In this document: positions 1 to 31,648 of the stretch, one piece after another
Layout: each line of letters begins with the position of its first letter
Position numbering within the stretch: the stretch's first letter is position 1
IMG/VR virus record: IMGVR_UViG_3300017724_001256
Location: 1 to 31,648 of that record
Source: a virus
Strand: one strand, 5' to 3'
Length of the DNA: 31,648 bases
The notes under the pieces: generated by a model
Seen by the model: only the letters and a program-made list of their open reading frames with translations
Database searches by the model: none
Told to the model about the DNA's origin: nothing
Program-made: the position numbers and the translations under genes

Positions 1-113
1 CTAGTGATACCTGCTTTAGCGGCACCTACTGTCTTGTACTGAGTAGAAGCATAACTTCTTTTGTTAGGCTCTCTGTGGATTGATTGATCTGTGTTGTCGA
101 TGATTAAGTACAT
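1..113 (-). CDS. Unknown protein, N-terminal fragment (runs off the window)
   Basis: An open frame begins with ATG at 113 and is still open after 37 codons at the window edge, so only the N-terminus is visible. The peptide starts MYLIIDNTDQSI and is polar, with no signal peptide or membrane segment. The start is supported by AGGG about nine bases upstream and by a sigma70-type promoter at 149-177, which leaves a leader of about 30 nt. I do not recognise the family. Confidence 0.6.
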   Translation of the reverse strand, partial: MYLIIDNTDQSIHREPNKRSYASTQYKTVGAAKAGIT

Positions 114-148
114 AATTTGTTTCCCTGTCTGTGTCATAATATAAGTAT

Positions 149-177
149 ATTATACTGCCTTTCTTACCCAAAGTCAA
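149..177 (-). promoter_or_regulatory. Sigma70-type promoter for the gene at 1-113
   Basis: The minus strand reads TTGACT (172-177), a 17-bp spacer, then TATAAT (149-154). The -35 box is preceded by GGC, as at several other promoters in the window. It lies between the stop of the oxygenase gene and the partial gene that begins at 113. Confidence 0.8.
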
Positions 178-195
178 GCCTTTTTTCACATTTTT

Positions 196-804
196 TTACG
201 AAAACCATACATTTATTGTCATTCTTGTGCCTCGTGTGACCTTTTTCACATGGTGAGGGTACATAAAATTCGATGGAAACACTACTGCTTCTCCTGTCTT
301 CAATTCTACTTGATAATCGTCAAGTAAGATTAACTCGCCACCTTCATAATCATCATTTAACATTACAATAGATGTCAGTATAGGGTGTTCATTATCATGG
401 GAATGATCATCATGTTTCTTCATTCCTACCCCTTCTTTGTATCGATTGATACGTAAAGACTTAATGCCTGAGACTAAGTTACTAGGTCTATTGTCAATCT
501 GAGGACCTATTTGAAGGCTATACTTTCCTATTGATTTAATCAGTTCATGTGTAATCATAGATTCTAGCAAAACATCTGTATCACAATACTCTACGCCCTC
601 AGAGAATCTTGGATTATCTTCTTCAAGTCGTTTTCTTTTCTCTGTGTCCTTCTGATTAACAGTAAAGTTTCTATAAGAATTATGCCATTGATGATCATGC
701 CATGTCAAATTATTAGTTGCTGTTACGATCTTTTGACACCACTCAGGAGTAAGTGTTTGATACACCTTAATGTAGTCTTTAAGATTCATTCCTTGCTTAA
801 TCAT
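196..804 (-). CDS. 2OG-Fe(II) oxygenase, prolyl-4-hydroxylase-like
   Basis: Predicted Fe(II)- and 2-oxoglutarate-dependent dioxygenase of about 202 residues; the substrate is unknown. Counting from the chosen start, the HxD iron ligands are H131 and D133 (KKHDDHS), the distal histidine is H184 or H185 (MYPHHV), and the 2OG-binding arginine is R194 (GTRMTINVW). The frame is open up to an ATG at 918, but that would overlap the preceding lipoprotein gene by 122 nt. The ATG at 804 overlaps its stop by only a few bases, and a second ATG lies at 789. Homologues are common in marine T4-like phages. Translation is probably coupled to the lipoprotein gene. Confidence 0.8.
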   Translation of the reverse strand: MIKQGMNLKDYIKVYQTLTPEWCQKIVTATNNLTWHDHQWHNSYRNFTVNQKDTEKRKRLEEDNPRFSEGVEYCDTDVLLESMITHELIKSIGKYSLQIGPQIDNRPSNLVSGIKSLRINRYKEGVGMKKHDDHSHDNEHPILTSIVMLNDDYEGGELILLDDYQVELKTGEAVVFPSNFMYPHHVKKVTRGTRMTINVWFS

Positions 805-2521
805 AAATTGGCTCGTATTGTTCAAATAATCCTGTGTACCAGTATTTAAGTATTTTTTCTGCAGGTTTGCCTCTGATCGATTGTGAGGTACTTGGGAATG
901 CTTCAGTGTGTCCGTCATGCATCAATGTATCTGATAACCAATACCCAGTACTAGTCGTAGTCCCAATAAGATCAAACCATGTTTGTCTATCGATTGCCCT
1001 CAACACTCCTTCATACCAAAGAGCCTGTGCTGAAAAGTCTGGTTGTACTTCTCGTTGAATACAATCATATATTATGTTGTTTAATATACCTTCGACACAA
1101 AAGCCGTCTTCTATCCATCCCCTAGATAAGAATCCCATATGACTTTGTGCAAACAAGTCAAACATGAATTTATGTTTGTTTTCTTCATAACTAGTATAGT
1201 CACCACAAACATGTCCTTGCCATTGACCATCATAACAGTAAAATGCATTGTAAGCCCGTTCTATGTAATCATAGGCTCTGTTATCTATCATATCGACAGT
1301 TGTATCTTCAAGTTCATCATCACCAACAAACATTGGAAATCCTAACTTAATAATATCAACATTATCCCATACTCGTCCATCATTCCAAGTTATGCCTTCG
1401 CCAATAATTATCTTACCATTGAATCTACTACGAACACCGGCAACGATTGTGCTTAGGCGTTCCATATAGTAATTTCGTAATTCAGTCTCTTCTTCAAAAG
1501 TTGCTTCTCTATCTAACCCTCGAAAGTCTATCCACATTGCTTGCCAATCAGCGGCTAAGGCATCAATGCCTATAAATTCTGCTCTGTCTGCTTCCCAATA
1601 TATATGCTGTTCATGGGCATCCATGATTTTAGTAAGCAATTCCATATCTACTAGAACATTACCACCAGTCATTGGAAATAATAATCGATTCATGTAAGTG
1701 CCGTTTGCATCAGCCACTTCCATATTGAACTGCCAACCATAGTGAACTTCCATACCAAACTGTTTTGCTGTTTGAGTAATGAAATCAACTTCTTCGTCAG
1801 TTATATGTTTAGTCGAATGGACAACTTCCCATGTTTGTTTGCTATCGTCCCAACGTCCGAAGTTATAAATTTGAACTGACGTAACTCCATGATCTCGCAG
1901 TCTTCTTATTGTTTCTCTGTACATTAAACGTATATACTCAGTTCTAGTACAATTAGCGACCACAGAAGGTTCTTTTGATTTGTAAGTATCGTATATCCAT
2001 CCTAGCCCATAGTCTTTAAGACCAACACCTTTAATGTGATCGTTACCAAAGTAATTCTGTGGTTGTTCATAATCAAAGTCACCTAGATAGTCTTTTTCTA
2101 TCTTTGCAGTGTGCGGGTTAGTGCATGATCCTTCACTATCAGTTTCGTTTACAGTTATGTCTATAGTCGCAGTTGCCCCTGAACAATCAATAGAAAAGGT
2201 ATAAATGCCGATGCCATCTAAAGTAACAGATTGACTGCCGTTGAGTGATTTAGTACCAGACCACTCGCCTGATGCTGTGCATGTAGATGCTTCGGAAGAA
2301 TTCCAATGCAATGTTGTGCTATCTCCCTTTACGACTTGATTAGAACTTGCAGAAAATGACACTGAGGCTGTAGTATTGTTACCACCATTACCAGAGTTTC
2401 CGCCTGCTGATGCACTACCACTAATAGCCGCCAATGCAACATCAGTTCCTCCACTCCCACCACCTCCACAGGCAGTCAGTGCTATTGTCATAATAACTGT
2501 ATATAATTTATTCATAGCCAT
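797..2521 (-). CDS. Lipoprotein with Ig-like domain and glycosidase-like TIM-barrel domain
   Basis: A 574-residue secreted lipoprotein. The N-terminus is a type II signal peptide with lipobox LTAC and lipidated Cys18, followed by a Gly/Ser-rich linker. A small Ig-like beta domain with a Cys pair spans about residues 52-125. The rest (about 140-574) looks like a glycoside hydrolase-type (beta/alpha)8 barrel: it contains NFGRWDD, VHYGWQF, a possible catalytic Glu in IIIGEG, and the ending SIRGKPAEKILKYW. The exact GH family and substrate are not certain; a GH113-like fold is one option. It has its own consensus promoter (2545-2573) with AGAGAA before ATG. A lipoprotein is out of place among replication genes and looks like a moron gene acting on the host envelope or surface sugars. 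Confidence 0.75.
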   Translation of the reverse strand: MAMNKLYTVIMTIALTACGGGGSGGTDVALAAISGSASAGGNSGNGGNNTTASVSFSASSNQVVKGDSTTLHWNSSEASTCTASGEWSGTKSLNGSQSVTLDGIGIYTFSIDCSGATATIDITVNETDSEGSCTNPHTAKIEKDYLGDFDYEQPQNYFGNDHIKGVGLKDYGLGWIYDTYKSKEPSVVANCTRTEYIRLMYRETIRRLRDHGVTSVQIYNFGRWDDSKQTWEVVHSTKHITDEEVDFITQTAKQFGMEVHYGWQFNMEVADANGTYMNRLLFPMTGGNVLVDMELLTKIMDAHEQHIYWEADRAEFIGIDALAADWQAMWIDFRGLDREATFEEETELRNYYMERLSTIVAGVRSRFNGKIIIGEGITWNDGRVWDNVDIIKLGFPMFVGDDELEDTTVDMIDNRAYDYIERAYNAFYCYDGQWQGHVCGDYTSYEENKHKFMFDLFAQSHMGFLSRGWIEDGFCVEGILNNIIYDCIQREVQPDFSAQALWYEGVLRAIDRQTWFDLIGTTTSTGYWLSDTLMHDGHTEAFPSTSQSIRGKPAEKILKYWYTGLFEQYEPIYD

Positions 2522-2544
2522 AGTTCTCTGTGTGTGTATAAACT

Positions 2545-2573
2545 ATTATACGACCTTTGAACCTGGATGTCAA
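2545..2573 (-). promoter_or_regulatory. Perfect sigma70 consensus promoter for the lipoprotein gene
   Basis: The minus strand reads TTGACA (2568-2573), exactly 17 bp, then TATAAT (2545-2550): a full match to both consensus hexamers. The predicted transcription start is near 2538, giving a leader of about 17 nt to the ATG at 2521. It is the strongest-looking promoter in the window. Confidence 0.88.
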
Positions 2574-2593
2574 GCCCAAAGTTACCTTTGGGC
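2574..2593 (-). other. Perfect hairpin abutting the lipoprotein promoter
   Basis: GCCCAAAG and CTTTGGGC are separated by four bases, giving an 8-bp stem. On the minus strand the hairpin is followed directly by the TTGACA box and not by a T-run, so it is at best a weak intrinsic terminator. It may insulate the lipoprotein unit from upstream transcription. Confidence 0.5.
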
Positions 2594-2606
2594 TATTGGG
2601 GGATTG

Positions 2607-2744
2607 TTAAACTGAAATTGAATGTAGTGAGAAAATTATGATGTATAGACATATTGACCCAATAAATGCGAAGCCTATGCTTTCACATATCTCTCCGCCA
2701 TTGCATCCAAATAAACTATCACCAAGTTTGCGTATGATTTTCAA
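2607..2744 (-). CDS. Small predicted membrane protein
   Basis: A 45-residue protein with a basic N-terminus (KIIRKLGDS), a CNGGE turn and a hydrophobic C-terminal segment (about residues 24-39) that could span the membrane once. I chose the TTG at 2744 because AGGAG lies eight bases upstream. An ATG at 2795 in the same frame would begin only three bases after a late-promoter core (2799-2806), at about the predicted transcription start. Family not recognised. A TTG start makes the call tentative. Confidence 0.45.
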   Translation of the reverse strand: MKIIRKLGDSLFGCNGGEICESIGFAFIGSICLYIIIFSLHSISV

Positions 2745-2798
2745 GTCTTTTACTCCTGTGTGTGTTGCCAACCTTTGAGCAGGACCGCCCTGCATTTC

Positions 2799-2806
2799 TA
2801 TTTATA
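2799..2806 (-). promoter_or_regulatory. T4-type late promoter core TATAAATA
   Basis: An exact TATAAATA on the minus strand, matching the T4 late-promoter core (NATAAATA in T4-like cyanophages). It would start transcription about 50 bases before the TTG start of the small membrane protein. Confidence 0.55.
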
Positions 2807-2808
2807 CC

Positions 2809-2886
2809 AAGTATGACATTATGATACATTTAGTAACAAAAAGTGTAGTATCTTTACACTTTTATGTACATAAAAATGTCATACTT
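2809..2886. repeat. Nested inverted-repeat region between genes
   Basis: A 12-bp perfect inverted repeat (AAGTATGACATT at 2809-2820 and its complement at 2875-2886) encloses a 9-bp hairpin (2839-2847 with 2855-2863) and a 16-bp self-complementary palindrome, TTTTATGTACATAAAA, at 2860-2875. The whole non-coding stretch between the two genes is therefore made of dyads. Confidence 0.65.
2839..2863 (-). terminator. Probable intrinsic terminator after the gene at 2896-3312
   Basis: AAAAGTGTA and TACACTTTT form a perfect 9-bp stem with a 7-base loop. On the minus strand the stem is followed by TTTTTG-type sequence, fitting an intrinsic terminator about 35 bases past the stop of the preceding gene. 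Confidence 0.6.
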
Positions 2887-2895
2887 TGTCATACA

Positions 2896-3312
2896 TTATT
2901 TTGTGGCTTCTAAGTATTCTCTTAGATTGCCATGTAAAGTAATCATCATTGCTGTCTTATGATCATATACTCTAATGAAAGGTTCGCCCTTCTCTCCCCT
3001 CACTTTATGCACACCTAAATAATAAGGACATTTAATCTTTTTAATGATTTCTTGTATAAATGCTTCTGGTGCAACAATTCTTCGTTTATGCATTGACTTA
3101 GGATTAAGTCCTAAATCAAAATCATAGTGTTCAAGTTTTGCTAACTTAAACATGTTTAGTCCTTCATCGTTAAGTCTTAGTCCTTGTCCGCCTCGTCCAG
3201 TTAGCCACCATTTAAAAATGACTTGATCTATTGGTATTGAATGATAAGGCCCTCTTGGTAGGGCATCTAGTACTGCTTCCGTGTATTGCTGTTTATTTTT
3301 CGGAGATGTCAT
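2896..3312 (-). CDS. Conserved phage protein of unknown function
   Basis: 138 residues, basic and soluble, without a signal peptide or membrane segment. It contains FKWWLTGRGGQGLRL near the middle of the N-terminal half, and a C-terminal part (about residues 90-130) that looks like mixed alpha/beta. The start overlaps the stop of the upstream gene by 20 nt, so the two are probably co-translated. I recognise no catalytic motif. The gene ends an operon that starts at or before RNase H and is followed by a hairpin terminator. Confidence 0.65.
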   Translation of the reverse strand: MTSPKNKQQYTEAVLDALPRGPYHSIPIDQVIFKWWLTGRGGQGLRLNDEGLNMFKLAKLEHYDFDLGLNPKSMHKRRIVAPEAFIQEIIKKIKCPYYLGVHKVRGEKGEPFIRVYDHKTAMMITLHGNLREYLEATK

Positions 3313-3598
3313 CCGGATATACTATTCGTCCGGCATTTAAGAATACTACAGTAAACTTGTCAGTTTTAAATTGAGCATTTAATTTACGACAAAGATTCCT
3401 TGCATGACCTGGATTAGAGAAACTAGTCTTTTTGTATTTTGGTGCCGCATCACTTGTTAAGTAGTGAGAAGATTTTAAATTGATTGGTTGACCGTCATAG
3501 TACACAGCCCAAATGCCAGATGCTTCGATAATCTGATCGCACTTATATGTTTCTTTGTCAACAAATTCCAGGATGACTGATGGTTGGCTTCTACTCAT
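3293..3598 (-). CDS. Hypothetical protein, 101 aa
   Basis: A soluble protein of 101 residues beginning MSRSQPSVILEFVD. The middle has SGIWAVYYDGQPINL, suggestive of a small beta-rich domain, followed by a helix with NPGHARNLCRKLN and a C-terminal beta strand (FTVVFLNAGRIVY). It overlaps its neighbours by 4 nt upstream and 20 nt downstream, as in an operon. No family recognised. Confidence 0.65.
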   Translation of the reverse strand: MSRSQPSVILEFVDKETYKCDQIIEASGIWAVYYDGQPINLKSSHYLTSDAAPKYKKTSFSNPGHARNLCRKLNAQFKTDKFTVVFLNAGRIVYPDDISEK

Positions 3599-3798
3599 TT
3601 GAAGGATCCGCCTTTAACTTGTACCGAAATTGTTTCTTCATTCGTTTTATTCTCGTTATTGAACTCATGTAAATCTGCCAACAAAGTTGCTATATCGTTT
3701 CTGAGTCCTCTAGCCTGATCAATAGTCAACACAACAGTATTGTTCTGTGTACTTTCCATAACCGACATTTTATTTATAAAATCCTTAATATGTATCAT
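3595..3798 (-). CDS. Small hypothetical protein
   Basis: Up to 67 residues; the C-terminal 50 are helical and acidic (TIDQARGLRNDIATLLADLHEF). The start is uncertain: ATG codons lie at 3798, 3768 and 3759. A GATAAATA core at 3816-3823 would serve the longest form. A TATAAATA core at 3771-3778 lies inside that form and would serve only the shorter ones. AAGGA at 3782-3786 is 13 bases before the 3768 ATG. It overlaps the next gene by four bases. No family recognised. Confidence 0.6.
   Translation of the reverse strand: MIHIKDFINKMSVMESTQNNTVVLTIDQARGLRNDIATLLADLHEFNNENKTNEETISVQVKGGSFK
3771..3778 (-). promoter_or_regulatory. T4-type late promoter core TATAAATA
   Basis: An exact TATAAATA on the minus strand inside the longest form of the gene at 3595-3798, just upstream of in-frame ATGs at 3768 and 3759. 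If used, it makes a shorter product with almost no leader. Confidence 0.4.
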
Positions 3799-3807
3799 TA
3801 GTTATCA

Positions 3808-4308
3808 TTATACTATATTTATCTGATTTTTTGCTTCATCTTTAGTTTTAAAAGGTCCGTTGAAGGGATATCTTTGTATAAAAATGTATTTTGGACAAAA
3901 GATAACTTGTTCTATTCCGTTATGTTCAACTACAAAATACCCTGCGGCATGGAAGCATTTACTCTTTTTAGTCTTTGTAAAGACATGCAATCCACGTTTA
4001 ACATCGAACACTGAATTATAAGTTCTAGCAGTTGTAGGATATTCTGGATAAGGAGTTGTTTCTGGCAGTTCAGTTTTCTCTGGTGTGATAAACTTTATTT
4101 TAGTTTTCTTCTGAATATCATCAGTGGTTGCAAATTCAAACACATCATTTTGCAATGTAACGTTAAACGTTCCTATATTATTTGCACAGACATTTCCAAC
4201 TTTATTTTTTCCGTCTGTTAAAATCCAAAATTCATCAGTAATTGGCTTTGCGGTTAATTCTACATCTAATATCATTTTATCTCCGTTAATGTTGTTATTG
4301 TTAGGCAT
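3808..4308 (-). CDS. Conserved phage protein of unknown function
   Basis: 166 residues, probably two small beta-rich domains: the N-terminal half has DEFWILTDGKNKVGNV and the C-terminal half has CFHAAGYFVVEHNG and YIFIQRYPFNGPFKT. Two starts are possible. The ATG at 4308 has AGGAAGG about eight bases upstream and overlaps the RNase H stop by 8 nt. The ATG at 4275 (MILDVELT) has GGAG six bases upstream. I keep the longer form. It is cotranscribed with RNase H, but no function can be read from the sequence. Confidence 0.65.
   Translation of the reverse strand: MPNNNNINGDKMILDVELTAKPITDEFWILTDGKNKVGNVCANNIGTFNVTLQNDVFEFATTDDIQKKTKIKFITPEKTELPETTPYPEYPTTARTYNSVFDVKRGLHVFTKTKKSKCFHAAGYFVVEHNGIEQVIFCPKYIFIQRYPFNGPFKTKDEAKNQINIV
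3816..3823 (-). promoter_or_regulatory. Late promoter core GATAAATA
   Basis: GATAAATA on the minus strand, followed by TATAAT (3807-3812), ahead of the ATG at 3798. It lies inside the last codons of the upstream gene. No good -35 box accompanies the TATAAT. Confidence 0.45.
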
Positions 4309-5308
4309 GAATGTACCTTCCTTGATATGGTGTGTTCAACCATTTAGCATAACTATCTGCTTGATCACTTATTCTGTTAAGTTCATACTTGCCACAAAAT
4401 CTCATAAAGTGTACACCAACTTGTGGTATCTCTTTATTACGTTCTAACGCCTCTTTAATGCTATTATCAGTTGCATCTCTGAGTTTAGTCGGCTGTGCTG
4501 TAAGATCAATCAATGTGCGATTGCGTTCATAATCATCACGTACTCTATGTTCTTCTTCATTGTGATCTACCCAACGTTGTAACATAAGATTGTTCCAGTT
4601 GAAACCGCCTTTCTCTTTATCAGCATAGGCTTCTAGTAGACCTGTCTTGTTCTTAGTACCCTTCTTACGTACACCTGGATATGCACTAAACACATTATCA
4701 CTAGTGTCACCACGCATACACTTCTCAAACAATAGATACTGAGGGTCTTCTAATGTCTTATGCTCCTGAGTCTTTTTGTCAATGACTGGTCTGCCTTTAT
4801 CATCAAAGAAGCCGTCAATTGTTATTAGATTTTTAGCAACACCATTATACATGTGAACTGATTCAGATAGTAATTGATAATAGTCTGTGTCAGTTGAAAG
4901 AATGATGTGTTCATCATCAGGATGCAATGCAGTGAAACGTGCTATGCAATCATCAGCCTCTGCATTCGGATCACGTAATACTGTTACATTAGTTTTCTCA
5001 GATAAAAATGCAATCAATGTTTCGTATGTCTCCCAGAACATTTGACTTTCTTCGACTTCTGCTTCTGTCATGGCTTGCTCTTTGACTTTACGATTTGCTT
5101 TGTAAGGCTTGTAAAAGTCTTTACGCCATGAATGACCTTCTAAACAAAAGACTACATGATCAACGCCATAATTGCGGACTGCTTGATTAACTGACCCTAG
5201 AGTCAGATGCAAAGCCATGCCTATCTTTTCCCATGTATTAGCATTATAGGATGCTACATGCTTGGCACGGAAGAACGTGTTCATTGTATCTATCAAAGCG
5301 TATTTCAT
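4301..5308 (-). CDS. rnh: T4 RNase H-type 5'-3' nuclease (FEN family)
   Basis: A 335-residue 5' nuclease of the FEN/T4 RNase H family, which removes RNA primers and flaps at the replication fork. Metal-binding acidic clusters are visible: D7 (ALIDTMNTFFRAKH), the EADD motif, STDTDYYQLL, and RGDTSDN just before the helix-hairpin region with GVRKKGTKN. Length is close to T4 RNase H (about 305). It has its own promoter (5343-5371) and a late core (5322-5329), and heads the operon running down to 2896. Together with clamp and polymerase it completes part of a T4-like replisome. Confidence 0.9.
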   Translation of the reverse strand: MKYALIDTMNTFFRAKHVASYNANTWEKIGMALHLTLGSVNQAVRNYGVDHVVFCLEGHSWRKDFYKPYKANRKVKEQAMTEAEVEESQMFWETYETLIAFLSEKTNVTVLRDPNAEADDCIARFTALHPDDEHIILSTDTDYYQLLSESVHMYNGVAKNLITIDGFFDDKGRPVIDKKTQEHKTLEDPQYLLFEKCMRGDTSDNVFSAYPGVRKKGTKNKTGLLEAYADKEKGGFNWNNLMLQRWVDHNEEEHRVRDDYERNRTLIDLTAQPTKLRDATDNSIKEALERNKEIPQVGVHFMRFCGKYELNRISDQADSYAKWLNTPYQGRYIHA

Positions 5309-5321
5309 ATACCAGTACTCT

Positions 5322-5329
5322 TATTTATC
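5322..5329 (-). promoter_or_regulatory. Late promoter core GATAAATA before RNase H
   Basis: ATGATAAATAA on the minus strand, 13 bases before the ATG at 5308 and downstream of the sigma70-type promoter, so the gene appears to have early and late promoters in tandem. Confidence 0.5.
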
Positions 5330-5342
5330 ATAATATTCGTAT

Positions 5343-5371
5343 ATTATACGCAATAAACTAGCAGAAAGCAA
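5343..5371 (-). promoter_or_regulatory. Sigma70-type promoter for the RNase H operon
   Basis: TTGCTT (5366-5371), 17 bp, TATAAT (5343-5348) on the minus strand. The predicted start is near 5336, giving a leader of about 28 nt. Upstream lies a direct repeat, GGGTAAA twice on the plus strand. Confidence 0.75.
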
Positions 5372-5395
5372 GCCTTTATGGGTAAAAAGGGTAAA

Positions 5396-5719
5396 TTAAT
5401 CTAGGGGTGGTGGAGGAGTAGGTGGTATATATGCTTGTACACCAGAGTCTTTTGTAGGCTCAACAAAGCCTTCTGCTTGTGCAACTTCTTGGTTATTAAA
5501 GAACTTATGCATTTCTTCTATTAGAAATTTTCTAGCCTCAGGATTAGATAAATCCATTCTGCGTTCATTGATAAGTGTAGTTTGATGAGACTTCCAAGCA
5601 TCCAATGCTTTTTGTGAAACAGTCTCCATCAAATCTCTGCCTGCTTGTCCTGGCAAAGGCGGAAATGACATCGCTGGTAATTCTTCTTGGTACTTTTTGC
5701 AAAAGACTACAGTTTCCAT
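5396..5719 (-). CDS. yggX: YggX-like Fe(II)-trafficking protein
   Basis: 107 residues matching the YggX family along its first 85: ETVVFCKKY with the conserved Cys7, SFPPLPGQAGRDL, the AW..HQTTLINERR block (about 41-54), and NPEARKFLIEEMHKFF. Bacterial YggX is about 90 residues and is implicated in Fe(II) handling, repair of oxidatively damaged Fe-S clusters and tolerance of superoxide. This copy has an extra proline-rich tail of about 20 residues. It overlaps the stop of the preceding gene by one base. It fits with the phage IscU at 11183. The assignment rests on motif match; the role in infection is inference. Confidence 0.8.
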   Translation of the reverse strand: METVVFCKKYQEELPAMSFPPLPGQAGRDLMETVSQKALDAWKSHQTTLINERRMDLSNPEARKFLIEEMHKFFNNQEVAQAEGFVEPTKDSGVQAYIPPTPPPPLD

Positions 5720-6132
5720 TAACTAATCTCCGACCTACCGTCACCTAAATCTTTACTTTGAACAACTCTCATATCTGCACCAGTGATAGGATCAGTGTCT
5801 TTTCTATTATGTGGGTCTGCTTGTTCTTGTTCCCATGTTTCTAACACTACATTACGGCATACTGTTTTAAACCAACGATCAACAATTTCTTCATCTTTAT
5901 CATCATCACTATCTTTGTATCCTTGCTTGATAAGATTTAACAGAAACTTATCATTCCAATCAAGTTCAAAAGCACCATTGTTAATATCTTCTGGGTCAAC
6001 ATTGACTTCTAGTATATCAACCCAAGGTTCTCCAGCCCTAGTTGCCTTTTCTTTTTCAGAAAGTTTAGGTGCCGTTTTTTTCTTAGGGGCAGGTTTCTTC
6101 TTGCCAAACATACTTTTTATTTTATCAAACAT
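5719..6132 (-). CDS. Conserved phage protein of unknown function
   Basis: About 137 residues: a lysine-rich N-terminal stretch (FGKKKPAPKKK) and then an acidic domain with GEPWVDILEVNVDPEDI, FELDWNDKFLL and EEIVDRWFKTVCRNV. I recall similar proteins in T4-like cyanophages, without known function. The ATG at 6132 is chosen over a GTG at 6144 because GAGGA lies seven bases before it and it overlaps the upstream stop. No membrane segment or catalytic motif is seen. Confidence 0.7.
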   Translation of the reverse strand: MFDKIKSMFGKKKPAPKKKTAPKLSEKEKATRAGEPWVDILEVNVDPEDINNGAFELDWNDKFLLNLIKQGYKDSDDDKDEEIVDRWFKTVCRNVVLETWEQEQADPHNRKDTDPITGADMRVVQSKDLGDGRSEIS

Positions 6133-6718
6133 ATAGTTCCTCACTGTCTATGTATTTAGAGACATTATCTTTGCCCGATATATTTTTCATAAATCCTGGA
6201 GTCTCTCTCGCAGTCCATTTAGCAAAGGCTTTTTTGTATACTCTGTAGTAATTTTGATAGGCGTCAATAGCATCATGTGTTTTGACATCATCTGGCATGG
6301 CTTGGGGAGGATCAACAAAGTCTTCACTTGCTATATTATTGGGTAAATGCTGTAAGATATCCTTGAGTTTTTCTTCTGTTAAGTGTGTTTTGCCATACCT
6401 ATGAGTATACTCATTGCATAACGCAACGAACATATCATACACAAATTGATAGTGTGAATCACTAGATCGAATCCAAATATTTGAAGGATGATTGATGTGT
6501 GATGCCTTGTAGAGAACATTCTCCATATGTTGATCGGATAAACGCCAACGTTTAATACGTCTATTATTTGCAGTTCTATCGACATATTCTTCACCATCTA
6601 ATACTCTGTGAGCAGTGGACATCAATTGGGCATACTCAATAATCATTTTGACTACATGTTTGTCACAATGCAGTTCTGCTGATTTAACTGGATCAGTATC
6701 TAAATAAAATATGTTCAT
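6125..6718 (-). CDS. Conserved phage protein of unknown function
   Basis: 197 residues, soluble, mostly helical. The N-terminus carries a His/Cys/Asp-rich block (LHCDKHVVKMIIEYAQLMSTAHR), then NHPSNIWIRSS and a C-terminal helix with YQNYYRVYKKAFAKW. The block could bind metal, but no known active site is evident. Similar proteins are widespread in marine T4-like phages as unannotated genes. A weak sigma70-like promoter for it may lie inside the divergent gene at 6814-6842. The RBS is poor (AGAAAG). Confidence 0.7.
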   Translation of the reverse strand: MNIFYLDTDPVKSAELHCDKHVVKMIIEYAQLMSTAHRVLDGEEYVDRTANNRRIKRWRLSDQHMENVLYKASHINHPSNIWIRSSDSHYQFVYDMFVALCNEYTHRYGKTHLTEEKLKDILQHLPNNIASEDFVDPPQAMPDDVKTHDAIDAYQNYYRVYKKAFAKWTARETPGFMKNISGKDNVSKYIDSEELYV

Positions 6719-6745
6719 AACTTTCTAAACCCTTTTAATAACAAT

Positions 6746-6753
6746 GATAAATA
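6746..6753 (+). promoter_or_regulatory. Late promoter core GATAAATA (plus strand)
   Basis: ATGATAAATAC on the plus strand, 33 bases before the ATG at 6787. It is the only obvious promoter for the plus-strand pair 6787-9509 and is of late type. Confidence 0.55.
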
Positions 6754-6786
6754 CATTAGCATACTACTCTTAAAGCGGACAAGCAA

Positions 6787-8451
6787 ATGAATGATATACG
6801 TAACATATTAGATATACTAACAGAAGCAGAGGCTGAAGTCAAGCCTATTTTACCCGAAGGTAACCCAAGTGCTGATGTATCAGACTTAACTAAAGCCAAT
6901 ACTAAGTTCGCTAATAAAGGAACTGACACATGGAACAGTGTCATTCAAGGTTGGGACGTTTCAACACTCCCTGAGTTCGTAAGAGATGAAGGTTTCACTC
7001 CCACTTACATAGATTTAAACAAAAAAGAGTCAGAAGAAGATTTAAACGAATATGATTCTAGTGTTCCTTATACAACTAAGTGTCCCAAATGTTTGGGAGA
7101 CGGTATGAAATTTGGAGAAGAAAGAACAAGTCCTATCAAACTGTGTGATGAATGTTTAGGTTGGGGAAAATTAGCAGATGGCGGGCCATATTATGGTCCT
7201 ACTGTCAACCAAGCCAAAGAAGATGAAATTGAGGAGTTGAATTTAAAAATATTAGCGAATCGCCAAGAATTTGAGCCTGGCCAAAAAGAATTTGATTTTG
7301 AGCAAATCGATGAAGTACTAGATGCGCCTAGTAAGAAACTAGAGAAGAAAGATTTATCAGATTACTTAGATAGAATTATCAATCAAAAGAAAAAGAAAAC
7401 TGACAAATACAAAAAGCCTTACATACATAGATCAACTGTAAAAAGAATGGTAAATCAGCAAGAACTATTAGCATCAGATAAACAAGTTCCTATCGTTAAT
7501 CAGAACAATGAAACTTATGACTTAGAAGCATTAGCGGCAGATATCACTGTACGTCCAAGTAAATTATTAAAACAAAATGCAAAAATGCAACATACTGAAG
7601 GTCCTTATAAGGGACAAACTGAGATATATTTTGATCTCGGACTACCTGCATTAAACGGTTTAGGTTACAACGAAGAAAAGAAAGAATTTGTAGAAATTAA
7701 TACATGTCCAGGTGCAGGTGAATGTAAAACATTCTGTTATGCACTTAAAGGTGGATATGTACAATGGGAAAATGTAGCAATTAGTCAAACAAGACGTTTG
7801 AACTTCTTGTATAATGATCCAGTAGGTTTCTTTGAGCAATTAAACACAGAGATTGATATAGAAGCAAACAAATTATTAAAGTCAAAACAAGGTGAAACAG
7901 TCGTTATGGGTCTGCGTTGGCATGATGCCGGAGATTTCTTCTCAGAAGACTACTTGGATGCGGCATATAAAGTAGCAATGATGCACCCTGATGTTAGATT
8001 CTATGCTTATACTAAAATGGCTTCAGTATCAAACGATTTACAAAATAGACCAGATAACTTTATCATTAACTTCTCAGCAGGAGCATCTAAAGGACAAGAA
8101 AGAAAAATTGACTTCGGTACAACTAAGTCTGCTATGGTTGTCAAAAAAGAAATGTTCAACGATCTTCTTAAAAAAGACGGAAACAAATTAGCCAAAGATG
8201 CTGATGGTGCATGGCAGTTTAAAGATGATCAATCATTTGAAACTTTTAAAGAAAGACTAATGCTTAAATATCCAGGAATCAAACCTGATACATTGATTAC
8301 ATACAAAGAGTTAATGCAAAAACCATTACCTGGTGCTTTTGGTCAACGAAATATGGTTACTCCAAAATGGAATGTCATAGTAATGTCAGGTGAAGGAGAT
8401 GCGGCGGCTAATAGACCAGACGTGCTAGGCTCTTACTTACTAGAACATTAA
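6787..8451 (+). CDS. GP88-family protein with DnaJ-type zinc finger and capsid-targeting-like N-terminus
   Basis: 554 residues. The N-terminus (about 1-15) ends ILDILTEAEAE, which resembles the T4 prohead-protease site (I/L)-x-E before A. Two CxxCxGxG repeats (C99/C102 and C120/C123) form a DnaJ-like zinc finger. From about residue 250 the protein resembles the phage GP88 family, with CPGAGECKTFCYA (C307, C313, C317), MGLRWHDAGDFFS and FYAYTKMAS. The Cys spacing CX5CX3C is not the radical-SAM CX3CX2C, so enzyme class is unknown. It has a late promoter and is followed two bases later by the lipase. It may be an internal virion protein; that is inference. Confidence 0.7.
   Translation: MNDIRNILDILTEAEAEVKPILPEGNPSADVSDLTKANTKFANKGTDTWNSVIQGWDVSTLPEFVRDEGFTPTYIDLNKKESEEDLNEYDSSVPYTTKCPKCLGDGMKFGEERTSPIKLCDECLGWGKLADGGPYYGPTVNQAKEDEIEELNLKILANRQEFEPGQKEFDFEQIDEVLDAPSKKLEKKDLSDYLDRIINQKKKKTDKYKKPYIHRSTVKRMVNQQELLASDKQVPIVNQNNETYDLEALAADITVRPSKLLKQNAKMQHTEGPYKGQTEIYFDLGLPALNGLGYNEEKKEFVEINTCPGAGECKTFCYALKGGYVQWENVAISQTRRLNFLYNDPVGFFEQLNTEIDIEANKLLKSKQGETVVMGLRWHDAGDFFSEDYLDAAYKVAMMHPDVRFYAYTKMASVSNDLQNRPDNFIINFSAGASKGQERKIDFGTTKSAMVVKKEMFNDLLKKDGNKLAKDADGAWQFKDDQSFETFKERLMLKYPGIKPDTLITYKELMQKPLPGAFGQRNMVTPKWNVIVMSGEGDAAANRPDVLGSYLLEH
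6814..6842 (-). promoter_or_regulatory. Possible sigma70-type promoter inside the divergent gene
   Basis: TTGACT (6837-6842), 17 bp, TAGTAT (6814-6819) on the minus strand. The -35 context GGCTTGACTT matches other promoters here, but the -10 box matches only four of six. It would drive the gene starting at 6718 with a leader of about 90 nt. Confidence 0.3.
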
Positions 8452-8453
8452 TT

Positions 8454-9509
8454 ATGAGTGGACCTATTCATTTCACTCCGGGAAATCAACAACCTAGAGT
8501 AAGCAAAGAAGAATGGATTGAACTACAACAGCAATGTTCATTGCTTACTGATGTTTGTAGTGAAATGGCTAGACGTTGGCGACTAGCAGGAGAACCTCTC
8601 AATAAAACATACCCCCATTGGCCACAAACAGGCACCCCAGATCCATATGGTGGTTCTTTTTCATGGACAGCAGAAAATCTATGTAAAAGTGATATCTTAA
8701 CAGAGAATCCACTAAAGTTTGAAGACTACATTTTTCCTAATGGTTCGGCTGAAACATTGATATGGACTTCTTATAGATATGGAGTAGGACTCGATAATGT
8801 TCATGTGGAGCCTGCAACATTTATTACTAAGGTGAGAGGAAAACCACACAAAGCATACATTGCATTTAGGGGAACTCAGACTGATGCAAACGGCGGAATC
8901 GACTTACAATATGCACAAGTACCTAATCCAATGGATGTACTAGGTGGTACTGTAATGAAAGGTTTTGAAAAATACTTTGTAGGGTGTGGAATTAAAGCAG
9001 ACGGCACAAGACCCGCAGATACTAGTAGTATAACAGTTCCAGGAAAAACATTATATCAATCGTTAAAAGAAATATCATACAAACATGGTGGACCTGTAAA
9101 AGAATTAATCATAACTGGACATAGCATGGGTTCGACTACAGCACAATTAACAGGTGCGTTAGCATGTAAAGAAGGTTGGTTTGAAAAAGTTATAGTATCT
9201 TGTAGTGCTAGTCCAAGATTTGGCACTGCTGGATTTAAGACTTGGTATGATCAGTTAAGAAGTGAAAAACCTCATCACATGCTTAATGATTATACATGGA
9301 GATTTACAAACAGAAATGATTTTGTTCCTAAAGTGCCAGGAGCACCTTATACTGAATTAGGTACTGAAGTTTGGTTTGAAGAAAAGAATGGTGCTGAACA
9401 TAACCCTTGTTGCACCTACTCATATGCAATTAATAATCCTAATCAGACACACAATCCAGATATCAATGATTGTGAATTCCCAACTCCTGCTATACCACCT
9501 AAACCTTAG
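8454..9509 (+). CDS. Class 3 lipase-like alpha/beta hydrolase
   Basis: 351 residues. The nucleophile elbow GHSMG (Ser about 224) follows a hydrophobic strand (KELIIT), and KAYIAFRGTQT is the typical oxyanion-side strand of class 3 lipases. NRNDFVPKVPG probably carries the acidic residue, and a histidine near the C-terminus (AEHNPCC or QTHNPD) could complete the triad. No signal peptide is present, so it would act in the cytoplasm, in the virion or after lysis. The ATG lies two bases after the stop of the GP88 gene, so both share a late promoter. The 3' end overlaps the convergent denV gene by four bases. The lipid or ester substrate is unknown. Confidence 0.75.
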   Translation: MSGPIHFTPGNQQPRVSKEEWIELQQQCSLLTDVCSEMARRWRLAGEPLNKTYPHWPQTGTPDPYGGSFSWTAENLCKSDILTENPLKFEDYIFPNGSAETLIWTSYRYGVGLDNVHVEPATFITKVRGKPHKAYIAFRGTQTDANGGIDLQYAQVPNPMDVLGGTVMKGFEKYFVGCGIKADGTRPADTSSITVPGKTLYQSLKEISYKHGGPVKELIITGHSMGSTTAQLTGALACKEGWFEKVIVSCSASPRFGTAGFKTWYDQLRSEKPHHMLNDYTWRFTNRNDFVPKVPGAPYTELGTEVWFEEKNGAEHNPCCTYSYAINNPNQTHNPDINDCEFPTPAIPPKP

Positions 9510-9907
9510 TCTTCGTATAGATGAGGCTTTTGACTTATACGAAAGTTGATACGTTCTATAACAATCTCATCATCTTTATCAGATGATTCCCAATCTCCAT
9601 ACCATTGTTTATCGAATCCATCAAATGCTTCTATACGAGTTCTATCTGGAGAATAACCTCGTCTTTCCATTTCGTCTGCAAGTTTGTTAAATCGTTTTAT
9701 GAGAAACTTTAATTTGTTATAAAAGAACGTCACATGTCCTTTGTTTAATGTAAAGTCTTTTGGAATACCATTATGAATCTCTTCTGTTGTTCTTGCTTCT
9801 ATACTTCTACGCAAGGCGGCTGGTATCATTGTTATCTCTCTGAGTTCTGCTACTAGATGCATACGTTTAAGATTTTTCGGATCTAAATCAGAATTGATTC
9901 TAGTCAT
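9506..9907 (-). CDS. denV: Endonuclease V, pyrimidine-dimer DNA glycosylase/AP lyase
   Basis: 133 residues very close to T4 DenV (138). It starts MTRIN, so Thr2 would supply the N-terminal catalytic amine after Met removal, and the catalytic Glu is E24 (HLVAELREI; E23 in T4). The block GHVTFFYNKLKFL is a family signature. The enzyme nicks DNA at UV-induced pyrimidine dimers by base removal and beta-elimination, which fits life in sunlit water. AAGGTG precedes the ATG. It is the last gene of the unit that starts at 10682. Confidence 0.93.
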   Translation of the reverse strand: MTRINSDLDPKNLKRMHLVAELREITMIPAALRRSIEARTTEEIHNGIPKDFTLNKGHVTFFYNKLKFLIKRFNKLADEMERRGYSPDRTRIEAFDGFDKQWYGDWESSDKDDEIVIERINFRISQKPHLYED

Positions 9908-9909
9908 GT

Positions 9910-10458
9910 TTACACCTTAAGAATACTATTTGATGGTGCTTCTATTACTAATGCAAATGCTTCTACAATTTCTTTGTCTGTTGCTTTATCTGTGATTCTC
10001 ATAATTGAGAAATGCTTTGGATTGTGCATCATGCAATATTCGATCACACAGTCTTCTGCCGCTCGTTTAGAGACACTATAAGGTGCCTCGCAATGTTCTG
10101 CACTATCTACTGATGCAAGTATAAAGTTTTTTGTTTTTATTTTAGATAAGCAATTCATTGTGCCGTTAATATTAGTGATATAATATTGTATTGGCATTTG
10201 TGTACTTTCTTCAACATCAACTTTAGCCGCTAAATGTACTACTGCATCATACTCTTCATCAAAGTCTTTAGGTAAAGGTTGATTAATATCAAATGGTAGA
10301 TATTGATATAGATGATCTAAATTAGACTCGTTAGAGTTAGTGTGATGATCAGGGAATTTAGTATCTAACACCCATACATCATGTTCTTTATCTTGTAGGT
10401 GTTTAGTTAAGAGAGTTCCTAGATAACCAGAACCTCCTGTAATCAATACTTTGCTCAT
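9910..10458 (-). CDS. Short NAD(P)-dependent epimerase/dehydratase (extended SDR)
   Basis: 182 residues with a Rossmann fold: VLITGGSGYLG near the N-terminus binds NAD(P), VVHLAAKVDVEES follows, and YSVSK (about 128-132) gives the Tyr and Lys of the active site. Full-length nucleotide-sugar epimerases have about 310-340 residues, so the C-terminal substrate domain is largely missing. The stop is clean, so this may be a natural short form, as is the dehydrogenase at 30548. Start and upstream stop overlap as ATGA. The sugar substrate is not known. Confidence 0.75.
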   Translation of the reverse strand: MSKVLITGGSGYLGTLLTKHLQDKEHDVWVLDTKFPDHHTNSNESNLDHLYQYLPFDINQPLPKDFDEEYDAVVHLAAKVDVEESTQMPIQYYITNINGTMNCLSKIKTKNFILASVDSAEHCEAPYSVSKRAAEDCVIEYCMMHNPKHFSIMRITDKATDKEIVEAFALVIEAPSNSILKV

Positions 10459-10682
10459 AGTTTAATCGCTAATATTGTCAGTATTGCTATTAACAATACA
10501 TTAGTAGTAAAAATGCCTATAGCCAATATTGTATGATACCATATCCATCTTGTCTTGTATGCGTTTTCAATTGTTAACTCTTCAGGATCTACATCATCCT
10601 TCATCATGTCTATAACAACTGTTTCTTTTTTAATCTCAATTGGTTCTGGTTTTTTCCAAAACGGTGTGTCATACCACGCCAT
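10455..10682 (-). CDS. Single-pass membrane protein, 75 aa
   Basis: A small protein starting MAWYDTPFWKKPEPIEIKKE, with a polar acidic first half and a hydrophobic segment at about residues 50-73 (ILAIGIFTTNVLLIAILTI), predicted N-in or N-out single span. The ATG at 10682 has GAGG upstream; a TTG one codon earlier is less likely. It is first in the unit with the epimerase and denV, directly behind the promoter at 10714-10742. Family not recognised. Confidence 0.65.
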   Translation of the reverse strand: MAWYDTPFWKKPEPIEIKKETVVIDMMKDDVDPEELTIENAYKTRWIWYHTILAIGIFTTNVLLIAILTILAIKL

Positions 10683-10713
10683 CAATGTACCTCTTTCCTA
10701 GTTAGTAATTAGC

Positions 10714-10742
10714 ATTATATATGGAAAAGGACTTGAAGTCAA
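10714..10742 (-). promoter_or_regulatory. Sigma70-type promoter for the 10682-9506 unit
   Basis: TTGACT (10737-10742), 17 bp, TATAAT (10714-10719) on the minus strand. The predicted start is near 10707. The -35 box lies inside the hairpin at 10728-10749, so terminator and promoter share bases. Confidence 0.82.
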
Positions 10743-10749
10743 GTCCTTT
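10728..10749 (-). terminator. Intrinsic terminator overlapping a promoter
   Basis: AAGGACTTGA and TCAAGTCCTT form a perfect inverted repeat with a 2-base centre; on the minus strand it is followed by TTTT. It ends transcription from the gene at 10770 and contains the -35 box of the next unit. Confidence 0.65.
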
Positions 10750-10769
10750 ATTTACCAAATACTTTAAAC

Positions 10770-10991
10770 TTAGACGATTGAGTCTTTGTCTTTTGTAGTC
10801 CAAACTAGTTTTACGCCTCTGCGTTCTAACTCTTTTATAGCCTTTGCTCTACGTTTTTTATTTGGGTTGTCTTTGTTTATTTCTTCAAATAATTCGTCTT
10901 GCGAAATGTTCTTAATATAGTAATGTGTTGTAGTTACTATTTTAGTACCTCTTTGAAGTGTGCTTTGTGATGGTTTGAATTTAGTTGGCAT
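10770..10991 (-). CDS. Small basic hypothetical protein
   Basis: 73 residues, Lys/Arg-rich, with DELFEEINKDNPNKKRR followed by an amphipathic helix (AKAIKELERRG) and a short beta end (VKLVWTT). It starts one base after the stop codon of the basic protein upstream and ends before a hairpin terminator. This could be a small regulatory or DNA-binding protein, but no HTH or other motif is convincing. Confidence 0.6.
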   Translation of the reverse strand: MPTKFKPSQSTLQRGTKIVTTTHYYIKNISQDELFEEINKDNPNKKRRAKAIKELERRGVKLVWTTKDKDSIV

Positions 10992-10992
10992 A

Positions 10993-11163
10993 TTACTTCC
11001 CCTGTCCTCTATATAGAGACATAGAACGTTTCTTGCTTTTATTCATCGTAGACATGCCGATTTTTACTCTGCGTCCTCTACCACCAACACCTGTTGACGT
11101 GCATTTTTTACCTGAACCGTTGATTAACGATTTGTTTATTTTTCTTCTACTTGCTTTTGCCAT
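10993..11163 (-). CDS. Very basic small protein, 56 aa
   Basis: 56 residues with many Lys, Arg, Ser and Gly, and almost no acidic residues: MAKASRRKINKSL, then a GVGGRGRRVKIG block and KSKKRSMSLYRG at the end. AAAAGGAAC gives a good RBS before the ATG at 11163. The composition suggests nucleic-acid or ribosome binding. It lies between iscU and the basic 73-residue protein. Family not recognised. Confidence 0.6.
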   Translation of the reverse strand: MAKASRRKINKSLINGSGKKCTSTGVGGRGRRVKIGMSTMNKSKKRSMSLYRGQGK

Positions 11164-11182
11164 TGTTCCTTTTAGTTAATTA

Positions 11183-11668
11183 TTAAATTTCGACTGTAGT
11201 AGTCGGCTCCTCTATTTGAAGTAATCCTTGACTGTTATGTCCAATCATACTATCACTACTTCCAATAAACTCTTCTCGTTTGCCGTCCCAATTCTTGAGG
11301 GCATCTTTAATACTTGCTTCTGCTAACACACTACAATGTAACTTAATAGGGGGTAATTCTAATGCGGCCGCTATGTCTTTATCTTTAATCTCTTGTGCTT
11401 CTTCTACTGTCTTGCCCATTAGCATTTCAACAAACATCGTTGAACTTGCTATTGCTGAACCACAGCCATAAGTTTTAAATTTGACATCGATGATCTTTTC
11501 GTCTTTGTCTAGTTTGAGTTGCAGTTTCATTACGTCACCACATGCTGGTGCACCTGTCATTCCAGTTGCTACATCTGCATCATTAGGATCAAATCTGCCT
11601 ACTGCGTGTTTTTCAGGATTTTGAAGGACATCCTCGAACCTTTTTACTACTTTATCTGAATATGCCAT
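11183..11668 (-). CDS. iscU: IscU-type Fe-S cluster assembly scaffold
   Basis: 161 residues. Residues 1-130 match IscU closely: GAPACGDVMKLQ (C43, D45), KTYGCGSAIASS (C69), LPPIK (105-109, the HscA recognition site in bacterial IscU) and KLHCSVLAE (H111, C112). All three cluster ligand cysteines and the Asp are intact, so it should assemble [2Fe-2S] clusters with host IscS and HscA/B. A C-terminal tail of about 30 residues (after DGKREEF) is extra. No IscS or HscA gene is in the window. It lies in the same unit as queE, a radical-SAM enzyme needing a [4Fe-4S] cluster. RBS is weak. Confidence 0.92.
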   Translation of the reverse strand: MAYSDKVVKRFEDVLQNPEKHAVGRFDPNDADVATGMTGAPACGDVMKLQLKLDKDEKIIDVKFKTYGCGSAIASSTMFVEMLMGKTVEEAQEIKDKDIAAALELPPIKLHCSVLAEASIKDALKNWDGKREEFIGSSDSMIGHNSQGLLQIEEPTTTVEI

Positions 11669-11674
11669 GTTACT

Positions 11675-11869
11675 TTAAAAATGTTTGCGAATTGTTTCTA
11701 TTTTCTCCTCTGCATTTGCAATTGCTTCGATTTGTGACTCAACTGCTTGGACAACATCAGGATGCTCTCCGATACCAGCAGGGTTATTGATGTAAACTTC
11801 TATGTTGGCTTTTGCCATTGCAATCTCGCCTTCAAGTTTTTTAATTAATGCTTCTAATAGATAATTCAT
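11675..11869 (-). CDS. Small helical protein, conserved in T4-like marine phages
   Basis: 64 residues, predicted as two helices joined by a turn: LLEALIKKLEGEIAMAKANIE, then NPAGIGEHPDVVQAVES and a second helix ending EEKIETIRKHF. It looks like a helical hairpin or coiled coil. AAAGGAAC precedes the ATG, and a late core (11888-11895) lies 19 bases upstream. I recall similar unnamed proteins in cyanophages. Function unknown. Confidence 0.65.
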   Translation of the reverse strand: MNYLLEALIKKLEGEIAMAKANIEVYINNPAGIGEHPDVVQAVESQIEAIANAEEKIETIRKHF

Positions 11870-11887
11870 TATTGTTCCTTTCTACAG

Positions 11888-11895
11888 TATTTATC
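11888..11895 (-). promoter_or_regulatory. Late promoter core GATAAATA before the 64-aa gene and iscU
   Basis: AGATAAATAC on the minus strand, framed by CTACA...TGTAG as a short dyad (11882-11901). It could express the 64-aa protein and iscU late, independently of the promoter at 12979. Confidence 0.5.
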
Positions 11896-11930
11896 TTGTA
11901 GATCGTTAAGTTGTATATAATTAATGATTC

Positions 11931-12818
11931 TCATTTGCCTATTGCATTACCATAGATGTGAACATGCACTCTGCTTGTATAATAATAACCTCGTCTGATT
12001 GCCTCATCAGCAATACTTGCTTCAGTTTGTACTAAGCCCTCAAACGTTCCACCTACACCCATGATCCATACAGGATAATCACACCCTGCTTCTCTAAACA
12101 GTTTAGTATTTTCTTCTACTTCACGCCAACTTTCATCTGTCCCATTGACTACATACTTTAGTTGACCATGAGGACTCACTTCAGCATATCTTTTTACAAC
12201 ATCAGGTCTAATTGCTTTTGTATGTTTCTCACCTGCAGTTGCCCATAGTTTAGGACTAAGTGACCAATACCATTCTCTGTCAGTCCAATTAGAATACTCA
12301 CGTTGTATCCATTCAGCAAATTCGTCAGTGATAGGTCTAGTACCATTTGTTTCTACAGTTACATTCATTGGCTGATTCTTTCTGCGTTTGAATTCTTCAA
12401 TGACTTCGATCATGCCAGGCTGTGTGTTTTTAATCATAGGCTCGCCACCAGTAAACACCATGTGTGATGATTGTCCTGTAATAGGATGTATGAACTTGCC
12501 ATGAGGGAGAAGTGCTGTCAATTCGTCTACTGCTTCTGTTACAGTCTTATCTGTGATAAGATGTCTATACTTCTTACTCCATGTGTAAGAACTATCACAG
12601 CCTTTGTCAAATACAGGGAGATCAAACACACTATCTATGTTTGTGATATCGATAGTTTCATAAGGGAGTTCATATGTGTCAGGATTAGTCGGATCTTTCT
12701 GACCAAAGCCATTGCATTGTAGATTACACAAAAAGAAACGCATCCACAATGAAGGAATGCCTACGTATTGACCTTCACCTTGTGCTGAAAAAAATGTTTC
12801 ACTATACTTTAGTGTCAT
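11931..12818 (-). CDS. queE: QueE-like 7-carboxy-7-deazaguanine synthase (radical SAM), variant cysteine spacing
   Basis: 295 residues. The start YSETFFSAQGEGQYVGIPSLWMRF and the GGEP motif (124-127) identify QueE, which converts 6-carboxy-5,6,7,8-tetrahydropterin to CDG using SAM and a [4Fe-4S] cluster. The usual cysteine motif is split: C31-x3-C35, then about 38 residues, then C74 (KGCDSSYTW) where a CD(T/S)xY sequence is normally close by. So an insertion seems to sit between the second and third ligands. ETNGT and SPK motifs follow. It is the second gene of the unit behind the 12979 promoter and shares 17 nt with the gene before it. Confidence 0.88.
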   Translation of the reverse strand: MTLKYSETFFSAQGEGQYVGIPSLWMRFFLCNLQCNGFGQKDPTNPDTYELPYETIDITNIDSVFDLPVFDKGCDSSYTWSKKYRHLITDKTVTEAVDELTALLPHGKFIHPITGQSSHMVFTGGEPMIKNTQPGMIEVIEEFKRRKNQPMNVTVETNGTRPITDEFAEWIQREYSNWTDREWYWSLSPKLWATAGEKHTKAIRPDVVKRYAEVSPHGQLKYVVNGTDESWREVEENTKLFREAGCDYPVWIMGVGGTFEGLVQTEASIADEAIRRGYYYTSRVHVHIYGNAIGK

Positions 12819-12972
12819 CTACGTCCTCAATAGGGTTATCATAATAGTCATGTGTTCCTGCTCTGTATCTTGCTTTCTTTTCTGATACCATTACTGAACT
12901 TTCCAATGCTACATAGCCTGCAAATAGTAATATTACGAAAGCAATAATACCGTTCAATATTTCATAAATCAT
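12802..12972 (-). CDS. Small membrane protein before queE, probably leaderless
   Basis: 56 residues: a hydrophobic N-terminal segment (about 3-20, NGIIAFVILLFAGYVAL) and an acidic, basic-patched tail ending EDVDDTKV. ATG codons lie at 12978 and 12972. The TATAAT box ends at 12979, which puts the predicted transcription start exactly at the second ATG, so I chose 12972. No RBS can exist for it on that transcript. The 3' end overlaps queE by 17 nt in another frame. Family not recognised. Confidence 0.55.
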   Translation of the reverse strand: MIYEILNGIIAFVILLFAGYVALESSVMVSEKKARYRAGTHDYYDNPIEDVDDTKV

Positions 12973-12978
12973 GTCCAT

Positions 12979-13007
12979 ATTATATCACCTATTGATCGAG
13001 TAGTCAA
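12979..13007 (-). promoter_or_regulatory. Sigma70-type promoter for the queE-iscU unit
   Basis: TTGACT (13002-13007), 17 bp, TATAAT (12979-12984) on the minus strand. The -10 box directly abuts the first ATG, so any transcript begins at or after the second ATG (12972). Confidence 0.8.
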
Positions 13008-13019
13008 ATCAAATTTGTC

Positions 13020-13574
13020 CTAATCTAACCACCAACTTTCCCATGGGAAATCTAACCAGATATCTGGAGTTTCTAGTTTGTTAATTGTTTCATATGTATA
13101 ATCTACTTCCTTAAACGAACTAGATTCATTATTAACAATAGTAGAAAACTTAACTGTTTCATGCCATACAGTTGACCAAGACTGCTCATCTGGAAAACAC
13201 CCTGCTTCCCAATCTTTTTTGAGCCAATTAAGAGTTGCACCTGAATCATTAATATCTTCAACAATAAGAATTTTCTTACGTTTTGATACGTCCCAACGAC
13301 TTTTTGTTATTGCAATCTCGTCTTTAGATAATGCACCAAATGCATCAATTGACATCCAACAATTACTTTCTGGTCCTTGTTGAACATTATCACGTAATGA
13401 TATGTCTAAAGAATGCATTGGAACTTTTAGATAGTGAGAGATCATTACTGCTGGTAACAATCCACCTCTTGTTATTCCTACTACATAATCAGGTCTAAAG
13501 TTGTCTAAGTGCATCTGTCTTAGAATCTCTTGTACTGCGTTTTTGACTTCGCCGATACTAATTCGTTTGTTCAT
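13020..13574 (-). CDS. Purine-type phosphoribosyltransferase
   Basis: 184 residues. YVVGITRGGLLPAVMISHYL matches the conserved beta-strand and loop near the N-terminus of type I phosphoribosyltransferases, and KKILIVEDINDSGATL is the PRPP-binding motif (about 95-110). Similar proteins transfer phosphoribose to hypoxanthine, xanthine or guanine; the substrate here cannot be read from the sequence. AAGGAAGC precedes the ATG. With GMP reductase and GTP cyclohydrolase in the window, a role in purine salvage during infection is likely. It ends just before the queE promoter. Confidence 0.82.
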   Translation of the reverse strand: MNKRISIGEVKNAVQEILRQMHLDNFRPDYVVGITRGGLLPAVMISHYLKVPMHSLDISLRDNVQQGPESNCWMSIDAFGALSKDEIAITKSRWDVSKRKKILIVEDINDSGATLNWLKKDWEAGCFPDEQSWSTVWHETVKFSTIVNNESSSFKEVDYTYETINKLETPDIWLDFPWESWWLD

Positions 13575-13731
13575 TTGCTTCCTTTATAACGCCGTTAGTC
13601 CAATTCTCAGCACAGTCCTCTGCATAATGCTTTGACTTGCCAGGTAGATACCTTTCTTCTTTCAGTACCCCGTCTTCCCACATTTCTACTAGATAGACGT
13701 TTGCTATTTTTACTTTTGATTCTCTATTCAT
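13558..13731 (-). CDS. Small hypothetical protein, 57 aa
   Basis: 57 residues beginning MNRESKVKIANVYLVEMW, a beta-like segment, followed by KEERYLPGKSKHYAEDCAENW and a polar end. It is soluble and overlaps the phosphoribosyltransferase start by 17 nt in another frame. The upstream gene's stop follows immediately, so translation is likely coupled. No family recognised. Confidence 0.55.
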   Translation of the reverse strand: MNRESKVKIANVYLVEMWEDGVLKEERYLPGKSKHYAEDCAENWTNGVIKEANEQTN

Positions 13732-13890
13732 TTAAAACAACCACTGTAATATTAATACAATCGCAATCCCTTTGCCAAAAGCAATCCATTGCATATGATA
13801 ACTAGAAAGATTTAACTTCCATTGTATATCATCTGTTATGTTTTCGTGCCACGCAAAAAAACGTGTTCCCCATTCTTTTAGTTTTTGCAT
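13732..13890 (-). CDS. Small membrane protein, 52 aa
   Basis: 52 residues: an amphipathic N-terminus (MQKLKEWGTRFFAW) and a C-terminal hydrophobic segment (about 34-52, QWIAFGKGIAIVLILQWLF). AAGGAG lies seven bases before the ATG at 13890. One of several tiny membrane proteins in 13.7-15.0 kb. Function unknown. Confidence 0.6.
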   Translation of the reverse strand: MQKLKEWGTRFFAWHENITDDIQWKLNLSSYHMQWIAFGKGIAIVLILQWLF

Positions 13891-13900
13891 AATTTTCTCC

Positions 13901-14095
13901 TTACGTTAACTCTTTTTTAGTTCTTGGTCCTGCTTCTATTCTATATCCACCGAACGCATCACTATTGATATAATCTCTTACAACTTGCTTACTTATATCT
14001 CCATAATTCATTATATCATTTTCATATGGAATTTCAACTTGAATGGTCATCCTGATAGTATCAGGTGCAACTGGATGTGGACTAGGTGCTCCCAT
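13901..14095 (-). CDS. Small hypothetical protein, 64 aa
   Basis: 64 residues, soluble. TIRMTIQVEIPYEND is a likely beta strand, and a helix follows (DISKQVVRDYINSDAFGG). The start shares bases with the upstream stop (TAATG), so translation is coupled. No family recognised. Confidence 0.6.
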   Translation of the reverse strand: MGAPSPHPVAPDTIRMTIQVEIPYENDIMNYGDISKQVVRDYINSDAFGGYRIEAGPRTKKELT

Positions 14096-14430
14096 TATCC
14101 TACTAATTTTTTAAGTATCTTTTGACATTTCTTAAAGTTATGTTCTTCAAAAGATTCTTTATCGCCTAGACCAGTATCAAATTCTGACCCATGTCTCCAA
14201 TTACCAAACGCAATAGAAATGCAACGTTGACGTTCTGTATCATCTTTTTCAAATGAATAATCAGCAATCAGTTGAAAAATCTTTTCTGCTTCTTCCTTGT
14301 TCTTTTTCTTACATGCTTTTAATACATCTTCAAACGTTAACTTATCAAGTTTAGAACTTGGTACTTTTTTTGCAACAGTCTTTTTAACTGTTTTCTTAAT
14401 TGGCTTTTTTGTTATTTTTTTATCTGCCAT
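14095..14430 (-). CDS. Hypothetical protein with lysine-rich N-terminal tail
   Basis: 111 residues. The first 25 are Lys/Thr-rich (KKITKKPIKKTVKKTVAKK), like a histone H1-type tail, and could bind nucleic acid. The rest is helical with FEDVLKACKKKNKEEAEKIF and RQRCISIAFGNWRHG. AGGAG lies before the ATG. A late core (14462-14469) precedes it. The gene at 21175 has a similar basic tail. Confidence 0.65.
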   Translation of the reverse strand: MADKKITKKPIKKTVKKTVAKKVPSSKLDKLTFEDVLKACKKKNKEEAEKIFQLIADYSFEKDDTERQRCISIAFGNWRHGSEFDTGLGDKESFEEHNFKKCQKILKKLVG

Positions 14431-14461
14431 GTTATTCTCCTATTATAATATGCTACTATAA

Positions 14462-14469
14462 TATTTATT
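14462..14469 (-). promoter_or_regulatory. Late promoter core AATAAATA
   Basis: AATAAATA on the minus strand, 32 bases before the ATG at 14430, overlapping the stop of the preceding small gene. It fits the relaxed NATAAATA late motif. Confidence 0.4.
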
Positions 14470-14614
14470 AATTTAATAGTAAGGCCATTAGTATTAAAAA
14501 GAAGGTGACGCCTATTACTATTATTGAAAATTTAAATACACCTTCTAGTATCTCTGGAAAGAACTTGATAACAAGATATGCAACAGTAAAAAATCCTATT
14601 ACTTCAAGTATCAT
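14468..14614 (-). CDS. Very hydrophobic small membrane protein, 48 aa
   Basis: 48 residues with two hydrophobic stretches (IGFFTVAYLVIKFF and FKFSIIVIGVTFFLILMALLL), probably two membrane spans. Its ATG overlaps the upstream stop (ATGA). The size and hydrophobicity would fit a holin-like or host-membrane protein, but there is no sequence evidence for either. Confidence 0.6.
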   Translation of the reverse strand: MILEVIGFFTVAYLVIKFFPEILEGVFKFSIIVIGVTFFLILMALLLN

Positions 14615-14865
14615 AGCCCTAATATTCCTATTGCAGACGATAGACCTGCATTATGCAGTTCAATATAATCATCCATGTCTGTTAAAATTCTTTGTGTGTC
14701 TTCTATACCTTGATCATTCATTTGCTCTACAAGCCTCTCTCTCGCAATCTGAGGGTGCTTTTTTAAGATGTTTTCAAACACATCTGCTTTGTTTGAACTC
14801 TGGCAGATAGACACAAGTCTATCTCTTGGTATATTAGCAAACGACATTGTTTGTCCTACAGCCAT
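14611..14865 (-). CDS. Small hypothetical protein, 84 aa
   Basis: 84 residues, helical and soluble: FANIPRDRLVSICQSS, then FENILKKHPQIARERLVEQM and a helix with DMDDYIELHNAG. The pattern of short helices recalls small regulatory or scaffold proteins, but no family is recognised. It starts soon after the stop of the tiny gene upstream. Confidence 0.6.
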   Translation of the reverse strand: MAVGQTMSFANIPRDRLVSICQSSNKADVFENILKKHPQIARERLVEQMNDQGIEDTQRILTDMDDYIELHNAGLSSAIGILGL

Positions 14866-14866
14866 A

Positions 14867-14950
14867 CTAAAACCTCGGTCTGTTGTTATTGTTCATTACG
14901 TATATAACTACTAACAATAAAACTGCAAGTAATGTTGTAGTTAAATCCAT
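14867..14950 (-). CDS. Tiny membrane peptide, 27 aa
   Basis: 27 residues, nearly all one hydrophobic segment (LTTTLLAVLLLVVIYVM) followed by a polar tail (NNNNRPRF). Its ATG overlaps the queD stop (TAATG), which argues for coupled translation. The small size makes the call uncertain. Confidence 0.45.
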   Translation of the reverse strand: MDLTTTLLAVLLLVVIYVMNNNNRPRF

Positions 14951-15480
14951 TATGCTCTCTCATATATTGCTGAGTTAGCATCGTGTTCAAATACTTCTAC
15001 ACTCTTAACTCTTACTGTAGGGTTAAGTGCTTTCTTTTGAAACTTTGATCGTTCAATGATGATAGTCATTTGCTTAAATACTTCTTCTGCAAACTTCTCT
15101 GAGCCTACGTTGTCAAACACTTTAACTTTTGCTAGTCCACGTTTCTCTAATGCTCTGAACTGTCCTATCTCAGGATCATCTTTTGATACAACAATCGTGT
15201 GATCAAAGTGATCTTCTAACCAGTCTTTGAGTTCTTTCAAACCACCGAAGTCCATAACCCAGTTACGTTCATCAAGTGAATCACACTCAAACACTAGTTT
15301 GAATCCTAGTGAATAACCATGCAACAAAGAACAATGCGAATGCTTTGCACGCCATTGTCTAAAACAACATGAGAAACCTCTATCGTTTCCATATGTTTTA
15401 GTAGACAAATATTTGCCTTTACCGAAATCTATCTCTGGTATCTTATTCACTTTTTTCTTTCCCCAATTAAATATACTCAT
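14950..15480 (-). CDS. queD: QueD-like 6-carboxytetrahydropterin synthase
   Basis: 176 residues of the PTPS/QueD fold. It converts dihydroneopterin triphosphate to 6-carboxy-tetrahydropterin, the second step of 7-deazaguanine synthesis. The active-site region is HSHCSLLHGYSLGF: C50 is the probable catalytic Cys and H54 a zinc ligand, but the usual HGH is HGY (Y56), so one zinc ligand must differ. WVMDFGGLKELKDWLEDHFDHT is the QueD signature downstream. AAGGAG precedes the ATG, and the start overlaps the cytidylyltransferase gene. Confidence 0.85.
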   Translation of the reverse strand: MSIFNWGKKKVNKIPEIDFGKGKYLSTKTYGNDRGFSCCFRQWRAKHSHCSLLHGYSLGFKLVFECDSLDERNWVMDFGGLKELKDWLEDHFDHTIVVSKDDPEIGQFRALEKRGLAKVKVFDNVGSEKFAEEVFKQMTIIIERSKFQKKALNPTVRVKSVEVFEHDANSAIYERA

Positions 15481-15932
15481 TTTTCTCCTTCTGCTACTCG
15501 TTTTCTCAATGATGAAGAACTAAAACTATGATCTCTACCATTATAAATTACTTTGATGTCTCTGTCTTCACATATATCTTTACCAGAGAACTCTTTGTTT
15601 TCATATTCGATGCCGATGATTCTTACGTCAAGTGGCAACACTAACAGCAAGTCTAATAAGTCTTGCTCAGTTTGATAGATAACAATCTCGTCTACATATC
15701 TCGTTGCCGCTAATTGAATCTGACGTTCTACGATAGATTGTATCGGCGGATTCTTTGAATCAGGTCGATCTATTGTAGGATCAGTCTGCAAACCAGCAAT
15801 CAAATAATCACAATGATTCTTTGCTTCTGATAACATTGCAATGTGTCCTGCATGTAATAGATCAAACGTACTGAATGTAATGCCAATAGTTTTACCTTCG
15901 TCTTTAAGTTGTCTGATTTTATTAAAAATCAT
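15477..15932 (-). CDS. Cytidylyltransferase-like nucleotidyltransferase
   Basis: About 151 residues from the ATG at 15932. GITFSTFDLLHAGHIAML is the HxGH nucleotide-binding motif, and DHSFSSSSLRKRV is the C-terminal counterpart of ISTT. The family includes glycerol-3-phosphate cytidylyltransferase, RfaE-type and pantetheine-phosphate adenylyltransferases; the substrate is unknown. The upstream ATG at 15977 is in frame but lies inside the oxygenase gene. GGGG lies nine bases before 15932. It may supply a CDP- or ADP-activated group. A second such domain is at 21175. Confidence 0.8.
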   Translation of the reverse strand: MIFNKIRQLKDEGKTIGITFSTFDLLHAGHIAMLSEAKNHCDYLIAGLQTDPTIDRPDSKNPPIQSIVERQIQLAATRYVDEIVIYQTEQDLLDLLLVLPLDVRIIGIEYENKEFSGKDICEDRDIKVIYNGRDHSFSSSSLRKRVAEGEK

Positions 15933-16527
15933 TATCTGTTCCCCATGCAGTAAAGAAAAACATCCTTTGATAATCATCTAAGTCATGTGTAATCTCGTTG
16001 ACCCAATGCTCTTCATCTCTGCTGTATATTACTAATCTATTCGGTTTAGGTAGTATAGATTGCTTATCATTAAGAAAAGTAAGTTCACCACCCCAGCCAT
16101 CTTCCCAAGTATCATGCATGTATAGAAGACTAGTAAATGATTGTTTACTAGTTTTCCCATTAACTGCAGGATCCCAATGCTGTATTACTTTGTGTTTATT
16201 TGAATGATATTGATACCACATCTGCCGAGCCAAAGGATTTATCAAATTCATATCTTCAATCATGTACTGTTTAATACTACGTGCTATTTCTGGTAATGAT
16301 TTTGATCCTAGTCTCACCGCAGTATGTATATAATCACCATCTTCAGGGAACTGATCTCCTATCACTCTGACAGGAGCATCTTGCTCGTAATTTTCACCTG
16401 ACAAATACTTTCCATAACTAACAGACTCGTCTCCCCATTCGTTACGAGGTTCATATTTATTAAGCATGTCTTCTTTAAACAAGTCAAATAATTCATCAGA
16501 TAGAAAATTATCTTTATAACAATACAT
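15922..16527 (-). CDS. 2OG-Fe(II) oxygenase
   Basis: 201 residues. HxD ligands are H117 and D119 (IQHWDPA), the distal histidine is H174 (EEHWVNEI), and R188 (DYQRMFFFTAW) probably binds 2OG. WEDGWGGELTFLND is the usual strand before the substrate loop. It resembles the prolyl-hydroxylase-like enzymes of marine phages. It is coupled to its neighbours on both sides in the folE-queD unit. The substrate is unknown; protein, nucleobase or small molecule are all possible. Confidence 0.82.
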   Translation of the reverse strand: MYCYKDNFLSDELFDLFKEDMLNKYEPRNEWGDESVSYGKYLSGENYEQDAPVRVIGDQFPEDGDYIHTAVRLGSKSLPEIARSIKQYMIEDMNLINPLARQMWYQYHSNKHKVIQHWDPAVNGKTSKQSFTSLLYMHDTWEDGWGGELTFLNDKQSILPKPNRLVIYSRDEEHWVNEITHDLDDYQRMFFFTAWGTDNDF

Positions 16528-16754
16528 TATTTTTTCAATATCTCCATAACTTGCTTTTGTTCTTGTTCAGTAAGCCAATCATCTTCTCCTGCGAACTCAG
16601 GTGCATCAGCAAGAATTTTATCTATAAAAAATTTCATAAGATATAAATCTTGCTTAATTCCCCATGCCATAAATCCATCATTGTAAGGTGAATTCATTTC
16701 AGCATTCATCTTACGAATATATGTTGTGATGCTGTCTATAGTAGACTCACTCAT
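16527..16754 (-). CDS. Small helical protein, paralogue of the gene at 30330
   Basis: 75 residues in two or three helices. The block AEMNSPYNDGF, then K-x2-L, D-x3-A-x-APE and a G, matches the 73-residue protein at 30330 (EMNNPRNCGY, APEYHGD). The two are therefore paralogues. The stop of this gene shares a base with the oxygenase start. Function unknown. Confidence 0.65.
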   Translation of the reverse strand: MSESTIDSITTYIRKMNAEMNSPYNDGFMAWGIKQDLYLMKFFIDKILADAPEFAGEDDWLTEQEQKQVMEILKK

Positions 16755-16756
16755 TG

Positions 16757-17437
16757 TTACTGCATCCTGGCGATACTTAAAAATTCTGCCCTTAGCCCAG
16801 GATCTGATTTATCTCTAAAACCACCACCTAATTTACTTGTGATAGTTGAACTTCCTACGTCTTCAACACCCCTAGATTTAACACAGTAATGTTGTGCATC
16901 AATTAAGACTGCAATATTATCTGTGCCTAGAATGTACTGAAGTGCATAATAAATTTGCTCAGTTAGGCGTTCTTGTATCTGAGGTCTTTTAGAAAAGTAT
17001 TCAACGATACGATTGATCTTTGATAAACCTAATACTTTTTCATTAGGAATATATGCAACAGTTGCTAGTCCATCAATAACTACAAAGTGATGTTCGCAAT
17101 TAGATTGAACATTAATGTTTCTTTCTACGACCATTTCATCGTAATGCATTTTGTTATTAACTGTTGTACATTTAGGGAATGCTTCATAATCAAGTCCCCA
17201 AAAGATTTCGTTGACATACATTTTAGCAACACGTTTAGGTGTGTCTGTCAAACTATCATCTGATAGATCAAGTCCTAATGTGTCCATGATGTGATCAAAG
17301 TGACCTTCAATCTTGTCGATTTTTTCTGTACGAGATAGACCATTGTCTATAACAGGCGTTTCTACTCCTGCTTTAACTAAATGATCGTGTACTTGTTTCC
17401 CTAGAACAGGGTCGGTTTTTGTTTTGTTATAAGACAT
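16757..17437 (-). CDS. folE: GTP cyclohydrolase I
   Basis: 226 residues. FolE opens GTP to 7,8-dihydroneopterin triphosphate, the first step towards 7-deazaguanines (and folate). The zinc and catalytic residues are visible: SNCEHHF (C114, H116, H117) and [10 protein letters not shown] (H183, C185). [19 protein letters not shown] and [10 protein letters not shown] are further signatures. GGAAGGAG before the ATG is a strong RBS. It heads a unit with two stacked promoters and a leader hairpin. QueD lies in the same unit. Confidence 0.94.
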
Positions 17438-17483
17438 GTGTCTTTTCTCCTTCCTAACGCGGATAAATTAATCAATTGTTTTG

Positions 17484-17501
17484 TAGCCTTTGTGCTACAC
17501 A
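17484..17501 (-). other. Leader hairpin of folE
   Basis: TGTAGC and GCTACA form a 6-bp stem with a 6-base loop inside the leader, between the late core (17504-17511) and the ribosome binding site. It is followed by an A-rich stretch. It might regulate folE, but it does not match a preQ1 riboswitch consensus that I know. Confidence 0.35.
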
Positions 17502-17503
17502 TG

Positions 17504-17511
17504 TATTTATA
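17504..17511 (-). promoter_or_regulatory. T4-type late promoter core TATAAATA before folE
   Basis: Exact TATAAATA on the minus strand, just downstream of the sigma70-type -10 box (17513-17518). Early and late promoters are stacked within 40 bases. Confidence 0.6.
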
Positions 17512-17512
17512 C

Positions 17513-17541
17513 ATTATACTAGGATATATTATATTTTTCAA
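17513..17541 (-). promoter_or_regulatory. Sigma70-type promoter for the folE unit
   Basis: TTGAAA (17536-17541), 17 bp, TATAAT (17513-17518) on the minus strand. It lies across the end of the upstream SGNH-like gene. Confidence 0.65.
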
Positions 17542-18544
17542 GTATAAAGGGTAAAATGTAGTTCTTTGTAAATCTCTCATGCATTGCAGTGCTTGGATGC
17601 CAGTCTCCTTCTGTCTGATAAGGTAGTCCTTGTTTTCGTGCCCATTCATCCATATTGTCTACGTCTAACCAAAATTCTTTATCAATCATATCATATAAGT
17701 AATTCAATTCTGGATGATCATGTATTAAGTTTATGTTATCCCACATTTGAAATTCTTCATCGTTCATCATATTACATTCCCAATCAGATTCACCTAGTGT
17801 GTGAGGTTGAGGACCATGATAGATAAATGTGTCTGGTCCCATTTGACTCATAAAGTATTTGATGCCTTTACTTTGCAAAAACCATTGAGTTCTAAGTATA
17901 TGATTACATGTTTGTAAGAGTGCATACTCAGGGGTAATATATGATTTAAAATAATTAGAAGTTAGTTCATCTGACCAAGAATGATTTAATAGATACCAAG
18001 TTGGTATTGGAGTTGAATTCTTATCATCAACCTCAGCACACCAAGTTGGATTTCTGCCATTATACCAATCACTATGAGGATTGTCTGAAAATTTTTTATC
18101 TGAAGTATTGAATCCTTTAAACCAATTTTTAAATTCAACATCTGTTAATTGTGAATTTAAAAAAGGTTCTCCATGTTCTAACATATATTGATTAGCAGTT
18201 TCGTCACTTGGACCTCGCAATGTTGTCTTGTGTATGTTCTTTTTATAATTAGAACTCATTAATGACAAACGATCTGCGGCTGACCACATAATGCCAACTA
18301 ACATATCATTAGGAGAAAACCCGTCTTTTAATGCTTTGTTAACTTTATTGATTATTCGTTGCGAAATTATTTCATTGCCTGCGGCTGCCATACCAGTATG
18401 AGTATGAAATTCAGGTTTCAATGCTTCTTCTAAATGTAATGGCCAGGTGCAGTTAGGCCACACTTTTTTATCTTCATCTAAGTAAGGGTCTGGTTGTCCT
18501 TGTACTTGAGAAAAGGAACAACCTCCTGTAATTAACAATTTCAT
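17519..18544 (-). CDS. SGNH/GDSL-hydrolase-like protein
   Basis: 341 residues from ATG 18544, which overlaps the upstream stop as ATGA; a longer start at 18559 would run into that gene. The first strand MKLLITGGCSFSQ resembles the GDS nucleophile loop (Ser10 or Ser12). AAAGNEI resembles the block III Asn, and EGDWHPSTAMHERF resembles the C-terminal Asp/His. Such proteins hydrolyse esters (acyl groups on sugars or peptidoglycan), and phage versions are mostly uncharacterised. It follows the sugar-related genes. Moderate confidence in the fold, none in the substrate. Confidence 0.6.
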   Translation of the reverse strand: MKLLITGGCSFSQVQGQPDPYLDEDKKVWPNCTWPLHLEEALKPEFHTHTGMAAAGNEIISQRIINKVNKALKDGFSPNDMLVGIMWSAADRLSLMSSNYKKNIHKTTLRGPSDETANQYMLEHGEPFLNSQLTDVEFKNWFKGFNTSDKKFSDNPHSDWYNGRNPTWCAEVDDKNSTPIPTWYLLNHSWSDELTSNYFKSYITPEYALLQTCNHILRTQWFLQSKGIKYFMSQMGPDTFIYHGPQPHTLGESDWECNMMNDEEFQMWDNINLIHDHPELNYLYDMIDKEFWLDVDNMDEWARKQGLPYQTEGDWHPSTAMHERFTKNYILPFILEKYNIS

Positions 18545-19152
18545 ACTATGTCTATCCAATTAAAAAGTTGGACTAGTCTAGCAGTCTCGTCTGATGTTCC
18601 AAAGTTAGGACCAGGTCCATGAAACTTAGATGCGGGGTATATAATAAGTCTGTTGTAAATAAAGTTTGAAGCAGTATGAATATCCCACTTATCTAAATCA
18701 TTACAGTCTTTTGATTTAACAACTGTCTCTAAGTGCTTAGGACTTAATGCTCGATCTACACCTGTTTCTTTGTGTTTGTAAAACAACGTGCCGGGCATAG
18801 TATATTGATTCTTAGAAAGATATAGAACACCTGCATAATAATTACTATCAGATGTATCAGCATGTAATGCATTATCAAACATGCCACAAACGTTTGTTTC
18901 TTGGCTTAATCTAAAAGAACCATTAGTAAAATGATCCATTTGTCTAATGTTTTTTCCTAAAAGTTTAGATATCTTTGTATTAATCCAACTAGGACTATAT
19001 GCATCTTTACTCATCTTTCCAGACCAAGGAGCATTGCCGTTAGGATAACCTTTAGATACCTTTTCAGGATAATATTTAGATGATAGTGCTAGGTCTCTTA
19101 TAATGTCAGGCTCATCATAAAAATTATCAATGATGATCAGACTTGTGTTCAT
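18541..19152 (-). CDS. DUF6445-like, 2OG-Fe(II) oxygenase-type protein
   Basis: 203 residues. H97 and D99 (ALHADTS) with H178 (KFHGPGPNFG) and R192 (TARLVQLFNW) give the HxD...H...R layout of 2OG oxygenases. YAGVLYLSKNQ followed by GTLFYKHKETG is typical of the DUF6445 proteins found in phages and proteobacteria. Whether it is an active oxygenase is inference from the residues. It is coupled to both neighbours (TAATG at the start, ATGA at the stop). Confidence 0.7.
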   Translation of the reverse strand: MNTSLIIIDNFYDEPDIIRDLALSSKYYPEKVSKGYPNGNAPWSGKMSKDAYSPSWINTKISKLLGKNIRQMDHFTNGSFRLSQETNVCGMFDNALHADTSDSNYYAGVLYLSKNQYTMPGTLFYKHKETGVDRALSPKHLETVVKSKDCNDLDKWDIHTASNFIYNRLIIYPASKFHGPGPNFGTSDETARLVQLFNWIDIV

Positions 19153-20177
19153 TATTTGTTCTCAAATACTTTGTTATATTGATTATTTACTCTAACAAAA
19201 GTAGTACATTTACTCAAGTCTTTTAGTTTACGTGCTCCTGCGTAAGTACAGGCGCTTCTAATGCCCCCTAAGATGTCTTGGACAGTATCTTTAATCGCAC
19301 CTTTATATGGAATCTTTACAGTTCTACCTTCAGAACTTCTATATTCTTTAAGTCCTCCAAAGTGTTTAGTATTAGCAGTATCACTACTCATGCCATAGAA
19401 CTGAACGTTACCATCAACAACTTCTCCTCCACCTTCATCATGTCCTGCCATCATGCCACCAAGCATAATAAAGTCTGCTCCAGCACCAAATGCTTTTGCT
19501 ACATCTCCAGCACTTGAACAACCCCCGTCAGCAATGATGTGTCCACCAAGACCGTGAGCGGCATCGGCACATTCAATGATCGCCGAGAGTTGAGGATATC
19601 CAACGCCAGTCTTAATGCGAGTAGTACAAACACTACCAGGCCCAATACCCACTTTAACGATATCTGCTCCACTTAATATTAACTCCTCTGTCATTTCACC
19701 TGTCACTACATTACCTGCAATGATGATAAGTTCTTCGTATTTGTTTCTTATTTGTTCTACGATTGTAGCAAATCTTTCTGAGTACCCGTTAGCAACATCA
19801 ATACAGAGATACTTGACAGGACATGCTCCCATTACACGATCAAGTTTTTCTAAATCTTGTTCAGCAATACCAATAGACATTGCCACATGTTCTTGTCTTT
19901 TAGAGCCATTACTAAAGTATTCTAGTAAATCAGATGCAGAATATGTTTTAACTAAGCATGTAAACAATCCTTGTTTTAAAAGTGCATCAGCCATTTTAAA
20001 TGTACCAACACCATCCATGTTAGATGCCATGATAGGCACTCCACCATATCCTGCTTCACTGTTTCTAAATCTATAATTACGAAATAAATCTACTTCTTTG
20101 CGTGATCCTAATGTTGATCTTTTGGGTCTAATAAGTACGTCTGAGAAATCTAATTTAACTTCAGATTCTATTCTCAT
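19152..20177 (-). CDS. guaC: GMP reductase (IMPDH/GMPR family)
   Basis: 341 residues from ATG 20177, which has AAGAGG upstream and overlaps the glycosyltransferase stop; a longer start at 20204 is unlikely. [12 protein letters not shown] at the N-terminus and [20 protein letters not shown] with catalytic C184 identify the family. No CBS domains are present, and the length fits GMP reductase rather than IMP dehydrogenase. The reaction is GMP plus NADPH to IMP plus NH3. In an AT-rich phage this could move guanine nucleotides to the adenine side, or lower free GMP. Confidence 0.9.
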
Positions 20178-21166
20178 TAATTGTTTGCCTCTTGTGAAAA
20201 CCAAATATTAAAGACATCATTAGGCTCTGCTACTACCTGTGATATCACCATGTCTGATATTAATGCTTCAATTACCATATCTACACTTTCATCAAATCTA
20301 TCGAAAAGTCTTGTGTTTGGATATAATTCAGGATATACTAATCTATTAGGCAATACAGGTTTGCAACCTAGATAGACTGCTTCTGCAACACCAAAGCCAA
20401 AGTTTTCTTGTAAAGCATAACTTACGATTGCTTTGCTTTTGCCAAGTAATGAGTAGTATTCTCCTTTAGAAAGATTTTCTTCTTGTGTTTTAACAAATCT
20501 AGCATTGAGATTGCCATTAGTTTTTTCATTGACTTGTTTTTCTAGTTCATCAAATAACCAAGGTTGCTTTTCGTCACATAGTCTACCATTAAAGATAACT
20601 ATGTTTTCTTTAGTTTGTCCTTTATGATAATCTAATCCTGAATAGTCTACAGGCAATCCTGATACTACTAACTTATTAGGATCAACTATTCTCTTTCTGA
20701 TGATATCTTCTTTGATAAAATTACTAGCACAATAGATAGTGTCACTTATATCAAAGATAATGTCTTCAAAGTTCTTAGCCCAACGCTCCATGTCTCTTAC
20801 AAAATCAGTATCAGTAAAACTACCAGCATGAATGATGCCTGTAATCTTTACATCTTTTTTTGTAAAATATTTCATGTACGCAATACTTTCAATACCAGGA
20901 AACCATATGTCACTAAAGAATATAGTATCACCATCATTGATTTTACCAGACTCAAACATCGCAGAGATTTCTGCTATTTGCATTGCTTTGAACTTACTAG
21001 TAAATGCCGCATTCAAAAACTGTCCCTCAGGAAGAGGAGGAGTCTCTGTAGTAGGCATTACTTTGACATACTCGATGTCTCGTGTATTTAAATATGCTTC
21101 GATGTCACGGTCCATATGAACTGTGTATCGTCCTTCAATGTGTTCTAAGGGTACATAAATTAACAT
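20177..21166 (-). CDS. GT-B glycosyltransferase, GT4-like
   Basis: 329 residues in two Rossmann-like halves. The donor-binding end has the E-x7-E motif (E254-E262, ENFGFGVAE) followed by [21 protein letters not shown]. This last stretch resembles the C-terminal signature of queuosine mannosyltransferase (QTMAN/GTDC1) from memory; the N-terminal halves do not look alike. The acceptor is unknown. It lies between a cytidylyltransferase-cupin fusion and GMP reductase, within a few kb of DpdA and FolE. Start ATG 21166 has an AGAGA RBS. Confidence 0.75.
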
Positions 21167-21174
21167 AATTGTCT

Positions 21175-22191
21175 CTAAGTTTTAAGGTTTCTGAATACTC
21201 TTTCGATATCTTCTTCAATACAATCTGTACCATATTGAATCTCTATCAGTTTTAAAGGAATGTTTTCTCTGTTTACTAACTGATGCCACTCGCCTACGTT
21301 TATCCATGTTGACTCATGTTGATTAAATCTGCCTACAAGTATATCTCCTACATCACGTTTAGCATCATTAGGAAATGCAACTGTATAAACACTTGCAATA
21401 CCTTCAGCAACAAACCAAAATTCTGATCTACTTTCATGCCTTTGCATACTCAATGATGCACCAGGATTAACTGTCAGTTCTTTCAGTTTAGTAAGATTAT
21501 CCCACTCATGTAATACACGATAGTAACCCCAATCACGTTCAGTCTTTGGCTTAGTACCTTGAGTGTACCAATTTGCTAGAATATCAGAACTTGACTGTGT
21601 TTTTTCACCGCCTACTCCAAATACAAAAGACAAGTTTTTATCTACAAAACCCATTTCTTTGATGTTAGATAATGTTCTGTCTCCACCATTAGCAAAGATA
21701 ATATGTTCATTCGGAAATAGTTGACGTGTAATGTGAATAGCATTTGAACTAGAATCATCATCGTCATTAAACGTTATAACTTGATCAACATTACGCATTG
21801 CTAATAGAAGTTTAACTCGTTCTTCTACAGGCATAAACGCTTTGCCTTTCTTTCTAGTTAACCATTCATCACTGTTAACACCAACAACTACTTTGCTACC
21901 AAACCAAGAATCATTTTTACCTAATTCTTTTGCGACTTCAATGTACTCTAAATGCCCACTGTGTAAAGGATCGAATCCTCCAGTTATTAGAACTACTACA
22001 CCATGTTCTTTTGTCTCTTTAGGTTGAGGCACGAAACTTGGTTCTATCTTCTTAGTTGTTCCTTTAACTTTAGGTCCACTTTTAGACTTGATAGGTGTCT
22101 TGGCTTTTGCTTTTACTGGCGCCTTCTTTTTAGCAGGCGTTTTCTTAGTCACCTTTTTACCTACGTCGGTTGTTTTTGTATTTTTTGCCAT
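21175..22191 (-). CDS. Cytidylyltransferase fused to a mannose-6-phosphate-isomerase-type cupin, with basic tail
   Basis: 338 residues in three parts. Residues 1-50 are Lys/Ala/Pro-rich repeats (KKTPAKKKAPVKAKAKTP), like a histone tail. About 60-210 is a nucleotidyltransferase with VLITGGFDPLHSGHLEYI. About 225-335 is a cupin with RDWGYYRVLHE, KELTVNPGASLSMQRHESRSEFW and VGEWHQLVN, like the phosphomannose isomerase domain of type II ManC enzymes. The combination suggests activation of a sugar or polyol phosphate. GGGAAAT lies before the ATG. The partner glycosyltransferase starts eight bases after the stop. Confidence 0.78.
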   Translation of the reverse strand: MAKNTKTTDVGKKVTKKTPAKKKAPVKAKAKTPIKSKSGPKVKGTTKKIEPSFVPQPKETKEHGVVVLITGGFDPLHSGHLEYIEVAKELGKNDSWFGSKVVVGVNSDEWLTRKKGKAFMPVEERVKLLLAMRNVDQVITFNDDDDSSSNAIHITRQLFPNEHIIFANGGDRTLSNIKEMGFVDKNLSFVFGVGGEKTQSSSDILANWYTQGTKPKTERDWGYYRVLHEWDNLTKLKELTVNPGASLSMQRHESRSEFWFVAEGIASVYTVAFPNDAKRDVGDILVGRFNQHESTWINVGEWHQLVNRENIPLKLIEIQYGTDCIEEDIERVFRNLKT

Positions 22192-22372
22192 CTATTTCCC
22201 ACATATCCCTGACAGGTTTGTCTGCCATATAACGTTGACTGTATAGTCGCCAAATGCGACTACTCTTTTGGTACAGTGTTTTAGGATCATATACGTATCC
22301 ATACTCTGTACAGAAGGCTTGATAAGCCTCCAGGTCCTCAAACACTTTTGAAGCATTAAACTTACGTGACAT
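22157..22372 (-). CDS. Small conserved phage protein, 71 aa
   Basis: 71 residues, helical: VFEDLEAYQAFCTEYGYVYDPKTLY, then SRIWRLYSQRYMADKPVRDMW and a basic end. The motif with GYxYDxxTLY and KPVxDMW recurs in T4-like marine phages as an unnamed protein. AAGGA lies eight bases before the ATG. Its 3' end overlaps the fusion gene by 35 nt. Another frame over the same region has a poorer start and is rejected. Confidence 0.65.
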   Translation of the reverse strand: MSRKFNASKVFEDLEAYQAFCTEYGYVYDPKTLYQKSSRIWRLYSQRYMADKPVRDMWEIDGKKYKNNRRR

Positions 22373-22404
22373 TGTAATATTCCTTCTATTCTCATATTAC
22401 CGTT

Positions 22405-22803
22405 TTAGTTAATATCCGAGTCATTCGGATAGTCCATTTCGCAACCGTTTTCATTGTCCTCGGCTACTGAAATTTTAATGTAACGATTCGGATACTTTGT
22501 TTGTATTTCTAATGCCAAATCGTCTGCGATCATTTCACAACTCTTATGATTAAGTTGTAATACACTTGTACTGCTTTCTACTTCTGCATACAAACGTTCT
22601 AACCATCTTTTAAACTGTATGAATTCGATATCCCTATCGTCATGGAAGACTTCAATCCATACTTTAAAATGAAATATATGTCTGTGAGGATAACCTAAAA
22701 ACGATACATCGTCCCAGTCGCCAGTTGCTAACTTAGGATCTGTATCAGCACCAGGATACTTGTGAATACCCTCTTTGCTAAATGTTACCCATATACTTCT
22801 CAT
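22405..22803 (-). CDS. Conserved phage protein, possible T-fold (QueD-like) relative
   Basis: 132 residues. PHRHIFHFKVWIEVFHDDRDIEFIQFKRWLE resembles the QueD order (His cluster H40/H42/H45, beta strand, acidic D/E-F-x2-F/L-K). SCEMIADDLALEI and IKISVAEDNENG resemble the later PTxEN and VxExP parts. This suggests a tunnelling-fold paralogue of QueD. The pterin-binding Glu would be E90 or E115. It is a fold inference from motif order only. Many T4-like marine phages have such a protein, unnamed. Confidence 0.6.
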   Translation of the reverse strand: MRSIWVTFSKEGIHKYPGADTDPKLATGDWDDVSFLGYPHRHIFHFKVWIEVFHDDRDIEFIQFKRWLERLYAEVESSTSVLQLNHKSCEMIADDLALEIQTKYPNRYIKISVAEDNENGCEMDYPNDSDIN

Positions 22804-23216
22804 TATGCTTCCTTACTTGGATCCCATAGTGTTAAATTTTTAGTTTTCAGTCTGTTGACTACTAACTTATATCTGCTTTGTTCTTCTTTCCATTCTTTCA
22901 ACCAATTATGCCCATCACGTTCTGCATCAATAAAGATTGCATTAGTCATTGCTAGTGGTAGTAAAATTGCTACGTGAATAAAGATGCTACCTACTGTGTG
23001 ATAATTAACTACACCTAAGTAGTCAGTTGCTAAGAATCCAAACCACACACTCCATACAGTAAACAGCACTAACATAAAGTATGTTTGTAAACTAGGATCT
23101 GGAATATACTTTAATGGATTGTATCTCACATCCATTACACGTCTCCAACCACTTACAAGACTCATTACAGTTCTTCTAAATAAACTCGGCTTTTTAATCA
23201 TCGGTTCTACACTCAT
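22803..23216 (-). CDS. Conserved phage membrane protein
   Basis: 137 residues with two hydrophobic spans (about 47-65, YFMLVLFTVWSVWFGFLA, and about 76-95, GSIFIHVAILLPLAMTNAIF), connected by a short loop. The ends are basic and polar. AGGAAAAC precedes the ATG. Similar proteins of unknown function occur in T4-like cyanophages. It is coupled with the QueD-like protein after it (overlapping codons). Confidence 0.7.
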   Translation of the reverse strand: MSVEPMIKKPSLFRRTVMSLVSGWRRVMDVRYNPLKYIPDPSLQTYFMLVLFTVWSVWFGFLATDYLGVVNYHTVGSIFIHVAILLPLAMTNAIFIDAERDGHNWLKEWKEEQSRYKLVVNRLKTKNLTLWDPSKEA

Positions 23217-23225
23217 TTTGTTTTC

Positions 23226-23321
23226 CTATTTAACATGATGTCTTATGTACTCTTTAATTACATGCATACCATACGATAGCCATGTAACAATTATAAGACT
23301 CCATAACAATATCTCTATCAT
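23226..23321 (-). CDS. Tiny membrane protein, 31 aa, probably leaderless
   Basis: 31 residues: MIEILLWSLIIVTWLSYG is a hydrophobic segment, and the tail is basic (KEYIRHHVK). There is no RBS, and the promoter -10 box (23327-23332) puts the transcription start at or next to the ATG. The stop TAG is just before the next gene's RBS. It is a possible leaderless leader peptide for the long unit that follows. Confidence 0.5.
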   Translation of the reverse strand: MIEILLWSLIIVTWLSYGMHVIKEYIRHHVK

Positions 23322-23326
23322 TAGTA

Positions 23327-23355
23327 ATAATACTTGATTTTGTTAGTAAAGTCAA
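23327..23355 (-). promoter_or_regulatory. Sigma70-type promoter for the 23321-17519 unit
   Basis: TTGACT (23350-23355), 17 bp, TATTAT (23327-23332) on the minus strand. CTTGA and TCAAG around the spacer form a wide dyad. The predicted start is at or one base from the ATG at 23321. Confidence 0.75.
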
Positions 23356-24104
23356 GCATTAATTTGCCCAGATTCATAATAGTCATTCATTCTTTTAATA
23401 GTTTGCTTTTCCCAAATTTCATGTTGAGGATTTCTTACATCTGCCCAACTAGGATCAATTCGATAATATTCTTGCGTTTCCCATAGTTCAATCAACTTCG
23501 CATCTTGTTCAAAATCATCTAGTATAAAATTGTTCTTCTTCTTCCAATTATTTAGATGACCTAAGTCATGCTTGTTATTTTTACTCCAGACTCCACTTAC
23601 AATATCTTCAAACTCAACATTTGTCACCCTCTCATCTTCACTTGGTAACCATGAAGGATCATACTTGATAATATTGATCATATCCTTTACTGTATCTAAT
23701 GCGTGATCTTGTATCATTTTCTGACGATTAACCTCTAACCAGTAATGTCTTAAAAATCGTAACCATCTACTTTTCATTGTAGTGACTGTTACATGAATGA
23801 CTTCTTCAAAGTCCTCTATATTAGGAATAATCGAAACTGGTTGATGATGTGCAAACCAATTTCCCTGTGTCCATTCTTTGCTTATTAAGTTAGTTGTTAA
23901 ATCTAGCCATTGCTTTTCATGTATTGGCAAGATAAGATAAGGGACTTCTTCATTGTTTCCGTTCCATCCATTGGTGAGAGGTGATTTAAGGACATGATTG
24001 AATCTAGTTTGTACTATTGATGCTGTAAATGGACTTCTTCTCTCGTTCAGTAAATCGCACATGAGTCCGCCCGCACAATAAGAGGCGACACATATTATTT
24101 TCAT
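23352..24104 (-). CDS. Unknown protein translationally coupled to the DpdA-like enzyme
   Basis: 250 residues starting MKIICVASYCAGGLMCDLLN, a beta strand and glycine-rich loop that recalls the nucleotide-binding start of sulfotransferase or kinase folds without matching a Walker A motif. VTVTTMKSRWLRFLRHYW in the middle could be a second substrate-binding segment. The rest is Trp-rich and acidic. Its ATG overlaps the stop of the DpdA-like gene (ATGA). It could modify the base that DpdA inserts, or the DNA; this is speculation. No family assigned. Confidence 0.55.
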   Translation of the reverse strand: MKIICVASYCAGGLMCDLLNERRSPFTASIVQTRFNHVLKSPLTNGWNGNNEEVPYLILPIHEKQWLDLTTNLISKEWTQGNWFAHHQPVSIIPNIEDFEEVIHVTVTTMKSRWLRFLRHYWLEVNRQKMIQDHALDTVKDMINIIKYDPSWLPSEDERVTNVEFEDIVSGVWSKNNKHDLGHLNNWKKKNNFILDDFEQDAKLIELWETQEYYRIDPSWADVRNPQHEIWEKQTIKRMNDYYESGQINA

Positions 24105-25642
24105 TCATCTATAGCCTGCATTAGTTCATCACTATCTTCTAATTCTTCATCTGTATTTACTGCAGGTTCTTCTGCTACTGAAAATAATTCATCAAACATT
24201 GTGTTAGCATTAACGGCTCTCTTCCCTGAGTAGCCTGAACTCCCTGCTTTGATTTGCATCCAAAACTTACTGTGTTGATCAATCAAATCTAAACTTTTTT
24301 GTTTATCTTGTAGACTAAATATTTCATCAACTAGGTCACTGAAAGTAACACGTTCAAATGTTTCGTTCATCAACATTGCAGGTATAACACCTGATTCATA
24401 TTTTCTGTTTGCTTCTTGCACAGAAAACATATGTTGATAAACATTATGTGCTTTAAGAAGAGTATAACTCAACGTGTCCCAACTAGTCTTTGTTTCTTTA
24501 CCATGTTGACCTAAGAAGCCATGTCCTCTATAACACAAGTCTTTTAATACTAGTGCTTTTGTAATAGGGGAGTCAGTAAACTTCTCATGTATACCGTCTT
24601 GCAAGACTGCATCAATATAAGGACGTGAATCATCTGCATAGTCTTTGTTCTCAGCAGTCTTCTCCATAGAGTAAGTCCATTTAGTATTATGCTCAAATGT
24701 TGAGTTGTTATATGCTAGTCCTTTAGCCGCCCCAAAGAAAGGAGATGCACAATCGAATGTAATCATAAAGTTCGGATTGTGATACTTTCTTACTGCTTTT
24801 TGAATGTCAGTAAACAATACTGCATACTCTAAGATAGATGTACCAAGACAATGAAGTAAATCATGTTTACCTTCTCCTAATAGTCCATCATGGATAAGGA
24901 AGACGATTCTTCTTAGCATCAAATGAATATCAATTTTGTTCTGACCACCGAATGCCCAACCATTGAAATGATTATCTGGGTAAACAGCAGGGTCAGCATA
25001 CATTTTGAATTCTTCATACCATTCATCTGATTGTTTATGAGTTTGACCTTGAAGTACATTTAAGAACTTACAAGCACCACTTCGATGATGAATGAAGTAA
25101 TCGTTATTAATATGCGTAGCAATTTTACACTCTTCAATAGTTGTGATGCCATGCTTATCAACTAAGTCTGTCTTCATCAATATCATTGAAGGAATATCTA
25201 AACACATACCATAATCCATGTATTCGTCCATCCAAGACAAAACTTTCTTACGTTGTTTCATTGCTTTAGGGCAATTAGGATCCTTCCAGTCGGCGGGCCA
25301 CTGACCTTTCATAATTTGAAAACCACCAGAATCTCCTAACATGAAAGTTCCTTCTTCACGTTCTCTGATGATAGACTCATTAGGATTGTCGCTAGTGATG
25401 TCTAGGTCTGCGTGGCCCGCAGAGTATAACCCCCATTTGTAGTTATACAGTCCTTGTTTAGAGTTTAAAAAGTTTAAACATTCTACGTCTCCATTTAGTC
25501 CTGCAGGAATACGTTCTTCAGGGAAATAATCCATTCCTTTACGTTGTCTACCTAATCCAGCGATAAAGAAACTGCTAACAGCAGGCAAGAATAACGCCCA
25601 ATCGTCTTTGTGTTCGGCTGAAAGATTTACTTGCTCTGCCAT
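24101..25642 (-). CDS. dpdA: DpdA-like 7-deazaguanine transglycosylase (TGT family)
   Basis: 513 residues of the tRNA-guanine transglycosylase superfamily. DSGGFQ (D104, general acid/base position), LQG (198-200), GWAFGG (228-233), HCLGTS (264-269) and TFDCAS (D297, nucleophile position) follow the TGT order. The canonical CxCxxC zinc site is not visible; only a C-terminal LKAHNVYQHM resembles the HN region. DpdA enzymes in phages and bacterial islands exchange guanine in DNA for 7-deazaguanines. Proximity to the sliding clamp and polymerase supports DNA rather than tRNA as target. It is eight bases from the clamp gene and shares its promoter. Confidence 0.82.
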   Translation of the reverse strand: MAEQVNLSAEHKDDWALFLPAVSSFFIAGLGRQRKGMDYFPEERIPAGLNGDVECLNFLNSKQGLYNYKWGLYSAGHADLDITSDNPNESIIREREEGTFMLGDSGGFQIMKGQWPADWKDPNCPKAMKQRKKVLSWMDEYMDYGMCLDIPSMILMKTDLVDKHGITTIEECKIATHINNDYFIHHRSGACKFLNVLQGQTHKQSDEWYEEFKMYADPAVYPDNHFNGWAFGGQNKIDIHLMLRRIVFLIHDGLLGEGKHDLLHCLGTSILEYAVLFTDIQKAVRKYHNPNFMITFDCASPFFGAAKGLAYNNSTFEHNTKWTYSMEKTAENKDYADDSRPYIDAVLQDGIHEKFTDSPITKALVLKDLCYRGHGFLGQHGKETKTSWDTLSYTLLKAHNVYQHMFSVQEANRKYESGVIPAMLMNETFERVTFSDLVDEIFSLQDKQKSLDLIDQHSKFWMQIKAGSSGYSGKRAVNANTMFDELFSVAEEPAVNTDEELEDSDELMQAIDE

Positions 25643-25647
25643 AATTT

Positions 25648-26379
25648 TTACTTCGCTTGTGCTGGTAATAGATATTCGTAAACAGTATAACCACTGTCTA
25701 CTGTGATTTGTGCCGCCCCTTGATCAGAGATACGCACAGTCTTGTCACCTGGCAGATCCATGATTGACAAGAATACTTTAACAGGCCATTGCCATGTTCT
25801 ACTCAACGTTCCAGTTACAGAAGGTTGAAAGACAAAGTTGCCTGAGTGAGTTGACGGCTCACCAAAGAAGATTTTAAGATCGCCACCATCTGTCTTAGTT
25901 GTAAAGTTTAACTCTTCTGAGTTTGCTTGTGCTTGTTTCTTCAGACGTAAAATACCTGCGATTGTAGGTTCAAATTCAACGTCCCATTGAGCACCTTTAA
26001 ACGTGACATTTCTTACTTTTTCTTCAATAAGTGCTTTTGACATCAAACGATAGTCATTAATAAAGTCATTGTTCTTAGTAGCAAAGTGAATTGCTTGTGG
26101 CACATCAACGCCATCAACTTGCTTATGAGTCATACTAATAGTAGAATTCTCATCATAATCATCAAAACTTAGAATCGTTTTGAGTTTGCCTAGATTAGGC
26201 ATACCGAATGTACCGATGAAATCAGCAACAGGCGTCTTTGTTTTACCACTTACAATAACAGACTTATCATCTGCAATCGCATTGACCTCTGTCTCTGTAG
26301 CAGTACCATCAATCTTAACTAGATCAATGATGCCTAAGCCGAATGTATATTCGATCAAATCTTGTAAATTATCTTTCAT
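25648..26379 (-). CDS. 45: Sliding clamp (T4 gp45-like)
   Basis: 243 residues. VADFIGTFGMPNLGKLKTILSFDDYD is the signature of T4-type gp45 in marine phages. The protein would form a trimeric ring that holds the polymerase on DNA and, in T4, also activates late transcription. AGAGGAAAATAA before the ATG is a strong RBS. It is transcribed from the promoter at 26420-26448 with the DpdA-like gene. Clamp loader genes and the late sigma (gp55) are not in the window. Confidence 0.88.
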   Translation of the reverse strand: MKDNLQDLIEYTFGLGIIDLVKIDGTATETEVNAIADDKSVIVSGKTKTPVADFIGTFGMPNLGKLKTILSFDDYDENSTISMTHKQVDGVDVPQAIHFATKNNDFINDYRLMSKALIEEKVRNVTFKGAQWDVEFEPTIAGILRLKKQAQANSEELNFTTKTDGGDLKIFFGEPSTHSGNFVFQPSVTGTLSRTWQWPVKVFLSIMDLPGDKTVRISDQGAAQITVDSGYTVYEYLLPAQAK

Positions 26380-26419
26380 TTATTTTCCTCTTTAAAGTAT
26401 TTAGGTAGATATAGTGTGT

Positions 26420-26448
26420 ATTATATCTGGTTTTATTACACATTGCAA
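26420..26448 (-). promoter_or_regulatory. Sigma70-type promoter for the clamp-dpdA unit
   Basis: TTGCAA (26443-26448), 17 bp, TATAAT (26420-26425) on the minus strand. Upstream, GTCCAAAA and GGGTAAAC repeat a sequence seen ahead of the promoter at 29476. Confidence 0.72.
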
Positions 26449-26465
26449 TTGTTTTGGACAACTGT

Positions 26466-29180
26466 TTACCCGAAACTAAACAATTCATCAAATGTTGAAT
26501 TAGTGTCTGTGTTTGCTCTTAAATCCCATTTAAGAACTCCGAGTAAGTTGCTGATCTTTTCATCTACGAGTGTAGACTCCATTAAATTATCATCGAACGG
26601 CAGTTCTTTGAACCATTGAGGCAATCTAAGTTGATCAGTAGGATATGCAATACTTGTATATCCAAGAGCATTAGTCTTTAGTTTACATACTACGACTTTA
26701 AAGCCATCCATGATCTCCATTGAGTAGTTGTCACCATGAACACGTTTGAGTGTGTTCCAATTCATTGCCGCCCTCACGTGACCAGGCATGTTTGCTCGAC
26801 CAGTTTTAGACTTTTTCTCTAACTGAGTGTAATGAGTTAACTTGTTTACACCCTTAGGAGAACCTTTTGTCCAAGAATCTTTGTCACCTAAGTGAAGTTT
26901 AAACTCTTTGATCTTTTCGATAATGTCCTCACGGCTTTTACCACCAAGAGCCATTTCTAACACTTCCATCAAAAAGTCTTGTATATACTTAGGAGTATCT
27001 GCTCGTTTGAGATCGAGTCCCATTGCTTTAACTTTCATTGCACCATTAGCATCAGTACGTTTGCCTTCATTGTCATAAATATTAATTGCATATCTTTTCT
27101 TAGTGATGAACAATCCTCTGTCCCCACAAACTTCTCTACCGCCTTTGATTATCTCACCTTTTTCACGCGGACAATGAAATGCTGTTTCCATAAAACCAGG
27201 GAAAGATATATTACATTGATCAGACATACTTTCATACAAATCAATAAACGTTTGCTTCTTGTCTTCTAGTGTCATGTCTGCGGGAAGTTCATCTTTCAAC
27301 ATAGGCCATGCAGAGAAATAACATGAGTCAGTATCACCATAGACCATCGAATCGCCTGTATGATCATATACCCCAGTCATTATCTCATTGATATATGCTG
27401 ACATATGTTTTGTAACACTACGACCAGTCAATGTTACAGACTGTCCTATACGTTTATCATAGAAACGACAATGCTCATTCAAAAGTGCGCCATATGCTGA
27501 GTTTAGTAGAATCTTACGAACTAACTGTCTCTTGTCCCAATACTCAATGTCTTCTTTTGTTTTAGCCTCTCTGAGTTTGCCCTGCATAATCTTACGATCA
27601 GAATACCATTTAGACAACAGTCCGGGAATCACACCCTCAACATCTGATCTAAAGATTGTGCCATTAGCACTAAGAATGAAAGGATTATTTGAATCATAAA
27701 TCCACTTCCATACTTCAGCCGCACTCTTCTCTTCTGAACTCCCATCTTCAAAATCAACTGTTAGCATTGTACCACGTTCCTGATTCTGAATTGCAGTATA
27801 CTCAAGTGAGCCAAATAGTCCTTCCCATAAGATAGGACCTTCTACTGATGCATCACCTTTCTTGTAACGAGATTTCTTCTTAGCAAGTTCTAGTCCTTTT
27901 TCTTGCATATACTGCTCAGTCAATGTATGTTTTACTTGACCAACAATTGTTTCAGGCGCCATATTCAATGCTCGTATCACTGAAGGATACAGAGAGTTGA
28001 TATCGACAGAACCTATCCAGTCATGCAACCCTTTCTTCGGAGTCATAACATAAGCACCTGCCGCTGTGCCTTCACTAACTGTATTGATGTTTTGTCTAAT
28101 CTTGTTAGGCACAACAACACCACGTTCATGTGCTTCGTTCATAATAGCCATTTCAATCATAGCCACTGAACCCATGACAGTCGGAAGTAATACAGTATTC
28201 TCATGCGCCATCTGATTAGCAAGTTCAATAAACTGCAATTTATCATCTAGTTTTTTGAGTAGTAAAGTGTCCTGTCTGTTGTATTCGATAAACGTTTTGA
28301 AGTCTTTGTTATACAACTGATCGAGTGATCCTTCATACTCAGTCTTCTTTTCACCGACTTCCATTTCACCAATTGCATCTAGTTTATAACTATGACGAGA
28401 TTCATAATTATACTTCTTATAGAGTGCAAGATAATCTAAATGAATACGACCTACTAAGTCAAACGTTTCTTCTTCCTTACCGAACCTTTCATATGTTCTT
28501 TTCTTAGGATATTGACCTAATAGACAGAACTTACGAGTATCGTCTTTAGACATCACACGTGTAACACGATTGACCATATACGGAATATCATATCCTTCTG
28601 AGTTCCAACCTGACAACACATCTGCATCTTCGATCAAAGTAAAGAATACATCAAACAATTCTTTCTCTGTTCTAAACAACATTGTGTCAGGGAAGTCTTT
28701 GATTGCTTCTTGTGCAGTCTCATACGTCATATGAGAAGGCGGAACTGCTAGACAAACTAGTTGATCGAGCCAGTCTAAGTATAAACTGACAGCAGTTACA
28801 GGATTAAAAGGATCACTCGGAGGAGAGAATCCTTTTGCAGGGTCAAAGTCTACCTCGATATCAAAGAAACATGTATGCAGTTTCGGAGCATCGATTTTTA
28901 GATAGTTCTCACTTAGACATCGAAATACTATTGGCACATCACTCTCAAACAAACGTCTATTTGAATGAATTCTTTTCTCTTTCTCAAATTCACTTTGTTT
29001 GCGTGAGGAAAACTTAGTGACAGAAGTGTTATATAAAGAACGATGTTTACCTTTAGAATCTTCGTAATACAATACGTAGTTCGTAGGGTATTCTTTGAAT
29101 TCCCTATTTCCTTCAGGCGTTCTCTCTACAACACAGATTCTATCCGCAGTTTTATCATGGATTGCATCAATATACGACAT
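26466..29180 (-). CDS. 43: Family B DNA polymerase (T4 gp43-like)
   Basis: 904 residues with all expected motifs. In the 3'-5' exonuclease: FFDIEV (D107, E109), GWNSEGYDIPYMVNR, and YNRQDTLLLKK. In the polymerase: DINSLYPSVI (motif A, about 392), KILLNSAYGALLN (motif B, about 555) and VYGDTDSCYF (motif C, about 614), then KKRYAIN. Length equals T4 gp43 (898). The C-terminal end TFDELFSFG resembles a clamp-binding tail; a similar TMFDELFSV sequence occurs near the DpdA-like C-terminus. It is coupled to the DsbA-like gene (TAATG). Confidence 0.96.
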   Translation of the reverse strand: MSYIDAIHDKTADRICVVERTPEGNREFKEYPTNYVLYYEDSKGKHRSLYNTSVTKFSSRKQSEFEKEKRIHSNRRLFESDVPIVFRCLSENYLKIDAPKLHTCFFDIEVDFDPAKGFSPPSDPFNPVTAVSLYLDWLDQLVCLAVPPSHMTYETAQEAIKDFPDTMLFRTEKELFDVFFTLIEDADVLSGWNSEGYDIPYMVNRVTRVMSKDDTRKFCLLGQYPKKRTYERFGKEEETFDLVGRIHLDYLALYKKYNYESRHSYKLDAIGEMEVGEKKTEYEGSLDQLYNKDFKTFIEYNRQDTLLLKKLDDKLQFIELANQMAHENTVLLPTVMGSVAMIEMAIMNEAHERGVVVPNKIRQNINTVSEGTAAGAYVMTPKKGLHDWIGSVDINSLYPSVIRALNMAPETIVGQVKHTLTEQYMQEKGLELAKKKSRYKKGDASVEGPILWEGLFGSLEYTAIQNQERGTMLTVDFEDGSSEEKSAAEVWKWIYDSNNPFILSANGTIFRSDVEGVIPGLLSKWYSDRKIMQGKLREAKTKEDIEYWDKRQLVRKILLNSAYGALLNEHCRFYDKRIGQSVTLTGRSVTKHMSAYINEIMTGVYDHTGDSMVYGDTDSCYFSAWPMLKDELPADMTLEDKKQTFIDLYESMSDQCNISFPGFMETAFHCPREKGEIIKGGREVCGDRGLFITKKRYAINIYDNEGKRTDANGAMKVKAMGLDLKRADTPKYIQDFLMEVLEMALGGKSREDIIEKIKEFKLHLGDKDSWTKGSPKGVNKLTHYTQLEKKSKTGRANMPGHVRAAMNWNTLKRVHGDNYSMEIMDGFKVVVCKLKTNALGYTSIAYPTDQLRLPQWFKELPFDDNLMESTLVDEKISNLLGVLKWDLRANTDTNSTFDELFSFG

Positions 29181-29443
29181 TAAATAGTTCTACCAACTGT
29201 CTCCAATATATCGTTTAGTTGCTCATGGTCAGCATTCGTATCAGTTAATTTGCTTTTGTGTGCAATTCTGATTGCTTTTTTTAGAATACCAGGTTTGATT
29301 TCAAGTTCTTCTGCAATTGCTTTTACAGTATCGTTGAGTCCACCATTAAGTGTCTCTACTTCATGCATTACTGCCATACCTTCGTTTACTAATTGCTTCA
29401 GTTTATTAACCTGCTCAGGGTTAAAGTATTTTGCTCCGGACAT
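29180..29443 (-). CDS. dsbA: DsbA-like small double-strand DNA-binding protein
   Basis: 87 residues, helical. VETLNGGLNDTVKAIAEELEIKPGILKKAIRIAHKSKL looks like a small helix-turn-helix or ArsR-like DNA-binding helix bundle and fits T4 DsbA (89 residues), which binds late promoter regions. AGGAG lies before the ATG. It is first in the unit with polymerase. The name is from size, position and the helix pattern, so it is only probable. Confidence 0.6.
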   Translation of the reverse strand: MSGAKYFNPEQVNKLKQLVNEGMAVMHEVETLNGGLNDTVKAIAEELEIKPGILKKAIRIAHKSKLTDTNADHEQLNDILETVGRTI

Positions 29444-29475
29444 AATTACTCCTATAAATTTTAGTTTGTCTGCAT

Positions 29476-29504
29476 AGTATATAGTACTCTGAGACAGGAG
29501 TCAA
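29476..29504 (-). promoter_or_regulatory. Sigma70-type promoter for the dsbA-polymerase unit
   Basis: TTGACT (29499-29504), 17 bp, TATACT (29476-29481) on the minus strand, followed by a leader of about 26 nt with AGGAG. An A-tract (AAAAAAAA) just upstream could act as an UP element. Confidence 0.75.
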
Positions 29505-29521
29505 TCTTTTTTTTGGACAGT

Positions 29522-29746
29522 TTACCCGTTTCTTTTGTCGATATCTTTGCAGATAGATTTCGCTAGGTCACTGCCTGTGTTAACGAATACAAAAGGGAAT
29601 ACAGCATGAATGAGGACTGCTATGCCAGTTAAGATCATAAGGACACCATAGGTCAAGGCGTTTTTGAAATGGGCGAAATAAGTCTCGCCGAGGGAGTGAG
29701 GGTGTTCAGTGAACTTACTGAAATATGTGTGGATTCTCTTTGCCAT
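29522..29746 (-). CDS. DUF6356-like membrane protein
   Basis: 74 residues from ATG 29746. HPHSLGETYFAHFKNAL is the DUF6356 signature, followed by two closely packed hydrophobic stretches (YGVLMILTGIAVLIHAVFPFVFV). Function of the family is not known; it is found in alphaproteobacteria and phages. A longer TTG start at 29770 is unlikely. The start lies inside the 3' end of the metalloprotease gene (32 nt overlap). Confidence 0.7.
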   Translation of the reverse strand: MAKRIHTYFSKFTEHPHSLGETYFAHFKNALTYGVLMILTGIAVLIHAVFPFVFVNTGSDLAKSICKDIDKRNG

Positions 29747-30254
29747 AGATTTTAATATACTTCCCAGCAACCATATCAGCGGCCGCTTCTATTGGTGATC
29801 CTGGATAACTATCTCCGGCTTTTATTAAATCCTTTTCCCCTTGGCGAATATGCACAAGTTCATGGAACACAGTTCGCATAATATCAATTAAGTTTCTATT
29901 ACCATAGACCCAAATTTCATCAGAACCCATTACATGTTTGCCTGTGTGATGACCTTCTTGTGCTTCTTCAGTGTCATAACTAACTACAATCTTAGGCATA
30001 TTTTCAATCTTTAAACGTTTGCCCATCCATTCAGCACCTTTCTGTGCTTCGTCTTCGATGCTTAACCCATCATCAAACATTTGATCAGATGCAGTTAGTT
30101 CTTGTCGTGCTTTATGATTTTGCCTGCCAGCCGCTTTTGCGTTATGATAAAGTTTACCTTTTTCATCGACATTGTACTGGTCACTTTTAATCTTAGGTAG
30201 TCTATTCTCTAAGTCTTTTAGCGGGGATTCTGTGATAAAGTCTTTTGCTCTCAT
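29715..30254 (-). CDS. Zinc metalloprotease-like protein with capsid-targeting-like N-terminus
   Basis: 179 residues. FHELVHIRQGE is an HExxH zinc motif, and SPIEAAADMVAG downstream gives the third ligand (Glu), as in gluzincin-type proteases. The N-terminus MRAKDFITES closely resembles the T4 capsid-targeting sequence (MKTYQEF[IT]xE), cleaved after Glu by the prohead protease. The ATG at 30254 is chosen over 30269 for this reason, and because the late core 30260-30267 lies directly upstream. It may be packaged and injected. That is inference from motif similarity. Confidence 0.75.
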   Translation of the reverse strand: MRAKDFITESPLKDLENRLPKIKSDQYNVDEKGKLYHNAKAAGRQNHKARQELTASDQMFDDGLSIEDEAQKGAEWMGKRLKIENMPKIVVSYDTEEAQEGHHTGKHVMGSDEIWVYGNRNLIDIMRTVFHELVHIRQGEKDLIKAGDSYPGSPIEAAADMVAGKYIKIYGKENPHIFQ

Positions 30255-30259
30255 GTTAT

Positions 30260-30267
30260 TATTTATC
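30260..30267 (-). promoter_or_regulatory. Late promoter core GATAAATA before the metalloprotease
   Basis: ATGATAAATAATAAC on the minus strand, six bases before the ATG at 30254. By T4 rules transcription would start about at the ATG, giving a leaderless or nearly leaderless mRNA. Confidence 0.5.
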
Positions 30268-30294
30268 ATAAAATGCTTTTGGGAAATGTTTTGC

Positions 30295-30323
30295 TTGACT
30301 TGTATCGCATTAAATATTACAAT
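30295..30323 (+). promoter_or_regulatory. Sigma70-type promoter on the plus strand
   Basis: TTGACT (30295-30300), 17 bp, TACAAT (30318-30323). The predicted start is base 30330, the A of the ATG of the next gene. Confidence 0.72.
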
Positions 30324-30329
30324 AGAAAC

Positions 30330-30551
30330 ATGATATTACCTGAAGTAGAAAAAGCATTACACATAATCTGGGAACTAGAGTATGAGATGAATAATCCTCG
30401 TAACTGCGGTTATACAGGTTCTGATATGAAGAAGAAACTTTGGCAAATTAAAATGCGAGTAGATCAAGCAATTGCAAAGGCTCCTGAATATCATGGTGAT
30501 CCAAACTACGAACAAGAATATCTTGTAGAGAAAATTAAAGGCAATGTATGA
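30330..30551 (+). CDS. Small helical protein, paralogue of the gene at 16527, probably leaderless
   Basis: 73 residues: MILPEVEKALHIIWELEYEM, then NNPRNCGYTGSDMKKKLW and DQAIAKAPEYHGDP. It shares EMN-x-P-x-N-x-G, K-x2-L and D-x3-A-x-APE-x2-G with the 75-residue protein at 16527. An ATG at 30273 in the same frame lies upstream of the promoter and is rejected. The chosen ATG is at the predicted transcription start. It overlaps the dehydrogenase gene (ATGA). Function unknown. Confidence 0.65.
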   Translation: MILPEVEKALHIIWELEYEMNNPRNCGYTGSDMKKKLWQIKMRVDQAIAKAPEYHGDPNYEQEYLVEKIKGNV

Positions 30552-31339
30552 AGTTAGGCATTATCGGTAAAGGATTTGTTGGTTCAGCAGTCAGTCATGG
30601 CTTTAGTGTAGACACTGAACAAGTGATAGTAGACCCAAAGTTTACAGATAACAAACTTGAAGACTTGGCAGATACTGAGATTGTATTTGTATGTGTTCCT
30701 ACTCCACAGCAAGATACACACTTAGATGTAGATACTAGCATAGCACGTTCGGTATTACAAGAACTCAATGAATTAGAATACAAAGGTGTAGTAGTTGTTA
30801 AATCCACTATCACTCCGCATCATCTAAAGCAGTTTAAGACACTTTATAAGAAATTACGACTAGTATATAACCCTGAGTTTTTAACTGAAGCAAACAGTCT
30901 ACAGGACTTCATTAATCCTAACATGCAGATACTAGGCGGAGAGTTACATGATTGTATAGAAGTAGAACAAGCATACATTCATTACAGTAAAGTTAAAATT
31001 GTACCCACATTTAAGACAGATTTGACATCAGCAAGTCTAATTAAATACACAATCAACAGTTGGTTAGCAACGAAAGTATCATTCTTTAATGAGTTGTTTC
31101 ATTTGCATCAATCAAGTCATGCCGAAACATCATGGGAACAGTTTACAGATATGTTGAAACGTGACCCAAGAGTCGGTGATAGTCATATGCAAGTACCAGG
31201 ACCAGATGGTCAGTTTGGATTTGGTGGGCATTGTTTGCCTAAAGATACAAAAGCATTACTCTACTATTCTAAACTAGAGGGTGCTCCATTAGACCTATTA
31301 GATGAAGTTGTCAAAAATAATAATGGTCTTCAAACTTAA
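30548..31339 (+). CDS. Short UDP-glucose/GDP-mannose 6-dehydrogenase-like protein
   Basis: 263 residues. GIIGKGFVGSAVSHGF is the NAD-binding glycine motif; VKSTITPHH, NPEFLTEANS and FGFGGHCLPKDT with catalytic C229 are the family signatures. Full enzymes have about 390-430 residues; the C-terminal nucleotide-binding domain is missing and the gene ends cleanly. It oxidises a nucleotide sugar to a uronic acid in the parent family; here activity or substrate may differ. The stop overlaps the convergent gene at 31336. A short epimerase (9910) shows the same kind of reduction. Confidence 0.82.
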   Translation: MKLGIIGKGFVGSAVSHGFSVDTEQVIVDPKFTDNKLEDLADTEIVFVCVPTPQQDTHLDVDTSIARSVLQELNELEYKGVVVVKSTITPHHLKQFKTLYKKLRLVYNPEFLTEANSLQDFINPNMQILGGELHDCIEVEQAYIHYSKVKIVPTFKTDLTSASLIKYTINSWLATKVSFFNELFHLHQSSHAETSWEQFTDMLKRDPRVGDSHMQVPGPDGQFGFGGHCLPKDTKALLYYSKLEGAPLDLLDEVVKNNNGLQT

Positions 31340-31648
31340 GACTGTCTTAATTTCTTAATAAACTCTTTAGATTTTTCAGTACGAACACCTGTAACTTGTA
31401 GTGTTATACGAGGATGATGCCCTGCATTTGCTGTTGAGTGGGGAACGTCTTGCCATTTAAATGTAGTTACATCACCTGCTTTCCAATGTTCAAATGTATA
31501 GTTACCATAACTAAACCATTGACCGGGTCGCCAATCAGATAGTTGAATCATATAACGTTCTACAGTATCTGGATCTTCAAAGTTCCATTTCTCTAACTTG
31601 TCCATATGCAAGTTCCATACTTGACCTGGATTCTGTACATGAATTCTA
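31336..31648 (-). CDS. 2OG-oxygenase-like protein, C-terminal fragment (runs off the window)
   Basis: The frame is open from the window edge, so the N-terminus is missing; about 103 residues are visible. NPGQVWNLHMDKLEKW has an H-x-D pair, VPHSTANAGHHPRITLQVTG gives the distal His and the Arg, and FSYGNYTFEHWKAGDVTTF is the strand before. This is the layout of cupin-like 2OG-Fe(II) oxygenases. It is the fourth such protein in the window. The convergent plus-strand dehydrogenase overlaps its end by four bases. Confidence 0.65.
   Translation of the reverse strand, partial: RIHVQNPGQVWNLHMDKLEKWNFEDPDTVERYMIQLSDWRPGQWFSYGNYTFEHWKAGDVTTFKWQDVPHSTANAGHHPRITLQVTGVRTEKSKEFIKKLRQS

Follow-up and report, generated by a model that had tools for sequence, protein, structure and literature searches.

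DNA-modifying enzymes can be tethered to sliding clamps to modify daughter strands, as DNMT1 on PCNA and other modifiers with a PIP box are, and the T4 alpha-glucosyltransferase is said to have been found bound to the phage clamp gp45 by Sommer in 2004. This phage hypermodification enzyme pulls down gp45 and has been proposed to act together with replication (PMC13216743). The C-terminus of the T4 polymerase gp43 also binds gp45, the RB69 polymerase tail likewise binds the clamp, and T4 gp43, gp55 and gp33 share a short hydrophobic and acidic C-terminal motif that behaves as an interchangeable module on a variable, divergent linker (PMC2988020).

Among the enzymes that exchange bases in phage DNA, a role in preQ0 insertion has been shown for the DpdA family of the Enterobacteria phage 9g type; DpdA2 was recognised only through HHpred, and Vibrio phage nt-1 carries its gene in the same genome as 7-deazaguanine pathway genes (PMC6884629). 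The question at stake is how such an enzyme quickly finds phage DNA and when in infection the base goes in. The T4 clamp ligands listed are a polymerase and late-transcription factors and include no DpdA (PMC2988020), and we found no paper that links DpdA with a sliding clamp in the literature searched.

We analysed a 31,648-nucleotide viral stretch (IMG/VR record IMGVR_UViG_3300017724_001256, here ‘the window’) and propose, with a probability of about 0.8, that its DpdA-like protein binds the sliding clamp of the same phage as a client, tethered for base exchange on phage DNA. The features on which this reading draws are the following.

26466..29180, minus strand: family B DNA polymerase, T4 gp43-like, 904 aa (Pfam DNA_pol_B 9.4e-39, exo1 5.5e-20; PHROG 262 1.8e-199; RB69 gp43 in PDB 1.9e-61)
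26469..26498, minus strand: STFDELFSFG motif at the polymerase C-terminus, counterpart of the gp43 clamp-binding tail
25648..26379, minus strand: sliding clamp, 243 aa (AF2 model of the relative L142 matching PCNA structures; gene order in PA5oct and Vibrio 2.275.O)
24101..25642, minus strand: DpdA2-like protein of the TGT superfamily, 513 aa (DpdA2 profile match; conserved segments DSGGFQ, QG, FGG and FDCASP)
24167..24202, minus strand: TMFDELFSVAEE in the DpdA-like protein, predicted to be its clamp-binding motif (kept or rebuilt in relatives; tail predicted to be disordered)
24104..24166, minus strand: variable acidic tail of the DpdA-like protein past the motif (removed in 14 relatives)
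16757..17437, minus strand: FolE, GTP cyclohydrolase I (NCBIfam 9.6e-96; Pfam 1.2e-58)
14950..15480, minus strand: QueD/6-pyruvoyl tetrahydropterin synthase (Pfam PTPS 2.9e-17)
11931..12818, minus strand: QueE-like radical SAM protein (PHROG 2076, QueE-like, 2.4e-50)

The polymerase, clamp and DpdA-like genes all lie on the minus strand, with the clamp gene between the other two, an arrangement also found in PA5oct and Vibrio 2.275.O. The direct adjacency of clamp and DpdA-like genes named in the original prediction is borne out, as the clamp gene (26379..25648) ends 5 nt ahead of the DpdA start. In the L142 model the clamp part has a pLDDT of about 90 and matches PCNA in Foldseek (best E 7.8e-11, prob 1.00), so that, as modelled, the product of this neighbouring gene is a sliding clamp with a PCNA/gp45 fold.

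Profile comparison of the window DpdA family with the DpdA2 alignment of T4-like phages gave a probability of 96.3 and an E value of 1.6e-9 over 196 columns, compared with an E value of 0.002 for a single-sequence comparison with nt-1 DpdA2. Residues D104-S-G-G, D149, G199, G233, L266-G, D297 and S300 are invariant in 33 proteins of the family, and the conserved segments are in register with D65-S-G-G, FDE, QG, HxLG and YDS of DpdA2. We take this ordered series (DSGG, a second Asp motif, QG, GG, LG and a catalytic FD/YD) to hold the active-site roles of TGT-type enzymes. None of Pfam TGT, the PHROGs and the 9g-type DpdA matched the DpdA-like protein, and searches of NCBIfam, PADLOC and PDB sequences returned nothing useful. 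In a Foldseek search with a clamp–DpdA fusion, whose DpdA core is modelled mostly at 85-97 pLDDT, the fused clamp filled the best 50 PDB matches. Judged by these sequence comparisons, the window protein is a remote relative of DpdA2 and probably exchanges DNA bases for modified ones. The window encodes the 7-deazaguanine pathway members FolE, QueD and QueE; QueC was not found in the 31.6 kb fragment.

The polymerase ends in ...NTDTNSTFDELFSFG, with FDELFS at residues 897-902 (26475-26492 in the window), and the DpdA-like protein contains ...NANTMFDELFSVAEEPAVNTDEELEDSDELMQAIDE, with the same six letters at residues 483-488 (24179-24196). The motif had been placed at both C-termini, which is right for the polymerase, but 25 acidic residues follow the DpdA copy, which thus lies near the end of the protein and not at it. 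The AF2 model predicts the tail that bears it to be disordered (pLDDT of 30-40 in the final 47 residues). The identity of FDELFS alone is weak evidence, because some common 6-mer occurs in 4 of the 561 protein pairs within the window and in 1.6% of comparisons between shuffled DpdA and the polymerase; a 6-mer common to the final 60 DpdA residues and the final 10 polymerase residues arose in 5 of 200,000 shuffles. These common 6-mers, along with the adjacency of the genes, would suit an accidental match, or a polymerase tail that recombination carried into the adjacent gene and that has no function in DpdA.

Uncompensated loss of the motif in most relatives would have favoured that explanation, and the opposite was found. 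Among 122 distinct relatives of DpdA drawn from viral contigs, F[DNE]xLF stands at the native site in 98 and a near variant in about 12 more; about 7-9 carry a new motif at the extreme C-terminus, usually with the native site eroded. The rebuilt motifs (L125 MFNELFQLGT, L297 VLNNLFTFG, L309 KFNELFSFN, L292 KFNELFTLE, L320 SFNKLFEVL, L146 STFNSFFE and L280 NPLFSFGG) reflect at least six independent moves. Absence from close homologues, the outcome that would have refuted the original prediction, is thus the exception: about 110 of the 122 keep the motif in place and several others have remade it; the motif is missing from L289 and weak in L303. Tail length and motif position vary, and in 14 relatives the acidic tail is gone, leaving just 2-4 residues past the motif; the core motif outlasts its changing surroundings in relatives of 50-80% identity. 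Almost all of the polymerases from 122 distinct relatives have the tail F-D-x-L-F-x-F-G, and with a matrix derived only from polymerase tails 83% of DpdA tails exceed the 99th percentile of shuffled tails; a score over 8 within the final 30 residues is reached by 6 of 2,366 other proteins. Given this conservation, the sharing of FDELFS is beyond chance, and an accident or leftover is extremely improbable. A letter-by-letter covariation of polymerase and DpdA variants within the family was considered and is not claimed, as VGDLF polymerases pair with FDQLF DpdA proteins.

The resemblance between the two tails recurs in other phages. Among isolates, PA5oct has HFDSLFGW in the polymerase and SFNSLFDV in DpdA, and Vibrio 2.275.O has NNTDLFDW and NNNDLFGW, the first F missing from both. 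In several T4-like phages, DpdA2 and the phage's own polymerase end in NSLDDLFG and SSLEDLFGW (Moby), TTLDELFE and PSLDDLFE (ACP17), ASLDSFFD and STLDDFFS (ZZ01), and VSLEDLFA and ATLEGLFG (G014). There dpdA2 is not adjacent to the polymerase gene (for example 31 kb against 24-26 kb in Moby; 67 kb against 20 kb in ZZ01), a separation that also speaks against a tail copied between neighbours. The 9g-type DpdA, whose gene lies beside those for clamp and polymerase, is 317 aa long, and profile comparison showed no similarity between it and the window protein; its family ends in (Q)xLF, with a terminal LF in 64 of 77 distinct proteins, an ending that only DpdA has among the ORFs of these loci. The 9g-type clamp is annotated as beta-type in records, which would account for the different flavour of the motif. 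The ...VEGLF end of Phosso DpdA resembles the motif only weakly.

A tag of the polymerase type that recurs in three enzyme groups, fitted each time to the local clamp, suggests that the modifying enzyme probably rides the clamp too. It is rather likely that, as a common rule, phage DpdA enzymes are tethered to clamps, at least three groups having a motif that fits their own type of clamp: F[DN]xLFxF in jumbo-phage DpdA2-like proteins, SL[DE]xLFG in T4-like DpdA2 and QxLF in 9g-type DpdA. The motif is absent from DpdA2 of nt-1, which is the window protein's profile homologue but lacks its longer tail with an internal motif, from DpdA2 of KVP40-like phages and from mycobacteriophage Typha DpdA; together with L289 and the weak L303, these proteins argue that not every DpdA needs to bind the clamp. 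If true, such a rule would generally couple 7-deazaguanine insertion to DNA with freshly loaded clamps and offer a means to tell phage from host DNA, modifying the former ahead of host nucleases.

The same motif could instead bind another partner of the polymerase, such as a single-strand binding protein, a helicase or an inter-subunit site of DpdA. We modelled two natural read-through fusions with AF2, polymerase tail plus clamp (L142) and clamp plus DpdA (L017), in which clamp and DpdA core folded well and neither the DpdA motif nor the polymerase tail that served as positive control was docked (motif pLDDT <50). With the control undocked as well, the models favour neither the clamp nor another partner. 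The polymerase tails of T4 and RB69 do bind the clamp (PMC2988020), DpdA2 tails of several T4-like phages match the T4 gp43 tail almost letter for letter (NSLDDLFG against ASLDFLFG; the full ends are EKASLDFLFG in T4 and KKASLFDMFDF in RB69), and the window family, PA5oct, Vibrio 2.275.O and the 9g group all have dpdA adjoining or near the gene for the clamp. We consider another partner improbable and clamp binding by DpdA very likely. The claim that the enzyme binds the clamp thus gains strong evolutionary support from the kept or rebuilt motif, the DpdA2 of several T4-like phages and the 9g type.

As a clamp client, DpdA would carry F-[DNE]-x-L-F, a short linear motif of the polymerase C-terminus type, on a flexible acidic tail after its folded TGT-type domain, and dock it into the peptide pocket of the clamp. 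Tied to DNA-loaded clamps, the base-exchange enzyme would slide on freshly replicated phage DNA, swapping guanines for the 7-deazaguanine supplied by the FolE/QueD/QueE pathway, with a gain in efficiency from the tethering. Given clamp binding, modification would probably be timed at or just behind the fork. Clamps also stay on DNA behind the fork after synthesis, which leaves room for a clamp-bound motif that keeps DpdA off DNA or couples modification to late transcription or repair patches. T4 gp55 and gp33 act in late transcription through this motif, apart from the polymerase (PMC2988020), and the contact of the T4 alpha-glucosyltransferase with gp45 has no strong effect on the modification balance and is not what determines the glucosylation ratio (PMC13216743). 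We hold such a role away from the fork to be unlikely, though less so than another binding partner.

A clamp-bound DpdA would join the T4 alpha-glucosyltransferase and the eukaryotic PCNA-bound modifiers as a case of replication-associated modification. The T4 enzyme differs in adding glucose to hydroxymethylcytosine, whereas the DpdA-like protein belongs to the TGT-type base exchangers, and in its C-terminus, FKEQFDIITK, which lacks a gp43-type tail motif; the PCNA-bound modifiers are eukaryotic, and their enzymes and motif are unrelated. A clamp-binding motif would be a specific answer to how the enzyme quickly finds phage DNA and when the base is inserted, testable with point mutants, and is a practical handle for spotting more clamp clients in jumbo phages.

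Two further proteins were rejected as clamp clients: a 198-aa DUF1833 protein (L241) with the motif near an end, and a baseplate hub protein ending in LEDFFG. Short hydrophobic C-terminal motifs, that of the hub being an example, are found also where clamp binding is unlikely.

Three genes follow one another on the minus strand of the window, in the order polymerase, 243-aa protein and 513-aa protein:

29180..26466, minus strand: family B DNA polymerase (identity certain, from family matches)
26379..25648, minus strand: 243-aa protein with a PCNA-type clamp fold (from the predicted structure of its relative on contig L142)
25642..24101, minus strand: 513-aa DpdA-like protein (from profile comparison with DpdA2)

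The 243-aa protein has no match in Pfam; the fold of its L142 relative is predicted with a pLDDT of about 90, and every one of the top PDB hits for this fold is a PCNA-type clamp (lowest E value 7.8e-11). A 250-aa gene at 23352-24104, which overlaps the last 4 nt of dpdA and occurs in only 21 of the 149 first loci, has no family match.

For the 513-aa protein, no sequence match was found in Pfam, PHROGs, PADLOC or PDB. In an alignment of its family (33 proteins), the segments LGDSGGFQ, LD.P, V.QG, FGG, H.LG and FDCASP, typical of TGT enzymes, are invariant, and profile comparison of this alignment with DpdA2 of T4-like phages places them in register (Prob 96.3, E 1.6e-9, 196 columns). Comparison with the single DpdA2 sequence of phage nt-1 is suggestive only, and similarity to 9g-type DpdA is not detectable by profile comparison. 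DpdA2 of nt-1 was itself found through its preQ0 gene neighbours, its TGT-likeness being recognised by HHpred alone (Hutinet and colleagues, PMC6884629). The window also carries FolE, QueD and QueE genes, and in Vibrio phage 2.275.O the polymerase is followed by the clamp, two small genes, the DpdA-like gene, an amidoligase-like gene and an annotated 7-cyano-7-deazaguanine reductase gene. Because of the invariant segments, the DpdA2 profile match, these pathway genes and the 2.275.O neighbourhood, we classify the protein as a remote DpdA2-type enzyme of putative activity. Amid the pathway genes of the window, at 13020-13574 and 19152-20204, lie genes for a hypoxanthine phosphoribosyltransferase-like protein and for an IMPDH/GMP reductase, from which a nucleotide-level route to the modified base is conceivable.

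The original prediction held that a motif common to the polymerase and the DpdA-like protein suggests that the latter binds the sliding clamp. Both motif positions are as it described, the DpdA copy being internal to a 25-residue acidic tail, disordered in the predicted structure, and not terminal. Taken as a bare coincidence, the shared motif is weak evidence, so conservation becomes the deciding question. Scans yielded relatives on more than 300 viral contigs. In 98 of 122 distinct DpdA tails, the native site, which follows an SGKK..N..T segment and has variable flanks, carries F[DNE]xLF (the protein ending only 2-4 residues later in 14 of the 98), with near variants (MLDKLF, MFTALF, YDELF) in about 12 more. 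With a scoring matrix built solely from polymerase tails, 83% of DpdA tails exceed the 99th percentile of shuffled tails; a score of 8 is reached in the last 30 residues by 6 of 2,366 other proteins of the same loci. Seven to nine relatives carry the motif at the extreme C-terminus, clearly in L125, L146, L280, L292, L297, L309 and L320 and less so in L307, where the native site persists, and L048, where the motif is weak; the native site is eroded in most. On a tree of the DpdA core domain, built with the tail left out, motif position requires nine changes, at least six of them forced by well supported branches. Loss in one place and regain elsewhere on an unchanged core is the pattern expected of selection on a linear motif.

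The correspondence with the polymerase extends to more distant jumbo phages, where the broad C-terminal pattern is rare genome-wide and regularly includes polymerase and DpdA. Pseudomonas phage PA5oct has SFNSLFDV in DpdA and HFDSLFGW at the polymerase end; in 2.275.O DpdA ends NNNDLFGW and the polymerase NNTDLFDW, the first aromatic residue being gone from both. The motif is weak in Sinorhizobium phage Phosso, with TFNDLFTF ending the polymerase and just ...IVEGLF in DpdA. The amidoligase-like gene of 2.275.O (L153:4621-5733; similarity weak) begins MFNELFDFNDRY, so that here the motif is N-terminal. In PA5oct, the piece annotated as the C-terminal part of the polymerase (L152:692-1831) starts with an apparent intein end (...NNILVHN|S) and adjoins an annotated homing endonuclease.

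As the original prediction had suggested, DpdA2 of T4-like phages was checked for an end of this kind. Stenotrophomonas phage Moby (NSLDDLFG), Acidovorax phage ACP17 (TTLDELFE) and Synechococcus phage BUCT-ZZ01 (ASLDSFFD) have such an end, as do several viral contigs (TLEDLFG, SLEDLFA and similar), but it is absent from DpdA2 of nt-1 and KVP40-like phages; that of pf16 is degenerate. The polymerases of Moby, ACP17 and BUCT-ZZ01 themselves end SSLEDLFGW, PSLDDLFE and STLDDFFS, respectively, and contig G014 pairs a polymerase end ATLEGLFG with VSLEDLFA in DpdA2. The T4 polymerase gp43 ends ASLDFLFG, gp55 has SLDFLY near its end and RB69 gp43 ends KKASLFDMFDF; it is established that the gp43 tail binds gp45 and that the gp43, gp55 and gp33 tails are alike and freely exchangeable (PMC2988020). 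Of the 230 predicted proteins of Moby, 5 show the broad C-terminal pattern: besides gp43, gp55 and DpdA2, these are a baseplate hub protein and one small ORF. In ACP17 it is 3 of 207, including gp43 and DpdA2.

In the 9g group, dpdA lies beside or near a clamp gene annotated as beta subunit, an identity that Pfam supports weakly, through a single sub-threshold match in Skure. Exactly LF ends 64 of 77 distinct DpdA, mostly as VQELF/IQELF or QxxLF (QPGLF, QMELF); L and F are the sole invariant tail residues in their alignment, and among 705 distinct ORFs of these loci those ending LF are DpdA. The tails resemble QxxLF, the bacterial clamp-binding pentapeptide. Because the match to this canonical form is imperfect, a clamp motif here is less certain. 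Polymerases of the 9g group (in loci such as L325:36-2009 and L333-L341) have a conserved N-terminal segment, M..DxxG[FLM]FW[EQD]D, through which they might contact the clamp.

The most likely role of the tail is to tether DpdA to clamps loaded on DNA. Such a tether would concentrate the enzyme locally on phage DNA, and new DNA would be favoured over that of the host, on which phage clamps are few. The analysis shows the motif with its conservation, relocation and match to the polymerase, the homology to DpdA2, the clamp fold and the disordered tail; from these we infer the binding, its benefit and its timing. In AlphaFold models of natural read-through fusions, neither the DpdA motif nor the polymerase tail docked, so the models weigh neither for nor against binding. 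Clamp clients with a tail motif are an already known kind. For a DNA-modifying enzyme held by the clamp, T4 alpha-glucosyltransferase sets a direct precedent: its binding to gp45 (Sommer 2004) was confirmed in PMC13216743, which also cautions that the contact did not determine the outcome in T4. We found no link between DpdA and a sliding clamp in the literature searched, and that DpdA should use such a tail, in forms specific to the clamp of each of three groups, appears to be new.

A glycosyltransferase-like gene closely follows dpdA in PA5oct (L152:4617-5678), and a window gene (20177-21166) resembles it by eye at the N-terminus; the base is possibly decorated further. Adjoining dpdA2 in BUCT-ZZ01 (L466:8503-9846), a glycosyltransferase-like protein ends in the same kind of tail, ...SAGSLEDFFND, and is possibly a second clamp-bound modifying enzyme, by analogy with T4 alpha-glucosyltransferase. 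The pyrimidine dimer DNA glycosylase family has two matches among the window proteins, at 9506-9907 and, just under the cut-off, at 6125-6718. A small family of 140-151 aa, lacking matches in Pfam or PHROG, ends FFNSLFTIA, FINSLFTFA or IFNSFFS (L263:7490-7912, L283:10478-10900 and L065:8802-9257) and may be a third clamp client.
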